NCBI RefSeq assembly: GCF_001488575.1
Contig: NZ_LN831302.1
Span: forward strand, 1,922,001 to 1,986,000
Source: Halobacterium hubeiense
GTDB taxonomy: Archaea > Halobacteriota > Halobacteria > Halobacteriales > Halobacteriaceae
DNA: 64,000 bases
Direction: 5' to 3'
Each line of letters opens with the position of its first letter. Position 1 is the first letter of the stretch. Made by a program: the position numbers and the translations under genes. Below are positions 1 to 64,000 of the stretch, piece after piece. The notes below the pieces were generated by a model. It was not told the origin of the DNA, ran no database searches, and saw nothing but the letters and a program-made list of their open reading frames with translations.

Positions 1-1
1 C

Positions 2-331
2 GGCGCGGGGACGGTCGCCGCCGAGCGCTACGACGCCACCCGGCTGGACCCGCGCGGGCACGCGGTGGGCTCTATCGCCGACACCCTCCGGAAGTACGAC
101 CACCTCGACCGGCTGCTGCCCGCGATGGGGTACACCGACGAGCAGATTGCGGACCTCGAAGCCACCATCCGAAACGTCGATCCCGAGGTCGTCGTCGCGG
201 GGACGCCGCACTCGCTGGCGGACCTCGTGGACGTGGACGCACCAATCGTGGACGTGTCCTACCGCGTGGCGTTCCGCGACACCACGGTCGGGGAGTTCCT
301 CGACGTGCACGCCGACGACCTCGGGCTCTGA
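2..331 (+). CDS. COG2403-like GTPase / cyclic 2,3-diphosphoglycerate synthase-like protein, C-terminal part
   Basis: Only the last 109 residues are in the window; the 5' part lies upstream. The visible part reads AGTVAAERYDA, then a segment with DPRGHAVGSI, then VDPEVVVAGTPHSLADL and PIVDVSYRV. This looks like the C-terminal region of the COG2403 family, predicted P-loop GTPases often annotated as cyclic 2,3-diphosphoglycerate synthetase-like in haloarchaea. The P-loop itself is not visible. The family name is from memory of its C-terminal motifs; the enzymatic role is inference. It ends 42 nt before a dehydrogenase gene on the same strand. Confidence 0.6.
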   Translation, partial: GAGTVAAERYDATRLDPRGHAVGSIADTLRKYDHLDRLLPAMGYTDEQIADLEATIRNVDPEVVVAGTPHSLADLVDVDAPIVDVSYRVAFRDTTVGEFLDVHADDLGL

Positions 332-373
332 GCCATCCGGGAGCTTTACGCTCGCCCGCGCCGTCGTCCCGGT

Positions 374-1042
374 ATGACAACTGTAGTCGTCACGGGTGCG
401 ACCGGCGGCCTCGGCGAAGCGGTCGCGCGGGCGTTCGCCGACGAGGGCGCGACGGTCGTGCTCGCGGGCCGGGACCGGGACGCGCTCGGCGAACTCGCGG
501 ACGAACTCGGCGGCGAGTTCCTGCGGGCGGACGTCCGCGACGAGTACGAGCTCGAACGCCTCATGGAGCGGGCGTCGAAGGCCGGCGACGCCTCCGGCAT
601 CGACGTCGTGGTTCCCTGCGCGGCGGTCTACCACGGGCCGGCGGGCGAGACGCCGCTCCCCGAGGAGTCCTACAGCGCGTTCGACGACACGATGCGGACG
701 AACGCCCGGAGCGTGTTCGCGGCCGTCCGCGAGGCGCTCCCACATATGGACGAGACGGGGCGCGTGGTGATTCCGACCGGGAGCGTCGCCCGCGACTCGG
801 ACCCCGGGTTCGGAGCGTACGCCGTCTCGAAGGCCGCCGTGGAGGGAATCGCGCGGCAGTTCGCGGCGGACTGCGAGCAGGCGGTCGGCTGCGTGGACCC
901 GGGTGCCGTCGACACCGCGCTCCACGGGATGGGCGGCCGCGACCCCGACGAGGTCGCGGGGCTGTTCACGTGGGCGGCCTCGGAGCCGGAGCGACTCGAC
1001 GGCGCGGTGCTGGACCTCGGTGACTGGCGGGCCGCGGATTAG
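374..1042 (+). CDS. Short-chain dehydrogenase/reductase (SDR) family oxidoreductase
   Basis: 222 residues, a classical SDR. The N-terminal Rossmann cofactor motif TGATGGLG is at residues 7-14, the catalytic Tyr149-x3-Lys153 pair is in YAVSK, and the supporting Ser137 is in PTGSVA. It should carry out NAD(P)-dependent oxidation or reduction in the cytoplasm; the substrate cannot be read from sequence. The NNAG-type motif is altered to PCAAVY (residues 81-86). It is slightly shorter than the usual 240-260 residues. Its stop overlaps the end of the convergent DUF2071 gene by 4 nt. Confidence 0.85.
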   Translation: MTTVVVTGATGGLGEAVARAFADEGATVVLAGRDRDALGELADELGGEFLRADVRDEYELERLMERASKAGDASGIDVVVPCAAVYHGPAGETPLPEESYSAFDDTMRTNARSVFAAVREALPHMDETGRVVIPTGSVARDSDPGFGAYAVSKAAVEGIARQFAADCEQAVGCVDPGAVDTALHGMGGRDPDEVAGLFTWAASEPERLDGAVLDLGDWRAAD

Positions 1043-1722
1043 ACGACGCGCACGCGCTCGGCGGTGACGTCCACGCCCGGGCTGTAGACGAGGTGGGGGA
1101 CGGAGTCGGGCGTCTCGAAGCCGTTCGCCGCGAAGAGGTCGTTCGTTCGGAACGTCGCGTCCGCGTGCGCGAGCCGCCACGGCTCGTGGGCGACCTCGCC
1201 GCAGAACAGCCGCGAGCGACCGGCGGTGTAGAAGCGGTAGCGCTCCAGCAGGAACGCTTCGAGAGTGCCCGGGCTGGCCGTCTCGGTCTCGCCGACCGGC
1301 TCGTAGGTCGCGTCGAAGTCGAGGTCCGGGACGCCGCCGTGCGTGCGGTGGCTCCGGAACTCCACAGCGTCCCCGGTCCGGGTGACGTTCATCTCCGCGC
1401 GGTAGTACGGCAACTGGAACAGCGTGCGCGCGAGGGCGACGCCGAGGCGGTCGTTCGCGTCGAGGTTGAAGAAGTAGATGCCGGGGCCGGCGTCGCCGGT
1501 GACGTACGTGCGGAGGTTGAGTTCGCCGAACGTCCGGCCGATGGACGCGGGAACGTCGAACGGCCGGACGTTCCGCATCACGAACGGGACCGCGGACAGC
1601 CACGCGCGCCCGTCGAACGTGTCCACCTCGACACCGTCGGGGAGCCGGGCGGCGACGACGTCGGGGTCGACCGGCCAGCTCGCGACCAACACGTCCCGCC
1701 ACTCCATCGAGACGACGTCCAT
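1039..1722 (-). CDS. DUF2071 (YqjF-like) family protein
   Basis: 227 residues from the ATG at 1722, which gives the start MDVVSMEWRDVL; longer frames add a low-quality N-terminus. The pattern of an N-terminal WRDVLVASWPVDPDVVAARLP, then AWLSAVPFVMRNV, GELNLRTYV and a central GIYFFNLD is typical of DUF2071, whose members resemble the acetoacetate decarboxylase fold. No enzymatic activity can be assigned. It is transcribed convergently with the SDR gene and divergently from the ZIP transporter, with an AT-rich 80-nt promoter region between. Confidence 0.8.
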   Translation of the reverse strand: MDVVSMEWRDVLVASWPVDPDVVAARLPDGVEVDTFDGRAWLSAVPFVMRNVRPFDVPASIGRTFGELNLRTYVTGDAGPGIYFFNLDANDRLGVALARTLFQLPYYRAEMNVTRTGDAVEFRSHRTHGGVPDLDFDATYEPVGETETASPGTLEAFLLERYRFYTAGRSRLFCGEVAHEPWRLAHADATFRTNDLFAANGFETPDSVPHLVYSPGVDVTAERVRVV

Positions 1723-1803
1723 ACCGGCCGTAGGCGGCCGGGGGTCTTCGGCGTGCCGGCCAACCGACACAGTATTAACTCTCCGCAATAATTTAATAAC
1801 TGA

Positions 1804-2664
1804 ATGTCTGTCACGCAGTCCGTCGCCGCCGCGAGGTCCCGCACCTCGTGGCTCGGCGCCGTCAGTCTCGTCGCGTTCCTCGCGCTGTCCGCCTACGTCT
1901 TCAGCACCGGCGAAGCCCGGAAGCTACTGGGCATCGCGTGGGTCGCGTTCGCCGCGATGGCCGGCGCCGCCGCAGTCGGCGCGCGCGCCAGCACCGATCA
2001 CCCCACCGGGCTCGTCTGGGGGTACGGCCTCGCCAGCGGCGCGATGGTCGCCAGCTCCGCCGCGTTCCTCGTCCCGCAGGCCATCGGCTACGCCGCCAAG
2101 CCCGGCGGCTTCGGCATCGCCGCCGGCATCCTCGTCGGCTTCGGCGCCCACACCATCGGCCACCTCGTCACGCACCGCGACCTCCCGCTGGACCGCACGT
2201 CCGCGGAGCTGGCCGCGCACTCGCTGACCGCCGGCTCCATCATCGGCGTCGTCTACACCGCGATGCCCGACCTCGGCCCGCTGCTCGGCCTCGCCATCGT
2301 CTCCCACAAGGGGCCGGCGGGCTACGCCGCCGCGCGCCGGCTCACCGCGCAGGGCCGCTCCCCGATGATGCTGTTGCTCCCCTCCGCGGGCGTCGGCATC
2401 GCCGCGCTCGTCGTCACCATCTTCTCGTTCCCCACGGGCGCCACGTTCCGCGCCGTCCTCTTCGGGTTCGCCGCCGGCATCTTCCTCCACGTCGCGATGG
2501 ACTTCCTCCCCGAGTGCGAGACCGGCAGCGAGGTCCACGCCGCCGCCACCCGCGGCCTCGACGACCACGACCACGGCGTCCTCGACCGCCTCCGCCTGCA
2601 CGCCGTCGCCTCCACCGCGCTCGGCGGCGTCGCGGTCGCCAGCGCGTGGCTGCTGTTGCAGTAG
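1804..2664 (+). CDS. ZIP family divalent metal transporter
   Basis: 286 residues, almost entirely hydrophobic with about eight predicted membrane segments. The central motifs HSLTAGSIIG and SHKGPAGYAA match the conserved fourth and fifth ZIP helices whose His residues bind metal. A histidine-containing loop (DDHDHGV) precedes the last helix. ZIP proteins move Zn2+, Fe2+ or similar ions into the cytoplasm; the metal here is not determinable. The promoter is the AT-rich tract at about 1777-1800. The gene ends one base before the end of the convergent lipoprotein gene. Confidence 0.85.
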   Translation: MSVTQSVAAARSRTSWLGAVSLVAFLALSAYVFSTGEARKLLGIAWVAFAAMAGAAAVGARASTDHPTGLVWGYGLASGAMVASSAAFLVPQAIGYAAKPGGFGIAAGILVGFGAHTIGHLVTHRDLPLDRTSAELAAHSLTAGSIIGVVYTAMPDLGPLLGLAIVSHKGPAGYAAARRLTAQGRSPMMLLLPSAGVGIAALVVTIFSFPTGATFRAVLFGFAAGIFLHVAMDFLPECETGSEVHAAATRGLDDHDHGVLDRLRLHAVASTALGGVAVASAWLLLQ

Positions 2665-2665
2665 C

Positions 2666-4153
2666 TCACTCCGGTTCGCCGCGCGTGACCTCGTAGGCCT
2701 GCCCGCGGAACGTGAACCGCCGCGGCCCCTCCTCGAAGCCGACGGCGCCGTCCGCGTCGCGTTCGTCCGTCCGGACGACCACGCGCTCGACGCCCTCGGT
2801 CGCCGCCGCGACGGCGTTCCACAGGCCGTGTCCCGCCGACGAGAACGGGCCGAGGTCCATCAGTTGCTCGGCGATGAGGCGCTCGTCGGCGTCCGCCACA
2901 CGGGTCAGCGTGAACGTCGCGTCCGGCGAGTCCTCGCCGTCGCCGTACTGGCTCGTCGTCACCGTCGCCGCGTCGCCGTCCACTTCGACGGTCGCGTCCT
3001 CGGTAGGCACGACCTCGACGGGGTCGCCGACCAGTTCCACGAGCGCCGCGCTCTCGTCCGCGGGGTGGCCGTAGCCCGCGACCACGGCGTACTCGCCGCC
3101 GCCGAGATACCCCCGCGTCACGCCGTCTCGACAGCCCCCACTAGTTTCGCCGGCCGGCACGGCCTCGCCGTTGAACGCGCGCAGCGACCACGACTGCCGG
3201 GCGCCCGGCGCGAGCGACCGGCAGTCCGACAGGTGGAGCGAGGGCGCGACGCGGAACCACTCGCCGTCCACGAGCTTGTGGAGGTTCCAGTGCCCACAGC
3301 CCACCGACTCGTGGCTGTGGTTCACCACCTCGAATCCCACGCGGACATCCAGTTCGGCGCGCTCGCGCTCCGGCCGGACGAACACTTCCGTCGATTCGTC
3401 GGCGTCGTGGAACCACTGCACGGACGACTCACCGGGGAGCGCCGGCACCGATCGGCCCGCGAACCGCGACTCCGCCTCCGGCCCCGGACTGGTCGTGTCC
3501 CAGACGGCGACCCGAGCGTCCTCGTCCCGGCCGCGGAACTCGTAGGTGCCCGTCGGCCGCCCCGGCATCCTCGGTTCGCCGACGAGCACGTACTCCAGTT
3601 CGACGCGCTCGCCCGCGTCCAGCGGCACCGTCTCCGACATCCACGGTCCCAGGTCCTCGACCCGCCAGTAGCCGGACTCGTCGCGCACCACCTCGGGAAC
3701 GGTCTCCGCGAGGTCGTTGTTCGCCGTCGGCGCGAAGTGCAGGCTCGCCTCGTGGTCGTAGCCGCTCGGCTGGCGGCCGTGCACGCGTCCGACCGCGGGA
3801 ATCCACTCCACGTCCACCGGATTCGCGTAGTCGTCGCGGTTCTCCAGGTACCCCCGCAGCCGCGCGGGGTGGTCGGCGGTCGCCGTGCGGTCGAACCACA
3901 GCGCCACCTCCACGCCGTCGTCCGTGCGCTGGCGGGTCGGCGCGAACGCGTACGTCCGCGGCCCCGTCTCCAACTCGACGACGCTCGCGTACCCCTCGGG
4001 CTCGCGCGAGGGCGCGTCGCCACTCGTGGACGTGTTCGGCTTCGTCGTCTGCGGGTTCTCGACGGTTCTTCCGGTGTCGTCGCCCGACGACGCACAGCCC
4101 GCGAGGGCCGCAGTGGTCGCCGCCAGCGACGACAGGAGGGCTCGGCGTCGCAT
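2666..4153 (-). CDS. Secreted lipoprotein of unknown function
   Basis: 495 residues from the ATG at 4153. The N-terminus MRRRALLSSLAATTAALAGC is a short arginine-rich signal with lipobox LAGC (Cys20), followed by a Ser/Thr-rich linker, so an extracellular lipid-anchored protein is expected, probably exported by Tat. The rest is rich in beta-type stretches and contains two similar blocks (around residues 60-200 and 210-340), suggesting repeated beta-sandwich domains. I do not recognise a named family. Its upstream side is the left border of the integrated element, so its original promoter may have been changed. Confidence 0.75.
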   Translation of the reverse strand: MRRRALLSSLAATTAALAGCASSGDDTGRTVENPQTTKPNTSTSGDAPSREPEGYASVVELETGPRTYAFAPTRQRTDDGVEVALWFDRTATADHPARLRGYLENRDDYANPVDVEWIPAVGRVHGRQPSGYDHEASLHFAPTANNDLAETVPEVVRDESGYWRVEDLGPWMSETVPLDAGERVELEYVLVGEPRMPGRPTGTYEFRGRDEDARVAVWDTTSPGPEAESRFAGRSVPALPGESSVQWFHDADESTEVFVRPERERAELDVRVGFEVVNHSHESVGCGHWNLHKLVDGEWFRVAPSLHLSDCRSLAPGARQSWSLRAFNGEAVPAGETSGGCRDGVTRGYLGGGEYAVVAGYGHPADESAALVELVGDPVEVVPTEDATVEVDGDAATVTTSQYGDGEDSPDATFTLTRVADADERLIAEQLMDLGPFSSAGHGLWNAVAAATEGVERVVVRTDERDADGAVGFEEGPRRFTFRGQAYEVTRGEPE

Positions 4154-4220
4154 ACTAGCTCCTCCAGCGGCGCCAGTAAAGGCCTTCTGTGGGCTCACAC
4201 GCCGATTGAACTCCAGAATA

Positions 4221-4289
4221 TCAGGCGTACTCGCGCCACCGGCTCCCGCACTCCTGGCACTTGCAAAAGTGTGGCTCAGAGACTTCAAC
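4221..4289 (-). pseudogene. Displaced TFS C-terminal fragment (probable attL side)
   Basis: On the minus strand an open stretch ends in SEPHFCKCQECG then SRWREYA and a TGA stop at 4221-4223. The TFS gene at 10347 ends FFKCKSCG then HRWRDYS. The zinc-ribbon cysteines, the RW and the Tyr align codon for codon, with roughly 70 percent nucleotide identity over 36 nt and the longest exact block CAAGTGC. The left copy uses GC-ending codons (CGC GAG TAC GCC), as in the host chromosome. The right copy uses CGA GAT TAC AGC TAA, more like the element. I read the left copy as the original chromosomal end of TFS. Confidence 0.65.
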
Positions 4290-4510
4290 TTATAAAGATT
4301 TCCCAATGCTTTAGTAGTGGATGTCTTTTGGGCTTCACCTTACGTAATCCGTCCCGACGACATCATGCGATTTCGGTATCGCATACGGCAGGCCACTACA
4401 TTTCTGGCAGGACCATAGTATTTCTTGCACCATTGGTTCAAGGAGAACTAAGTAGGTCTGCGAGAAATGTAGATGTAGAGCCTAAAACGCGGTTACGGGG
4501 TTTTCAACCC

Positions 4511-5689
4511 ATGAGTAAGCCAAACGATAAATTGGACGGTAGTGGCAACGCTGACTTAAAAGAAAGTCAAGCGCAGGAGGACTTGTGCGATTTTCTGTCT
4601 GAGCGAAGCGAGCTTGTCGTCTCCTTCGAGGAACCAGACGACGGGCGAAACCGTCGCCACGATTGCCTGCCTGTCGCCCGAACGGCGGACGGAGATAAGG
4701 CAGACGTGAGCGATTTCCCCAGCGGGAAGAACGACGGTCGAGGGAATTTCAGCAAGTCCACTTACACACGTTATCGAGACGTGGTGAATGACTTCCTCCA
4801 AACGCAAGACGTGAGCGACCTTATGGAGGTTGAACCTCGGGACATCAACCGCTGGAATCAACTACTCCAACGACGCGACTACGCCCGGACCACCCGTGAC
4901 GGGAAACTCGAAACTCTGGAAGTGTTCTTCAAGTGGGCAGAATCAGAGTGGCGCGCGCCTCGTGGCGATAAGCAGTTGAGCGAGACAATCATCCGAAAGC
5001 GTGATGATTTGGATGTGAGTGGAGACGAGAAATCACGGGCAGGCGACGACAATCACCGTATCTCGACTAAGCGAGCAGAGAAGATAGCTGGGCACTTGGC
5101 GAAACATCAGTACGCCTCTCGCCAGATGATTGAGTTTCTGCTAATCTACCACGTCGGGATACGAAAATCTGGGCTTCTGTCCATCAACTGTGATGACGTA
5201 AAGCCACGGAAGGGAATCATTCAGATTCGCAATCGACCGGAGGAAACTGGGGTTCGTCTCAAGCGAGGGAACAACGGCGAACGTGACGTGAATATCGCCA
5301 GTGGTGTCATGAGTGTCGTCACTGACTACATAGAAGAGAATCGGACACAACCGAAGGACGGCAGTGATGCGTTACTTACGTCATGGGCCGGGCGCATCGA
5401 CGACTCAACTCTGTACCGGGATATTACAGGGTTGACGAAGTGTGGAGAGTGTACTGACGACGACGGTAACTCCCTCGTCAACCAGAACGCAAGCGACTGT
5501 CCCGAGTCTATCGGTTGCCACGACTTGCGACGTGTAGCAATCACCCGAATGCGGGACGAAGGAGTCTCGTGGGACACGATTAGCGGACGAGTAAATGCAA
5601 CTGTCCAAATGCTCAAAGACCACTACGATTCCCCCACTCACTCACAGGCGGCAGACCGCCGTAAGGAGGAGATATTGAACGCCTTGTAG
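4511..5689 (+). CDS. Tyrosine recombinase / integrase
   Basis: 392 residues from the ATG at 4511; the frame is open far upstream, but that part is antisense to the lipoprotein gene. The N-terminal ~110 residues are charged and not conserved. A SAM-like DNA-binding segment (about 95-160, STYTRYRDVVNDFL onward) is followed by the catalytic domain with Arg218 (GIRKSGL), His337 and Arg340 (HDLRR) and the nucleophile Tyr372 (KDHYDSPT). Cysteine pairs in KCGECTDDD and SDCPESIGC (about residues 315-336) resemble the zinc insertion of many haloarchaeal integrases. It sits next to the left border and reads inward. It most likely catalyses integration at the TFS 3' end. Confidence 0.92.
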   Translation: MSKPNDKLDGSGNADLKESQAQEDLCDFLSERSELVVSFEEPDDGRNRRHDCLPVARTADGDKADVSDFPSGKNDGRGNFSKSTYTRYRDVVNDFLQTQDVSDLMEVEPRDINRWNQLLQRRDYARTTRDGKLETLEVFFKWAESEWRAPRGDKQLSETIIRKRDDLDVSGDEKSRAGDDNHRISTKRAEKIAGHLAKHQYASRQMIEFLLIYHVGIRKSGLLSINCDDVKPRKGIIQIRNRPEETGVRLKRGNNGERDVNIASGVMSVVTDYIEENRTQPKDGSDALLTSWAGRIDDSTLYRDITGLTKCGECTDDDGNSLVNQNASDCPESIGCHDLRRVAITRMRDEGVSWDTISGRVNATVQMLKDHYDSPTHSQAADRRKEEILNAL

Positions 5690-5704
5690 TGTTCTCTCAT
5701 TAGT

Positions 5705-5956
5705 TCAGCCTTGGCCTGATTCCCAGAGGATATCGTACAGTCGGTGTGCAAATGCACCGCCCACGGCTAATTTAAAGACTTCGGCTAAATCATAAGCAAT
5801 CTGGGTAATGGCTGGCGTTAGTATATAAATGGCTGGTGTTGAGTAGGCATTTATAAGCCAAAACACAATGGGTATAGTTTCTGGAACGGCAATAGAGGTC
5901 CTAAGGAGGGTGTAGAGGGCAAATATGAATGTACTATATAAAACCTCACCGTACAC
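5705..5956 (-). CDS. Small hydrophobic membrane protein
   Basis: 83 residues from a GTG at 5956. It is mostly apolar with two or three likely membrane helices (about residues 8-25, 28-50 and 58-75) and a short polar tail HRLYDILWESGQG. It ends 15 nt from the convergent integrase. Codon use is AT-rich like the rest of the element. No family recognised. A TATA-like stretch (TTTTATATAG) lies inside its first codons, so the true start could be a later one. Confidence 0.5.
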   Translation of the reverse strand: MYGEVLYSTFIFALYTLLRTSIAVPETIPIVFWLINAYSTPAIYILTPAITQIAYDLAEVFKLAVGGAFAHRLYDILWESGQG

Positions 5957-6261
5957 TTGACGGCGGAGTGCTTTTGTGTGATTATTATTCCCGGAACTGA
6001 ACAGACCGCCGCGCTTCAGGGACTGCCGTGCCGAGCCCCGTCACTCTCGACACGGTGGAGAACCAGTTTGACCGAATCCGGACGGGCCACCATTAATCCT
6101 GTGTAGCTCTGCTATCGGCATAAGCGTTCCGGGCAGGGTAACACCCCACATCTCGTCCAATCTTCAGCAACTCGTGATATCCTTACATACGTAGTCATCC
6201 TCTCTACGCAAAAACTGGGATAACTATACGAAAGTGGATGGCAGAGCAGTCGAGGTTGGTT
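5957..6261. other. Gene-free stretch inside the element
   Basis: About 305 nt between two minus-strand genes. Only very short open frames occur, including a nine-codon ATG frame at 6238 that is half of the inverted repeat described separately. Composition is mixed, with a GC-rich part at about 6000-6090. I see no tRNA or convincing hairpin here. Confidence 0.5.
6224..6257 (+). repeat. Inverted repeat, left copy (diverged copy of the orphan gene's own start region)
   Basis: Plus-strand 6238-6257 (ATGGCAGAGCA, three bases, GAGGTT) matches minus-strand 7080-7061 at 17 of 20 positions. The similarity extends upstream through TATACG and AAA-TG with small gaps. The two copies bracket the coding region of the orphan gene in opposite orientation. 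Confidence 0.6.
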
Positions 6262-7086
6262 CTACGCTAAGCGGCGAAGGTATGGCGTTAATCGCTGGTA
6301 GATGGTTTCCGCTCGCCGCTGTTGTCCAGCGTCTATTGGCCATTCACTCTCATCCCATTTGGGCTGATACATCCCCGAACTGAGAATCTCGTTGGTATAT
6401 CCGTCGTCTTTCGTGCCTTTGAGCTTGGAGACATACATCTTCTCTTTCGCCTCTTCGAAGATTTTCAGTCCTTTGAGATTCGTCGGGGGGTTCCCACCAC
6501 TGAATTCTTGGCTTGAAACCTCCGTAGCCAGCTCGTTCAGTGCCCGAGCGATATCTGAGTCGGTATCAAACTCTTCGTCGTTTGCTCCGAATCGAAACAC
6601 GGTGATTTCGTCACGGTCATCATAGAACCACTCCATCGTCTCTTGACTGAATTCGTCAAAGGTGTAGTTGTTCTCTACCTCTACACCAGTTCTCTCGCCG
6701 ATAAACTGGGGAATCCAGTGCTTTATTAGGCCGCGTTCAGACTCGTAAGCGAATTGTCCGTTCTTGAAATAGAACACCAGTGGCCTCACGGGCTGGTCGT
6801 CTGGTGCGACTTTTAGGTCATCCCCATCTCGAACTGTGGCGCTGTTCTCCTTATCAGATACGTAGGTAAATTGGCAGAAGGAGTATTCGTCATGTGAGTC
6901 GCTGTAGTAGGAGTTTCTCCCCTTCTCTTCGAGAGAGACAGGGTCTTCTCCCTCGACGATAGTTTTCTTCGTTCGTTCTCTCCATGTGTCATCAATTGCG
7001 TTGTGGAGTTCCTCAGGAGTCGGAAGCTCATCATCCGGGAGGTCAATGCTGCCAAACCGAAACCTCATTTGCTCTGCCATGTTCAT
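6262..7086 (-). CDS. Orphan acidic protein of the integrated element
   Basis: 274 residues from the ATG at 7086. That start is chosen because a good TATA box (GGTTTATAAG, 7117-7108) is centred 26 nt upstream, fitting a leaderless transcript; the ATG at 7122 would lie upstream of the transcription start. The protein is soluble and acidic. It has a central aromatic-rich part (LVFYFKNGQFAYE, then KHWIPQFIGERTGV), an alpha-helical part near ARALNELATEVSSQEF and a basic C-terminus (RRAETIYQRLTPYLRRLA). I do not recognise a family and assign no function. Its position among accessory genes makes a role in element biology or defence possible, but that is only context. Confidence 0.75.
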   Translation of the reverse strand: MNMAEQMRFRFGSIDLPDDELPTPEELHNAIDDTWRERTKKTIVEGEDPVSLEEKGRNSYYSDSHDEYSFCQFTYVSDKENSATVRDGDDLKVAPDDQPVRPLVFYFKNGQFAYESERGLIKHWIPQFIGERTGVEVENNYTFDEFSQETMEWFYDDRDEITVFRFGANDEEFDTDSDIARALNELATEVSSQEFSGGNPPTNLKGLKIFEEAKEKMYVSKLKGTKDDGYTNEILSSGMYQPKWDESEWPIDAGQQRRAETIYQRLTPYLRRLA

Positions 7087-7100
7087 TTCCGTATAAGAGG
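7061..7100 (-). repeat. Inverted repeat, right copy (covers the start codon of the orphan gene)
   Basis: Partner of the repeat at 6224-6257, read on the minus strand. It includes TATACGGAAATGAAC, the ATG start codons at 7086 and 7080, and the first codons of the orphan gene. Confidence 0.6.
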
Positions 7101-7107
7101 CTGACAG

Positions 7108-7117
7108 CTTATAAACC
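7108..7117 (-). promoter_or_regulatory. TATA box of the orphan gene
   Basis: GGTTTATAAG on the minus strand, centred 26 nt before the ATG at 7086, the usual haloarchaeal spacing for a leaderless transcript. This decides the start codon of the downstream gene. Confidence 0.6.
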
Positions 7118-7272
7118 TTCATTAACCATAGTGAAAGTATAAACGCAGTACGGCAGAGGGGCCGAATTCGAATCTCCTATATAGGCTTATCGAGCGGACT
7201 ACTGAGAACTCAATTGCTCACGCAATGGCGACTGCACATCACAAGGTCAATCGGGAGTAGTCGCACGTATTG

Positions 7273-7527
7273 TTAATCAAGCCGTGGGTCCGTCTCCCTC
7301 TCACCGCGAAGCCATTTCCTCATCTCAGTTTCCAGAGCTTCACCGGATAGTCCTTCAGGGTCGTCAGGGTCGACTCCCATGCGTCGATGCAGCTCATCTT
7401 GCTTGTCGGACGTAGATGCTAATTCATCAAGCGCATCCCTAAGCACTTCTCGAATCCGCTCGTCGTCGTACTCTTCAAGCTCTTGCGCTGTTTCGTCAGA
7501 AACCGTCACTTCGTATACTTCGCTCAT
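7273..7527 (-). CDS. Small acidic protein, partner of an RHH-like gene
   Basis: 84 residues starting MSEVYEVTVSDETAQELEEYDDERIREVLRD. A short beta strand followed by helices is suggested, then a glycine/proline-rich middle (DDPEGLSGEALETE) and a charged end. Its ATG overlaps the TGA of the upstream gene (ATGA), so the two are translationally coupled. The arrangement of two tiny co-transcribed genes downstream of a palindromic operator resembles toxin-antitoxin or regulator modules, but no toxin fold is recognisable. Function unknown. Confidence 0.65.
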   Translation of the reverse strand: MSEVYEVTVSDETAQELEEYDDERIREVLRDALDELASTSDKQDELHRRMGVDPDDPEGLSGEALETEMRKWLRGERETDPRLD

Positions 7528-7682
7528 TCGTCCGACTCCTCGTATTCTGCAATCGTCTCTTCAGCCATGAGTCGGACCATCGCGCCTCGACTGATTCTTG
7601 ACTCGCTCCCGAATCTGGTGCGAGTAGCTTCCTTGAGCGCAGACAATTCCTCAGACGTGAGATTTAGCATAGTTCCAGTCAT
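7524..7682 (-). CDS. Ribbon-helix-helix-like DNA-binding protein (putative)
   Basis: 52 residues from the ATG at 7682. The core is MLNLTSEELSALKEAT, RTRFGSESR, ISRGAMVRLMAEETI. The strand-helix-turn-helix pattern with SRGA at the start of the second helix is typical of short CopG/MetJ-type repressors. It is followed by the acidic partner with a 4-nt overlap and preceded within 10 nt by a perfect 8-bp inverted repeat, a likely autoregulatory operator. Family assignment is by pattern only, since there are too few residues for certainty. Confidence 0.6.
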   Translation of the reverse strand: MTGTMLNLTSEELSALKEATRTRFGSESRISRGAMVRLMAEETIAEYEESDE

Positions 7683-7691
7683 GTTCTCTCA

Positions 7692-7714
7692 ACCAGTGTT
7701 CAGAGTACACTGGT
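7692..7714. promoter_or_regulatory. Palindromic operator upstream of the RHH-like gene
   Basis: Perfect inverted repeat ACCAGTGT (7692-7699) and ACACTGGT (7707-7714) with a 7-nt spacer, starting 10 nt upstream of the ATG at 7682. It overlaps the expected core promoter of that gene (T-rich tract at about 7713-7720 on the minus strand). This is the expected site for autorepression. Confidence 0.55.
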
Positions 7715-7730
7715 AAAAACTCTCAAAAAA

Positions 7731-7747
7731 TGGAGTTATGTACTCCA
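7731..7747. repeat. Second palindrome TGGAGT-n5-ACTCCA, partly repeated at 7855-7865
   Basis: TGGAGT (7731-7736) and ACTCCA (7742-7747) form a short inverted repeat. Its right part, TATGTACTCCA (7737-7747), recurs exactly at 7855-7865. Possibly binding sites for an element-encoded regulator; low confidence. Confidence 0.35.
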
Positions 7748-8255
7748 CTGCAACCCTACAGGTACGTTCTATGACCAAGCGGAACAGATGCTTGAATAGA
7801 TTCGAGCTGAACTACTGTAGCCAGAATTCCCAGATATCTGACTACATACAATACTATGTACTCCAGCCACTTAAATGTTTTGGTTATTTGACATTATCTC
7901 TGATATCATCTCAGTTTGCCTGATGAGATGGAGCCACGGTCTTCTCGCGGTTGGACGAAATTCGCTAAGAGGAACGACTAAGACATATATAAAAAATTCT
8001 CCTGCCATCAAATCCGGTGAGGAGACCAGCCACTCTGATAACCAATATAATATTATACATCAAAAGATTTAAGTATCTGGAACACATAGTAATTAACAAG
8101 GCAGTTATACTAATCGGACGCTCATCTACGCGAGTTTGATAAGCAGGAGTGCGCTGTGGCACTACCCTACAAGACATTCTACTATTAGTGCCGCAACTAC
8201 TTAAAACTTTTGACAGATTCTCCTGCTTGCATCCGTCTTCTGCCTATGATTTAGT
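7748..8255. other. AT-rich non-coding region upstream of the rep-like operon
   Basis: About 500 nt with the lowest GC in the window and no credible gene; the short open frames here have no coding character. It contains the perfect 12-bp palindrome TATAATATTATA at 8046-8057, several TATA-like tracts and repeated A/T runs. Because it lies directly upstream of the candidate replication gene, it is the best place for an origin, but no direct evidence of origin function is visible. Confidence 0.4.
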
Positions 8256-8378
8256 ATGCAAGCAGACGACCTACAGAAGAGTGAACGCACAGTAACAGAA
8301 ACATCTCTCACGGTGTCAGGGACAGCAGTCTGGGAAGTCCTCTGGGTCCTTCTCGTCGTGGCGGTGGTCCTGACATGA
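8256..8378 (+). CDS. 40-residue single-span membrane peptide
   Basis: ATG at 8256 to TGA at 8376-8378. A polar N-terminus (MQADDLQKSERTVTETSLTV) is followed by a hydrophobic segment VWEVLWVLLVVAVVLT that reaches the C-terminus, so a tail-anchored single membrane span is predicted. Its TGA overlaps the ATG of the next gene (ATGA), indicating coupled translation with the candidate replication protein. Function unknown. Confidence 0.6.
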   Translation: MQADDLQKSERTVTETSLTVSGTAVWEVLWVLLVVAVVLT

Positions 8379-9343
8379 GCGCTATTGCGTGCCTCCGAGA
8401 AGCGGCAGGTATCCTTGACGAGACAGACGTGACGATTGAATATGCGGACGTCGAGCCAGCCGATTTAATTACCCCACCGAATTCAAGGGTCGCACAATTC
8501 AAGCAAAATCTTGAACGATTACGACAAGAGAACGCTCCATACAAGCCAGAACATAATTATAGCCACTATCAAGCGAAGAAGAACTACGCTCAGGCGAAAG
8601 ACGTAGGCAGGTACTTCTGGCGTAACTACGAGGAGTTTACGACTGTCCACATAGTGAGAACGGCGGACGAGAATACCGCGCCTCTTGTGGAGCAAACTGA
8701 GGCTCTGACGCCAGAACTCTACGACCAGTCACGGCGTGGTTTGCTCAATCGCCTGTCTGGTGATTCTGCGAGGGTCGAAGTACTTGCGCCCAAATATCCT
8801 ACCCGTCCAAATGTAAGGGTCCGTACTCATGTGCATGAAGGCTACTGGATTCCGGGCCATCACGACGCAGAGAGATTCGAGCTACTGAGGGACAAGCATC
8901 ATGAGAAGGTGCCGGGTGCGACCAGCGTGAGTATCTCGGTTGAACACCATTCGGCTGACGATGGTCCGACAGTCGTCCAAGGGAAGGACCATGCACGCGG
9001 TGGTACGAGTAGGCTCCCGCACGAACTGGCTGGAGCGAATCAACCACTTATGCGCGTAGAGACAGACGCGCTCGACTTGCACGACTCCCGGGTACTCGAA
9101 TGGATGGCAGCACTCTCGGCAGGCTTAGAAGGCACGCAGAAGACGCGAGGCATGAGTTACTGGCGTGGGTGTAATACCTTCTCGAAGTACGCGGAGACGA
9201 TTGAGAACACTATGAGACGCCAAGCATACCGGGATTTGAAACGTTCTAAACTACCCTCTCAAATCCAAGAGCCTGAGTCGAACGTCATGCCAGAGCTTGA
9301 TGAACCAGAATCCCAACCTCTCAAACGGCCAGAGACCTCCTAA
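8375..9343 (+). CDS. Candidate HUH-type rolling-circle replication initiator
   Basis: 322 residues. Three segments are in the order expected of HUH endonucleases: FTTVHIVRTA (88-97), which could be motif I; HVHEGYW (152-158) with the His-x-His pair of motif II; and a tyrosine motif around Tyr262 (MSYWRGC) or Lys271-Tyr272 (SKYAE) as motif III. The N-terminal region is helical with SHYQAKKNYAQAK. These patterns plus the integrase suggest a replication protein of a small haloarchaeal plasmid or virus that nicks DNA and starts rolling-circle synthesis. The assignment is from motif spacing only; it could be an unrelated conserved element protein. Confidence 0.5.
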   Translation: MSAIACLREAAGILDETDVTIEYADVEPADLITPPNSRVAQFKQNLERLRQENAPYKPEHNYSHYQAKKNYAQAKDVGRYFWRNYEEFTTVHIVRTADENTAPLVEQTEALTPELYDQSRRGLLNRLSGDSARVEVLAPKYPTRPNVRVRTHVHEGYWIPGHHDAERFELLRDKHHEKVPGATSVSISVEHHSADDGPTVVQGKDHARGGTSRLPHELAGANQPLMRVETDALDLHDSRVLEWMAALSAGLEGTQKTRGMSYWRGCNTFSKYAETIENTMRRQAYRDLKRSKLPSQIQEPESNVMPELDEPESQPLKRPETS

Positions 9344-9541
9344 TTCGGGCAGTTAGCCAGTCACTCTAATGTCGACATCTGTTAAATAGCTTGAGATGGC
9401 TGAAATCAGTAGTCTTAGGACGTCCATGAGCATTATGCGAGAAAGCTCTGATTGGGATAATTCAGAGAGTTAACCGGGTGGGGAATTCTGGAATTCGTGG
9501 AAGTAGAGGAAATTGTTGCCTATAAGGGCGGTGTTGGGATA

Positions 9542-10183
9542 CTATGAATTACCGTCTCTATTCTCTATGCCACGCATTTGGTCTTCTGGAATGTTGCTGA
9601 ATTCCTCTTGAATTAGCTTTTCTCGTGCGATAGTGAGCTCGACGATAGTGTTCACAAGGTCGAACAATCTAAGCGCAGTCTCTCGATTATCACGTTCATC
9701 CATCTCTCCCGGATGAACGAATTCATTCCCGACAACACGCACAGAATCGAGTGCTTGTTGTACTCGTTCATCAATGCGACCTTCTTCCACAAGGTCGCCA
9801 ATCATGTTGTGTAGCGTCCGGTTATCTTCCCCAGTAAGTTCTCTCGCTAATTTTTCCATCGCCAACCGAAGTAGAGCTGCTGCTGCTCTGGGGGATTTAT
9901 TTACCACTTTACGAGCTTCATTAAAGTCTTCCTCTACCTCGTCGGGCATGTCCTCCGTGGGAAGTGGCGCCGGACTCCCTTCTGGGTAAACCATCTCTTC
10001 ACCAACCCATAGGGTATAGTCTTGGCAATGGGCACATTTCCCGATTCTTCCGTTGAGGATTTGCTGGCGGCCGATAGAGGACGCATATACGTCAATATTC
10101 GACCATGACTGGTTAGCATAGACCTCGCAGTGTGGGCAGTGAAATGCGCTTGCATCAACTTCTGGAGGGATATACTCCGACAT
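9542..10183 (-). CDS. DUF4145 domain protein with N-terminal zinc ribbon
   Basis: 213 residues from the ATG at 10183 (MSEYIPPEVD). Cys16/Cys19 and Cys50/Cys53 form a zinc ribbon. Residues about 85-190 carry the DUF4145 pattern: RAAAALLRLAMEKLARELTG, then MIGDLVEEGRID and RVVGNEFVHPGE. DUF4145 helical domains occur alone and attached to restriction or other defence enzymes. The biochemical role is unknown. It is the last gene of the element before TFS. Codon use is of the element type. The domain call is fairly sure; a defence role is inference. Confidence 0.8.
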   Translation of the reverse strand: MSEYIPPEVDASAFHCPHCEVYANQSWSNIDVYASSIGRQQILNGRIGKCAHCQDYTLWVGEEMVYPEGSPAPLPTEDMPDEVEEDFNEARKVVNKSPRAAAALLRLAMEKLARELTGEDNRTLHNMIGDLVEEGRIDERVQQALDSVRVVGNEFVHPGEMDERDNRETALRLFDLVNTIVELTIAREKLIQEEFSNIPEDQMRGIENRDGNS

Positions 10184-10346
10184 ACTATCGGCCACTCCCT
10201 GAGACCATGTGACATTATCGGTCTATCGCCCGAATTAGGTGGTTTGAAGTGCCTACAAGCCGTTATTTCACTTGGACAGATTACGATGCAATCTTGCAGG
10301 CAAGTCCTAACCCTAATCCTCCGAAATCAGGGTTCTAAGGCGAGTA

Positions 10347-10661
10347 TTAGCTGTAATCTCGCCAGCGGTGGCCGCAGGACTTGCACTTGAAGAAGCGCGT
10401 CGGCGGCTCGTCGGCGCTCCCGGTCTGCTTGATGGTGTACCACGCCTCGTCGTGGCCGCACTCCGGGCACGTCTCCTCGGCGGTGGGCTTGCCCTCGAAG
10501 TTGGCGTCCTCGCTGGTCTCGATGACGTCGCTGGTGTCCTGGGACGCCGTCGTGACGAACTCGCCGTCGTCGCCGGCGGGCTCGGTGTGCCCGCAGCCCG
10601 AACACACGAGTTCGTCGTCCTGCTTGTGCATCATCGACCCGCACTCGTCGCAGAACTGCAT
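10347..10661 (-). CDS. tfs: Transcription factor S (TFIIS-like RNA polymerase cleavage factor)
   Basis: 104 residues from the ATG at 10661 (MQFCDECGSMMHK). It has an N-terminal zinc ribbon (CDECG and CSGCG) and a C-terminal TFIIS-type ribbon (CPECGHDEAW and KCKSCGHRW). TFS stimulates cleavage of backtracked RNA by archaeal RNA polymerase. The catalytic acidic pair of TFIIS is represented by the DE of GSADEPPTRFF. The last codons (CGA GAT TAC AGC TAA) look more AT-rich than the body, consistent with a 3' end supplied by the adjacent element. It lies 7 nt downstream of the preceding minus-strand gene. Confidence 0.9.
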   Translation of the reverse strand: MQFCDECGSMMHKQDDELVCSGCGHTEPAGDDGEFVTTASQDTSDVIETSEDANFEGKPTAEETCPECGHDEAWYTIKQTGSADEPPTRFFKCKSCGHRWRDYS

Positions 10662-10668
10662 ACCCGAG

Positions 10669-11109
10669 CTAGGGCTCGTCTCCGGAAAAATCACTCGCCT
10701 CGTTCTCCTCGCGGGCCGCCACGACGGGGCAGTCCACGACGCGGAAGTGGTCGGTGTCGGCCTCCGCCTCGATGGTCGTGCCCTCGTGGCCGCAGGCCGT
10801 CTCCGGCGGGTCCGAGAAGTGCTCGCAGCCCTGACAGAGGCGCTTCTCGACGACCGTCACGTCGCGGTCGAGTGCCTCGGTCTTGGCGTCGGCGCTCGCC
10901 GACTCCGCGACGCCCGCGGCGTCCGCGACCGACTCGTCGGCCGACGACGAGAGCTGGTCCCAGACCTCCTCCTCGTCCACGCTGCCGACGTCGACGTCCG
11001 TAAACAGCTCGTCGAAGTCGTCGTCGGGCTCGGCTTCGCGGCTGCGCTCGACGTCCTCCCGGAGGTCCGCCAGCGGCTCGCGCTCCTCGTCGTCGCGGTC
11101 GTCACTCAT
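10669..11109 (-). CDS. Haloarchaeal acidic zinc-motif protein of unknown function
   Basis: 146 residues from the ATG at 11109. The first two thirds are very acidic and low in complexity (DVGSVDEEEVWDQLSSSADE). The C-terminal part holds CQGCEHFSDPPETACGH and later DCPVV, a possible single metal site. Its start overlaps the stop of the upstream coiled-coil protein by 8 nt, so the two form an operon leading into tfs. No function known to me. Confidence 0.7.
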   Translation of the reverse strand: MSDDRDDEEREPLADLREDVERSREAEPDDDFDELFTDVDVGSVDEEEVWDQLSSSADESVADAAGVAESASADAKTEALDRDVTVVEKRLCQGCEHFSDPPETACGHEGTTIEAEADTDHFRVVDCPVVAAREENEASDFSGDEP

Positions 11110-12073
11110 CGCGCTCACCCGCGGGCCGGTCGGCCGCGCTCCCGAACTCGTCGGCGGCGTCGCCCTCGACGCGGTCCGGGTGGACGACCTCCGGGCCGTC
11201 CTCGTCGCCGCTGTCGCCGCCTTCGGCCATCGCTTCCAGCGTCTCACCGTCCGTGCCGAGCCACGATTCGTCGTCGAGCGCGCCCTCGTCGGTCGCCAGC
11301 GCGGGCGCCGACCCCGTCACGAGCACGTCCGTGCCGAACCAGCCGGGGTTGGCCTCCACCTCCTCGAAGGTCGCCGCGCAGAACGGGCACTCCGGGGCGG
11401 TCAACAGCGCGACGGTCACCGTCTCGCCGCAGTCCCCGCAGTCGGCCTCGGTGACGCCCGCGACGTTCGCCTCCCGCTTGAGGCGCTCGGCGCGCTCGCG
11501 GCGCGCCTCGGCGGCCGCCAGCGAGGCCACCGAGTCCCGCATCGACACCACCGCCGTCGCCAGCGTCGCCGTCTTCCGGTCGAGGTCCCGGGTCTCGTCG
11601 CGGAGGTACGTCAACACCTCCTCGAAGTTGTCGAAGCCCGCGTCCACGCGCTCGCGGAGCCGCCGCGCCGCCTCCGAGACCTCCGCGACCTCGGCCTGCG
11701 CGTCGCGGGCGGCGTTCAGCGCCTCCTCGGCCTGCGAGGAGAGGTCGGGGTGGTCGTGGTCCTTCGGGGCCTTCGCGTCGGCGTCGCGCTTGACCTGGAT
11801 GACGCGCTCACGGACGTCCTGAATCTTCTCGTCGAACTCGCTGTCCACGGCCTCGACGTCCGCGCGCAGGTCGTCCTCGACGGCAGCAAGGCGCTCGTCG
11901 AGGTCGTCGCTGGTGACGACGTCGGTCTGCTCGTCGGCCTCGCGGTACGCCGCCAGCACTCCTTTCAGGAACTCCTCGGGCGGAACGCCGAGGTCGTCAG
12001 CGCGCGCCGACAGCCACGACGCAACGGGCCCCTCCAGCGTCGTCTCGACCGCGTCCGACGTGCCATCGGCCAT
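11102..12073 (-). CDS. Coiled-coil zinc-ribbon protein of unknown function
   Basis: 323 residues. After a short N-terminal helical part, residues about 55-190 are a long charged helix typical of coiled coils (VEDDLRADVEAVDSEFDEKIQ and following). A zinc ribbon follows (DCGDCG ... CPFCAATFEE), then an acidic disordered tail. It is co-transcribed with the next two minus-strand genes (8-nt overlap). The pattern suggests a multimeric scaffold or DNA/RNA-associated protein, but nothing catalytic is visible. Confidence 0.7.
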   Translation of the reverse strand: MADGTSDAVETTLEGPVASWLSARADDLGVPPEEFLKGVLAAYREADEQTDVVTSDDLDERLAAVEDDLRADVEAVDSEFDEKIQDVRERVIQVKRDADAKAPKDHDHPDLSSQAEEALNAARDAQAEVAEVSEAARRLRERVDAGFDNFEEVLTYLRDETRDLDRKTATLATAVVSMRDSVASLAAAEARRERAERLKREANVAGVTEADCGDCGETVTVALLTAPECPFCAATFEEVEANPGWFGTDVLVTGSAPALATDEGALDDESWLGTDGETLEAMAEGGDSGDEDGPEVVHPDRVEGDAADEFGSAADRPAGERDE

Positions 12074-12115
12074 TCACCCGGGTTTGGCACGCGCCCGCCT
12101 TAATCGTTGCCCGCG

Positions 12116-12955
12116 CTACCGAATCTTCCGAACGTCGGTGACGTCGAAGCCCGCGTCGTGAATCTCGGTCTCGAACTGCACGATGTCCTCCTCCTCCAGG
12201 CGCCCGAGCACGCCCCGGAACTCGCGGACGAACATCGTCCGCACGCGCTCGTTCCCGCCGCTCTCCCAGCCGAACTGGACGGTGCCGTCCACGGAGGTCA
12301 TCAGGCTCCCGAACTCCTCGGTGGTGACGGCGTCCCGCGTCAAGTGCAACAGCAGCAGGCCGTCCCAGGCGCGGGCGGCCTTCCGCAGGCCCTTCAGCGT
12401 CATCACGACGTCGCTGAACGACATCTCCTGCTGGCGCGCACCGATGAGGTCGGTCAGCGAGTCCACGACCACGAGGCTGCCGCTGGCGTGCTCGTCGAGG
12501 TAGTCCGCGAACGCCTCCAGCACGTCCCGGCGGTCGCCGTCGGTCTGCCCGAGGTCCGAAATCGAGCGGTGCTCGCCCGCGTACCACTCCCGGGGGACGG
12601 GGCTCAGCTGGAAGTACTCCGGCGAGAAGTCCGCGAACGTCACCGCGTCCAGCCCCGACTCGACGATCTCGTCGTCCATCGTGAACGAGATCTCGCGGCG
12701 GAGTTCGGTCTCGTCGGCCGTGAACGAGACGTAGTGGATGTCCTCGGGCGGGACCGCCGACCCGTGGAGGTCGCCGTAGTGCAACTCGAACAGCTCCGGG
12801 TCGGACGCCCGCAGGCCGTTGAGGACGGCGCTCGTGTAGAGGAACTCGCGGGCGCCGGCGCCCGCCTCACCGGACAGCAACACGACGCTCCCCTCGGGGG
12901 CGCCGCCCCCGATGCGGCCGTCCAGCCGCGAGATGCCGAACGGAATCGTCGCCAT
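12116..12955 (-). CDS. RecA-superfamily HTR-like (KaiC/RAD55-type) protein with degenerate P-loop
   Basis: 279 residues with a KaiC/RAD55 fold: N-terminal FGISRLDGRIGGGAPEGSVVLLSG, a Walker B-like SLVVVDSLTDL and a late LLLLHLT strand. The Walker A position reads GEAGAGAR (29-36), where the invariant Gly-Lys-Ser/Thr is missing, so ATP hydrolysis is doubtful. Such proteins are annotated HTR-like in haloarchaea and are thought to act in signalling. It probably heads the operon running to tfs. Confidence 0.75.
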   Translation of the reverse strand: MATIPFGISRLDGRIGGGAPEGSVVLLSGEAGAGAREFLYTSAVLNGLRASDPELFELHYGDLHGSAVPPEDIHYVSFTADETELRREISFTMDDEIVESGLDAVTFADFSPEYFQLSPVPREWYAGEHRSISDLGQTDGDRRDVLEAFADYLDEHASGSLVVVDSLTDLIGARQQEMSFSDVVMTLKGLRKAARAWDGLLLLHLTRDAVTTEEFGSLMTSVDGTVQFGWESGGNERVRTMFVREFRGVLGRLEEEDIVQFETEIHDAGFDVTDVRKIR

Positions 12956-12979
12956 ACGTGCGCGTCGCGCGGGCGGCGT

Positions 12980-13966
12980 TTACGCTTTTCCCTGCCCCGT
13001 CTCCGAGACCCGCGCGCCCTCGTTGCGGGGCGCGACCACGCGCACGTCGCCGCCGACGCCCGCGGCGTCCAGCGCCTCCCGTCCCGCCGCCAGCGCGTCC
13101 TCGGCGCGGCCCTCGTCGGTGACGCCGTAGACGGCCGGCCCCCACGAGGACTGGCCGGCGCCCGACACCGCAGGGCTCCCGTCGAGCGCGTCCACGATGC
13201 ACCCGACCGGCGGCCGGTAGACGCCGCCCTGCTCGTCGGCGTACCACGCGCCGTTCAGCCGCCCGACCTCCGCGACCGCCGCGCCGAACGCCGCCACGTC
13301 CCCGCTCGCCAGCGCCGGGAGCACGCGGCGCGTGACGACCCCGGAGATGCGGTCCGCGAGCCCGGGGTCGGCGGCCTCCACCGCCGAGCGCATGCTCGCG
13401 TCCTCCTCGCCGCCGGCCTTGCCGGGTTCGGCGTCGGGCACCACGAGCAGGAACCGCCAGTCGTCGGGTACCTCGTGGCGGGCGGCGACCGGCGGCACCG
13501 TCCACGCGCCCCGCGGCGGCGCGGCCGTCGTGAACAGCCCCGTCGGGTGGCCGGCGTCGAGCACGAACCCCCCAGACTCGAACGCCGCGACGCCGACGCC
13601 GCTCCGGCCGCCGCGTCCAAGCTCAGGTGCTAAGTCGCGCACGGCCGCGTCGCGGCCGTGGGTTCGCGCGACCGCTTCGAGCACGGCGAGCGCGAGCTGG
13701 GTGCCGGAGCCGAGGCCGACGTGCGGCGGCAGTTCCTCGCGCACCGTGACGGCGGCACCGGCCACGTCAAGCACTTCGCAGGCGCGGGCGGCGTGGTCGC
13801 GCGCTCGCTCGTGGTCGCAGCGCACGCGCTCGGCGGGCTCGGCTTCGACCACGACGCGGGGGTCGTCGAGGGCGACGCCGAGGCTCCCGTACAGCCGGTC
13901 GTGGGACAGCGAGAGGTTCAGGAAGCCGAAGTGGAGCCGGCCGCCGCTCTCGACCCGCGCGGACAT
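12980..13966 (-). CDS. GHMP-family beta-ribofuranosylaminobenzene 5'-phosphate synthase-like protein
   Basis: 328 residues. The start (SGGRLHFGFLNLS) and the GHMP ATP-loop-like PPHVGLGSGTQLALAV (80-95), then GRGGRSGVGVAAFESGGFVLD, match the archaeal family that condenses PRPP with 4-hydroxybenzoate or 4-aminobenzoate, the first committed step of tetrahydromethanopterin synthesis. This agrees with the presence of mch at 54 kb. It is divergent from ilvD, with 152 nt between. Confidence 0.85.
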   Translation of the reverse strand: MSARVESGGRLHFGFLNLSLSHDRLYGSLGVALDDPRVVVEAEPAERVRCDHERARDHAARACEVLDVAGAAVTVREELPPHVGLGSGTQLALAVLEAVARTHGRDAAVRDLAPELGRGGRSGVGVAAFESGGFVLDAGHPTGLFTTAAPPRGAWTVPPVAARHEVPDDWRFLLVVPDAEPGKAGGEEDASMRSAVEAADPGLADRISGVVTRRVLPALASGDVAAFGAAVAEVGRLNGAWYADEQGGVYRPPVGCIVDALDGSPAVSGAGQSSWGPAVYGVTDEGRAEDALAAGREALDAAGVGGDVRVVAPRNEGARVSETGQGKA

Positions 13967-14084
13967 GGCCGTGGGTTCGCCGGCACGGGAGAAGGCGGTT
14001 CTGCCGCTGGCAAACCTTCCCGGTACCCGGGCGGGCGAACATCATCGGCAGCCGCGGTGTGACTGGCAACATCTGTTCAGGCGG

Positions 14085-14096
14085 CGGGCTTTAACC
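14085..14096 (+). promoter_or_regulatory. TATA box of ilvD
   Basis: GGGCTTTAACCG, with the TTTAA core centred about 27 nt before the ATG at 14119, consistent with a leaderless transcript. Confidence 0.5.
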
Positions 14097-14118
14097 GCTG
14101 CGCGAGCAACCGGATTGT

Positions 14119-15879
14119 ATGAGCCAGCAGAAGGACCCCGACTTGCCGAGCAACGACGTCACGGAAGGCGTCGAGCGCGCCCCCCACCGCGCGATGTTCC
14201 GCGCGATGGGCTACGACGACGCCGACTTCTCCTCGCCGATGGTCGGCGTGGCGAACCCCGCGGCGGACATCACGCCGTGTAACGTCCACCTCGACGACGT
14301 CGCGGACTCGGCCGTCGAGGGCGTCGAGGGCGGCGACGGGATGCCCATCGAGTTCGGCACCATCACCATCTCGGACGCCATCTCGATGGGGACCGAGGGG
14401 ATGCGTGCGTCGCTCATCTCCCGCGAGGTCATCGCGGACTCCGTCGAACTGGTGGCGTTCGGCGAGCGCATGGACGCCCTCGTGACCGTCGCGGGCTGCG
14501 ACAAGAACCTCCCCGGGATGATGATGGCCGCGATTCGCACCGACCTCCCGTCGGTGTTCCTCTACGGCGGCTCCATCATGCCCGGCGAGCACGACGGCCG
14601 CGAGATTACGGTGCAGAACGTCTTCGAGGGCGTCGGCGCGGTCGCCGCCGGCGAGATGAGCGAGGACGAACTCGAGGAGATGGAACACGAGGCCTGCCCC
14701 GGCGCGGGCTCCTGCGGTGGGATGTTCACCGCGAACACGATGGCCTCGATTTCGGAGGCCATCGGGCTCGCGCCGCTGGGCTCCGCGAGCGCGCCCGCCG
14801 AGTCCGAGGAGCGCTACGACGTCGCCGAGCGCGCCGGCGAACTCGCCGCCGAGTGCGTGCGCGAGGACCGCCGGCCCTCCGACATCCTCACGCGGGAGAG
14901 CTTCGAGAACGCCATCGCGATTCAGGTCGCGCTCGGCGGCTCCACGAACGCCGTCCTCCACCTGCTCGCGCTCGCCGCCGAGGCCGGCGTCGACCTCGAC
15001 ATCGAGGACTTCAACGAGATAAGCGACCGCACGCCGAAGGTCGCGAACCTCCAGCCGGGCGGCTCGCGCGTGATGAACGACCTCCACGAGGTCGGCGGCG
15101 TCCCCGTCGTCCTCAAGCGCCTGCTCGACGCCGGCCTGATTCACGGCGACGCGATGACCGTGACCGGCCGCACCATCGAGGAGGAACTGGAGCACCTCGG
15201 CGTGGACGGCGACGTGCAACGCACGTCGGAATCAGCGAGCGGCGACGAGCCGCGAGCAGGCGACGTCGAGGGCGACGTCGACTTCCTAAAGCCCGTCGAC
15301 GACCCGTTCCACGAGACGGGCGCCATCACGGTGCTGACGGGGAACCTCGCGCCCGACGGCGCGGTCCTCAAGGTCACCGGGAAGGACGAGACCCAGCACA
15401 CCGGCCCGGCGCGCGTCTTCGAGTCCGAGGAGGACGCGATGGCGTACGTCCAGGAGGGTCACATCGAGTCCGGGGACGTCATCGTCATCCGGAACGAGGG
15501 TCCCCGCGGCGGTCCCGGGATGCGCGAGATGCTCGGCGTCACCGCCGCGGTCGTCGGGCAGGGTCACGAGGACGACGTGGCGCTGCTCACCGACGGCCGC
15601 TTCTCCGGCGCGACCCGCGGCCCGATGGTCGGTCACGTCGCGCCCGAGGCCGCGGCCGGCGGTCCCATCGCGCTCGTCGAGGACGGCGACGAGGTGACCG
15701 TGGACGTGCCGAACCGCGAGCTCTCCGTGGCGGTCTCCGACGAGGAGATGGCGGCGCGCCGCGAGGACTGGGAGGCGCCCGAGCCGCGCTACGACGCGGG
15801 CGTGCTCCGCAAGTACGGCAGTCAGTTCGGCTCCGCCGCCGACGGCGCGGTCACCAACCCCGCCGCGAAGCGCGAGTAA
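14119..15879 (+). CDS. ilvD: Dihydroxy-acid dehydratase
   Basis: 586 residues. It dehydrates 2,3-dihydroxy-isovalerate and -methylvalerate in valine, leucine and isoleucine synthesis, using an iron-sulfur cluster and Mg2+. The cluster cysteines are visible in [15 protein letters not shown] and [11 protein letters not shown]. The C-terminal [19 protein letters not shown] region is complete. Odd point: residues 367-387 (nt 15217-15279) are an in-frame, low-complexity insertion between GVDGDV and DFLKPVDDP, where the family is normally continuous. The stop abuts the stop of the convergent minus-strand gene. Confidence 0.95.
15217..15279 (+). repeat. In-frame 63-nt insertion inside ilvD
   Basis: Adds 21 residues beginning [20 protein letters not shown] between two GDV triplets. 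The DNA contains AGCGAGCGGC-gacga-GCCGCGAGC, an imperfect hairpin, and the junction repeats the GGCGACGT motif. It resembles a short palindromic element that inserted without breaking the frame. Confidence 0.5.
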
Positions 15880-16320
15880 CTACTTCCGGGAGAGGAACTC
15901 CGGGAGCCGCAGCCGGTCGAGGTCTTTTCGCGGGAGCGTGTCCACGTCGATGCGGTCCAGCAGCTCCGGGAGGTCCATCCGGTCGCCGTCCCCGCTGCTC
16001 GGCTCGACGTCGCCGCCCTCCTCCTGCTTGTACGTGATGAGCTTCGACCACACCGCGCGCTCGCGGGACGGGAACTCGGAGGGGTCGAGGTCCGCGTCGC
16101 CGGAGGCCAGCCGGCTGTCGAGGTCCGCCGCCGAGCTCTTCCCCTCGTCGTAGGCCATCTCCACGAGCGACCGGCCCGCCGCGGCGACGAGCTGGCGGTA
16201 CTCCTGTGGGTTGCGGTCGCCCAGCGCCGCGGCGACGCCCAGCGCGTACGCCCGCCAGATGGCCTCCTCGCGGTCCAGTTCCTCGCCGTCCCAGTCGCGG
16301 GAGAACGCTTCGTCGTACAT
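15880..16320 (-). CDS. Haloarchaeal conserved protein, partner of a KaiC-like ATPase
   Basis: 146 residues, mainly helical: MYDEAFSRDWDGEELDREEAI, then ALGDRNPQEYRQLVAAAGRSLVEMAYDEGK and a C-terminal IDVDTLPRKDLDRLRLPEFLSRK. The start codon overlaps the stop of the upstream KaiC-like gene by 1 nt, so translation is coupled and a functional link is likely. Function unknown. Confidence 0.75.
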   Translation of the reverse strand: MYDEAFSRDWDGEELDREEAIWRAYALGVAAALGDRNPQEYRQLVAAAGRSLVEMAYDEGKSSAADLDSRLASGDADLDPSEFPSRERAVWSKLITYKQEEGGDVEPSSGDGDRMDLPELLDRIDVDTLPRKDLDRLRLPEFLSRK

Positions 16321-17009
16321 CACTCCGGCCGCACCTTCCGTCCGGGATCGACCTGCAGGCCCGCCCCCGTAAAGGAGACGTCGCGGATGTCGCAGTCGAT
16401 GTTCGTGCCGCGCATCTTCACCAGCTGGATGCCGCGGGTCATCCCGCCGTTCTCCAGGAAGTTGTGGAGGAAGATGACGCCGTGCGCGAGGTAGTGCTCC
16501 TCGGCGTACGCGGTCGGGTCGGTCATCTCCGAGACGAGCAGGACGGTGGCGTCGGTCTGCTTGAGCCCGGTGGCGAAGTGCGTCACTTCGGCGTCGGCGT
16601 CGTCCGCGAAGTGCGCCAAAAGCATCGTGGAGTCGACGACCACGCGGTCGTAGTCCTCCTGGCGGATCATCGACGCGAGCCGCGAGGAGAGCCCGGACTC
16701 GCGGCCGTACTGGGTGAGCGAGCGCCGCGAGCGCTCCCGCGTGAGGTTCAGGAACTCGAAGTTCTCCGCGTTCGCGGTCCGCGAGAAGCCGAACTCGTAG
16801 TTCGCCATGTCGTCGACGAGCTCGTTGCGCGTCTCGTGCATCGTCACGTACAGCACGTCCTCGCCGTTCTTCACGCCCTCCGTGACGTACTGGGCGGCGA
16901 GCGTGGTCTTCCCGCTGCCCGGCGGCCCGCTCAGCGTGTAGAGGCGCCGCGCCGGCAGCCCGCCGTCGAGGAGGCTGTCGAGCCCGGCGACGCCGGTCGA
17001 GATTCTCAT
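16320..17009 (-). CDS. KaiC/RAD55-like RecA-superfamily ATPase
   Basis: 229 residues with an intact Walker A GPPGSGKT (28-35), preceded by the usual ISTGVAGLDSLLDGGLPARRLYTLS. The Walker B-like strand is DRVVVDSTMLLAHF. It is a single-domain KaiC-like protein, probably an ATP-dependent signalling or regulatory switch. The downstream gene starts on its stop codon. Unlike the related protein at 12116-12955, it keeps the catalytic lysine. Confidence 0.85.
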   Translation of the reverse strand: MRISTGVAGLDSLLDGGLPARRLYTLSGPPGSGKTTLAAQYVTEGVKNGEDVLYVTMHETRNELVDDMANYEFGFSRTANAENFEFLNLTRERSRRSLTQYGRESGLSSRLASMIRQEDYDRVVVDSTMLLAHFADDADAEVTHFATGLKQTDATVLLVSEMTDPTAYAEEHYLAHGVIFLHNFLENGGMTRGIQLVKMRGTNIDCDIRDVSFTGAGLQVDPGRKVRPE

Positions 17010-17194
17010 CGGTGGGTCCCACGCGGGCCACGCTTAAATCCTCCAGTGTTCGACGCCTTTCACGTTCTCCCCGCAGCCCTCCCCCGGTTCCCGGGGTCGA
17101 CCGGACGGGCCGGGGGTCGATCCGTGTCACAGCCACCCGTGCCACGGCGGGTCTCGGAAGGGTTATCCGTGCATCCCGCTTATCGGTAATTGCA

Positions 17195-17389
17195 ATGGCA
17201 ACCGGTACGGTTGACTTCTTCAACGACACAGGCGGCTACGGTTTCATCGAATCTGAGGACGCGGACGAGGACGTTTTCTTCCACATGGAGGACGTCGGCG
17301 GCCCGGACCTCGAGGAAGGACAGGAAGTGGAGTTCGACATCGAGCAGGCCGACAAGGGCCCGCGCGCGACGAACCTCACCCGGCTGTAA
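17195..17389 (+). CDS. cspA: Cold-shock domain protein
   Basis: 64 residues, a single OB-fold cold-shock domain. The RNP1-like GGYGFIE and RNP2-like DVFFHMED are intact. It binds single-stranded RNA/DNA and is expected to act as an RNA chaperone. It is acidic as usual in haloarchaea. A TATA-like GGTTATCC centred about 30 nt before the ATG suggests a leaderless transcript. Confidence 0.92.
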   Translation: MATGTVDFFNDTGGYGFIESEDADEDVFFHMEDVGGPDLEEGQEVEFDIEQADKGPRATNLTRL

Positions 17390-17500
17390 TCCCGGCGTTC
17401 CTTCGCAGCAACTACCCTACTTTCCCGATTTTCACGCCGCACAGCGGCGCGCTCGTCCCGAGATAGTCTGCGATTCGCGTAGCCGCTGGCTCGCGCGTAC

Positions 17501-17887
17501 TCACTCGTCGCGACGCACGCGCACGAGGAGGTCGCCGCGCACTTCCCCGAGCACGGTCGCGTGCTCGTGGCGCTCGACGGACTCGCGGTCTACCTCGTGG
17601 GCCTTCCGCACGGCGACGCGGCTGTCGTCGTTGGTCCGAATCGCGCCGACCTTCACCAGTCGGTGTGGCTTCACGTACTCGTAGACGTCCCGGAGCGCCG
17701 CCGGCGCGTCGGTGTCGACGGTGCCGATGGTCGCCGCCAGCAGCCGGTCGTCCGGCGAGAGGTCCGCGGCGCTGACGGCGACTCGCTGGCCGAACTTCTG
17801 AGACATCGCCGGCAGCACGCTCTCCTGCGTCTGCTGGGACGGCTGCGTCTCCGTCGAGCGCAACACCACCCGGAACGTCACGAGCAT
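17501..17887 (-). CDS. Haloarchaeal conserved protein of unknown function
   Basis: 128 residues from the ATG at 17887. The alternative ATG at 17806 gives 101 residues starting MSQKFGQRVAV, but the codons upstream of it keep strong G/C third positions, which supports the longer form. The sequence has a beta-rich look (KPHRLVKVGAIRTNDDSRVAVRKAHEVD and VLGEVRGDLLVRVRRDE). No family recognised. Confidence 0.6.
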   Translation of the reverse strand: MLVTFRVVLRSTETQPSQQTQESVLPAMSQKFGQRVAVSAADLSPDDRLLAATIGTVDTDAPAALRDVYEYVKPHRLVKVGAIRTNDDSRVAVRKAHEVDRESVERHEHATVLGEVRGDLLVRVRRDE

Positions 17888-17970
17888 GCCATTCACTACC
17901 GAGTCAAGTCACATCATACCACCCGGTAGCAGTCAAGCAGCTAACTACTTTGGCGCTCGCGCGCGGTGAA

Positions 17971-18171
17971 TCACGGTTCCTCGATTGCGTGAACGGACTC
18001 CGTCCCGCACTCCCGACACGACGAGACCCGGTACGGCCGGCGAGCGAACGGCGGGTCGCCGTCCGGCTCGCTCTCCACGCGCAGTTCCACGGTGACGGCG
18101 TGTGGCGTCTCCTCGCAGCAGCGCTCGCAGCGCTCGGTCCGACCGCCGCCGTGTGGTGTCTCGCTCGCCAT
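17971..18171 (-). CDS. Small zinc beta-ribbon protein
   Basis: 66 residues with two cysteine knuckles, CERCCEETPHAVTVEL and SSCRECGTES, the layout of the short haloarchaeal zinc-ribbon proteins found in many genomes. Probably binds one zinc. Function unknown, possibly nucleic acid binding. Confidence 0.75.
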   Translation of the reverse strand: MASETPHGGGRTERCERCCEETPHAVTVELRVESEPDGDPPFARRPYRVSSCRECGTESVHAIEEP

Positions 18172-18550
18172 CCTCGGTACCGAACGGATACTGCCGCATC
18201 GCTCATCCCTCCTCCGCCTAAGCAGCTAGGCTGTATCGGCGGGCCGGCCAGCCGACGACCCGCCGACGGCGTCGCGGAGGACGTGTCTCTCGGGGTGCAA
18301 CTGACCGGAAGGCTTTCACAGGCTCGCAGCGAAGTTTCGTTCACCTCGGGAAGGTTCCGAGGCGTGAATCAGCATCTCGAAGCTGGTTTTCTTCATGGGG
18401 CTGCGGCTGCCCCCCGCGGCCCTCTCGTACCAGATAGACCGTTGTCACGAAGTTGTCAGTGATGTAATAGCCTACCACAGAGAATTTATTACAATCGGTC
18501 GCTAGTATGTTGCAAGCGCTGACCCATCGTGTCACGCGTGTGAGAATATA
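18172..18550 (+). promoter_or_regulatory. Intergenic region with the pilin promoter
   Basis: About 380 nt without a gene. The last part has a TATA-like AATTTATTAC at about 18482-18491, which would start transcription near 18512-18515 and leave a leader of about 35-40 nt before the pilin ATG, unusual among the leaderless genes here. The GC-rich part before it shows no clear feature. Confidence 0.4.
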
Positions 18551-19006
18551 ATGAAGAAAATCAGTTTCGAGATCCCGGACTTCGACGAACGCGGCGTGTC
18601 GCCGGTCATCGGCGTCATCCTGATGGTCGCGATTACAGTCATTCTGGCCGCCGTCATCGCCAGCTTCGTACTCGGCTTCGGTGACTCCGTCAGCGAAAAC
18701 GTACAGGCAGGGGCAGACATCTCTACGAGTAACGGCGATGCTTCAGTGACGTGGATCAGCGAGGGGAACGCCGAGAACCTCAGCGTCACCGCAGGCAGCA
18801 GCAATAGTGTGAACCTCACTGACGTCGGTCAATCAGCTACAATCACCTACGATAGTAATATGAATACAACGGCCGACCAAACGAACCAGAGAATTACACT
18901 CGGTAGTGGAAGTCAGACCGTGCAAGTCACTGTAACGGCCGTTGGTAGTGGTGGCTCGAGGACCGTCGTAACGCAGGAAGAAGTCACCCTCGACGACGAC
19001 GTCTAA
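18551..19006 (+). CDS. Type IV pilin (archaeal PilA-like)
   Basis: 151 residues. The N-terminus DERGVSPVIGVILMVAITVILAAVIASFVLGFG is the class III signal of haloarchaeal pilins: a charged leader cut before the hydrophobic helix by the prepilin peptidase PibD, and a helix that packs in the pilus core. The remainder is Ser/Thr/Asn-rich with several N-x-S/T sequons, as expected for a surface glycoprotein. It stands alone, without assembly ATPase or membrane protein nearby. GC is lower than its neighbours, common for surface genes. Confidence 0.9.
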   Translation: MKKISFEIPDFDERGVSPVIGVILMVAITVILAAVIASFVLGFGDSVSENVQAGADISTSNGDASVTWISEGNAENLSVTAGSSNSVNLTDVGQSATITYDSNMNTTADQTNQRITLGSGSQTVQVTVTAVGSGGSRTVVTQEEVTLDDDV

Positions 19007-19015
19007 CCACCGCCG

Positions 19016-19037
19016 TTATTCTTCGTTTCCGTTTTTC
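19016..19037 (+). terminator. T-rich terminator after the pilin gene
   Basis: Runs of T (TTATTCTTCGTTTCCGTTTTT) begin about 10 nt after the stop codon, the usual archaeal termination signal. Confidence 0.5.
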
Positions 19038-19284
19038 AGCCGAGTAGCGGCAGCACATCCTCGGACGTGTAGCATAGTGTCTGTACTCAGGCGCCATACT
19101 GTGAGTTCAACATAACGTTCCACGGTTTCACCCCTTCAGAAATCGCTCTGATGGGCAGAAGCTCGTTGTCGCTGTCCGAAAAACGAGCAACTACACGAGT
19201 GCCGTCCGACTGTCGAGCGGCACAGATGAGTCTACTCGAAGTTGAGTCAGTGAGCCCGGAATTGGATTCCGGGCGAAAGTGAAG

Positions 19285-19355
19285 TGGGACCGCCGAGATT
19301 CGAACTCAGGTCCGACGGACCCCATCCGCCGAGGATACCGCTACCCCACGGTCCC
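19285..19355 (-). tRNA. tRNA-Pro (anticodon GGG)
   Basis: A 71-nt cloverleaf on the minus strand: acceptor GGGACCG pairs with CGGTCCC and is followed by discriminator A; the anticodon stem GGCGG/CCGTC has loop ATGGGGT with anticodon GGG; the T-arm CTGAG-TTCGAAT-CTCGG is normal. No intron and no encoded CCA. It lies just downstream of cbf5 on the same strand. Confidence 0.93.
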
Positions 19356-19407
19356 ACGTATCGACCGAGGCGGCGTCCGGCATTAAGGCCTTCGTTTCGG
19401 AATCGCG

Positions 19408-20301
19408 TTACACGAGGACGCGTTCGAGTTCGACCACGGTGCCGGAGTCAGCGTCCGGGTTGCCGACGCGGCGGCCGAGGCAGACTGCGGCGCCGTTGGG
19501 CGCGTAGCACGCGACGAGCTGGTCGCGGTCGGCGTCCTCCGCACTGATGACGCCGGGGGCGTAGACGGGCGCGCCTTCCGCGACCTGTTCGGCGGCGGAG
19601 GGCGCGATGGTCACCGACGGGATGTGTTCGAGCGCGCGCTCGGCGGGCACGAGCACCTCGCGGAGCGCGGCTTCGGGGTCGCCGCTCGGCGGGCTGGTGT
19701 CGTCCTCGTCGCGCAGCCACGCGAGCGCGTCCGCGAGGTCGTGCAGCGTCGCCAGCGTGGTGTCGTCGAACGGCGTCGTCGCAGTGCGGCGGAGGTGTCC
19801 CATGTGCGCGCCGGTGCCGAGCGCGCGCCCGAGGTCGTGGCAGAGTTTTCGAATGTAGGTCCCGGACTCGCAGCGGATGCGCAACAGCGCCTGCCGGTCG
19901 TTCACTTCGAGGACGTCGAGGTCGTGAATCTCACGGACGCGCAGGCGGCGCGCGACCGCGGACTTCCGCGGCGGCTTCTGGTAGGTCGGCCCCTCGAACT
20001 CCTCGATTACGTCGCGGAGGTTCGCGGGCGGGTCGGCGTGCAGTTCCAGCACGGCGACGTACTCCTTGGGGCCTTCCAGCAGCGCGGGCGCGAGCCGGGT
20101 CGCCGCACCCGTCAGGACAGGCAGACAGCCCGTGACCTTGGGGTCCAGCGTGCCCGCGTGCGCGGCCTTCTCGACGCCGACCATGTCCCGAATCCACGCC
20201 GACACCTGGTGGGCAGAGGGCCCCGGCGGCTTGTCGAGGTTGACGACGCCGAACTCGAAGACGTCGTCGGGGTCGCGGTCCGCGGGGGCGTCTCGCAGCA
20301 T
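19408..20301 (-). CDS. cbf5: RNA pseudouridine synthase Cbf5/TruB
   Basis: 297 residues from the ATG at 20301. The catalytic Asp53 is in HAGTLDPKVTG, KPPGPSAHQV is near the N-terminus, and a PUA domain is C-terminal (about 215-297, with VPAERALEHIPSVTI onward). It is the catalytic subunit of H/ACA guide RNPs and may also modify tRNA position 55. It follows cmk with 2 nt spacing in the archaeal adk-DUF106-cmk-cbf5 order. Confidence 0.93.
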   Translation of the reverse strand: MLRDAPADRDPDDVFEFGVVNLDKPPGPSAHQVSAWIRDMVGVEKAAHAGTLDPKVTGCLPVLTGAATRLAPALLEGPKEYVAVLELHADPPANLRDVIEEFEGPTYQKPPRKSAVARRLRVREIHDLDVLEVNDRQALLRIRCESGTYIRKLCHDLGRALGTGAHMGHLRRTATTPFDDTTLATLHDLADALAWLRDEDDTSPPSGDPEAALREVLVPAERALEHIPSVTIAPSAAEQVAEGAPVYAPGVISAEDADRDQLVACYAPNGAAVCLGRRVGNPDADSGTVVELERVLV

Positions 20302-20303
20302 CG

Positions 20304-20882
20304 TTAGAACTCGTAGTCGACGTTCTCGATGGGGACCGGGCCCTCGTCGTTGCCGGGCTCGTAGTTGTCGACGGCGTACAGCACGATGTCCGTGACCTCG
20401 TCGGGGCCCCACCGCGCCGTGTTCACGAACAGGTCGTAGATGGTGAGGTCGTCGAAGTCGATGCCGTAGTAGTCGGCGTACCGCGCGGTCTCGGAGTCCT
20501 CCCGCTTCTCCGTCTCGGCGCGCGCGGCCGCCGGCGTCTTGTCCTCGCGGTCCGCGATGCGGCGCGCGCGTACGCCCATCGGCGCGTCCAGCCAGATCTT
20601 GATGTCGGCGTACTCGCCGGCCATCCAGCCCGCGAGCCGCGACTCCAGAACCACGTCGTCCTGCTCCCGGGCGGTCTCGCGGAGCTGTCGGTCGAGGTCC
20701 TTGTCTATCTGGGGGTCCTCCTCGGCGAGCTCGTTGAACTCCTCAAGGGTGAGGTCGCGGTCCTCGGCGAGCTCGCGGAAGATGTCGCCACCGGAGATGT
20801 GGTCGTAGTCGAGGTGGTCGGCGAGCGCGGACGCCACCGTGCTCTTCCCGCTCCCCGGCGGGCCGGAGATAGTGACTAACAT
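20304..20882 (-). CDS. cmk: Cytidylate kinase
   Basis: 192 residues from the ATG at 20882. The P-loop GPPGSGKST is at residues 7-15, followed by [11 protein letters not shown] and the archaeal-type [21 protein letters not shown]. It phosphorylates CMP/dCMP with ATP. Longer open frames upstream run into the hairpin cluster and are not coding. Typical position between the DUF106 gene and cbf5. Confidence 0.93.
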
Positions 20883-20939
20883 ATCCGTGCTGGGAGCGGC
20901 GCGGACAAAGAGGTTTTGAACCTGAACCCGGCGTGTGGC

Positions 20940-21090
20940 GGTTTCGCGCGCAACGAGCATTCGCGAGCGCCACAGGCGCGAGCGATTCACTCGCGGCGAA
21001 GCCGCGAGGCCGACGAACCCCCGGAGGGGGTAAGGAGTGCTTTTTCCGCAAGTTTTTGCCGAACGAGGCGCGGCTCCGCCGCGCCTCGTG
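20940..21090. repeat. Cluster of short GC-rich hairpins between cmk and the DUF106 gene
   Basis: Within 150 nt there are CTCGCGGC-gaa-GCCGCGAG (20990-21008), CCCCC-gga-GGGGG (21018-21030) and an 11-bp perfect hairpin CGAGGCGCGGC-tcc-GCCGCGCCTCG (21064-21088), plus looser ones around 20960-20985, all with three-base loops. T-runs (GCTTTTTCC and GTTTTTGCC) lie between them. It could stop or pause transcription inside the adk-cbf5 operon, or be a nest of mobile palindromes. Confidence 0.65.
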
Positions 21091-21111
21091 CAGCGCAAAA
21101 AGTGCGTGTTG

Positions 21112-21978
21112 CTACGTCGGCGTCGTCTGGATGTTCAGCGCCTTGCGGATGACGTTCGAGAAGCTGAACGAGCAGACCATGTACCAGATGATCCACGTGG
21201 GGAACACGAGGATGCGCCCGTGGTTGAAGTCGACTTGGCCCGCCAGCGGGAGCGTCATCACGATCTCCCGGCCCGAGTAGACGGTGCCGAGCTTCCAGTA
21301 CATCCAGAGGAACGCCGGGATGGTGAGGAGCATGATCCACGCCATCGGGCGGAACTGCTCTTTGAGCATACCGGCCTGGTCGCCGAACGCCTCCATCTGC
21401 TCCTCGCGGAGGCGCTCGATTTCGGCCTCGTCGCCGCGCTCTTTCGCTTCGGACATCTTGTCCTGGAGCTTCTGGGCGCGCTCCTGGTACTCGGACATCT
21501 TGTCCATGTCCGTGAGGTTCGCCTGCAGGAGCGTCGAGTAGAGGCCAGTGAGGACGGCCAGCGCCATCACGACGACGTAGAACGGCAGCACCGTCTCCAG
21601 CGGCCCGAGCACGACGTCGACGGCGCCGCCGATGGTGTTCTGAATCGGCTGGAAGTTGTAGCCGAGAATCGCGGCGAACGCCCCGACGGCCGCGAGCTTG
21701 TCCCACTTCGACCACGACGAGGATTCGGGGCTGTCGTCGAGGTCCTCCTCGGGTTCGAGGCCCTCGCGGACGCCCTCGGGGTCCGCGAACTCGAAGCCCT
21801 CGCCGGACTCCACGAGCACGTCTTTCTCCAGGAGGCGACCCCACTGACCGCTGGAGACGTCGCCTTTGACGTCCCGCCAGCGAATCTCGCCCTCGTGGTC
21901 AAGGAGGTCGTCGAGTACGTCGGCCAGTTCCGGGTCCTCGCGGACCAGCGAGCGGACTTTCTCCGCGGTTCGAGACAT
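21112..21978 (-). CDS. DUF106 / EMC3-type membrane protein (Oxa1 superfamily)
   Basis: 288 residues. An acidic cytoplasmic N-terminus (about 1-95) is followed by a membrane helix, a second helix ([24 protein letters not shown]), a cytoplasmic coiled-coil hairpin ([21 protein letters not shown]...) and further membrane helices including [18 protein letters not shown]. This is the archaeal Oxa1/YidC/EMC3-like topology; the family is thought to insert membrane proteins. It sits in the operon between adk and cmk. Confidence 0.88.
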
Positions 21979-22071
21979 CTTCTTGGCTGTTCTTTGCAGT
22001 GACCGCTTGAACCTCTTACGGAACGACCGACGAGTGGTTCGGCGAGAGAACCGCTTTCGGCGGTCCGTCCG

Positions 22072-22722
22072 TCAGTTCGCGTTCGCTTCGACGGCGGCCT
22101 TGACGTCCTCCCAGACCTCGTCGGGCGTCTGTTCGCCGTCGATTTCTTCGAGGACGCCCTCGTCGCGGAAGTACTCGACGACGGGCGCGGTGTTCTCCTC
22201 GTAGACCTCGATGCGCTCGCGGGCGGTCTCCTCGGTGTCGTCCTCGCGCTGGTAGAGGTCGCCGCCGCACTCGTCGCAGACGCCGGCCTCCTCGGGCGGA
22301 TTGAAGTCCACGTGGAAGGTCGCGCCGCAGTCCTCGCAGACGCGGCGGCCGGTCAGCCGGCGGACGAGCTCGTCCTCGTCGACGTCGAGGTAGAGCACGA
22401 CGTCGAGGTCCGTGATGGAGTCCAGATACTCCGTCTGGGCCTCGTTGCGCGGGTAGCCGTCGAGGACGAAGCCGTCGGCCTCGCCGAGCGCGGTCTTGAC
22501 GATTTCGTTGACGACCTCGTCGGGAACGAGATCGCCGGCGTCCATGTACGCGCCGGGCGTGTCGTACTCCAAGTCGAGATGGCTGATGTCCATCCCCTTG
22601 TTCTCGCGGAGCGCGTCGCCGGTGGTGACGTGCTCGACGCCGAACTCCTCGGTGAGTCGGCGGCTCTGCGTGCCTTTGCCGGCGCCGGGCGCGCCCAGAA
22701 TCAGGATTCGGGGGTTACTCAT
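22072..22722 (-). CDS. adk: Adenylate kinase
   Basis: 216 residues from the ATG at 22722. P-loop GAPGAGKGT (9-17), NMP-binding [20 protein letters not shown], and a zinc-binding LID with CEDC and CDEC knuckles. It interconverts ATP, ADP and AMP. In most archaea it follows secY directly; here secY is 14.6 kb away. Confidence 0.95.
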
Positions 22723-22820
22723 ATCGTCCCGTTTCCGGGCCTCGATTAAGGAGGTGTTGTTTCCGGCCGAACTGACTCGCACACCCGACCTGCTTTGTGG
22801 GCGGGCCGCCAACCCCACGT

Positions 22821-23231
22821 ATGACTCGATTCGACGCCGACACGGACGCCGACCGCATCGAACTCGTCGCGGAGGCCATCGCCGCCCACCGCGAGCGCGA
22901 CAGCGCGTTCTGCACGCTGGAAGCCGACGAGGACCCCAGCGACGACCCCGAGTTCCTGCCGCCGTGGGTGCAGTTCGCGGACGGCACCCTCAACCTCGAC
23001 TGCACCGACGAGGAGCTGGACCGCCTCTCGACGGTCGTCTCTCGGTTCGGCGCGTTCACCATCGCCGAGCGCGAGACCGTCCCCGCGGACACCGCCGAGG
23101 AGGACCCCGGGACGAACGTCCGCATCGAGGCGCGCGCCGACGACGACCGCGTCGGCCAGTTCGTCGACGCCCTCTTCCAGGACGTGTACGAGCTCCCGGC
23201 GGACTTCCGGCTGTGGGCGGTCGAGGTCTGA
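22821..23231 (+). CDS. Haloarchaeal conserved protein of unknown function
   Basis: 136 residues from the ATG at 22821. Acidic throughout ([29 protein letters not shown]), with a two-domain alpha/beta look and a C-terminal [22 protein letters not shown]. Divergent from adk, 98 nt apart. No function known to me. Confidence 0.7.
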
Positions 23232-23260
23232 GAATCACGGTGAGGCCGTCGGGGAGTCGA

Positions 23261-23270
23261 AGGTATAAGG
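23261..23270 (+). promoter_or_regulatory. TATA box upstream of the uspA-transporter operon
   Basis: AGGTATAAGG, centred about 28 nt before an ATG at 23294 but about 96 nt before the uspA start at 23361. The transcript therefore seems to begin at a short upstream open frame rather than at uspA. Confidence 0.5.
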
Positions 23271-23293
23271 GGGAGTGGGCCACACCCCCGAAC

Positions 23294-23368
23294 ATGAGAT
23301 TTTCACGCAGTACGCCCGTAGGAGCGGGTGCTCGCGCGCCGCCCGGAACAGGTGGTTGCGGTGGGTGA
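23294..23368 (+). CDS. Possible 24-codon leaderless upstream ORF
   Basis: ATG AGA TTT at 23294, reading MRFSRSTPVGAGARAPPGTG and ending in TGA at 23366-23368, which overlaps the GTG start of uspA (23361). It lies exactly where transcription should begin. Whether it is translated is unknown; it may couple translation of uspA. Confidence 0.3.
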   Translation: MRFSRSTPVGAGARAPPGTGGCGG

Positions 23369-23798
23369 CCTCCTCGAACTGGTCGTCGTCCCCGTCGCCA
23401 GCGAGGGCGACGCGCAGACGACGATGGACGCGGTCTTACCGCGCGTTCGCGAGGCCGGCGGCCGAGTCGTCGCCGTCCACGTCGTCGAGAAGGGCGGCGG
23501 CACGATTGACAAGGCCAGCGTCGAACAGCGCGAGGCGTACGCCGAGGGCGTCTTCGGGGTCGTCGAGGACGCCTGCACCGACGCGGGCGTCACCTTCGAG
23601 ACGGACCTCCGCTTCGACACGGACGTCGTCGACGGCATCTTCGACGCCGCCCGCGACCACGACGCCAGCGCGGTCGCGTTCACGCCACGCGAGGGGAACC
23701 GCTGGCTCGACCTGCTGGCCGGCGACCACGCCCGCGACATCGTGAAGCGAGCCGACCTCCCGGTCGTCGTACTCCCGGCGGAGGACGCGAATGAGTGA
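23361..23798 (+). CDS. Universal stress protein (UspA family)
   Basis: 145 residues from a GTG at 23361 (GDLLELVVVPVASEGDAQ...). Upstream in-frame codons are of poor quality. The fold pattern is Usp: the first strand LLELVVVPVA, the VVAVHVVEK strand and a final ADLPVVVLPAE. The G-2x-G-9x-G nucleotide motif is not clear (TPREGNRWLDLLAGDHA). It overlaps the next gene, an amino acid transporter carrying two Usp domains, by 8 nt, so it is probably part of the same regulatory unit. Confidence 0.8.
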   Translation: MGDLLELVVVPVASEGDAQTTMDAVLPRVREAGGRVVAVHVVEKGGGTIDKASVEQREAYAEGVFGVVEDACTDAGVTFETDLRFDTDVVDGIFDAARDHDASAVAFTPREGNRWLDLLAGDHARDIVKRADLPVVVLPAEDANE

Positions 23799-26025
23799 CC
23801 AGGAGCTCGCGAAGGACCTCGGGCCGCTGGCGGCGCTGACCATCGGCGTCGGGACGATGATCGGCGCCGGCATCTTCGTGCTGCCGGGGGCCGCCGTCAG
23901 GGACGCGGGGCCGCTGTCCGCGCTGGCGTTCCTCGCCGGCGGCGGCATCGCGTTGCTGACGGCGCTGTCCGCCTCCGAACTGGGCACCGCGATGCCGAAG
24001 GCCGGCGGCGCGTACTACTACGTCAACCACTCGCTGGGGCCGCTGTTCGGCTCCATCGCGGGGTGGGCGAACTGGATGGGGCTGGCGTTCGCCTCCGCGT
24101 TCTACATGTTCGGGCTCGGGAAGTACGTCGTCACGTTCGTCTCGGTGCCAAGCGTCTCGCTGGGGCCGCTGACGCTGGTGCCCGCGCAAGTCGTCGCGCT
24201 GTTCGGCGCCGCCTTGTTCGTCGGCGTGAACTACGTCGGCGCGAAGGAGACCGGCGGCCTCCAGAACGTCATCGTCGTCACGCTCGTCGCCATCCTCGCG
24301 GTGTTCACCGCCGTCGGAGCGTTCAACGCCGACCTCGACTCGCTGTTCCCGCTCGTCCGCGAGGGGAAGGGCTTCGCGCAGGTCCTCCCGGTGACGGGGA
24401 TGGTGTTCGTCTCCTATCTCGGGTTCGTCCAGATTACGAGCGTCGCCGAGGAAATCAAAGACCCCGGAAAGAACCTCCCGCGGGCGGTCATCGGCAGCGT
24501 CGTCCTCGTGACGTTCATCTACGCGCTCGTGTTGCTGGTGGTGCTCGCGGCGGTGCCGAACGAACTCGTCGCCGGCAACGACACCGCGGTCGTAGACGTC
24601 GCGCGCCGCCTCATGGGGCCGGCGGGCGCCGTCGCGTTGCTGTTCGGCGGGCTGCTCGCGACCGCCTCCTCGGCGAACGCCTCGATTCTGGCGTCCTCGC
24701 GCATCAACTTCGCGATGGGGCGGGACAAGCTCGTCTCCGACAGCCTGAACACGATTCACGACCGGTTCGCGACGCCGTACCGCGCAATCGGGCTGACGGG
24801 CGTGTTCATCCTCGTGTTCGTGCTGGTCGGCAACCTCGAGACGCTGTCGACGATGGGGAGCACGCTCCACCTCGTCATCTACGGCCTGCTGAACGTCGCG
24901 CTCGTCGTGATGCGGACCGTGGACCCGCCCGAGTACGACCCCGACTTCCGCGTCCCGTTCTACCCGGCGACGCCGATTCTCGGCGCCATCACGTCGTTCG
25001 CGCTCATCGCGTTCATCAACCCGACCATCATCGCGGCGACCGCCGCGTTCGTCGCGTTCGCCGCGGCGTGGTACCTCGTGTACGCGCGCTCGCGGGCGAC
25101 GAAGACCGGCATCCTCTCGCAGTACCTCCAAGCGAACCCCGAGCGCGCGCCCGACGCCGCGGTGTCCGCCGCGGAGTCGCTGGCCCCGGACGGCTCGGAC
25201 TACCGCGTGCTCGTGCCGCTGGCGAACCCCGAGAACGAGACCGAACTCATCACGCTGGGCGCCGCCGCGGCGAAGGCGAACGCCGGCCGCGTCGTCGCCG
25301 TCCACGTCGTCCAGGTGCCCGACCAGACCAGCCTCGCGTACGCCAACGACCACCTCGACGAGTTCACGGACGCCGCCGGGAGCGAGCGCCTGCTGGAGAA
25401 CGCGCGCGCCGACGCCGAGGACTTCGGCGTCCCCGTCGAGACCCACACCATCCTCTCGCATCGCTCCTTCGAGGAGCTGTTCGACGCCGCCGAGACCCAC
25501 GACGCCGACCTGCTCGTGATGGGATGGGGGCCGGACAGCCACGGGTCGCCCGGCCGCGCCGAGTCCGCGGTTGACGAGCTCGCCGGCGACCTGCCGTGTG
25601 ACGTGCTCGTGTTCAAGGACCGCGGGTTCGACCCCTCGCGCGTGGTCGTGCCGACCGCGGGCGGCCCGGACAGCGAACTCAGCGCCGCCGTCGCGCGCTA
25701 CCTCCGCGAGCAGTTCGACAGCGAGGTCACGCTGCTGCACGTCGCCGACGACACCGCGGCCGGCCGCGAGTTCCTCGAGACGTGGGCCGACGAGCAGGGC
25801 CTCTCGGACGCCGAGTTGCGCGTCGAGTCCGGGGACGTCGAGGACGTCATCGCGGCCGCCGCCGAAGACGCGTCGATGCTCGTCGTCGGCGCAACCGAGC
25901 GCGGCCTCCTCGAACGCCTCGTCACGGGGTCGCTGGTGCTGGACGTCGTCGACGAGGTGGACTGCTCGGTCGTCCTCGCGGAGCAGCAACGGAGCCGGTC
26001 GCTGCTCGAACGGCTGCTCGGCTGA
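23791..26025 (+). CDS. APC-family amino acid/cation transporter fused to two UspA domains
   Basis: 744 residues. Residues about 1-430 form a 12-helix APC permease with the substrate motif GTMIGAGIFVLPG near the N-terminus. Two cytoplasmic Usp domains follow, about 465-610 (YRVLVPLANPENETEL ... DVLVFKDRG) and about 615-740 (RVVVPTAGGPDSEL ... MLVVGATERGLLERLVTGSLVLDVVDEVDCSVVL). The second has the complete Usp nucleotide motif. Fusion implies transport controlled by nucleotide or stress state. The substrate is not identifiable. This architecture is known in haloarchaea. Confidence 0.92.
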   Translation: MSDQELAKDLGPLAALTIGVGTMIGAGIFVLPGAAVRDAGPLSALAFLAGGGIALLTALSASELGTAMPKAGGAYYYVNHSLGPLFGSIAGWANWMGLAFASAFYMFGLGKYVVTFVSVPSVSLGPLTLVPAQVVALFGAALFVGVNYVGAKETGGLQNVIVVTLVAILAVFTAVGAFNADLDSLFPLVREGKGFAQVLPVTGMVFVSYLGFVQITSVAEEIKDPGKNLPRAVIGSVVLVTFIYALVLLVVLAAVPNELVAGNDTAVVDVARRLMGPAGAVALLFGGLLATASSANASILASSRINFAMGRDKLVSDSLNTIHDRFATPYRAIGLTGVFILVFVLVGNLETLSTMGSTLHLVIYGLLNVALVVMRTVDPPEYDPDFRVPFYPATPILGAITSFALIAFINPTIIAATAAFVAFAAAWYLVYARSRATKTGILSQYLQANPERAPDAAVSAAESLAPDGSDYRVLVPLANPENETELITLGAAAAKANAGRVVAVHVVQVPDQTSLAYANDHLDEFTDAAGSERLLENARADAEDFGVPVETHTILSHRSFEELFDAAETHDADLLVMGWGPDSHGSPGRAESAVDELAGDLPCDVLVFKDRGFDPSRVVVPTAGGPDSELSAAVARYLREQFDSEVTLLHVADDTAAGREFLETWADEQGLSDAELRVESGDVEDVIAAAAEDASMLVVGATERGLLERLVTGSLVLDVVDEVDCSVVLAEQQRSRSLLERLLG

Positions 26026-26072
26026 CCAACTTCGAGTAGCGCACGACCCGCTGCATCACCGAGTCCGGGCGC

Positions 26073-26285
26073 TCAGTTACCGCGCTCTTCCTCGATTTCT
26101 TCGGCTCGCTCGTTCATCTCGGCGAGCTCGCGGACTCGCTGGCCGTCCGACCCGCCGTGGCCGATTCGGACGGACAGGTCCAGCGGGGACGGGACGAAGC
26201 GGTCCTCGGACTCCTCGCCGGACTCCTCGCCGTCCTCGCCACCCCCGAACAGCGCGAGGAACACCTCCCAGACGCTGCGAGCCAT
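26073..26285 (-). CDS. Small acidic haloarchaeal protein
   Basis: 70 residues: an apolar N-terminus (MARSVWEVFLALFGGG), a Glu-rich linker, then VPSPLDLSVRIGHGGSDGQRVRELAEMNERAEEIEEERGN ending in a helix. Possibly peripherally membrane-associated. It lies between convergent and divergent transporter genes. Unknown function. Confidence 0.6.
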   Translation of the reverse strand: MARSVWEVFLALFGGGEDGEESGEESEDRFVPSPLDLSVRIGHGGSDGQRVRELAEMNERAEEIEEERGN

Positions 26286-26372
26286 GCGTCGCCCTACGAG
26301 CTGTCAGCCCGTAAGTGTGTCACCCGCGCTGACGGACGCTCGGTCGGACGGGAGAACCGAGTCCGGCGGTCG

Positions 26373-27935
26373 CTAGGACTTCCAGTACGCCCGCGTCAGC
26401 AACACGAGCACGGGCAGCACTTCCAGCCGACCCACCCACATCAGCCCGACCATCAGCAGTTTCGTGGTCGCTGGGAGGAACTCGTAGAACCCCATCGGGC
26501 CGACGAGCCCGAACCCGGGACCGACGTTCCCCAGCGTCGCGGCGACCGAACTCATCACTTCCAGCGCGGTCAGCGACTCCTCGATGCGCGTGGCGTCGAT
26601 GGCGACGAAGACGGTGGCGCCGACGAACAGCGCGAAGTAGACCGCGGTGAACGCGTAGATGCCGCGGACGGCGTCCTCGTCGAGCGCGCGGCCGCCGAGC
26701 CGGACGGGCTCGACGGCCTCGGGGTGGATGGTCACGAACAGCTCGCGCTTGAGGCTCTTGAGGATGACCAGCCACCGCACCATCTTCACCGCGCCGCCCG
26801 TGCTGCCCGCGCTCCCGCCGAGGAAGATGGCGATGAACAGCACGTACTGGCTGGCCGCCCCCCACTCCGCGAAGTCCATGCTCGCGTACCCCGTGGTGGT
26901 GACGATAGAGGCGGCCTGGAAGGCGGCGTGGCGCAACGACGCTTCGAGGTTCCCGGCGATTGGGCCGACGGCCACGTCGAGAGTCGGCCCCGTGAACAGC
27001 AGACCCGCGAGCAGCGCGGTGACAGTGCCGACGACGCCGACGTAGAAGCGGAACTCCGAGTCGCCGAACAGCGCGTCCGTGTCGCCGGTCAGCGCCTGCC
27101 AGATGAGCGCGAAGTTCGTCCCCGCCGCGAACATGAACGGCACGATGACCCACTGGACGATGCCCGAGAACGCCTCGATGGAGCGCGCCTCCGGGCTGAA
27201 TCCGCCGGTCGCCATCGTCGTGAGACCGTGCGCGACCGCGTTGTACAGGCCCATGTTGGGCGCGTGGCCGGTGCGGTGGAGGCCGTACAGCAACACGACT
27301 TCGAGGAGGGTGATGCCGGCGTACGCCAGCCACAGCGCCCGCGCGGTCTCCGCGATGCGGGGCGTGAGCTTCTCGATGCTCGGCCCAGGCGCCTCGGCCT
27401 CCATCAGTTGCGCGCCGCCCACGGAGAGCTCGGGGAGGATGGCGACCGCGAGCACGACGATGCCCATGCCGCCGAGCCACTGGGTGAGCTGGCGCCACAG
27501 CAGGATTGCGTGCGAGTGCGTCTCGAAGGAGATGTCCTCCATCACCGTCGCCCCCGTCGTGGTGAACCCGCTCATCGTCTCGAACAGCGCGTTCACCGGG
27601 CCGCCGAGCGCCGACCCGGGCGCAGTCGCCGCCGCGACACCGGGGATGCCGTGGGCGGCGAACAGGTACGGGAGCGCGCCGACGACGCTCGCCGCGAGCC
27701 ACGTCAGCGCGACCATCAAGAATCCCTCGCGCGCGCCGAGGTCCGTCGGGTCGCCGACGCGTTCGAGCGCCGACCCCGCGGCGAACGCGACGGCGATGGT
27801 CGCGACGAACGCCGCCAGCCCGCCGTCGCCGTAGTAGAGCGCGACCGCCAGCGGCGCCAGCAGCGGCACGGTCAGCCACTTCACGACCGTGCCGACGAGC
27901 GCGACGCTCGCCCGCCAGTCCACGCGGACGGTCAT
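26373..27935 (-). CDS. trkH: Potassium uptake protein TrkH
   Basis: 520 residues, integral membrane. The four pore-like TTG segments typical of TrkH/KtrB are visible (for example MSGFTTTGATV, MATGGFSPEA, IVTTTGYASMD and ATLGNVGPGFG). It forms the K+ channel-like subunit that works with the cytoplasmic TrkA, encoded 19 nt upstream. This supports potassium accumulation for the salt-in strategy. Confidence 0.93.
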   Translation of the reverse strand: MTVRVDWRASVALVGTVVKWLTVPLLAPLAVALYYGDGGLAAFVATIAVAFAAGSALERVGDPTDLGAREGFLMVALTWLAASVVGALPYLFAAHGIPGVAAATAPGSALGGPVNALFETMSGFTTTGATVMEDISFETHSHAILLWRQLTQWLGGMGIVVLAVAILPELSVGGAQLMEAEAPGPSIEKLTPRIAETARALWLAYAGITLLEVVLLYGLHRTGHAPNMGLYNAVAHGLTTMATGGFSPEARSIEAFSGIVQWVIVPFMFAAGTNFALIWQALTGDTDALFGDSEFRFYVGVVGTVTALLAGLLFTGPTLDVAVGPIAGNLEASLRHAAFQAASIVTTTGYASMDFAEWGAASQYVLFIAIFLGGSAGSTGGAVKMVRWLVILKSLKRELFVTIHPEAVEPVRLGGRALDEDAVRGIYAFTAVYFALFVGATVFVAIDATRIEESLTALEVMSSVAATLGNVGPGFGLVGPMGFYEFLPATTKLLMVGLMWVGRLEVLPVLVLLTRAYWKS

Positions 27936-27954
27936 CGTCTCACCTGTCCGGCGC

Positions 27955-29298
27955 TCATAGTTTCGACGTGACTTCCTCGAGCGCGTCGGCTTGCACGAAC
28001 GCGACGACGTGGTCGCCGGCCTCGACGACCGTGCTCCCGCGCGGCGTCACGTACTGGCCGTCGCGCGTAATCGCGCCTACGACGACGCCGGCGGGCAGGT
28101 CGGCCATCACGTCCTGGATGGTGCGCCCCGCGAGCACGCTGTCCTCGTCGACCTCCACCTCGACGACCTCGGCGCCGCCGGGTTCGATGATGGCGACGTT
28201 CTCCGCGCGGCGCTCGCGCGTGAACCGCGTAATCTCCTCGGCGGTGACGCGGCGCGGGTTGACCGCGACGTCGACGCCGACCGTCTCGAAGAGGTCGACG
28301 TAGCGCGCCTGCTCGACGACCGCGATGGTTCGCTCGGCGCCCTCGCGCTTCGCGAGCAGCGCCGCCAGCAGGCTGCGCTCGTCGCTGCCGACCGTCGCGA
28401 TGACGACGTCGGCGTCCTTGATGTGCTCGCGGGAGAGGAACTCGGGGTCGGTCGCGTCGTGGGAGTAGACGGTCACGGACGGCAGAAGCTCCGCGAGCTC
28501 GCGGGCGCGGTCCTCGTCGAACTCCACGATGCGCACCGAGACGCCGCGCTCGACGAGCTTCTCGGCGGTGAGCTTGCCGGTCGTCGAGCCGCCGACGATG
28601 ACGACGTCCTCGACCTCGCTGGCGGCGCTTTCGGGGTCGAGTGCGCGCGCGAACTCGCGGACGCTGACGGGTCGCCCGACGACGACCACGCGGGCGTTCC
28701 CCTCGATGACGGTGTCCCCGCGCGGCACGCTGGCGTGGTCGGCGCCCTCCGGGATGACGGCGACGAACGTCAGCTCGTCGAAGCGGTCGGCTTCCGCGAC
28801 CGTCTCGCCGGCCAGCGGGCTGTCCTCGGGCACCTCGAACTCCGCCATCTGAATCGACCCGCCCGCGAACGGGTCGACGTCGCGGGCGGTCGGCAGGCCG
28901 ACGACGCGGACGATGGCTTCCGCCGCCAGCAGGTCCGTACACACCATGAAGTCCACGCCGAACGCGCCGTGGTGCTCGCGCCACGTGTCCAGGTAGTTCG
29001 TATCCTCGACGCGCGCGATGGTGAACGCCTCGCTGACGGTGTCAACGGTCGCGCACGTCGCGAGGTTCGTCTCGTCGTCGTCCGTGCTCGCGATGACGAC
29101 GTCGGCCTTCTCGACTTCGGCCTCGCGGAGGACGTCGAGGTCGGTGCCGTCCCCGGTGACCGCGAGCACGTCCTCGGAGTAGGTCAGCGACTCGACGCGC
29201 TCCGGGTCGACGTCGACGACCACGACCTCGTGGGCGTCGGAGAGACTGCTGGCGATGCTCGACCCGACCTCGCCGGCGCCGACGACGAGAATGCGCAT
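27955..29298 (-). CDS. trkA: Trk potassium uptake regulatory subunit TrkA
   Basis: 447 residues from the ATG at 29298 (MRILVVGAGEVGSSIA). Two RCK-N domains (about 1-130 and 230-350), each with a Rossmann NAD-binding glycine motif (GAGEVG, then VGGSTTGKL), and two RCK-C domains. It gates the TrkH pore in response to NAD(H)/ATP. It is the upstream gene of a trkA-trkH operon. Confidence 0.94.
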   Translation of the reverse strand: MRILVVGAGEVGSSIASSLSDAHEVVVVDVDPERVESLTYSEDVLAVTGDGTDLDVLREAEVEKADVVIASTDDDETNLATCATVDTVSEAFTIARVEDTNYLDTWREHHGAFGVDFMVCTDLLAAEAIVRVVGLPTARDVDPFAGGSIQMAEFEVPEDSPLAGETVAEADRFDELTFVAVIPEGADHASVPRGDTVIEGNARVVVVGRPVSVREFARALDPESAASEVEDVVIVGGSTTGKLTAEKLVERGVSVRIVEFDEDRARELAELLPSVTVYSHDATDPEFLSREHIKDADVVIATVGSDERSLLAALLAKREGAERTIAVVEQARYVDLFETVGVDVAVNPRRVTAEEITRFTRERRAENVAIIEPGGAEVVEVEVDEDSVLAGRTIQDVMADLPAGVVVGAITRDGQYVTPRGSTVVEAGDHVVAFVQADALEEVTSKL

Positions 29299-29455
29299 CA
29301 GTTCGCCACCCCTTCGTACATGCCCGGTAGGTGAGCCGCCTCCGTGAATAGCGCTTCGGAAGGGCGGCGCACCGCTACGGCGACGCGAACGCCGGTCGAA
29401 GCGGAGTGGTGGAGCTGCCGACAGCCGTTTGTGGCCACCGGAGCTATCTTCGGAC

Positions 29456-30376
29456 ATGAGCGTCGGCCGTCGCCTCCTGATGGTGCTCGTCGGCGTCGCC
29501 GCCCTCGTCTGGCACGCCGTCGCCGCGGCGGTCGTGCTGTGGGCGCTCGTCGTCGCCTTCTCCGCGGACGTCCCGCCGACGACCGCGCTCGGCGTCGTCG
29601 CCGCCGTCACCGTCGTGCTGGGCTACCTGAACTACCGCGTCGGCACCGCTCGCGTGCTCGCGCAACTGCACGCCGTCCCGCTGGAACCCCGGAGCGCGCC
29701 GCGCGCGTACCGCGTGCTCGAAACGCTCGCGGACCGCATGGGCGTCGAGCCGCCGACGCTGTACGTCGCCCGGATGCCCGTCCCGAACGCGGTCAGCCTC
29801 GGCGGCCCCGGCGGCGCGGTCGTCTTCGACGAGTCGCTGTTCCGCATCCTCAGCGCCGCAGAGTTCGAGGCCGTGCTCGCCCACGAGCTCGCGCACATCG
29901 AGAACCGGGACAGCCTCGTGCAGTCGCTGTCGTTCGCGGTCGGGCGCACGCTCGTCGGGTTCCTCGCGGTGCTCGTGTTGCCGGCGGCGCTTTTGGCGCG
30001 CGGCTGGAACCGGCTGTTCGCGTGGGCGCGCGGCCGCCCGGACGCCGCCTCGGAGGCGGCACTGCACGAGCGCATCGGGCGGCTGGTGCTGGTCGCGTTC
30101 GTCGCGCTGACTCTGATTGTACGCGCTCGCTCGCGGAAACGGGAGTTCGCGGCCGACGACCGCGCAGTCGAGGTCACCGGCGACCCGCTCGTGCTGGCGC
30201 GCGCACTCCGGAAGCTTCAGCGAGCCCGCGAGCCACGGGGGCTACTGGCGCCGCTGTCCGGGCGTCGAGAGGAGCCGGACAGCCAGCGGTGGTTCTCCAC
30301 GCACCCCGCGATGGACGACCGCGTCGAGCGGCTCCGCCAGCGGGCCGAGGAGGAGGGCGTCAGGCGCCGTCGGTGA
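29456..30376 (+). CDS. htpX: M48 family metalloprotease (HtpX-like)
   Basis: 306 residues from the ATG at 29456. Two N-terminal membrane helices, then the zinc-protease motif HELAH at 143-147 with a downstream Glu-bearing segment (REFAADDRAVEVTGD), further helices in between, and a C-terminal WFSTHPAMDDRVERL. A membrane protease expected to act in quality control of membrane proteins. Its end overlaps the end of the convergent binding-protein gene by 17 nt. Confidence 0.9.
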   Translation: MSVGRRLLMVLVGVAALVWHAVAAAVVLWALVVAFSADVPPTTALGVVAAVTVVLGYLNYRVGTARVLAQLHAVPLEPRSAPRAYRVLETLADRMGVEPPTLYVARMPVPNAVSLGGPGGAVVFDESLFRILSAAEFEAVLAHELAHIENRDSLVQSLSFAVGRTLVGFLAVLVLPAALLARGWNRLFAWARGRPDAASEAALHERIGRLVLVAFVALTLIVRARSRKREFAADDRAVEVTGDPLVLARALRKLQRAREPRGLLAPLSGRREEPDSQRWFSTHPAMDDRVERLRQRAEEEGVRRRR

Positions 30377-31568
30377 CGATGCTGGCGACGCGCTCGCGGT
30401 CGAACAGCCGCTCGTCTTCGGGAATCTCGGGGTAGTGGTCGCCGTCCTCGTAGTCGGGCCACTCGCCGAAGACGTCGGGGTAGAGCTGCTTGGCGGTCAT
30501 CTCTATCTGGAAGAGGTTCATCAGCGGGCCCTGGTAGCGCATCCCGGAGGCGTAGACGCGGTCGTTCTCGACGGCCGACAGCGTCCCGCCGGCCTCGCTG
30601 TTCCGGAGGCTCTCCCGCACCGAGGCCATGTCGTAGCGGGGGGTCGCTCCCCAGAGGTTGAGGATGACGTCGGGGTCGGCTTCGAGCATCGCCTCGTAGC
30701 CGACCGAGCCCCAGAAGTTCGACCACTCTCGGTCGGCGAAGACGTCGTTGGCGCCCAGCGGCCGGGTGTCGGCGTACCAGTAGCCGGGCTTGTTGAGGTG
30801 GTACGTGTAGAAGGTGCCCTGCGAGTAGGTCGCGCGGGCGACCGTCGGGCGCTCGTCTCTCGGCGGGAGGTCGGCTTCGATGGTCGCGAGGAGGTCGTCG
30901 TAGACCCCGCGGAGCGCTTCGGCGCGCTCGCGCTCGCCGAAGACGTCGGCGACGCGGCCGAACACCTCCCAGAGCGTGTAGTACTCGTAGGCGTCTCGGT
31001 ACTGCTCGGGGGGCTGGTCGCGGGTGCCGCTGTAGAAGTTCCCGAACCACGGGCCGACGTTGGCGGCGATGTCGTCGGCGTCCCCGACCGACCAGTTGTC
31101 CTGCGTGACGAGGTACGCGGGGTCGAGGAAGTGGACGTCGCTGTCGAGGCTGTACAGCTGCTCCTCGCTGATGCCGTCGCCGTAGGGGTCCGGGAGGTCC
31201 TCCCAGTCGAAGGAGACGCCGTCGAGGCGCTCGTAGTAGTGGTTCATCGTCGTCCCGGACATCTCCGGGACGTAGATGGAGTTGACGGCGTCACCGTGGC
31301 CGAGCGCGACGGCCATGTCGGCGTACTGCGGGAACACCACGAAGACGTCCTCGGGCGGTTCGTCGAGGGTGATTTCGCCGACCGGCGCCATCGACGCCGT
31401 CAGCGAACTGTCGGCGGTCGTCCCGCTGGTCGTGCCCGCGCTCGTGGTCGTCGCGTCGCTGTCGCTGTCGCCGGAGCCGGTGCAGCCGGCGAGCAGGCCG
31501 GCGGCGGTCGCCGCGCCCGCCCCCTTGAGGTACTGTCGTCGCGTGAACGGCCGTCGTTGCTCTCCCAT
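30360..31568 (-). CDS. ABC transporter substrate-binding lipoprotein (iron-chelate/cobalamin type)
   Basis: 402 residues with a Tat lipoprotein signal: FTRRQYLKGAGAATAAGLLAGC (residues 8-29, Cys29 lipidated), then an Asp/Ser/Thr-rich linker. The mature part has the two-lobe BtuF/FhuD-like pattern (VFVVFPQYADMAVALGHGDAVNSIYVPE ... LEADPDVILNLWG). Metal chelates such as siderophores or corrinoids are typical ligands. No permease or ATPase gene is adjacent, so it is an orphan here. A DtxR-like palindrome lies between the TATA box and the start codon, so iron or manganese repression is likely. Confidence 0.88.
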   Translation of the reverse strand: MGEQRRPFTRRQYLKGAGAATAAGLLAGCTGSGDSDSDATTTSAGTTSGTTADSSLTASMAPVGEITLDEPPEDVFVVFPQYADMAVALGHGDAVNSIYVPEMSGTTMNHYYERLDGVSFDWEDLPDPYGDGISEEQLYSLDSDVHFLDPAYLVTQDNWSVGDADDIAANVGPWFGNFYSGTRDQPPEQYRDAYEYYTLWEVFGRVADVFGERERAEALRGVYDDLLATIEADLPPRDERPTVARATYSQGTFYTYHLNKPGYWYADTRPLGANDVFADREWSNFWGSVGYEAMLEADPDVILNLWGATPRYDMASVRESLRNSEAGGTLSAVENDRVYASGMRYQGPLMNLFQIEMTAKQLYPDVFGEWPDYEDGDHYPEIPEDERLFDRERVASIVTDGA

Positions 31569-31572
31569 AGAT

Positions 31573-31588
31573 TTTAGGCAGCCCTAAA
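31573..31588. promoter_or_regulatory. DtxR/IdeR-like operator in the binding-protein promoter
   Basis: TTTAGG-CAGC-CCTAAA, a perfect 6-bp inverted repeat with a 4-nt spacer. The half-sites match the TTAGG/CCTAA halves of DtxR-type boxes. It lies between the TATA box (31589-31598, minus) and the ATG at 31568, so a bound repressor would cover the transcription start. Confidence 0.65.
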
Positions 31589-31598
31589 CAAATATAGG
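31589..31598 (-). promoter_or_regulatory. TATA box of the binding-protein gene
   Basis: CCTATATTTG on the minus strand, centred 26 nt before the ATG at 31568, consistent with leaderless transcription. Confidence 0.6.
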
Positions 31599-31690
31599 GG
31601 TTGGGATTTTGCCCCGGCGCCGCCGGCCGGACTATATAGCAATCTGTGAGTGATGCTCACAAACCGTCGGCTACGCTCCCGTCACAGCAG

Positions 31691-31710
31691 TATATATCAC
31701 TCATATTATA
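31691..31710 (+). promoter_or_regulatory. TATA region of pstS
   Basis: TATATATCACTCATATTATA, two overlapping AT-rich boxes 15-34 nt before the pstS ATG at 31725. Either could direct a near-leaderless transcript. Haloarchaeal pst promoters are known to respond to phosphate; no specific box can be named with confidence here. Confidence 0.5.
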
Positions 31711-31724
31711 GTTCATATAGTGGA

Positions 31725-32894
31725 ATGTCTTCCGTCCACGTGATGGCGCAGGATTCGACGCGTCTGTCCGACCTCGTATCGCGGCGGAAATTCATCGCGA
31801 CTGCCGGCGCCGCAGGCGTCGCGACGGTCGCAGGCTGTTCGAGCGGGGGCGACGGCGACAACGGGGGCGACACCAGCGAGCCGACCACCGCGGACACCGG
31901 CAGCGGCCAAGAGACGACCGCCGGCGAGCAGTCCAGCGAGATGGACACCAGCGTCCTGACCGGCGACGGCTCCTCGACGGTGTTCCCCATCACGAACACC
32001 GGCGCGAGCTACTGGAACTCCAACCCCGAGGCCGGCGACGGCGACTACTGGCCGACCGAGTGGGCCGACGAGTACGGCACCGACATGCGCCTCGCGGACT
32101 ACTTCGCCAGCCAGTACGGCTACGAGCCCACCGGCGAGCGCTCGAACCCGCCGTTCCGCGTGAGCATCGCCCTCAGCCACTCCGGCACGGGCATCGAGGG
32201 CGTCATGGAGGGTCGCGTCGACATCGGGGACGCCAGCGCGTCCGCCGCCGACGAGCTCCCCGACGCCGACGACAGCACGCTCGACGACTTCGTCGACCAC
32301 GTCGTCGGCGTCGACGGCCAGCCCATCGTCGTCAGCCGCGAAATCAGAGACGCCGGCGTCGAGAGCATCACCATCGAGGAGCTCCGACAGATCTACCGCC
32401 AGGAGATTACGAACTGGTCGGAGCTCGGCGGCCCGGACCGCGAGATTCTCGCGCTCGGCCGGGCCGAGGGCTCCGGGACGGACACCTCGTTCCGCGCGAA
32501 CGTCTACGGCGACCCCGAAGCCCCCATCAGCCCCGACCAGCGCTTCGGTCAGAACCAGCAGCTCCAGCAGGCGATTTCGCAGGCCGACAACGCCATCGCG
32601 TACATCGCGCTGGCGTTCGTGCAGCCGGACGGCGACGTCCCGCCGCTGGACCTCGTCATCGACGGCACCACGTACTCCTACGGCGACAACCTCGGCGCGG
32701 CGGAGTACCCGCTCTCCCGCGACCTGCACGCCTACACCTGGCAGGACACCTCCCGGAAGGAAGCCGCGTTCATCAACTTCGTCCTGAGCGACTTCGGCCA
32801 GGAAATCTTCGTGCAGGGCAACGACTACTTCGCGCTGCCCGACGACCGGCTCCAGACCCAGCGCGAGAAGGTCGCGCCGTCGAACTACGAGTAA
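31725..32894 (+). CDS. pstS: Phosphate ABC transporter substrate-binding lipoprotein PstS
   Basis: 389 residues from the ATG at 31725; an alternative start is 31743. Tat lipoprotein signal SRRKFIATAGAAGVATVAGC with Cys38. The mature protein has the PstS motifs TGDGSSTVFPITNT, HSGTGIEGVMEGRVDIGDAS and GRAEGSGTDTSFRANV. It binds phosphate outside the cell for PstCAB. First gene of a five-gene pst-phoU cluster. Confidence 0.93.
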   Translation: MSSVHVMAQDSTRLSDLVSRRKFIATAGAAGVATVAGCSSGGDGDNGGDTSEPTTADTGSGQETTAGEQSSEMDTSVLTGDGSSTVFPITNTGASYWNSNPEAGDGDYWPTEWADEYGTDMRLADYFASQYGYEPTGERSNPPFRVSIALSHSGTGIEGVMEGRVDIGDASASAADELPDADDSTLDDFVDHVVGVDGQPIVVSREIRDAGVESITIEELRQIYRQEITNWSELGGPDREILALGRAEGSGTDTSFRANVYGDPEAPISPDQRFGQNQQLQQAISQADNAIAYIALAFVQPDGDVPPLDLVIDGTTYSYGDNLGAAEYPLSRDLHAYTWQDTSRKEAAFINFVLSDFGQEIFVQGNDYFALPDDRLQTQREKVAPSNYE

Positions 32895-32945
32895 ACCCCG
32901 GCTGCCGCGGTCGCCCGCGGCCGTCCCGACACACGCTTTATACAC

Positions 32946-34079
32946 ATGACTCAGTTACTCGGACGAACGCGAGAGTTGCCGACGCGGCTCCGCGCGTCCG
33001 TCACGCGGCGCGTCGAAGCCACGAGACAGTGGGCGCACAACTACCGGTCCCGGACGCAGGACGGCGCCATCGCGATGCACGCGCTCGTGTTCGCGTCCGT
33101 GCTCGCGACGTTCCTGCTGTTCCTCGCCGGCTCGGCGTGGACCGTCCTCCCCGTCCTCGCGTTCCTCGCCGCGATGGGCGTCGGCTGGTCCCGCTATCAG
33201 GCCGAGGCCGCGAAGGCGCTGACGTTCCTGACGACCGTCGCGACGGTGTCGATACTCTCGCTCATCGTCGCGTTCCTGCTGATTCGGTCCGAGCCCATCG
33301 TCGCGCACATGGGACTGGACGTGCTCACGCGCATCGAACAGCCGCTGTGGACGTCCAGCCAGGGCGGCGTCTACTCGCTGACGCCGATGATGGTCGGGAC
33401 CGCCGTGACGACGGTCATCGCGACGCTCGTCGCCGCGCCGGTCGGCATCGCGGGCGCGGTGTTCGTCAGCGAAATCGCGCCCCGGCGCGTCCGCGAAGTG
33501 GTCAAGCCCGGCATCGAGCTGATGGCCGGCATCCCCTCTATCACGTACGGGTTCATCGGGCTCACCATCCTCAACCAGTACTTCTACGCGGAGTTCCGGA
33601 CGCCGACCATCGGGACGTACTTCGCGGCCGGCCTGATGATCGGCGTGATGGCGCTGCCGACGGTCGTCACCGTCGCCGAGGACGCGCTCAACGCCGTCCC
33701 CGAGTCCATCAAGAGCGGCGCGCTCGCGATGGGCTCGACGCCGTGGCAGACCACCAAGAGCGTCACCATCCCCGCGGGCCTCTCGGGCGTCTCCGCGGGC
33801 GTCCTGCTCGGCGTCGGCCGCGCGATGGGCGAGACGATGGCCGCGACAGTGATGCTCACGCACACGAAGGGGTTCCCGTCGCCGATGTTCGACGTGTTCT
33901 CCAGCTACGGCGAGACGCTCACGACTGTCATCGCCTTCGAGGGCGGGAACGCCAGCGGCCTCCACATGAGCGCGCTGTTCGCGGGCGGCGTCGTGCTGTT
34001 CGGGATGGTGATGTTGCTCAGCGTCGGCTCCCAGTACGTCGAGTGGCGGATGCACCAGAAGCTCGGGGGTGAGCGCTGA
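32946..34079 (+). CDS. pstC: Phosphate ABC transporter permease PstC
   Basis: 377 residues. About six to eight membrane helices, with the permease EAA-type loop SIKSGALAMGSTPWQTTKSVTIPAGLSGVSAGVLLGVGRAMGET. With PstA it forms the phosphate channel. Its stop overlaps the pstA start (last base shared). Confidence 0.93.
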   Translation: MTQLLGRTRELPTRLRASVTRRVEATRQWAHNYRSRTQDGAIAMHALVFASVLATFLLFLAGSAWTVLPVLAFLAAMGVGWSRYQAEAAKALTFLTTVATVSILSLIVAFLLIRSEPIVAHMGLDVLTRIEQPLWTSSQGGVYSLTPMMVGTAVTTVIATLVAAPVGIAGAVFVSEIAPRRVREVVKPGIELMAGIPSITYGFIGLTILNQYFYAEFRTPTIGTYFAAGLMIGVMALPTVVTVAEDALNAVPESIKSGALAMGSTPWQTTKSVTIPAGLSGVSAGVLLGVGRAMGETMAATVMLTHTKGFPSPMFDVFSSYGETLTTVIAFEGGNASGLHMSALFAGGVVLFGMVMLLSVGSQYVEWRMHQKLGGER

Positions 34080-35678
34080 TGAGCAACGTCCGGCGCAACC
34101 GCCTCGTCGCCGGCGACTCGCGGACGAGCGCGCTCGTCGCCCGGGGCGTGCTCGCCGTCTCCGCGCTGGCGTTTCTCGCGTCGTGGCTGGTCCTCCTCCA
34201 GTGGGTCGGCGAAACCACGCCCGTCGCCGGCGTCTCCGTGCTGAAGCTGCTGGGCGTCGCTCTCGCGACCGCCGGCGGCGGCCTCGCGGTCGTCGGCGTC
34301 GGCTCCCGGCTCGAATACTTCCAGAGCACGCCGTCCGCGAGCGCCGGCCTCCCGGTCGGCGTCGTCTTCGGGCTGCTGTGGGCGGTTTTCGGTGGTCTCC
34401 TCGCCACGCGACTGCTCGGGAACGGGCTGGTGGTGTGGCTCCCCGTCGCCGCCGCGTTCGGCGTCGCCGGCCTGCTCGCGTCGGTGCTCCCGCGCGAGGA
34501 CGTCGGCTCGACGCTCCCCGTCGCCGCGATTCTCGCGTTGCTCGGCGGCTACGTCGCCGTCGGCGGCATCGACGCCGGCTGGACGTGGGAGCCGTCGTGG
34601 TCGTCGGCCGTGTTCCCCGGGAGCGAACTCGTCCCGCTGCTCGTCGTCTTCGGCTCCCTGTTGAGCGCGTGGAGCGCCGCGAAATCCCGCGAGGGCTTCG
34701 GTGCGGAAGGCCGGCAGGCCGGTGCGTACTACCTCGTCGGCTCGGTCGTGTTCGCGATGCTCGGCGTGCTCGCGCTGTTGGTCGCGTTCATCGTGAAGAA
34801 CGGCCTCGAAACGATGCTCACGGGCACGAGCCTGACGGGCGGTCACCTCACGCTCCCGTTCGTCGGAGTCGCCGTGCCGTGGGCGGAGTTCCCGTTCCTG
34901 ATGAACCAGACCGGCGGCCTCTACGTCGAGATTCCCGGCGTCCTCCCCGCCGTGATGGGGACGCTGTGGCTCGTGTTCGGCGCGGTCCTGTTCGCCGTCC
35001 CGCTGGGCATCGGCGCCGCCGTCTTCCTCACCGAGTACGCCGAGCGCGGCCGGTTCACGCAGGTCGTCGAGGTCGCGACAAACGGCCTCTGGAGCACCCC
35101 GAGCATCGTCTTCGGGCTGTTCGGGCTGGCGTTCCTCGTGCCGCGCATCAGCGGCGGGAACTCCATTTTCGTCGGGCAGCTCGTGCTCGGGTTCATGCTG
35201 TTGCCGCTCGTGCTCATCACGAGCCGCGAGGCCATCCTCGCTGTTCCCGACGCGCACCGCGACGCCAGCGCCGCGCTCGGCGTCACCAAGTGGGAGACAA
35301 TCCGCAGCGTCGTCCTCCCCGCGGCGATGCCCGGCACCATCACCGGCGTCATCCTCGGCGTCGGCCGCATCGCCGGCGAGACCGCGCCGCTGCTTCTGGT
35401 GTTCGGCGGGTCGCCGTACCCCTCCACCTACCCGAACGTCCTCGGGAGCTTCGCGTTCAGCGCCCAGCCGCCGTTCGTCACCAACGACGCGCTGCTGTCG
35501 CCGGCGAGCGCGCTCCCCTACCAGCTGTACTCGACGATTACCGCCGGCCAGTTCCCCAAGGAGATTTTCACCGACACCGAGTTCGGCTGGGGGACCGCGC
35601 TCGTCCTACTGGGCGTCGTCCTCGCCCTCTACGCCGTCGGCGTCGGCAGCCGGCTCTACTTCCGGAGGAAGCTACACC

Positions 35679-35686
<8 letters not shown>
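34079..35686 (+). CDS. pstA: Phosphate ABC transporter permease PstA, long haloarchaeal form
   Basis: 535 residues, about 250 longer than bacterial PstA. The N-terminal ~250 residues add several extra membrane helices. The standard permease core lies at about 285-530 with [46 protein letters not shown]. Such extended forms are common in haloarchaea; the role of the extension is unknown. Its end overlaps pstB by 8 nt. Confidence 0.92.
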
Positions 35687-36580
<894 letters not shown>

Positions 36581-36584
<4 letters not shown>

Positions 36585-37264
36585 CTGGCGTGCCGCGAGA
36601 GGAGTTCCAGCAGTCCCTCGACGACCTCCGCGCCGGCGTCACCGAGATGGGCGACCTCGTGCTCGGTCGCCTCGACGACGGCCTCGACGCGCTCGAACGC
36701 GGCGACGACGACCTCGCGCGAGCGGTCATCGACGGCGACGACGACGTCAACGACCGCTACCTCCAGCTGGAGGGCGAGTGCATCGACCTGTTCGCGCTCC
36801 AGCAGCCCGTCGCCGGCGACCTCCGCTTCGTCGCCGCGTCGTTCAAGATTCTCACCGACCTCGAACGCGTCGGCGACCTCGCGACGAACTTCGGGCGGTA
36901 CGCGCTCGCCACCGACGACGCCCGCCGCGTGGACGTGGACGTCGTCGACGTCGGCCGGGACGCCCGCGCGCTCGTCGCGGACGCCCTCGCCGCGTACGCC
37001 GCCGAAGACGTCGACGCCTGCTACGAGGTCGCCGAACGCGACGACGAGATCGACGCGCTCTGTCAGGCCGCAAGCGAGCGCGTCGTCCGCGACCTCATCG
37101 AGCGCGAAGCCGGCGACGACCCCTGGCAGACCGAAGCGCTGATGGACGACGTCTCCCGGCTTTTGCTGACGATTCGGGACGTCGAACGCGTCGGCGACCA
37201 CGCGGTCAACGTCGCCGCGCGCACGCTGTACGCCGTCGAGAGCGACCCCGAACTCGTCTACTGA
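36581..37264 (+). CDS. phoU: Phosphate signalling complex protein PhoU
   Basis: 227 residues from the GTG at 36581, which overlaps the pstB stop; a second GTG at 36590 is also possible. Two PhoU three-helix repeats with metal-binding E/DxxxD motifs ([16 protein letters not shown], and [16 protein letters not shown]). It links PstB activity to control of phosphate uptake. Last gene of the cluster. Confidence 0.92.
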
Positions 37265-37310
37265 CACGCAGGCCGTTCTCCGCTCGTCGCTACCGCTGGT
37301 CAGTTGAGCA

Positions 37311-37323
37311 CGCGAAGAAAACG
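37311..37323 (-). terminator. Possible T-rich terminator after secY
   Basis: ACGTTTTCTTCGC on the minus strand, about 55 nt past the secY stop, in the 111-nt gap between convergent secY and phoU. The only T-run in this gap. Confidence 0.35.
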
Positions 37324-37375
37324 TGGTCGTCAGCGATGCGAGCGGTGGCCGGCCCACCGAGTGTTCGACGCGAGG

Positions 37376-38851
37376 TCAGTCGCCGCCGCCGAACATCTCC
37401 CGCATCATCGGGTGCATCTCCATCATCTGCTCTTCGGCGATCTCCTCGTAGAGCTTGTACGTGATGGATATCGTCAGCAGCAGGCCCGTCCCGGTGACGT
37501 TCCCGATGGTGCCGAGCATGTTCGCCATGACGGCGAGCAAGCCGACGAGCGCGCCGCCGAGCACGGTCACCTGCGGGATGTACCGTTCGAGGACCTTCTC
37601 GATGACCCCGAGGTTCTTCCGGAACCCGGGAATCTGCATCCCCGAGTTCTGAATCTGCTTCGCGGTGGCTTCCGGCCCCATGTCCGTCGTCTCCACCCAG
37701 AAGATGGCGAAGACGGCGCCGCCGACGATCATGAACGTCAGGTCGACGCCGATGCGGATGAGGATCTGCCACGGCTCGATGGTCGCCGGCGTGCTGCCGA
37801 GCCACCACATCCAGCTCTCGCGGCTGTAGATCGGCGAGAGGTAGTAGAACAACCCACCGATAGCGGTGCCGTCGGAGTAGACGCCGAGCCACGACGGGAT
37901 GCCGAGCGTCGAGTTCAGAATCTGCCCGATGAACTGGATGTTCGCCTGCAGCGCGCGAACGAGGATCATCGGCAGGACGCTCGCGTAGATGAGCTTCACG
38001 GGGAACCGACCGCGTGCGCCCTTCACGCGAGCGTGGCTCAGCGGAATCTCGACGCGAACGCTCTCGGCGTACACGACGGTAACGTAGATGAGCAGCGTCG
38101 TGAACAGCCCGAGGATGCCCGCCTGGATGAGCAGGAACGACAGCCCGTCTATCGACAGCAGCGGCGGGATGTTCGAGACGTTGCCCAGCGCCAGGTCGAT
38201 CCAGTTCGGGAACAGCCCCTGGTTGGGGAACTCACCCTCCCAGAAGATGAACCCGCCGACGAGGCTCTGGCTCACGCCCGCCACGATGAACAGACCGATA
38301 CCGGAGCCGACGCCCCACTTCGAGATGACCTCGTCCATGAACAGCAGGAGAATGCCACCGGCGGCGATCTGGGCGAACAACAGCACCTGCACGCCCAGCG
38401 AGCCGATGCCGAGGCTCTGCGCGACCGCCGCGCTAGGCTGCAGGAAGTTCCCGAAGAACACCATCGGGATGCCCGTCAGGAACACCATCACGAGGACCAG
38501 CATCTTCTGGAGGCCCTGGTAGATCGCCTGGTCGCGGGGGTCGTTCGTGTCCAGCCCCAGCAGGTTCGCCCCGCCGAGCAGCTGGAGGACGATGCTCCCC
38601 GTGACGATGGGGCCGATGCCGAGTTGCAGCACTGTCCCCTGGCCACCGGCGAGCAGGCTCCGGAACTGCTCGAAGAGGTCCTGACTCGCGCCGGTGTCGA
38701 GCCCCCAGAGCGTGACGTTCGTCAGGAAGAAGTACAGGACGAGCACGCCAGCCGTCCAGTACATCTTCCGGCGGAACGGCACGTGTCCTTCCGGACGCTG
38801 GACTGCGGGCATCCGCGTGAGGACCGGTGCGGCAGTCTCCTTCCATCCCAT
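37376..38851 (-). CDS. secY: Preprotein translocase subunit SecY
   Basis: 491 residues, ten membrane helices. The N-terminal helix FRRKMYWTAGVLVLYFFLTNV is followed by the plug region (ASQDLFEQFRSLLAGGQGTVLQLGIGPIVTGSIVLQLL), typical of SecY/Sec61alpha. It forms the protein-conducting channel. Last gene of the S10-spc operon, 3 nt after rpl15. Confidence 0.95.
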   Translation of the reverse strand: MGWKETAAPVLTRMPAVQRPEGHVPFRRKMYWTAGVLVLYFFLTNVTLWGLDTGASQDLFEQFRSLLAGGQGTVLQLGIGPIVTGSIVLQLLGGANLLGLDTNDPRDQAIYQGLQKMLVLVMVFLTGIPMVFFGNFLQPSAAVAQSLGIGSLGVQVLLFAQIAAGGILLLFMDEVISKWGVGSGIGLFIVAGVSQSLVGGFIFWEGEFPNQGLFPNWIDLALGNVSNIPPLLSIDGLSFLLIQAGILGLFTTLLIYVTVVYAESVRVEIPLSHARVKGARGRFPVKLIYASVLPMILVRALQANIQFIGQILNSTLGIPSWLGVYSDGTAIGGLFYYLSPIYSRESWMWWLGSTPATIEPWQILIRIGVDLTFMIVGGAVFAIFWVETTDMGPEATAKQIQNSGMQIPGFRKNLGVIEKVLERYIPQVTVLGGALVGLLAVMANMLGTIGNVTGTGLLLTISITYKLYEEIAEEQMMEMHPMMREMFGGGD

Positions 38852-38854
38852 GGG

Positions 38855-39316
38855 TTACTCCTCGCTGTCCTCGGTGCCGCGCTCGGAGACGACGGCGTCG
38901 CCGCCCTCGCTCTCGATGAGGTCGACGGCGCCCGCGGAGAACGCGTCCGCCGTCACTTCGAGCTGTTCGTAGACCTGTCCGCCACCGAGGACCTTCACCA
39001 CGTCGGCCTCCCAGCCGTCCTCGGCGACGTCACGAGCGTCGACGCGGTAGCCGAACTCTGTCTCCTCGGCGACCCCGTCCGCGGCGAGCAACGCGATGTC
39101 CTCGTCGAGCTTCTGGACGGAGACCTCGCGAACGTCGCGGTCGGTCTTCTCCGGGCGCTTGAACCCGGACTTGCCGACGTCCTCGTAGAGGTGCTGTTCG
39201 TGCTTCTTGCGGCCCGCGCGGCCGCGGCCACCACGGTTACCGGCGCCGCGCCGGTTCTTGTGTGTGCCGCCGCCGTGCGTGCGGGAGCCGCGCTGTCGTC
39301 GTTTCTTGCTCGTCAT
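38855..39316 (-). CDS. rpl15: Ribosomal protein uL15
   Basis: 153 residues from the ATG at 39316 (MTSKKRRQRGSRTHGGGTHKNRRGAGNRGGRGRAG), with the basic glycine-rich N-terminus that threads into 23S rRNA and an acidic C-terminal domain. Large-subunit protein; between rpl30 and secY as in other archaea. Confidence 0.95.
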   Translation of the reverse strand: MTSKKRRQRGSRTHGGGTHKNRRGAGNRGGRGRAGRKKHEQHLYEDVGKSGFKRPEKTDRDVREVSVQKLDEDIALLAADGVAEETEFGYRVDARDVAEDGWEADVVKVLGGGQVYEQLEVTADAFSAGAVDLIESEGGDAVVSERGTEDSEE

Positions 39317-39318
39317 GG

Positions 39319-39783
39319 TTAGTGCATGTCCGTGAGGAGGTCGTCGATCTCCTCGGTGCTGTGTTTGCCGAGCTGGCCGCCCTCGCTGACCGGCTGCTTG
39401 ATGCCGTCGTGGCCGCCGCGCGGCGGGTGCAGGCGCAGCGCCGGCGCCAGGCCGGCCTCGCGGAGCGTCGTCTCCTCGTCGAGGAGCGCGCCCGCGAGGT
39501 CGTCGACGTCGTCGTACTCGGTGTTCTCGGCGACCCACTCGTCGTCGATGTCCGCCGAACCCGTCTCGGGCTCGCCGCGGGCTTCGATGAGGTCCGCGAG
39601 CACGTCGCGGCTCGGTTCCCCGAACGCAACGAAGTCGTTGACCTTCGCGACCATCCCGTCGTAGGCGTCCGTCTCCGGGACGAGCGCGCAGTGGTTGACG
39701 CTGTGGATGTTCAGCATCTCGAACGTGTCCACGACGTCCTCGCTGATGTTGACCTCGCCGCGCAGTTGGACGACAGCCTGCAT
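39319..39783 (-). CDS. rpl30: Ribosomal protein uL30
   Basis: 154 residues from the ATG at 39783 ([17 protein letters not shown]). Archaeal-length form with the C-terminal extension RLHPPRGGHDGIKQP. The start overlaps the rps5 stop. Confidence 0.95.
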   Translation of the reverse strand: MQAVVQLRGEVNISEDVVDTFEMLNIHSVNHCALVPETDAYDGMVAKVNDFVAFGEPSRDVLADLIEARGEPETGSADIDDEWVAENTEYDDVDDLAGALLDEETTLREAGLAPALRLHPPRGGHDGIKQPVSEGGQLGKHSTEEIDDLLTDMH

Positions 39784-40421
39784 CACTCGATCACCTCACG
39801 CTGCTCGTGGGCGTGCTGGGGGACGCGGGCTTCCGCGGTCTTCCGGAGCGCGTTGAACGTCGCCTTCGCGAAGTTCACGGTCGTCCGGGTCTTCCCCGAG
39901 GAGCGCGTCCACACGTCCTCGATACCTGCGAGTTCGAGGACGTGGCGCACGGTCTCGCCGCCCGCGAGGCCGAGGCCACGCGGCGCGGGAATCAGTTCGA
40001 CCTCGACGCTCCCGGCCTGCCCGGTCGTCTTGAGCGCGACGGTGTGGGGGCGCCCACAGCCACACTCCCAGGACCCACAGCCGCGGGAGACGTCGATGAT
40101 GTTCAGTTTCGCGACCTCGATCGCCTTCTGGATGGCGCCGCCGACCTGGTCGTCGCGGCCCTCCGCGTAGCCGACGTAGCCGTCGCGGTTGCCGACGACG
40201 ACCACGCAGCGGAACTTCACGCGTCGACCGGAGTCGGTCATGCGCTGGACCATGTTGATGTCCAGCACTTCGTCGTCGAGTCCCGGCAGCAGGTTGTCGA
40301 CGATTTCCGGCTCCTTGAGCGGGAGTCCGCTGTCGAGGGCGTCGGACATCGAGTCGATGTCGCCGTCCTTGACGAGGCGACCCAGGCGTGTCTTTGGTTC
40401 CCAGGTTTCGTTGTAGCTCAT
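39783..40421 (-). CDS. rps5: Ribosomal protein uS5
   Basis: 212 residues. The S5 double-stranded-RNA-binding fold is recognisable from [42 protein letters not shown]. Small-subunit protein involved in decoding fidelity. It overlaps rpl18 by 4 nt. Confidence 0.95.
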
Positions 40422-40975
40422 TCGTTGTCCTCCATGATGGCCTCCCGCACCTCGTCGAAGTGCTCGGGAAGCTCCGTTGCGTCGAAGTCGCCGCCGTACA
40501 GCGGCTCGTCGAGAGACTCAGCGTACTCCGCGATGTGTTCGCCGCGCGTCCGCGACCAGTCCGCGAAGACCGCGTCGTTGTGCGGGACGTCCAGGCCGGC
40601 GTCGATTGCGCCCTCCTGGATTGCGAACACCTTCGAACCCGGAGTCGCGGTGTTGAGGCCGATGTCGAGCACGCCCTCGTCCGCGTCCGAATCCTGCGCG
40701 CGAACCCCAGCGAGCAGCCCCGTCAGGTACGCCGCCGGCAGGTTCCCCGTGGGAGCCTCCCAGCCGTACTCAGCGAGGTCGCTGGAGTGTGCGCTCGCGA
40801 TTGTTTCGTCGCCGTCGGGGCCGGTCACGACCAGCTGCGCCGTGACGTGCTTGTTGCTCTTCCGAGCAACGAGCCGAGGTTTCCCTGACTTCAGGAGGCG
40901 CAACCTCTGATGGTAGTCGGTCCGGACCTCGCGGCGGCGCCGCATCGGCACCTTGTATCGTGGTCCTGTCGCCAT
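40418..40975 (-). CDS. rpl18: Ribosomal protein uL18
   Basis: 185 residues, archaeal/eukaryotic L5e-like form that binds 5S rRNA ([42 protein letters not shown]). Single-base contact with the end of rpl19e. Confidence 0.95.
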
Positions 40976-41424
40976 TAGCTATCACCGTAGTGTTCTTCGA
41001 TGTATTTCTGGAGGCGCCGGACGCTGTCGAACTCGCCACCGTTGGCCATGTTGTACAGCTCCCGGTACTGACTCTGGGTAATCTCCCCTTCGTCGCGGAG
41101 TTCCCGGAGCGTCCGCCGCTGCGCGCGAATCCGGCCGATGTACGACTGCTTGTCGTTCTCACGAGCGCCCGACTTCCCCTTGCGGGAGCCGGGGCCCTTC
41201 TGGTGTCCGTAGGCCTTCTTCTCGTCGCGCTCGCGTGCGCGACCGCGCGAATTCCCGTGCTTTTCCTCTGCCGCAATCGTCCCTTCGTCGACGAGCTCGC
41301 GGATGTCCTCGCGGGTAATCGCGTCCGCGATTTCACCCTGCGCCTCGGGGTCGAACCAGACGCGGTTCTTCCCGACGTCGAGGACGTCGGCCGCGAGCCG
41401 CTTCTGTGCGCTCAGGTCGCTCAT
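40975..41424 (-). CDS. rpl19e: Ribosomal protein eL19
   Basis: 149 residues ([28 protein letters not shown] ... [15 protein letters not shown]). An archaeal/eukaryotic-specific large-subunit protein with a long basic helix. It overlaps rpl32e by 4 nt. Confidence 0.95.
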
Positions 41425-42134
41425 TGGTCAACCTCCACTTCGACGTAGGTCGGATTCAGGACGCGGATGCCCGCTTCTTCGGCCTGCTCCTCGATGCGTT
41501 CGCGCTTGCGTGCGCCAACCTTCGAGGCGATGCGGGCGGCCTCCGTGTCCGGGTCGATGCCGTCGAGGTCGTCCGTGTTGTGCACGCGGACTTCCTCGAA
41601 GCCGCTGGGGTGCTTGCCGCGGACCGCTTCCGGCGTCCGGAAGCCGGCCTCGACTGTGTCACCCTTGCCCTTGACGCCGCGGCGCTGCTTGGACAGCGTG
41701 CCCTTCGGGCGACGCCACGACTTCGGGGTGCGCTTCTTCTTGTGGTAGTCCTGCCGGTTGAACTGCGGCTTGCCCTCGCGACGGCGCTTGTTCAGCAAGC
41801 GCTGCTCGTCGTCGCTGAGCTCCGGCGTCTTCTCGGTGAGGCCGCGGGGACGGAGCTCCGTCTCCACGTCCTCCTCGGCTTCTTCCTCCTCGGGTTCGGC
41901 TTCCTCGACTTCGGCTTCGGTCTCCTCTTCGACTTCGAGACCGCCGACGTCGGCCTTGATGCGCGCTGCGAGCGCGTTGCCGATGCCGGAGACGTCCGCG
42001 AGTTCGCTCTGGCTCGCTGCCCGCATGTCCTCGACGGACTCGTAGCCGGCCTCGCGGAGCGCTTCCGCCTTCGAGGGGCCGACGCCCGAGATGTCTTCCA
42101 GCGTCTCTGGCGCGTCAGTTTCTTCTTCTGCCAT
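41421..42134 (-). CDS. rpl32e: Ribosomal protein eL32 with N-terminal helix-hairpin-helix extension
   Basis: 237 residues. The ribosomal core is the C-terminal half (about 115-237: [29 protein letters not shown] and onward). The N-terminal part adds a double helix-hairpin-helix domain ([30 protein letters not shown]) and a Glu-rich linker. HhH domains bind nucleic acid non-specifically; this extension is found in halophile L32e proteins. Confidence 0.93.
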
Positions 42135-42137
42135 CTA

Positions 42138-42674
42138 TCAGGCACCTCCCTTCGTGGGCTTCTCGACGATGTACACGCCGTCCTGGAAGACGCGCGTGTC
42201 CTTGTCGGTGACGCGCGTCAGCTGTTCGATGTCGGCCGCCGTCTGGCCGACGTCCTCGATGCTCGGGCCGTTGAGCGTCACTTCCTCACCGTCCACCGTG
42301 ACCTCGGTGTCGCCGCGGACGGGCGTCCGCCGCGGCGCCTTCTCGCCGAGGAAGTTCTGGATGACCACTTCGTCGCCCTCGACTTCCACCTGCATCGGGA
42401 AGTGAGAGTAGTGGACTTCGAGCTGGTACTCCCAGCCCTCGGTGACGCCGTGGAACATGTTCTCCACGTGGCTCTCGAAGGTACCGACCGTCGAGAGCGT
42501 CTTCGCGTCGTCGTCCTCGCTGGTCACGACGACAGCGTCGTCCTCGACGGAGACGCTGACGTCCGGATACCAGAGGCGTCGCGACACGGACCCTTCGGGG
42601 CCTTCGACGGTGAGGTCGAGGTGGTCGACCTCCGCCGTCACGTCGTCCGGAATTTCGATTTCGACTCGTGCCAT
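42138..42674 (-). CDS. rpl6: Ribosomal protein uL6
   Basis: 178 residues, two tandem L6 beta domains (VEIEIPDDVTAEVDHLDLTVEGPEGSV ... and EVTVDGEEVTLNGPSIEDVGQTAADIEQLTR). Binds near the factor-binding site of the large subunit. Confidence 0.95.
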   Translation of the reverse strand: MARVEIEIPDDVTAEVDHLDLTVEGPEGSVSRRLWYPDVSVSVEDDAVVVTSEDDDAKTLSTVGTFESHVENMFHGVTEGWEYQLEVHYSHFPMQVEVEGDEVVIQNFLGEKAPRRTPVRGDTEVTVDGEEVTLNGPSIEDVGQTAADIEQLTRVTDKDTRVFQDGVYIVEKPTKGGA

Positions 42675-42676
42675 GA

Positions 42677-43069
42677 TTAGTATACGTACGCGATCACTTG
42701 GCCACCGATGCCCTTCTCACGGGCCTCGTAGTGGCTCATGATGCCGTGGCTCGTCGTGACGACGAGCGCGCCGTAGTCACGAGCGGGAAGGTAGCGCTTC
42801 TCCCACTTCTCGTAACCGTCGGCTGCCACGGAGTACCGTGGGTTCACGGGGCCACACTCGTTGATGGCACCTTTCAGTTCGACCTCGAACTTGCCGGCCT
42901 TCCCGTCGTCGACGAACTCGAAGCCGTCGATGTACCCGCGGTCGTAGAAGACCTCGAGGACGGAGCCGACCATGTTGGAGGCGGGCTCTACTGTGTGCGT
43001 GAGGTGCCCGACGCTCTCGGCGTTGTCGATGCCGGAGACCGCGTCGGACAGGGGATCGTTTGCCGTCAT
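42677..43069 (-). CDS. rps8: Ribosomal protein uS8
   Basis: 130 residues from the ATG at 43069 (MTANDPLSDAVSGIDNAE). The C-terminal ALVVTTSHGIMSHYEAREKGIGGQVIAYVY is the conserved 16S-binding end. A 2-nt gap separates it from rps14. Confidence 0.95.
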   Translation of the reverse strand: MTANDPLSDAVSGIDNAESVGHLTHTVEPASNMVGSVLEVFYDRGYIDGFEFVDDGKAGKFEVELKGAINECGPVNPRYSVAADGYEKWEKRYLPARDYGALVVTTSHGIMSHYEAREKGIGGQVIAYVY

Positions 43070-43071
43070 TG

Positions 43072-43227
43072 TTAGCTGTACTTCTTGAAGCCCATCGAGC
43101 GGGCAATCTCCCGGAAGCACTGTCGACAGAGCCAGATGTCGTACTTGCCGACGAGGCCCTGCTTGCGGCCACAGCGCCGGCACTCGTGTGTCTGGCCCGT
43201 CTCTTCTGCTTGTTCGCTCTCGCTCAT
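43072..43227 (-). CDS. rps14: Ribosomal protein uS14, zinc-binding form
   Basis: 51 residues, short and easily missed. It starts [20 protein letters not shown] and ends [13 protein letters not shown]. Four cysteines (CRRC and CRQC) make the zinc site of the C+ type S14. It overlaps the end of rpl5 by 4 nt on its upstream side. Confidence 0.95.
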
Positions 43228-43748
43228 TCGTTGACCTCCACGTCGAAGTTCGATTCGAGGAACGCGACCGCGTCCTCGGGGTTGAGTCGGTGGTTCGACG
43301 GAATCTGTCGGCTGACCTGGTCGCGCTTCGCGACCCGGTAACCCGGGCGCACGAGGTTCACGGTCACGTCGAGGCCGTAGATACCGATGTCGGGGTCGTA
43401 CTCCTGACTCGGGAAGTCCGTGTGCTCTTCGATGCCGAAGCTCACGTTGCCCGTGTCGTCGAACTGGCGCTCGGCCAGGTCGACGTTCGGGAGCGCGCGG
43501 TCGAGGAAGTCGAACGCGTCCTCGCCGCGGAGCGTGACCTTCGCGCCGATGGGGTCGCCCTCGCGGATGCCGAACTCGGGTTCGGTGCGCTTGGCGGTCG
43601 TCCGGACCGTCTGCTGGCCCGTGATCTCCTCGAGGATGTTCTCGGCGTTCTGGAGGTCGACACCACCCTGGCCGACGCCCATGTGGACGACGACCTTCTC
43701 GATGCGCGGCTCGCGCATCTCGTGGAAGTCGGCTTCAGTCTCGCTCAT
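43224..43748 (-). CDS. rpl5: Ribosomal protein uL5
   Basis: 174 residues ([35 protein letters not shown]). Binds 5S rRNA and contacts the P-site tRNA. It overlaps rps4e by 4 nt. Confidence 0.95.
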
Positions 43749-44464
43749 TCGCCATCACCCGGGAGGTCGGCGTCGTCCTCGACGAAGTTCTCGTCGATGA
43801 CGACGACGTACTCTTCGACCGTCTCGAAGCTACCGTCGGCGGTCTCCACGTAGACGGTGTTGTCGGCGCTGCCCGGCTGCACCGAAATCTCGTCGATGCG
43901 GCCGATGTCGCCGGCGTGCTGGCCCGCGACTGCGGTGACCAGCGCGCCCTCGCCGTACTCGAAGTGGGCGACCACGTCGTTGGACTCGTTGTCCACGACG
44001 ACGGAGTCGTTCCCGCTGTAGACGTCCTCCTCGACGAGCAGGTTCGTGCCGTCGTGGAGGTTCAGCTGGGTCTTCCCGCCGGAGACGGTGGTCTTGTCCT
44101 CGACCTTGCTGAGCTTGCTGTCCGCCGCGTCCGCGTCGATGGGCGTCAGACCGAGTCGGCCCCCTTCGTCGGGGAAGACCCGGTAGTGTTCGTCGCGCTC
44201 GGGGAACGCCAGGATGTCGAACATCCCGATGGGGCGGTTGACGTCGCCGACCGAGCCACCGTTGACGAGCACGCCGTCGGTGTTGATGGCGTACTGCGCC
44301 TCGCTGGTGTCGTCGACGTAACCCAGGACGTCCCGAAGCACGACGACGAGCGGTACGCCCGACTCGCCGTGCGGACCGGCCCCGGCCTTCGCGGTGAACG
44401 TCTCCGTCTTCCGCTCGACCGGCCAGGACTTCGGTACCGAGAGTCGCTTCTGGTGGTTCGTCAT
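43745..44464 (-). CDS. rps4e: Ribosomal protein eS4
   Basis: 239 residues with an S4-like N-terminal part ([25 protein letters not shown]) and a KOW motif near the C-terminus ([20 protein letters not shown]). Archaeal/eukaryotic small-subunit protein. It overlaps rpl24 by 4 nt. Confidence 0.95.
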
Positions 44465-44817
44465 TCGTTGTCACCTTCGAGCCGCGCGGCGCGCACGTCG
44501 TCTTCGAGGTCGAGTTCGGTGACGCGGAGGTTGCTGGCGTCGAGGGGCTTGGGCAGCTCCTCGCCGTCGGCCTTCTCGATAGTGACGTCCTCCACGCGAA
44601 CCGTCTCGTCGCGCAGGTCGACGTCGACGACTTCGCCTTCCTCGCCGGCGTCGTCGCCGCGCATCACTTCGACGGTGTCGCCGACGTTGACGCGAACGCG
44701 TCGCTGGTCGTACTCCTCGCGGAGGTCGTCGGACAGCGTCGCGTGGACCTGCTTCTGTCGCTCGTGAAGCGGCGCGCGCTCCGTGCGGTTTCGCTGTTTG
44801 TGTGGTTGTTCGCTCAT
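44461..44817 (-). CDS. rpl24: Ribosomal protein uL24
   Basis: 118 residues. KOW motif [25 protein letters not shown]; basic N-terminus ([26 protein letters not shown]). Assembly initiator of the large subunit. Confidence 0.95.
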
Positions 44818-44819
44818 GT

Positions 44820-45218
44820 CTATACGATCATCGTCGCGGTACTCGCGATGGTACCGTACCGTTCCGCCACTTCGCGCGAAATCGGACCCTTGATCTCGGT
44901 CCCGCGAGGCTCGCCGAGGTCGTCGATGATGACCGCGGCGTTGTCCTCGAACTTCACGCGCGTTCCGTCCGGCCGTCGAATGGGCTTGCGCTGGCGCACC
45001 ACGACCGCTTCGAGGACCTGGCGACGCATCTCCGGCGTCCCCTTGGTCACCGAGACGGTGATGGTGTCGCCGAGCCCGGCCTTCGGGTGGCGGTTCTTGG
45101 TTCCTTGATAACCCTTCACGCTCGTGACTTTGAGCTCGCGTGCGCCGGTGTTGTCGGCGCAGTTGATGAGCGAGCCCTTCTCAAGACCCTGCGTGACGTC
45201 TGCCTTGATGGCTTCCAT
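44820..45218 (-). CDS. rpl14: Ribosomal protein uL14
   Basis: 132 residues ([44 protein letters not shown]), highly conserved beta-barrel protein at the subunit interface. One-base overlap with rps17. Confidence 0.95.
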
Positions 45219-45547
45219 CAGGCGTCACCTCCGTCGGTGACTTCGACGACCACGTGGGACTTGGTCTTCGAGAGCGGTCGGGTTTCTGCGATACTGACCG
45301 TGTCGCCAACCTCAACGTCGAGGCAGTCCGGCTGGTGTGCCGGCACGCGCGACCGCCGCTTCATGTAGCGGTCGTACTTCGGCACGAATACGTCGTATTC
45401 GCGCTCGACGACGATGGTCTTGTCCATGTCGGTGGAAGCCACTTCACCCTCGAGAACCTGACCGCGCACGGACAGGTTTCCGTGGAACGGGCAGTCCTCG
45501 TGGGAGCACGTGCCTTCCGGTTCTGTTACGTTCAGTCCTATCGCCAT
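45218..45547 (-). CDS. rps17: Ribosomal protein uS17
   Basis: 109 residues. OB-fold with [24 protein letters not shown] cysteine-bearing archaeal N-terminus ([16 protein letters not shown]). It overlaps rnp1 by 10 nt. Confidence 0.94.
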
Positions 45548-45903
45548 TTCGAATCAACTCCGGTTTCGGAGCGTGTAGCGGGTCGTGAGAGCAACGCGAC
45601 CCCATCCACCGTAACGTAGGCCGCGCCCTCGCCAGTGGTTTGGCTCTCGCCACCTGCAGGTTGAGACGCGGTCCCGGACGCCTTCGCGACGTCCGCAGCT
45701 TCATCTGTGAGTCGGAACTCGAATGTCGTCCCCCGCTTGGGGACCTGCTTGACGCCCGAGTCGCTGTCGAGCACGAGCGTCCGCATCGTCTCGCGGACGA
45801 CCTCGCCCTCGATGCCGACCCGCGAGGGGTCCGTCGACTCGACGACCCGCGCGTGCAGGCCGACGAGTTCGTGCCGTGGCAGCGTCTCGGGCGTCACTGT
45901 CAT
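45538..45903 (-). CDS. rnp1: Ribonuclease P protein component 1 (Rpp29/Pop4)
   Basis: 121 residues: LPRHELVGLHARVVESTDPSRVGIEGEVVRETMRTLVLDSD ... QVPKRGTTFEFRLTD is the Sm-like Rpp29 core. A low-complexity insertion (KASGTASQPAGGESQTTGEGAAYV) precedes the final strand. Part of the tRNA 5'-processing RNase P; it usually lies between rpl29 and rps17 in archaea. Confidence 0.92.
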   Translation of the reverse strand: MTVTPETLPRHELVGLHARVVESTDPSRVGIEGEVVRETMRTLVLDSDSGVKQVPKRGTTFEFRLTDEAADVAKASGTASQPAGGESQTTGEGAAYVTVDGVALLSRPATRSETGVDSKWR

Positions 45904-45904
45904 C

Positions 45905-46129
45905 TTACTCGCTCTCCGCTTCCGCTTCGAGGTCGCCTTCTTCGCGCTGAATCGTCTTGATTCGCGCGACCGTGCGACGGAGCTCGCCGATGCGGCCCGG
46001 GTTGTCCGGGGCGCCGCCTGCGGCCTTCACGGCCTTGGCGTTCAGCAGCTCCGTCTCGATCTCTTCCAGTTCCGCTTCGCGTTCCGCGGGGGTCATGTCC
46101 CGAATCTCTTCGGTGTGGAGAATCGCCAT
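45905..46129 (-). CDS. rpl29: Ribosomal protein uL29
   Basis: 74 residues, two helices ([31 protein letters not shown] and [20 protein letters not shown]). Located at the tunnel exit. Its start overlaps the rps3 stop by 1 nt. Confidence 0.94.
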
Positions 46130-47127
46130 TATTCCTCACCCTCCTCGGACTCTTCTTCCATCTCTTCGAGGAGCTCCTCGGCGGTCTCCTCCGCGTCGGA
46201 CTCCAGCTCGTCGAAGTCCTCGGCCTCGACGTCCTCGGCCTCGGCTTCCACGTCGGCGGCGAGCTCGTCGAGGTCCTCCTCGACGTCCGCGTTCGTGGAG
46301 TCCGGCGGCGAAGTCGCCGACTTGCCTTCCTTGTCGTGGCGCTCGGGGCGCGAACCGCCCTCGGGCTCCTCCTCGACGATTTCTTCCTGGGCGCGGTCGT
46401 CGTCGACCGCCGTGGCGGCCTCGCCGGGCGCCTCGCCCTCGGCGGCCTCGGCTTCCTCGCCTTCGCCTTCGAGGAGCTCTTCGAGTTCCTCGCCGGCTTC
46501 CTCCTCGTCGACGACGAGATCCTCGATGTTGGCGTCCTCCTGAATCTCGAAGTCGTCGGGGAGCTTCGCGTTCGGCGGGATGATCTTGACGCTGACGCCG
46601 ATGGTGCCGAGCTTCATCACGGCGACGCCCTTGCCGTGGTCGACGATCTCCTCGGCGGGCTCGCCGTTGTGCTTGATGTAGCCGCGGTTGAACTTCTCGA
46701 CGCGGCCGCGGTTGCCGGTGACTTTCCCGCTCAGGACGATCTCGGCGCCGAGTGCGCCGGCCTCCATGATGCGGTCGATGGTCGTGTGTCCGGCCTTCCG
46801 GAAGTACCAGCCGCGCTCGAGCGCGTTCGCGAGGCGGTCTGCGACGATCTGTGCGTTCAGGTCGGGTTCGTCGACCTCCTGCACGTCGATCTGCGGGTCC
46901 TCCAGGTCGAAGCGCTCCTCGAGCTGGGTGGTGATCTTCCGGATGTTCTTCCCGCCCTTGCCGATGACCATCCCGGGCTTCTCGGCCTTGAGGACGATCT
47001 GCATCCCCATCGGGGTGGGAGCGAGCTCCATGCCGCCGTAGCCGGCGCGAGCCAGCTCCTCGGCGAAGAACTCGTCGATCTGGGAGCGCTGGAGGCCCTG
47101 CTCGATGAACTCCATCTCGTCGGCCAT
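46129..47127 (-). CDS. rps3: Ribosomal protein uS3 with a long acidic C-terminal tail
   Basis: 332 residues. KH domain with [22 protein letters not shown] and the S3 C-terminal domain up to about residue 205 ([24 protein letters not shown]). The last ~125 residues are an unusually long Glu/Asp/Ala-rich tail, typical in kind of halophiles and probably disordered. Small-subunit mRNA-entry protein. Confidence 0.94.
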
Positions 47128-47603
47128 TACGCGCTCACCTCCTCGGCGTCGGGTTCGACGACCACGAGTTCGACGTCACAGAGGGTCGTGTTCCACGGGT
47201 CCGCCTTCCCCATCGCGCGGGGCTTGCGGCCGCGGCTCTCGTCGACCTTGTGCGGGGCGACGTGTTCGATGACCATCTGCTCGGCGTCGAAGCCCTGCTG
47301 GTCGGCGTTGTTCGCCACGTTGTCGAGGAGCTTCTGGAAGTCCTTCGAGGCCTTCTCCGGGTAGCGCCCGGCGTCCCAGCCCTCGATGTCGTTCCGGTGA
47401 CCGACGCCGCTGTTGTGCTGCTTGAACGGCACGGACTGCTCCTCGTTGATGACGGCGTCGAGGTACTCGCGTGCCTCGCCGACCGTCTTGCCCTTGATTT
47501 CGCGGGCGATGGCTTTGCTGTGCTTCAGGCTGATGGGCCGCTCCCGGAGCATCGCTTTCGCGGTGGCGTCCGGGTCGGTGTCCACGCTGTAGCTGATTCC
47601 CAT
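47127..47603 (-). CDS. rpl22: Ribosomal protein uL22
   Basis: 158 residues (RERPISLKHSKAIAREIKGKTVGEAREYLDAVI ... RGRKPRAMGKADPWNTTLCDVELVV). Lines the peptide exit tunnel. Single-base overlap with rps3. Confidence 0.95.
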   Translation of the reverse strand: MGISYSVDTDPDATAKAMLRERPISLKHSKAIAREIKGKTVGEAREYLDAVINEEQSVPFKQHNSGVGHRNDIEGWDAGRYPEKASKDFQKLLDNVANNADQQGFDAEQMVIEHVAPHKVDESRGRKPRAMGKADPWNTTLCDVELVVVEPDAEEVSA

Positions 47604-47606
47604 GGT

Positions 47607-48029
47607 TTACTTGAGCGGCACGAACTTCGAGGAGCGGGTCGCGCCGATGCCCGCCTGCCCGTGTTCGACCGACGTTCGGGTGAGCTGGAACTCGCCGAGG
47701 TAGTGCCCGAGCATCTCGGGCTCGATCTCGACGCGCTCGAACTCCTGTCCGGTGTACACCGCGAACGTCAGCCCGACGAACTCCGGCAGCACCGGCATGT
47801 CGCGCAGGTGCGTCCGGATGGGGTCGTTTGCCGTCTCCTCGGGCGTCGATTCGCGGGCTTCCTCGAGCACCTTCTGGTGTTCGTCGGACAGCCCACGGGT
47901 GATGGTTCGCCGCTGGCGTGCGGGGAGCAGTTCCGCGACTTCCTCCAGGCTCATCTCCTGGAGTTCGTCGAGGTCGTGGCCGCGGTAGGTGAACTCACCC
48001 TCGCGGCCGGTTCGGTATTCCGTACTCAT
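47607..48029 (-). CDS. rps19: Ribosomal protein uS19
   Basis: 140 residues ([35 protein letters not shown] ... [10 protein letters not shown]). Binds the head of the small subunit. 2-nt gap to rpl2. Confidence 0.95.
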
Positions 48030-48031
48030 GG

Positions 48032-48754
48032 TTACTTGTTGCCTCCGCGGCCGGTCCGCTTGGAGGCGATGTCGCCGACTTTCCGGCCCGGCGGCGCGTT
48101 ACGGGAGACGCTCTTCGGCCGACCGGGGTGCTGGCGGCCGCCGCCACCGAAGGGGTGGTCGACGGCGTTCATCGCGACACCACGGACGATGGGCCACTTG
48201 CCGCCGCGGGTCTTCATCTTGTGGTGTTTGTTGCCTGCCTTCACGAACGGCTTGTCCGTGCGACCGCCACCGGCGACGACGCCGATGGTGGCGCGGCAGT
48301 CCGGCGAGAGTCGCTTGACTTCGCCGCTGGGCAGCTGCACGACCGCGGCGTCGCGCTCGTGCGTGACGAGGTCGGCGTTGACCCCGCTCGCGCGAGCGAA
48401 CTTGCCGCCGTCGCCCGGCTGGCTCTCGACGTTACAGATGGGCACGCCCTCGGGAATCTCCCCGAGCGGCAGCGTGTTGCCCTCCTCGATGGACGCCGAG
48501 ATGCCGACTTCGATAGTGTCACCGACCGCAGTGCCTTCGCTGGCGAGCACGAGGCGCTGGTCGCCGTCCTCGAACTCGACGTTCGCGACCGGCGCGCTGC
48601 GCGCGGGGTCGTGTTCGATGTCGACGACCTCGCCGACGAGCACGTCGGTGTCCTCCGTCTTGCGGTGCGAGAGCTCTGCCTTGTACCGGTGGGACGGCGC
48701 GCGGAACGTCGACGTGCCGCGGCCGCGCCGTTGGCCTTGAATTCTTCGTCCCAT
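48032..48754 (-). CDS. rpl2: Ribosomal protein uL2
   Basis: 240 residues with the conserved core and [35 protein letters not shown] next to the peptidyl transferase centre. 2-nt gap to rpl23. Confidence 0.96.
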
Positions 48755-48756
48755 CT

Positions 48757-49011
48757 TTAGAACACCCCGATGCGGGAGGCGACGTCCTGCGCGTCGTCGT
48801 CCTCCGAGAGCGTGACGGTCGCCTTCTTCTCGGCGTCCGGCGTGATCTGCGTGTTCACGTTCGTCACCGTCACGTCGTACTGCGATTCGACGGCGTCGCG
48901 AATCTCGGGTTTGGCGGCGTCGATGTCGACGACGAACTGGAGCTTGTTCTGGAAGTCCATCTCGTCCATCGCCTTCTCGGTCACGATGGGGTAGTCGATG
49001 ATGCCGCTCAT
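48757..49011 (-). CDS. rpl23: Ribosomal protein uL23
   Basis: 84 residues ([44 protein letters not shown]). Docks SRP at the tunnel exit. 4-nt overlap with rpl4. Confidence 0.95.
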
Positions 49012-49760
49012 CGGTCGGCCACCTCCTCGACGGCGCTCTCCGTCCAGAGGGTCAGTCGGCCGGGCTCGGCGCCCGGCGCGAGGTCCTCGGCGTTGACTTC
49101 GCGACCAGTCGCGACGTCGACGCCCGCGAGGTTCCGCGCCGCCTTCGACGGCCCGGACTCGCTGGAGGTCACGACCAGAAGCGACGAGGGCTCCTGGTAC
49201 TTCCGGCCGCGCAGCGTCCCCTGCCCGGCGCGGACGTTGCGTCCGTCGTCGGCGCGCTCGACGTCCGCGTGGACGCCGACCGCTTCCAGGAACGCCACGA
49301 CCTCCTTGGTCTTCACGAGGTCCTCGAAGTCGTCGCTGACGACAAGCGGGAGCTCGGCGTCGTCGTCGAACGCGTGACCGCGCTCGGCGACGACGTCGGC
49401 GTCCGTGGTCGCCGCGATGGCGCTCCGGACGGCCGCCTTCCGCTCCTTGTCGTTGACGTCGAGACCCGGTTCTTTCTCGGCTTTCGGCGGGTGCGCTTTG
49501 CGACCGCCGACGGTCTGCGGGACGCGCGCGCCACGGCCTTCCGTCTTCGGGACGTGAGCCATGCCGCGTCCGCTACCGTGGGACTCGGCGGAAGTGCGCA
49601 GGCCCGCGTACTCGTCGGAGCCGTGCTTCTGGGTTCGGTTGGCCTGAGCGGCGAGGACGGCACGCTTGACGAGGTCTGGTCGGACGGGTTCCGAGAACAC
49701 GTCCGGCAGGTCGAGCGTCCCAGCGTCGTCGCCGTTCAGGTCGCGTACAGTTGCCTGCAT
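49008..49760 (-). CDS. rpl4: Ribosomal protein uL4
   Basis: 250 residues ([67 protein letters not shown]; the arginine-rich loop enters the exit tunnel). 2-nt gap to rpl3. Confidence 0.96.
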
Positions 49761-49762
49761 AG

Positions 49763-50776
49763 TTATCCTTGGTTAGATTCGGTGCTCACGTAGCGCACCT
49801 CGGGATCGAGGCGCGGCGACTCGCTCGGCCGGACGGCCGGGCGGAATCGCACGAGGCGCTGCTCCGGACCGGGCACCGAGCCCTTCACGAGCGTGTAGTT
49901 GCCGTCGACTTCGCCGTAGTTCGGGAAGCCGCCGGCCGCACTCACGGCCTCGTCGTCACCGTTACCGATGTCGATGACGCGCTTGTTGAGTTCGGTGCGC
50001 TGGTGGTAGCCCGTCTGCCCGAGCTGGGGGACCGTCGAGCGAACCCGGGAGGGGTTCCACGGTCCGAGGTTCCCGATGCGGCGCCGCCAGCCCTGGCGGG
50101 CGTGCTTGCCTTTCCGCTTCTGCACGCCCCAGCGCTTGACGGGGCCCTGGGTCCCTTTGCCCTTCGTGACGCCGGCGACGTCGGTGAACTCGCCGGCGCG
50201 GAAGACGTCGCCGAACTCGTGTTCGCCGCCGTCCTCGAGGAGGTCCGCGGCGAAGTCGACGCGCTCCTGGAGGGAGCCGCCGCCGACGCGCGTCTCCATG
50301 ATGTCGGGCTGTTTCTTCGGCACGCTCGAGAGTTCGCCGGGCACCGTGTGGGTGACCACACGGACGTCGGCGATGTCTTCGGATTCGAGCGCTTCGGTCA
50401 GTTCGTCTGTCTCTCCGCCCGTTTCCGGGACGGAGAGCGCGCGGTCGAGAGACTCGTGGGTGTCGTCTGCCCAGACTTCCGTGAGCGGCTTCTTGCCGTA
50501 CGGCGTGTCCTCGTAGAGGCGGACGGCCGCCGCCCGCATGGGCGGCGTCTCGACGACGGTGACGGGCACGGTCGTCTCCATGCCCTCCGTCGGCGCGTTC
50601 GCCTTGTCGTCGACGAGGACGACGTGGGTCATGCCGGCCTTGTAGCCAGCGAAGCCCTGAAGACCGACTTGACCGTCGTCTTCGGGCCACGAGTTGAAGC
50701 GCGGTACTTCACTCTCCGCGCGCTTGCGGGGACTGAACCCCATCGAGCCTTTTCGTGGTCGGTTTGGCTGTGGCAT
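49763..50776 (-). CDS. rpl3: Ribosomal protein uL3
   Basis: 337 residues (MPQPNRPRKGSMGFSPRKRAESEVPRF ... TKGKGTQGPVKRWGVQKRKGKHARQGWRRRIGNLGPWNPSRV). The basic loop reaches the peptidyl transferase centre. First ribosomal gene of the operon, 4 nt after the methyltransferase-like gene. Confidence 0.96.
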   Translation of the reverse strand: MPQPNRPRKGSMGFSPRKRAESEVPRFNSWPEDDGQVGLQGFAGYKAGMTHVVLVDDKANAPTEGMETTVPVTVVETPPMRAAAVRLYEDTPYGKKPLTEVWADDTHESLDRALSVPETGGETDELTEALESEDIADVRVVTHTVPGELSSVPKKQPDIMETRVGGGSLQERVDFAADLLEDGGEHEFGDVFRAGEFTDVAGVTKGKGTQGPVKRWGVQKRKGKHARQGWRRRIGNLGPWNPSRVRSTVPQLGQTGYHQRTELNKRVIDIGNGDDEAVSAAGGFPNYGEVDGNYTLVKGSVPGPEQRLVRFRPAVRPSESPRLDPEVRYVSTESNQG

Positions 50777-50780
50777 CGTA

Positions 50781-51632
50781 TCACTCCGTGAGCGTCAGGC
50801 AGCCGAGGGAGGCGAACATCGCTTCTTCAGTTCGCACGACCTCGCTGCCTTGCGACGGGATGGTGTTGAGCCAGACGTCGAATCGCGCGGGTGCGTCGGT
50901 AGATGGGTCGGCGACCGCCTCGCTGACCTCGTCCCCGGTGAGCCCGAGCATGGGCGGAAGCCCGCGTTCGGGCGCACCGAAGGCGACGGTCAGTCCGTCC
51001 CGGGCGGCGCGTTCGACGTACCCCTCGAGGGAGGCCGCGGCAAGCGGCGTCCCGTGGCGAGAGGTGGCGATGCGAACGCCCGCGTCGGGTCGGTCGAGAG
51101 CGTCACCGAGGCCCGTGCGTTCGACCGAGAACCCCGGGAGGGGTTCGTCGACCAGCTTCGCACGGACCGGTCGTCGCGAAGAGACCCTGATGGTCACGCG
51201 CTCCCCCTCCTCGACCTCCATACCGGGAGGCGTCTGGAGCGAGATTGGGTGTTGCATTCCGCAATTGACCCGAACGCGCCCTTCAGATCCGACCTGGGTC
51301 ACGATTCCCTGTCGTAACGACCCAGACCCGCTCGAGTCTGAGCCGGTCCATGACGAGAGACGGAGCGGCGGCAGGACACCGGCGTACTCCAGTTCGTCGC
51401 GCGTGTCGAAGGCCTCCTTTCGGAGGTACGGTGGCGTCGCGGCGTACCGCAACACCGTTTCGACGAACCCGCCGCCCCACTTCCGCTCGCCGCCTTCGTC
51501 GGGGAAGACGACGAGTCGGTCCATCCGGAACACCGCCGCCGCGCGGGCGACGTAACCGAGCTTGCGAGTTGCCTCGCGCTTGTCCTCGGCTTCCCGGACG
51601 AGAGACGACGGCACGAGTACGCTGCGTGTCAT
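50781..51632 (-). CDS. SPOUT-superfamily RNA methyltransferase-like protein (COG2106)
   Basis: 283 residues from the ATG at 51632 (MTRSVLVPSSLVREAEDKREATRKLGYVARAAAVFRMDRLVVFPDE). This looks like the archaeal/eukaryotic SPOUT1-type putative RNA methyltransferase, with an OB-like insert (about 95-170) and a C-terminal knot region (LTVAFGAPERGLPPMLGL). An alternative ATG at 51671 adds 13 residues; the T-rich box CTTTTACC (51695-51688) would place the transcript start near 51666, favouring 51632. It heads the ribosomal operon, as in other haloarchaea. Confidence 0.8.
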   Translation of the reverse strand: MTRSVLVPSSLVREAEDKREATRKLGYVARAAAVFRMDRLVVFPDEGGERKWGGGFVETVLRYAATPPYLRKEAFDTRDELEYAGVLPPLRLSSWTGSDSSGSGSLRQGIVTQVGSEGRVRVNCGMQHPISLQTPPGMEVEEGERVTIRVSSRRPVRAKLVDEPLPGFSVERTGLGDALDRPDAGVRIATSRHGTPLAAASLEGYVERAARDGLTVAFGAPERGLPPMLGLTGDEVSEAVADPSTDAPARFDVWLNTIPSQGSEVVRTEEAMFASLGCLTLTE

Positions 51633-51925
51633 GCCGTGTCGCGTCCGTGTCTCGTCACGAGACTGTGGCATAGATACCGACGCCTCCGGTAAAAGGGTGG
51701 CGTTTCCCGTTCTACCCTGTGAGTGCGTTTCACGCCCGTCTACCGCCCGAATCGTGTGCGACGCGTTCGCACTCTCCGCGATGGCTCGGTGTTTCTATTT
51801 CTCTGCGCGCACGCGAACCCGGAACCCGGCGCGGGCGATGGCCTGTCGGTGCCTCTCACGGTCGGTCGCAAAGAACGGATTTATATGTGACCCCGCCATT
51901 CGTTCGAATGCGAACGAAGGCATGC

Positions 51926-51996
51926 GCGCTGGTAGTGTAGTGGTATCACGTGACCTTGCCATGGTCACAACCGGGGTTCAAATCCCCGCCAGCGCA
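51926..51996 (+). tRNA. tRNA-Gly (anticodon GCC)
   Basis: 71-nt cloverleaf: acceptor GCGCTGG/CCAGCGC with discriminator A; anticodon stem TGACC/GGTCA with loop TTGCCAT giving GCC; T-arm CGGGG-TTCAAAT-CCCCG. No intron, no encoded CCA. A TATA-like TTTATATG lies about 35 nt upstream. Confidence 0.94.
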
Positions 51997-52289
51997 CTTC
52001 TCTACTAACGCTCACCGTTGAGCGCTTCGCATAGCGTCCGCCTCGTAGCGTAGTTTCTCCAGAAGCACCGGCGCGCCAGCAGGCGCACTAGCGGGTCGCG
52101 CGCCGCGAGCCGACAGCAGAAGTATCATACATATTACTGTAATTCAGTTCATACTCGAACCGCGGTCGGTGGCGAGGAGACGGCCCGCACGCTCGTCGAG
52201 CGACGGTTTTGCCGGTTCTTCCACGTCTGTGTGTGCCACTCTCGCGGAGGGTTTATGTCTCCGTTCCAGCATCGTGTAGCCAGCCGCCT

Positions 52290-53573
52290 ATGTCCCGCCT
52301 CTCCGCCTCGACGGTCGTCCTCCGGTACTACCTCTATCGGGCGACCGCGCGCCCCGGCTTCCACTACCCCGTCTACACGCTGTTCCTGCTGTTCAACGAC
52401 CTCACGCTCGCCCAAATCGGGCTCATCGCGAGCATCCAGTCGGTGGTCGTCGTCACCTCCGAGGTCCCGACCGGCTACATCGGCGACCGCATCGGCCGCC
52501 GGAACAGCCTCGCGGTCGGCGCCGCCATCATGCTAGTCTCGAACGCCAGCTACCTCGTCGCCACCGACTTCATCGGGTTCACGTTCACGTTCGTGACGCT
52601 GTCGTTCGGCGGTACGTTCGTCTCCGGCAGCGGGAGCGCGTGGCTCTACGACACCCTCCAGGAGCACGACATGGAGGAGGAGTTCACGCGCATCAGCGGC
52701 CGCGGTCGCGCGCTCGGCCAGTGGCTGCGCGCGGTCACGCTCGTCGTCGGCGGCTTCCTGTACGCGGTCAACCGCTACTACCCCTTCTACGCGGGCGTCG
52801 TCGCGGCCGCCATCAGCCTCGTGCTGGTGTTGCGACTGCCCCAGAACCGCGCGTACGACGACGAAGCCACGGGTGACGACCTCGACGACGACCGGATGAC
52901 CATCGTGGACGCGCTCCCGGTCATTCGCGAGCAGCTCTCCATGCCCGACCTCCGGTGGTTCGTCGTCTACCTCGCGCTGTTCAGCGGCGCGGTCCTCACG
53001 ATGGACATGTGGATTCAGCCCATCGCGCAGGACACCCTCGAGACGACGTTCGGCCCGACGCTCGACGGCTGGGGCATTCCCGAGGGCGGCGTGCTCGGCA
53101 TCCTCTACGCCGCGTTCACGGTGGTGTCCGCGGTCACCAGCGACTACGCCAGCGACGTCGAGGAGCTGCTGGGCGTCCGCAAGGCGATGCTGTTGATTCC
53201 CGTCGCCATCGCTGCCTCGTACGTGCTCGCGGGGCTCGTGCCGCTGCTCGTGTTCCCGATGTTCTTCGTGATGAAGGGCGGGAACTCGCTGGTCGGCCCC
53301 ATCACGAACCGCTACATCAACGACCAGGTGGAGTCGGTGGGGCGCGCGACCCTGCTGTCGTCGGTCGCGATGCTGCGCAACGTCGCCGGCGTCCCGTTCC
53401 GCGTCGGCAGCGGCATCCTCGCGACGTGGTACACGTCGATGACGGCCGTCGCCATCCTCGGCGCCATCTTCCTCGTGCTCGCGTTCGTCCTCTGGTCGGT
53501 CGCGTCGCCCGTGAGCGCGGACTACGAGCCGCCCGACAGCGGGAACACGACGGCCGACGCCGCCGAGGACTGA
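52290..53573 (+). CDS. Major facilitator superfamily transporter
   Basis: 427 residues from the ATG at 52290 (MSRLSASTVVLRYYLYRAT). About 12 membrane helices; the MFS loop 2-3 motif is GYIGDRIGRRNSLAVG. An acidic central cytoplasmic loop (YDDEATGDDLDDDRM) separates the two halves. Substrate unknown; drug or small-solute export is typical of this subgroup. The 293 nt upstream (after tRNA-Gly) show no other gene. Confidence 0.85.
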   Translation: MSRLSASTVVLRYYLYRATARPGFHYPVYTLFLLFNDLTLAQIGLIASIQSVVVVTSEVPTGYIGDRIGRRNSLAVGAAIMLVSNASYLVATDFIGFTFTFVTLSFGGTFVSGSGSAWLYDTLQEHDMEEEFTRISGRGRALGQWLRAVTLVVGGFLYAVNRYYPFYAGVVAAAISLVLVLRLPQNRAYDDEATGDDLDDDRMTIVDALPVIREQLSMPDLRWFVVYLALFSGAVLTMDMWIQPIAQDTLETTFGPTLDGWGIPEGGVLGILYAAFTVVSAVTSDYASDVEELLGVRKAMLLIPVAIAASYVLAGLVPLLVFPMFFVMKGGNSLVGPITNRYINDQVESVGRATLLSSVAMLRNVAGVPFRVGSGILATWYTSMTAVAILGAIFLVLAFVLWSVASPVSADYEPPDSGNTTADAAED

Positions 53574-53615
53574 CGGGTCGCTGCCGCTAAGTGGTGGCCC
53601 GACGCAGTCTCGGTC

Positions 53616-53927
53616 GTGACAGTCATCGCACTCCTCAGCGTCGCACCGGTCACCGAACAGAGCATGGCGAGCGACGTCGCCGACGCCGTCGCCGCGCTCG
53701 ACGACTTCGACGTCACCTACGAGACGAACCCGATGGGCACGGTCGTCGAAGCCGAGGACATCGACACGTTGCTGGACGCGGTCGGCGCGGCCCACAAGGC
53801 CGTCGAGGGCGACCGCGTGAGCACGTTCCTGAAAATCGACGACAAGCGCGCGACCGACCAGACCGCCCGCGAGAAGGTCGACGCCGTCGAGCGCGAACTC
53901 GGCCGCGAGGCGCGCTCGGAGCGCTGA
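53616..53927 (+). CDS. MTH1187-family thiamine-binding-like protein
   Basis: 103 residues from a GTG at 53616 (TVIALLSVAPVTEQSMASDVADAVAALDDFDVTYETNPMGTVVEAEDID). This is the ferredoxin-like YqgV/MTH1187 family, members of which bind thiamine. Small soluble cytoplasmic protein. 42 nt downstream of the MFS gene. Confidence 0.85.
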   Translation: MTVIALLSVAPVTEQSMASDVADAVAALDDFDVTYETNPMGTVVEAEDIDTLLDAVGAAHKAVEGDRVSTFLKIDDKRATDQTAREKVDAVERELGREARSER

Positions 53928-53976
53928 CCGCGCCGGACTGAGAAACCTCTTGTGTCGGGGCGCCGAATCCGGCGGC

Positions 53977-54912
53977 ATGGACAGTCTCAACCGGATGGCG
54001 CTGGAGCTCGCCGACGAAGCCCTCGAATTCACGGAGGAGCTGGACGTCGGCGCGTTCGAGTTGGACAACGGCGCGACGGTCATCGACTTCGGCGTCGAAC
54101 ACCACGGCGGTCTCGAAGCCGGCCTGCTGCTGGCGGAACTGCAGACCGCGGGGCTGGCGACCGTGCAGACGCGCGTCGACGAGGTCGCGGGCGCGACGTT
54201 CCCGCACGTCGAACTGGCCTGCGACCGCCCCGCCGTCGCCCTGCTGGGCGCGCAGAAGGCGGGCTGGGAGCTCACGGTCGACGACTACGAGGGGCTGGGC
54301 AGCGGGCCGGCTCGCGCGCTGGTCGCCCGCGAGGGCGAGTACGAGGCCATCGACTACGTGGACGCCTTCGAGTTCGCGGTGCTCGCACTGGAGAGCGACG
54401 CGTTCCCCACCGAGGCCGCCGCCGAGCAGGTCGCGGAGCTCGCGGACGTGAACGCGGAGAGCGTCTACCTGCCCGCGTACCGCACCGCGAGCGTCGCCGG
54501 CAGCGTCACCGCCGCGGCGCGCGCCGCCGAACTCGCGCTGTTCCGGCTGTTCGAGCTCGGCTACGACCCGACGAACGTCCTCACCGCCTCGGGCAGCGCG
54601 CCGGTCGCGCCCGTCGCGGGCGACGAGGAAGCGGCCATCGGCCGGACGAACGACGCGCTCGCGTACGGCGGCCGCGTCCACCTCACGGTCACCGAGGACT
54701 TCGACGAGTTCGAGGCGGTGCCGTCCTCCGCCGCCGACCGCTACGGGAAGCCGTTCGCGGACATCTTCGCGGACGCCGACTGGGACGCCAGCGCCGTCGA
54801 CGAGGGCGTCTTCGGTCCCGCGCAGGTCACCATCGACGTCACGGGCGGCCCGACGTACGCGCTCGGCGACGTCCACGAGGACCTGCTCGCCGAGGGCTTC
54901 GGCGTCGCGTGA
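53977..54912 (+). CDS. mch: Methenyltetrahydromethanopterin cyclohydrolase
   Basis: 311 residues from the ATG at 53977 (MDSLNRMALELADEALEFTEELDVG). Recognised from AGATFPHVELACDRPAVALLGAQKAGWEL, NVLTASGSAPVAPVAGDEEAAIGRTNDALAYGG. It converts methenyl- to formyl-tetrahydromethanopterin; in haloarchaea it serves C1 metabolism with a folate/pterin cofactor. Fits the GHMP-family synthase at 13 kb. Confidence 0.92.
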   Translation: MDSLNRMALELADEALEFTEELDVGAFELDNGATVIDFGVEHHGGLEAGLLLAELQTAGLATVQTRVDEVAGATFPHVELACDRPAVALLGAQKAGWELTVDDYEGLGSGPARALVAREGEYEAIDYVDAFEFAVLALESDAFPTEAAAEQVAELADVNAESVYLPAYRTASVAGSVTAAARAAELALFRLFELGYDPTNVLTASGSAPVAPVAGDEEAAIGRTNDALAYGGRVHLTVTEDFDEFEAVPSSAADRYGKPFADIFADADWDASAVDEGVFGPAQVTIDVTGGPTYALGDVHEDLLAEGFGVA

Positions 54913-54970
54913 GCCAGCCGTAGCCGCCGGAGGGCGTCGTTTTATCTTGTGTGCGACTAACATTGCGGAC

Positions 54971-56506
54971 ATGAACGCCCTGTCGGGTCAGTCGGTGGCC
55001 GTAATCGGCGCGGGCTTCGGCGGCCTGTCGACGGCCTGTTACCTCGCGGACGCGGGCGCGGACGTCACCGTCGTGGAGAAGAACGAGCAGGTCGGCGGGC
55101 GCGCGAGCGCGCTCGAACGCGACGGCTTCACGTTCGACATGGGGCCGTCGTGGTACCTGATGCCCGACGTCTTCGAGCGGTTCTTCGCGGACTTCGACCG
55201 CGAGCCCTCGGACTACTACTCACTGGAGCGCCTCGACCCCCACTACCGCATCTTCTTCAAGGACAACGCCGGCCGCCGCCCGGGCCGGGACGCGCCCGGC
55301 CTCGACGTGAGCGCGGACGGCGACGTCGTGGACGTGACGCCGGACCGCGAGCAGGTCAAGGAGGTGTTCGACGCCTACGAGCCGGGCGCTGGCGACCGCC
55401 TCGACGACTACCTCGCGCAGGCAAAGGAGAACTACGAGGTGGGGATGGAGCACTTCGTCTACGAGGACCGCCCCCGCGTCCGGGACTGGCTGGACCCGGA
55501 TCTCGCGGAGTACGCCCGCGGGCTCACCCTGCTGGGGTCGATGCAGGACCACGTCGAGAACTACTTCGACCACCCGAAGCTCCAGCAGATAATGCAGTAC
55601 ACGCTGGTGTTCCTCGGCGGCGCGCCGAACACGACCCCGGCGCTGTACAACCTGATGAGTCACGTGGACTTCAACCTCGGCGTCTACTACCCCGAGGGCG
55701 GCATGTCCGGGGTCGCGGACGGCATCGCCGACCTCGCCGAGGAACTGGGCGTGGAGTTCCGCACGGACCACCCGGTCACGAAGATTCACGGCTATCGCGG
55801 CGGCTTCAAGGTCGAGACCGAAGGGGAGACGGACGTACTCGCGGACGTCGTCGTCTCGGACGCCGACTACGCCCACACCGAGCAGGAACTCCTGCCGGCC
55901 GAGAAGCGACAGTACGACGCCGACTACTGGGAGTCCCGGACGTACGCGCCGTCGGCGTTCCTCCTCTACCTCGGCGTGGAGGGCGACGTCGAGCCGCTCG
56001 CCCACCACACGCTCGTGCTGCCCTCCGACTGGGAGGAGCACTTCGGCCAGATTTTCGACGATCCGGCGTGGCCCGAGGACCCCGCGTACTACCTCTGCGT
56101 GCCCTCGAAGACCGACGACGAGGTCGCGCCCGACGGCCACAGTAACCTGTTCGCGCTCGTCCCGGTCGCGCCCGGCCTCGACGACACCCCCGAGGTCCGC
56201 GACGAGTACCGCGACCTCGTGCTCGACGACATCGCGGAGAACACGGGCGTGGACCTCCACGACCGCATCGTCGTCGAGGAGCGCTTCTCCGTCTCCGAGT
56301 TCGCCGAGCGGTACAACAGCTATCAGGGTACTGCGCTCGGCCTCGCGCACACGCTCCGGCAGACGTCGCTGTTCCGGCCGCCCCACCGCTCGTCGGCCCT
56401 CGACGGCCTCTACTTCACCGGCGCGTTCACGACCCCGGGCATCGGCGTGCCGATGTGTCTCATCAGCGGCGAAATCACCGCCGACTACGTCCTCGAAGAC
56501 GCGTAG
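54971..56506 (+). CDS. crtI: Phytoene desaturase family protein (carotenoid desaturase)
   Basis: 511 residues from the ATG at 54971. FAD Rossmann motif GAGFGG (13-18) with VVEKNEQVGGRAS, and the C-terminal LYFTGAFTTPGIGVPMCLISGEI. It should desaturate phytoene toward lycopene or act in bacterioruberin ring-free modification. TATA box TTTATCTT about 27 nt upstream. First gene of a crtI-lyeJ-cruF operon with abutting/overlapping genes. Confidence 0.92.
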   Translation: MNALSGQSVAVIGAGFGGLSTACYLADAGADVTVVEKNEQVGGRASALERDGFTFDMGPSWYLMPDVFERFFADFDREPSDYYSLERLDPHYRIFFKDNAGRRPGRDAPGLDVSADGDVVDVTPDREQVKEVFDAYEPGAGDRLDDYLAQAKENYEVGMEHFVYEDRPRVRDWLDPDLAEYARGLTLLGSMQDHVENYFDHPKLQQIMQYTLVFLGGAPNTTPALYNLMSHVDFNLGVYYPEGGMSGVADGIADLAEELGVEFRTDHPVTKIHGYRGGFKVETEGETDVLADVVVSDADYAHTEQELLPAEKRQYDADYWESRTYAPSAFLLYLGVEGDVEPLAHHTLVLPSDWEEHFGQIFDDPAWPEDPAYYLCVPSKTDDEVAPDGHSNLFALVPVAPGLDDTPEVRDEYRDLVLDDIAENTGVDLHDRIVVEERFSVSEFAERYNSYQGTALGLAHTLRQTSLFRPPHRSSALDGLYFTGAFTTPGIGVPMCLISGEITADYVLEDA

Positions 56507-57334
56507 ATGCTGCGCTACCTCCTCGTCCTCTCCCGGCCGCGGTTCTGGTTCTACCTCGCCGGCCCCGTCGTCGTCGGCGTCGCGTACGCCGCGGACACCG
56601 TCCCCGAGTTGTTCTCGCTGCCCGCGGTCGCGCTGTTCGCGTACTTCCTCGTCCCCGCGAACGTCTTCCTCTACGGCGTCAACGACGCCTTCGACCGCGA
56701 CGCCGACGAAGTGAACCCGAAGAAGGAGGACAAGGAGGCGCGATTTAGGGGCGGCCGCGCGGTCTCGGCGGTCGTCGTCGCCTCGGGACTGCTGCTCGTC
56801 CCCGTCGCGGCCGTCCTGCCGGCGGTCGCGTACCCGTGGCTCGTCGCGTGGGCGCTCCTCTCCGTGGAGTACAGCGCGCCGCCGCTGCGCTTCAAGACGA
56901 CGCCGCTGTTCGACTCGCTCTCGAACGGCCTCTACGTCCTCCCGGGCGCGGCCGCGTACGCCGCCGTCGCGGGCCACCAGCCGCCGCTGCTCGCCGTCGC
57001 CGGCGGCTGGCTATGGGCGATGGGGATGCACACGTTCTCCGCGATTCCGGACATCGAGCCCGACCGCGAAGCCGGCATCACCACGACCGCCACCGCGCTC
57101 GGCGAGCGCCGCACGTACGCCTACTGCGCGGCGTGCTGGCTCGCCTCGGCCGCCGTCTTCGCCGCCGTGGACTGGCGGCTCGGTGCCGTCCTGCTCGCGT
57201 ACCCCGCGCTCGTCGCCGGCATCGTCGCCGCCGACGTCGCGGTCGACCGCGCGTACTGGTGGTTCCCACTCGTGAACACCGTCGTCGGCGCCGCGCTCAC
57301 CATCGGCGCGCTCTGGAGGCTCACGAATGTCTGA
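56507..57334 (+). CDS. lyeJ: Lycopene elongase / UbiA-family prenyltransferase
   Basis: 275 residues, starting right after the crtI stop. UbiA motif GVNDAFDRDADE (58-68) and a second Asp motif IPDIEPDREAG; about eight membrane helices. In haloarchaea this enzyme adds C5 units to lycopene in the route to C50 bacterioruberin. It overlaps cruF by 8 nt. Confidence 0.9.
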   Translation: MLRYLLVLSRPRFWFYLAGPVVVGVAYAADTVPELFSLPAVALFAYFLVPANVFLYGVNDAFDRDADEVNPKKEDKEARFRGGRAVSAVVVASGLLLVPVAAVLPAVAYPWLVAWALLSVEYSAPPLRFKTTPLFDSLSNGLYVLPGAAAYAAVAGHQPPLLAVAGGWLWAMGMHTFSAIPDIEPDREAGITTTATALGERRTYAYCAACWLASAAVFAAVDWRLGAVLLAYPALVAGIVAADVAVDRAYWWFPLVNTVVGAALTIGALWRLTNV

Positions 57335-58166
57335 AGCCACCACGCGCGCCCGGGTCGAGCGCCGCCTCGACGACCTCGTCGCGGGCCACCGCTTCGAAAT
57401 CGCGGTCGTCTTCCCGGTGGTCGGCGCCGTCCTCCTGCTCGCCTCCGCGTGGGGGTGGCTCCCCGAGCCGCTGGCGTTCAACCCCTATCTCGTGCTCGCC
57501 GGCGTCGCCGTGATGCGCCTCCCCCTGATTGCGGGGCTGCTCCCGGTGACGGACCGCAAGGCCGCGGTCGCGGTGCTCGCGCTCGTCGCGTACGCGTTCG
57601 GCATCGAGTTCGTCGGCGTCGCCACCGGGTGGCCGTACGGCCACTTCGAGTACCTCGTCGAGCTCGGGCCGATGCTCGCCGGCAGCGTTCCGCTGGGCCT
57701 CCCGGTGTTCTTCCTGCCGCTGGTCGTCAACAGCTACCTCCTCGTCCTGTTGCTGTTCGGCCGCCACACCCGCCGCGCGGTCGTCCGCCTGCCCGCGGTC
57801 GCGGCGGTCGTCGTCTGGATGGACGTCGTCCTCGACCCCGGCGCGGTCGCGCTCGGCTTCTGGGCGTACGACGCCGCCGGCGCGTACTACGGGGTCCCGC
57901 TGTCGAACTACCTCGGCTGGGTGCTGTCGGCGACCGTCTCCGTCGCCGTCCTCGACTGGGGATTCGACCGCGCCGCGCTCCGCGACCGCCTCGCGCAGTG
58001 CCCCTTTTTCCTCGACGACCTCGTGAGCTTCGTACTGTTGTGGGGCGCGGTGAACCTCGTGTTCGGCCAGCTCGTCCCCGCGCTGGCGGCGGGGCTGCTC
58101 GGCGTCGCACTCGTCGAGACAGACCGCTTCGACTTCAGCGTCCTCCGCCGGAACCCCGCGCGGTAG
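57327..58166 (+). CDS. cruF: Bisanhydrobacterioruberin hydratase (CruF-like)
   Basis: 279 residues, polytopic with about seven helices. The family signature FGIEFVGVATGWPYGHFEYLVELGPMLAGSVPLGLPVFFLPLVVNSYLL and VVVWMDVVLDPGAVALGFWAYD is visible. It hydrates the end groups to complete bacterioruberin. It ends against the convergent crtB gene with no gap. Confidence 0.9.
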   Translation: MSEATTRARVERRLDDLVAGHRFEIAVVFPVVGAVLLLASAWGWLPEPLAFNPYLVLAGVAVMRLPLIAGLLPVTDRKAAVAVLALVAYAFGIEFVGVATGWPYGHFEYLVELGPMLAGSVPLGLPVFFLPLVVNSYLLVLLLFGRHTRRAVVRLPAVAAVVVWMDVVLDPGAVALGFWAYDAAGAYYGVPLSNYLGWVLSATVSVAVLDWGFDRAALRDRLAQCPFFLDDLVSFVLLWGAVNLVFGQLVPALAAGLLGVALVETDRFDFSVLRRNPAR

Positions 58167-59135
58167 CTACGGCGCGGGGTGGGGGTCGCCGTGGCCGCGC
58201 CGGCGGTCGCCGGAGGACGCGATGCAACTCACGCGGTAGAACACGTACTCGGGGTCCCCGTAGAACGCCCACAGCGCCCGCGTCTTCGCGAGCAACCAGA
58301 GCTTCCGCGTCGTCGAGAGGCTCGGCGTCTCCGAGAGCACGTCGTAGTTCCGGCTCCGAATCAGGCGGTGGTGGTCGGCGTACAGCACCGCCGACAGCAG
58401 CACCGCGAACTGGCAGTCCTCGGGGAGGTACTTGATGCCCGCGACGCCCTCCCGGTACTTCGTCTCCGTGCGCGCCAGCTCCGCGCGCATCGCGTCCCGG
58501 AAGCCCGACGTGACCTCGCCGCGGCGCAACTGCTCGACGGTGACGCCGTGCTCGCGGCGCGTCTCCCCGGGGAGGTAGACGCGGTCGTAGTCCTCGACGT
58601 CCTCCTTGACGTCCCGCAGAAAGTTGCTCAACTGGAACGCCTCCGCGAGCGCCGCCGCGTGCGGCGCCGCCGCGTCGGGGTCCTCGACCTCCATGATGGC
58701 GACCATCATGTTCCCGACGGCGACCGCCGACCCGCGCATGTACGCCGCGAGGTCCTCGTGGGTGTCGTAGCGCGTCTCTTCGAGGTCCGTCAACATCGCG
58801 TCCACGAACGTGTCCACGTCCTCGTCGGGGACGTCGTAGCGCTCCGCGAGTTCGGCGAACGCCGCCACCACTTCCGCGGTCTCCGCGTCGAGGCGCCCCG
58901 GCTCGACGGCCTCGCCGAGCGCCGCCGCGCGAATCGCCTCCAGTTCCGCGCGCTGGGCGTCCGGGTCGCGGTCCTCGGTGGTGTCGACGACGTCGTCGGC
59001 GACGCGGAAGAACGCGTACAGGACGTACGTCGCGTGGCGCACGCGCTCGGGGAGGAGCCGCGTCGCTAGGTGGAACGTCTTGCCCGTCCGCTGCTGTATC
59101 GCCTTGCTCGTCGATATCTGGGTGCTGTCGACCAT
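58167..59135 (-). CDS. crtB: Phytoene synthase
   Basis: 322 residues from the ATG at 59135 (MVDSTQISTSKAIQQRTGKTFHLATRLLPE). First Asp-rich motif DDVVD (47-51), second LSNFLRDVKEDVEDYDRVYLP. It joins two geranylgeranyl diphosphates to phytoene, the entry to the carotenoid pathway encoded next to it on the other strand. Confidence 0.93.
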   Translation of the reverse strand: MVDSTQISTSKAIQQRTGKTFHLATRLLPERVRHATYVLYAFFRVADDVVDTTEDRDPDAQRAELEAIRAAALGEAVEPGRLDAETAEVVAAFAELAERYDVPDEDVDTFVDAMLTDLEETRYDTHEDLAAYMRGSAVAVGNMMVAIMEVEDPDAAAPHAAALAEAFQLSNFLRDVKEDVEDYDRVYLPGETRREHGVTVEQLRRGEVTSGFRDAMRAELARTETKYREGVAGIKYLPEDCQFAVLLSAVLYADHHRLIRSRNYDVLSETPSLSTTRKLWLLAKTRALWAFYGDPEYVFYRVSCIASSGDRRRGHGDPHPAP

Positions 59136-59296
59136 TTGTTGGGGGCCAGATGCGGCACTCCGGCGCGTGCAGCTCCCGGCTGTGCTACTCACGTGTTGGG
59201 TGTGAACAATCAAAAAACACGGTGTCGGCAGCGACCCCCGCCGGCTCTCGGCGCGACGTCGCCGAACTCAAGGCCGTCGGCGCCCCAGCTACCGGT

Positions 59297-59779
59297 ATGC
59301 AGCGCAAACCCGTCCCGCCCGCGCCCGACTCCATCGAGCGCGTCCGCGAGGTCCGCGACGCGGCGCCGCTGGTCCCCGAGTCCGAGGACGACTGCTGTCG
59401 GCGGCTCGTCGAGCGCGCGGGCGTCCACGACCGCGGGCAGGCCTCGGCGTGGCTCGTCTTCCTGACCGCGCTCGGCGCCGTCGAGGAGACGGACCTCGGG
59501 TACGCGCGGTCGCGCGAGGACCTCGACTGCGACGCGCTCGCCGCGAACTTCCGCGAGAACGTCTTCCTCGCGCCCGAGGTGCTGGACGCGCTCGGCGACG
59601 ACCCCCGGCGGGCGAGCGACATCTTCGAAACCGTGCGCGAGCGCGTGCCGCGCTGGGAGCGCACGAAGCGACAGGACTGGGAGGGGTTCTGGACCGAGCG
59701 CGTCGAACGCCGCCTCGACTGGGCGGTGCTGCTCGGGCTCGCCGAGCGCGCCGACGGCGGCTACCGCCGGCCCGACTAG
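59297..59779 (+). CDS. Haloarchaeal conserved protein of unknown function
   Basis: 160 residues from the ATG at 59297 (MQRKPVPPAPDSIERVREVRDAA). Helical with a possible winged-helix layout (CCRRLVERAGVHDRGQASAWLVFLTALGAVEET), rich in Arg/Glu. It overlaps the end of the convergent membrane protein gene by 4 nt. No function known to me. Confidence 0.65.
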   Translation: MQRKPVPPAPDSIERVREVRDAAPLVPESEDDCCRRLVERAGVHDRGQASAWLVFLTALGAVEETDLGYARSREDLDCDALAANFRENVFLAPEVLDALGDDPRRASDIFETVRERVPRWERTKRQDWEGFWTERVERRLDWAVLLGLAERADGGYRRPD

Positions 59780-60144
59780 CCGAGGTGCTCGCGGTTTCGC
59801 GCGTAGAACGTCGCCTGTCCCGCGAACACGCCGACCGCGGCCGCGACCGCCGACGCCACCGGCCCCGTGATGCCCGCCGAGAGAACGGCGTAGCCGCCGC
59901 CGAGCCCGACCGCGGCCGTCGCTCCCGCGGCGAGCGCGCCGTCGACGACCTGCTCGGTGCTCGACTTCGCGGCGTCGTAGGCGTCCCTGTCGAGGCGCGT
60001 GCTCGTGCGGACGAGCGACGGCGTTCCCGCCGCCAGCCCGACCGCGAGCGCGTACGGCATCGCGACGTACAGCGACAGCCCGCCGGACACGACGGCGGCA
60101 GCGACGATACCCACGGCGAACTCCAGCGTGCGTCGTCCGACCAT
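59776..60144 (-). CDS. Small integral membrane protein
   Basis: 122 residues with about four membrane helices in two pairs separated by a polar segment (TSTRLDRDAYDAAKSSTEQVVDG). Glycine/alanine-rich helices. It lies downstream of the GTPase gene on the same strand. Function unknown. Confidence 0.7.
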   Translation of the reverse strand: MVGRRTLEFAVGIVAAAVVSGGLSLYVAMPYALAVGLAAGTPSLVRTSTRLDRDAYDAAKSSTEQVVDGALAAGATAAVGLGGGYAVLSAGITGPVASAVAAAVGVFAGQATFYARNREHLG

Positions 60145-60180
60145 GCCGGGGTGTCTCCCCGCACCCCCGAGAAAGTTCCG

Positions 60181-61800
60181 TCAGTCGGAGACGCTGGTGA
60201 CCGTGCCGACGCCCTTGCTCGCGCCCTCGCGGAAGACGAAGCGCTGGCCCTCCTCGACGAGGTACGGCCGGAACTTGAACCGGACGCTGGTCTCGCCGGT
60301 GTCCCCGGGCAGCAGCTGGCCGTCCGCGGGCTCGAAGCGCGCGGCCTCCCCGATGGTTTCGAGGTGGACGACCGGCTCGTAGCCCGCGTCGATGCGCGTG
60401 GGGTGATTCAGCACCATCACCTCGGCCTCGAACTCCTTGACCGGGCTGGGCTTGGCGTCCGCCGGGAGCAGGACCATCCCGCGCTCGACGTCGGCCTCGC
60501 GGACGCCCTTCAGGGCGATGCCGACGATGCGGCCGGCCTCCGCCTGGTCGACGCGGTGGTAGTGCATCTCGATGGAGCGCACCTCCACCTCGCGGAAGTC
60601 CCCGTTCGGGAACGGACCCAGCAGGAGTTCGTCGCCGGCCTCCACCGTGCCGGACTTCACGGTCCCGGAGGCGACCGCGCCGACGCCCGTCACCTCGTAC
60701 GAGCGGTCGATGTACATCCGGAACGGCCCGCTGGCGGCGGTGGTCTTCGGGAGCCGCCGGAAGCACTCGTCGAGGACGTCCATCCCCGCCATCGTCACCG
60801 CGCTCGTGCGCACGATGGGGACGACGTTGTCCCCGATTTCGTCGATGGCGGCGTCGACGCCGTGGCGCTCCACCGGGAGCGGCGTGCGGCCCGCGTTCCG
60901 GAGCAGGCGTTCGACCTCGCGCTCGACCTCGGCGACGCGCTCGTCGCTCACGAGGTCGGTCTTCGTGATTGCGACGATGGTCGGCAGGTCCGTCGCCAGC
61001 AGCACGCCGATGTGCTCGCGGGTCGTGTCCGTGGGGCCGTCGTCGGCGGCGACGGTCAACAGCCCGTAGTCGAGCTTCTGCCCGACCAATCCCCGGATAG
61101 TCGTCGAGAGCCACGGCTCGTGGCCGACGGTGTCCACGAACGACACCACGCGGTCGGCGTTCTCCACGACGGCTGCGCGCTCGTCCTTCCGGTGGGGGTT
61201 GCGCACGCGCATCGGCCCGTCCTCGTCGAAGCCGTAGACGCCGTAGGAGAGGTCCGCGGACAGCCCGCGCTCGACCTCGTGTGGCTGGACGTCGAGGAAG
61301 CCGCGCGTGTTCCCGTCGCCGTCGTCGGCGTCGCCGGTGACGAGGCTCCCCACGAGCGTGGACTTCCCGTGGTCGACGTGGCCCGCCGTCCCGACGATGA
61401 TGTGGTCGTCGTCGGGCGCAAGTGAGGCGCCGTCCCGAATCACTGCGACCCCGACGATTCCCTCCTCGGCGTCGCCGTCGCTGACGCTGTCGACGCTCCA
61501 CGTCTGGACGTCCGTGATGTGCGCGCCGGCCTCCTCGGCGAGCAGGCTCAGCACGTCCATCGTCTCGGAGAACGTCTCCGGGGGGACCCCCGCGAGGCCG
61601 CCGTCGTCGGTGACGCCGAGGACGTACTCGGCCTCGCCGTCGCCGGAGAGCACGCGGTGCCGCAGCTGCGCGGCGAGACTCTCCATCCGGCCGTCGGCGA
61701 GGTGCACGTCGCGGCTGAACCGTTCCTTGAACTCGACGCTGCCGCCCTCCTGTTCGCCGCTCTCGAGCGCGCGAACGAGTCGGGCACGGTCACGGCCCAT
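60181..61800 (-). CDS. GTPBP1-family translational GTPase-like protein
   Basis: 539 residues. An N-terminal GTPBP1-type domain (about 1-130) precedes an EF-Tu-like G domain with GHVDHGKST (140-148), DTVGHEPW and TKTD, then beta-barrel domains II and III (ASGTVKSGTVEAGDELLLGPF and VRFKFRPYLVEEGQRFVFREG). GTPBP1/2 proteins are linked to ribosome rescue or mRNA turnover in eukaryotes; the archaeal role is not settled. Confidence 0.88.
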   Translation of the reverse strand: MGRDRARLVRALESGEQEGGSVEFKERFSRDVHLADGRMESLAAQLRHRVLSGDGEAEYVLGVTDDGGLAGVPPETFSETMDVLSLLAEEAGAHITDVQTWSVDSVSDGDAEEGIVGVAVIRDGASLAPDDDHIIVGTAGHVDHGKSTLVGSLVTGDADDGDGNTRGFLDVQPHEVERGLSADLSYGVYGFDEDGPMRVRNPHRKDERAAVVENADRVVSFVDTVGHEPWLSTTIRGLVGQKLDYGLLTVAADDGPTDTTREHIGVLLATDLPTIVAITKTDLVSDERVAEVEREVERLLRNAGRTPLPVERHGVDAAIDEIGDNVVPIVRTSAVTMAGMDVLDECFRRLPKTTAASGPFRMYIDRSYEVTGVGAVASGTVKSGTVEAGDELLLGPFPNGDFREVEVRSIEMHYHRVDQAEAGRIVGIALKGVREADVERGMVLLPADAKPSPVKEFEAEVMVLNHPTRIDAGYEPVVHLETIGEAARFEPADGQLLPGDTGETSVRFKFRPYLVEEGQRFVFREGASKGVGTVTSVSD

Positions 61801-61872
61801 GCTACCGAGCTACGGGGGAAGCGGGTAAAAGCCTTCCCCGGGTAGCGGTCCGGAGACGTACGAAGACGCCGA

Positions 61873-62382
61873 TTAGTCGTCCTTCAGCCGCTCGTAGGCC
61901 TCGTTGACGCGCGCGAACTCCTCGGCGTCGCCGCCCCGGTCGGGGTGCAGTTCCCGCGCCTTCTCGCGGTACGCCGCCTGCACCGCCTCGCTGCTCGCGC
62001 CGGGTTCGACGCCGAGCACGCGGTAGTCCTCGCGGCGCGGCCCGCTGGCGGCGACGCCGCCGGCGGTCTGTCGGTCTCGGCTGGTGCGTCCCGCACGCCC
62101 GCGGTTCCGCTCGCGGCTCCGCCCGCTCGCCCGCCCCCGCCGCTGGCGGGACTGCCGGCGCTGTTCGCGCTCGTACTGCTCGCGGGAGACGCGGCGCTTG
62201 CGGTACGCCAGCTCGGCGAGCCGGCCCGACGCGTGCAGGTAGAAGACGGCGCCGGCGAGCCCGAACGGCACCGCGACGCCGAGCGCGACCGGACTGTAGA
62301 CGACGCCCAGCACGCCGAACACGACGCCGAGGACGCCGAACGTGCCCGCCATCCCCCAGACGATGCTCGCGTCGGTCCTCAC
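61873..62382 (-). CDS. Membrane-anchored J-domain protein
   Basis: 169 residues. Two N-terminal membrane helices (about 8-28 and 33-50), a very basic Arg-rich linker (60-110) and a C-terminal J domain with HPD at 146-148 ([35 protein letters not shown]). It should recruit and stimulate DnaK at the membrane. The basic linker is unusual against the acidic proteome. Confidence 0.85.
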
Positions 62383-62458
62383 GGTCTACGCGGGAGTTCG
62401 TCGCGCGAACGTAAATCCTTGGCTCACACTCTTGGGGGTCGGCGCCGAACGTGGAGAC

Positions 62459-62620
62459 ATGAGCGTCACCGGCCTCTGCCAGCGCTGCGAGAGCGAAGCG
62501 AAGTTCAGTTGCGACCGCTGTGGCGCACTCGTCTGTCAGGCCCACTACGACCCCGCGACGGGCTACTGCACGGAGTGCGCCGCCGAAGTCCGGGGCGGTT
62601 CCGGGCCGGGGCCGCGCTGA
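62459..62620 (+). CDS. 53-residue zinc-binding protein (B-box/HIT-like)
   Basis: ATG at 62459. CQRCESEAKFSCDRCGALVCQAHYDPATGYCTECAAEV has four Cys pairs plus His in a cross-brace spacing that resembles small zinc fingers of the HIT or B-box kind. Probably a protein-interaction module. Unknown function. Its end lies 1 nt before the end of the convergent pyrF gene. Confidence 0.7.
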   Translation: MSVTGLCQRCESEAKFSCDRCGALVCQAHYDPATGYCTECAAEVRGGSGPGPR

Positions 62621-62621
62621 C

Positions 62622-63425
62622 CTACCGGTGTTCGTTGAGGCGGTTCTTCAGCCGTCGCGCCGCCTCGCCCGCGGCGCGCGCCCACTCCGGGGAGTCCTCG
62701 CCCGCGAAGATGATGCCCCGCGTGGAGTTCACGAGCCCGACGCCCTCGTCGTTGAGGCCGTACTGGACGGCGGCTTCGGCGTCGCCGCCCTGCGCGCCCA
62801 CGCCCGGCACGAGGAACGGGAGTTCGGGCACGCGGTCGCGGAGCTCCTCCAGCTCTTCGGGCGCGGTCGCGCCGACGACGAGCCCGATGTTGCCGTACTC
62901 GTCGTTCCAGCCGGCGGCGCGCTCGGCGACGTGCTCGTAGAGCCGGCGGTCGTACGCCGCCAGTTCGAGGTGCTGGAAGTCCATCCCGCCGGGGTTCGAC
63001 GTCCGGCAGAGCACGAACACGCCCGCCTCCTCCTGGGAGAGGAACGGCTGGAGGGCGTCCTCGCCGAGATAGGGGTTGACCGTGATGGCGTCGGCGTACT
63101 CCAGCACGTCGGCGTACTGGCGGGCCGTGTTCCCGATGTCCGCGCGCTTGGCGTCCAGCAGGACGGGGACGTCCTTCCCGTGGGCGTACGCCACCGTCTC
63201 GCGGAGCGCGCGCCAGCCCTCGGCGTCCTCGTAGAACGCCGCGTTTGGCTTGAAGACGGCGGCGTGCTCGTGGGTGGCGTCGATGACGCGGCGGTTGAAC
63301 GCCCACCGCGGCAGGTCGTGGTCTCGTACCTCCTCGGGGAGCCGGTCGAGGTCCGGGTCGAGGCCGACGCTGACGACGGTGTCGGCGTCCTCGATGCGCG
63401 CCGCGAGGTCGTCGAAGAAGCTCAT
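62622..63425 (-). CDS. pyrF: Orotidine 5'-phosphate decarboxylase
   Basis: 267 residues from the ATG at 63425 (MSFFDDLAARIEDADTVVSVGLDPD). Catalytic DAKRADIGNT at 91-100; the length and KPNAAFYEDAEGWRAL place it in the longer group of OMP decarboxylases (class III). It makes UMP in the last step of pyrimidine synthesis. Confidence 0.94.
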   Translation of the reverse strand: MSFFDDLAARIEDADTVVSVGLDPDLDRLPEEVRDHDLPRWAFNRRVIDATHEHAAVFKPNAAFYEDAEGWRALRETVAYAHGKDVPVLLDAKRADIGNTARQYADVLEYADAITVNPYLGEDALQPFLSQEEAGVFVLCRTSNPGGMDFQHLELAAYDRRLYEHVAERAAGWNDEYGNIGLVVGATAPEELEELRDRVPELPFLVPGVGAQGGDAEAAVQYGLNDEGVGLVNSTRGIIFAGEDSPEWARAAGEAARRLKNRLNEHR

Positions 63426-63477
63426 ACCTCCGCGTCCCGGCAAACGGAGAAAAGCGATTCGCTTCCGGCGCGAGCGC

Positions 63478-63816
63478 TCAGACGGCGCCCATGTCGAACA
63501 GGCGGGCGGCGTGGTCCCGTTTCGCGAGCAGGACTTCCTCCAGCGACGGCGGGTTCTCGACGTCGACGTCCGCGAGGACGTCCTCGGGGACGGCGAGCGT
63601 GCGCTCGGGCACGTCGTCCTCGCCGTGGACCGAGAGGTGCGCGGGGCCGACTTTCATCACGAGCGGGAGGTCCGTTCGCGAGATGCCCTCGTCGTCGGCG
63701 TAGAGCTGCTCGTTGACCCGTTCGTGGTGACGGCTGTTGATGGCGGCGCGGTCGCCGCGCGTCGGTTCGACGTACAACCGTCCGAGGTAGTAGCCGCTGG
63801 AGAACGCCTCGAACAT
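63478..63816 (-). CDS. DUF5802-like haloarchaeal protein
   Basis: 112 residues from the ATG at 63816 (MFEAFSSGYYLGRLYVEPTRGDRAAINSRHHERVNEQLYA). Upstream in-frame codons are not convincing. Related proteins are widespread in haloarchaea and annotated DUF5802; I recall the FSSGYYLGRLYVEP start. Function unknown. Confidence 0.75.
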   Translation of the reverse strand: MFEAFSSGYYLGRLYVEPTRGDRAAINSRHHERVNEQLYADDEGISRTDLPLVMKVGPAHLSVHGEDDVPERTLAVPEDVLADVDVENPPSLEEVLLAKRDHAARLFDMGAV

Positions 63817-63932
63817 GTGTGCCAACGTTTGCCACGGGAACACATAAGCGCTCCGGCGAACCTCTAAGTCGTCGCGCAATTCCACCGAGAGCAGACACCC
63901 TTATCCGGGCTCGCCGCTAACTCAGGGTGAAG

Positions 63933-64000
63933 ATGGACTCGGGGGCCCTGCTCGACATACTCGGCAACGAGAACCGGCGACGCATCCTCCGACTGCTCGC
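63933..64000 (+). CDS. ArsR-like winged-helix regulator, N-terminal fragment
   Basis: Only 22 codons are inside the window: MDSGALLDILGNENRRRILRLL. The ILGNENRRRIL motif is the first helix of ArsR/HTH-type regulators in haloarchaea. TATA-like CCTTATCC about 30 nt before the ATG supports a leaderless start. The gene runs beyond the window end. Confidence 0.7.
   Translation, partial: MDSGALLDILGNENRRRILRLL

Follow-up and report, generated by a model that had tools for sequence, protein, structure and literature searches.

A small integrative element at the 3' end of the TFS gene of Halobacterium hubeiense, with related integrases at TFS in four other haloarchaeal genera

The replacement of a gene's 3' end by an integrating element is known from bacteria, where e14 and phage 21 enter icd, a conserved housekeeping target, and carry a near-synonymous end that replaces the original one. 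In archaea, integration into the 3' ends of protein genes was described for 14 of 68 mapped thaumarchaeal elements (PMC6563490), and further targets of this kind are given elsewhere (PMC8371274). Among the former, NitEve-E2 lies in the 3'-distal part of a Zn-finger gene, has a short att of 13 bp, replaces the gene end and supplies a new stop codon, with 8 nt being swapped for non-homologous sequence (PMC6563490). Classical, non-splitting tyrosine integrases with a SAM-like N-terminal domain are found in SNJ2 and other pleolipovirus-type systems of haloarchaea, and a 7-bp overlap between inverted arms is canonical for tyrosine recombinases, as described for tRNA targets (PMC8371274). We found no report naming the TFS gene as an integration site, although our coverage of the literature was incomplete.

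We analyzed a window of 64 kb from the chromosome of H. hubeiense (the whole stretch, NZ_LN831302.1, positions 1,922,001 to 1,986,000), in which the gene of TFS, an RNA polymerase cleavage factor, adjoins an insert of 6126 bp measured core to core. We are highly confident that this insert is a small integrative element that entered the 3' end of the host's TFS through site-specific recombination and restored that gene. The original prediction, made from the window alone, had called a transcription-factor gene an unusual target for an archaeal integrase; 3' ends of protein genes are indeed unusual targets, but the cases cited above are precedents (PMC6563490, PMC8371274). The element resembles NitEve-E2 in its position in an archaeal protein gene, its short att and its supply of a new gene end with a stop codon, whereas the gene, the host phylum and the integrase are different, and the exchanged stretch of 36 nt, which encodes 11 conserved residues with a zinc ligand among them, gives way to a homologous, diverged end. 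The target of e14 and phage 21 is a bacterial metabolic enzyme, in contrast to the haloarchaeal cleavage factor. The integrase is of the same classical type as those of the SNJ2 group and shares their SAM-like N-terminal domain, but its identity to SNJ2-like viral integrases is only about 26-28%; in the single pair compared, it was 26.0% identical to SNJ2 over 84%, short of the family criterion, which asks for 30% identity or more across 60% of the protein (PMC8371274). Unlike in SNJ2 systems, the target is not a tRNA gene, and no virion gene was recognized among the element proteins scanned.

Two diverged TFS ends bracket the insert at the places where the original prediction had put them. 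The left end (4221-4268, minus strand) reads CKCQECGSRWREYA followed by a stop codon, and the right end belongs to an intact gene (10347-10661, minus strand) whose C-terminus reads CKSCGHRWRDYS before the stop and which matches the NCBIfam model TIGR01384 (TFS_arch). From the core onward, the left end (4221-4263) is CAAGTGC CAG GAG TGC GGG AGC CGG TGG CGC GAG TAC GCC TGA and the right end is CAAGTGC AAG TCC TGC GGC CAC CGC TGG CGA GAT TAC AGC TAA. They are identical at 30 of 43 nt from core to stop, and a match of at least 28/43 to the TFS end was not found in the rest of the window on either strand; the similarity of the left fragment is therefore not due to chance. In register, the longest exact match is CAAGTGC, and the originally reported length of 7 nt is thus correct. 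The G+C content is about 50% between the two copies and about 72% in the surroundings. The features of the locus are listed in Table 1.

Table 1. Features of the TFS locus and the inserted element in the window (positions of the 64-kb stretch).
Feature	Position	Strand	Evidence or remark
Displaced host TFS 3' end, host half of attL	4221..4263	-	Core CAAGTGC at 4257-4263, then CAGGAG...GCCTGA
Element left end	4264..4300	-	TTATAA...CTKAGCCRCAMTYTTS up to the core; kept in 5/5 elements
Tyrosine recombinase (integrase), 392 aa, intact	4511..5689	+	PF00589, E=3.6e-9
Cargo protein, 286 aa	6262..7122	-	No family above cut-off
Small protein, 84 aa	7273..7527	-	ORF; no family above cut-off; overlaps 7524..7682
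Small protein, 52 aa	7524..7682	-	ORF; no family match
322-aa protein	8375..9343	+	Homologues in two other elements, 48% and 31% identity
DUF4145 protein, PD-T7-4 anti-phage defence family	9542..10195	-	PF13643, E=3.2e-19; PADLOC PD-T7-4, E=1.8e-75
Right-end motif AAGATTGCATCG	10284..10295	-	GATTGCATC invariant in 5/5 right ends
Element-supplied TFS 3' end, 11 codons KSCGHRWRDYS and stop, including the last zinc-ligand cysteine	10347..10382	-	Congener comparison; frame open
attR core CAAGTGC, inferred 7-bp overlap	10383..10389	-	In-register 7-nt match; dyad rank 1/80
Reconstituted TFS gene, 104 aa	10347..10661	-	TIGR01384, 78.5 bits vs cut-off 64.75

The TFS gene was present in all 13 genomes of the genus sample, and element sequence was absent from the TFS locus in 12 of 12 congeners. 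According to the original prediction, a relative lacking the insertion should have an uninterrupted TFS gene with the left type of end and the lipoprotein gene immediately after it, and this arrangement exists in L005 (genome G009). Its TFS gene ends KCQECGSRWREYA (QECGSRWREYA), and about 70 bp later follows a lipoprotein gene starting MRRRALLSSLAATTAALAGCA, the same gene that adjoins the left fragment in the window. The window sequence from the core through the lipoprotein gene aligned with L005 as a single block of 1,527 columns (79%) from the first base of the query, beginning inside the L005 TFS gene, and the other flank of the window insert (10695-12073) was 86% identical to the same L005 locus. 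In L004, L006, L007 and L015, TFS is directly followed by a transporter-like gene with 78-95% identity to window 1804-2664, which is one gene further out than the lipoprotein gene.

These congeners also tell the native end from the foreign one. In the 33 nt that follow the core, the displaced end matched L007 at 33 positions, L005 and L006 at 32, L008 at 31 and L004 at 29, whereas the end now in use matched the same five at only 21-24, the parental host ends being inferred from other species and not from the same strain. The displaced end thus resembles the host, while the end in use diverges from the congeners: the current TFS tail was brought in by the element, and the two window ends are only weakly alike because they had diverged before integration. 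The proposal that an element integrated at the end of TFS and exchanged its last codons is supported by the empty site of L005, by the foreign end in use and by integrases of the same clade beside TFS in four other genera. It had been left undecided whether the integration was old or the exchanged end already divergent; the second reading is correct, and the first was rejected because the displaced end is undecayed (29-33/33 against congeners, complete identity with L007). Third-position G+C was lower in the imported than in the displaced tail in four of the five elements described below (0.45-0.82 vs 0.64-1.0) and equal in G170. The reverse assignment, with the right copy as host original and the left copy as element-borne, might be suggested by congener L004, which ends RDYS-TAA like the right copy. 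We give it a negligible probability, as L004 itself is closer to the left copy (29/33) than to the right (24/33), L005 and L007 match the left copy at 32/33 and 33/33, and the elements of G110 and G170 have the same polarity as that of the window.

The same comparison bears on whether integration took place at all. The genome contains two other TFS-like genes, and zinc ribbons resemble one another, which would suit a left fragment left behind by a duplicated or decayed TFS paralogue or another zinc-ribbon gene. However, the fragment begins at the core and is identical at 33/33 nt to the orthologous TFS 3' end of L007, it runs on, collinear with L005, into the lipoprotein gene, the paralogues of the genome end differently and lack the core, and the layout is repeated in four other genera. 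A paralogue remnant is therefore extremely improbable, and the collinear empty site refutes it. For site-specific integration at TFS, the core itself is informative. It covers the final base of a Phe codon, a Lys codon and the codon for cysteine three of the second zinc ribbon, whose fourth cysteine comes from the element. When 9-bp dyad arms with a 7-bp spacer were scored, the mean was highest at CAAGTGC (rank 1 of 80 offsets) for attL sites, attR sites (tied for rank 1) and 17 uninterrupted host genes; these sets are related, share sequences and are not independent, which makes the result supportive rather than proof. CAAGTGC is most likely the recombinase overlap and not a sign of decay. 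The two TFS paralogues have ATC-TGC and ACT-TGT at the corresponding position, and the lack of the core in them would explain why only this TFS was targeted. The cores of the G110 element differ at two positions (CAAATGT in attL, CAAGTGC in attR), so that either one core has drifted or recombination tolerated the mismatches; this counts against full 7-bp identity always being kept.

Exact homology of 7 nt is too short for ordinary homologous recombination. Entry by this route or by a transposase, with the TFS ends as mere flanking homology, could draw on the similarity at both ends (30/43 nt), but only those 7 nt are exact, 5/5 elements have an intact tyrosine integrase at the same end, and the proteins of the window element included no identified transposase; we consider such an entry very improbable. 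The evidence instead favors site-specific recombination, for which we propose the following model. The tyrosine recombinase would recognize the conserved codons around F-F-K-C-x-E-C-G, and strands would be exchanged within the 7 bp C-AAG-TGC. The attP of a circular element would have carried a TFS-like 3' end downstream of the core, so that integration would join host TFS codons 1-93 to the last 11 codons and stop of the element, keep the second zinc ribbon complete, and leave the host's own last codons stranded beside the integrase gene, 6.1 kb away. The predicted rejoined host site is CTTCTT-CAAGTGC-CAGGAGTGC, and the predicted circle junction is CTTTTG-CAAGTGC-AAGTCC. We infer that the integrase is the agent, and the element may still be mobile today. 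The element half of attL contains AEPHxCKC, a faintly TFS-like stretch that can be compared with ADEPPTRFFKC and suggests that attP was derived from an old captured TFS end. The left-end motif (TTATAA...AGCCRCA) and the right-end GATTGCATC may be arm sites of the integrase, the motif at 10284..10295 (-) being a possible arm-type binding site.

Element DNA restored the TFS reading frame in the window, as the TIGR01384 match above cut-off indicates, and the intact TFS genes of all five elements end C-x-x-C-x-x-R-W-R-x-Y-x-stop. In an alignment to the solved zinc ribbon 1qyp, the C-x-x-C-G-H-x-W-R end corresponded to the conserved C-terminal part, and a tail that failed to restore this end would be expected to break the TFS protein. 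The tails are not all alike: G110 has KDCHNRW in place of KECGYRW. In this element-borne end (L065), which reads CKDCHNRW, another residue takes the place of the glycine that usually follows the last zinc cysteine. We regard it as quite unlikely that the element-borne tail alters RNA cleavage or polymerase rescue to the benefit of the element; if it did, the element would edit a core transcription factor at every integration.

The catalytic domain of the integrase scored 37.1 bits against the Pfam cut-off of 27.1 for PF00589. R218, H337-x-x-R340 and Y372 were invariant in an alignment of three members, and we take these to be the catalytic arginine, the HxxR motif and the tyrosine nucleophile from family knowledge. 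The integrase gene is intact and inside the element in 5/5 cases, unlike the split genes of SSV-type suicidal integration. Of the small proteins, the 84-aa protein may be paired with the overlapping 52-aa protein, which appears ribbon-helix-helix-like by eye. The 322-aa protein is a possible replication initiator: its homologue in L066 scored 22.8 bits, just under the cut-off of 23.0, with DUF1424 ("putative rep protein"), while the window protein had no DUF1424 match in the family search, no match in plasmids or phages, and an AlphaFold model with a pLDDT of 36. The region between the small genes and the 322-aa gene (7690-8380) is AT-rich, with about 41% G+C, and contains inverted repeats at 7852-7882/8061-8091 (31 nt, 84%) and 8060-8075/8198-8213 (16 nt, 94%); this region could be a replication origin. 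The element likely carries a defence gene, since the protein encoded at 9542-10195 (-) covers positions 1-208 of the 211 of the PADLOC PD-T7-4 model, and its role in archaea is a prediction. Among the elements scanned, only that of the window has this cargo. The gene lies directly beside the TFS junction. Cargo is variable among the elements, which span 3.6-6.1 kb; in the G477 element, L076:7826-8749 (-) encodes bacterial PH domains (bPH_3), unlike the cargo of the window. The proteins scanned included no recognizable virion gene; a small integrative element of the plasmid-like or satellite kind would fit better than a provirus.

The original prediction also raised the possibility of related integrases next to TFS in other genomes, and these are present in four other genera. 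Genome coverage was broad but sampled. Among 392 genomes searched across the order, the two closest integrases by far were those of G110 (90%) and G170 (81%), with the next below 40%; family-wide searches added G477 and G494 and gave no further member of the clade in the family of the window (26 genomes), that of G110 (170) or a fourth family (125). An alignment-based contig scan recovered two of the five, in Halarchaeum acidiphilum MH1-52-1 (taken as G170) and Halovenus salina JCM 30072, whose integrase is 73% identical to that of the window and whose coordinates agree with G494. A single-sequence integrase scan of genome contigs gave no match, a scan of viral contigs gave none either, and plasmids and phages had integrases of about 32% identity at most. 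In 5/5 elements, the displaced TFS end lies beside the integrase start and the intact TFS gene at the far end, in the same orientation, with core-to-core lengths of 6126 (window), 5408 (G110), 4139 (G170), 3616 (Halovenus) and 4177 bp (G477). None of the 27 next-best integrases retrieved (about 29-38% identity) had a TFS-like end within 1.5 kb. The left-end pattern, allowing one mismatch, matched only the three elements sampled in the 392 genomes and one unrelated one-mismatch site, and thus revealed no decayed remnants there. It also had 12 matches in viral contigs, none followed by a TFS end; most are one repeated palindrome, probably a terminator. The near-palindrome AGCCGCACTCTTGCAAGTGCGGCT, which recurs after an A run in metagenomic viral contigs L078-L084 and L086-L088, is probably such a terminator, unrelated to the TFS element.

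Matching empty sites were found in relatives for the three elements for which they were sought: L005 for the window, L067 and L068 for G110, and L069 for G170. The displaced end of G110, KCKECGYRWREYN, matched each of its genus mates L067 and L068 at 31/33, whereas its TFS gene in use ends KCKDCHNRWREYN and matched them at 21/33; the gene that follows TFS in the mates was found beyond the displaced end, with one extra gene intervening. This extra gene is L065:951-1667 (-), between the displaced TFS end and the usual next gene. For G170, the displaced end agreed with that of L070 at 32/33 and with that of L069 at 31/33; beyond it, the DNA matches what follows TFS in L069. Each displaced end is therefore that of its own host, and the window, G110 and G170 represent at least three separate integrations.

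The mechanism is known, and the TFS target and its dedicated integrase clade appear to be new; compared with the known systems, the target is a new one that is used repeatedly, and the replaced coding end is longer. This clade is found in five genera of three haloarchaeal families, and what it targets is not a tRNA gene but that of a conserved RNA polymerase cleavage factor. The insert is a small carrier of probable defence cargo, and the core site C-AAG-TGC with its dyad arms is a possible chromosomal landing site for haloarchaeal genetics. Furthermore, a mobile element can swap the last codons of a core transcription gene, and TFS tails are thus not always vertically inherited.
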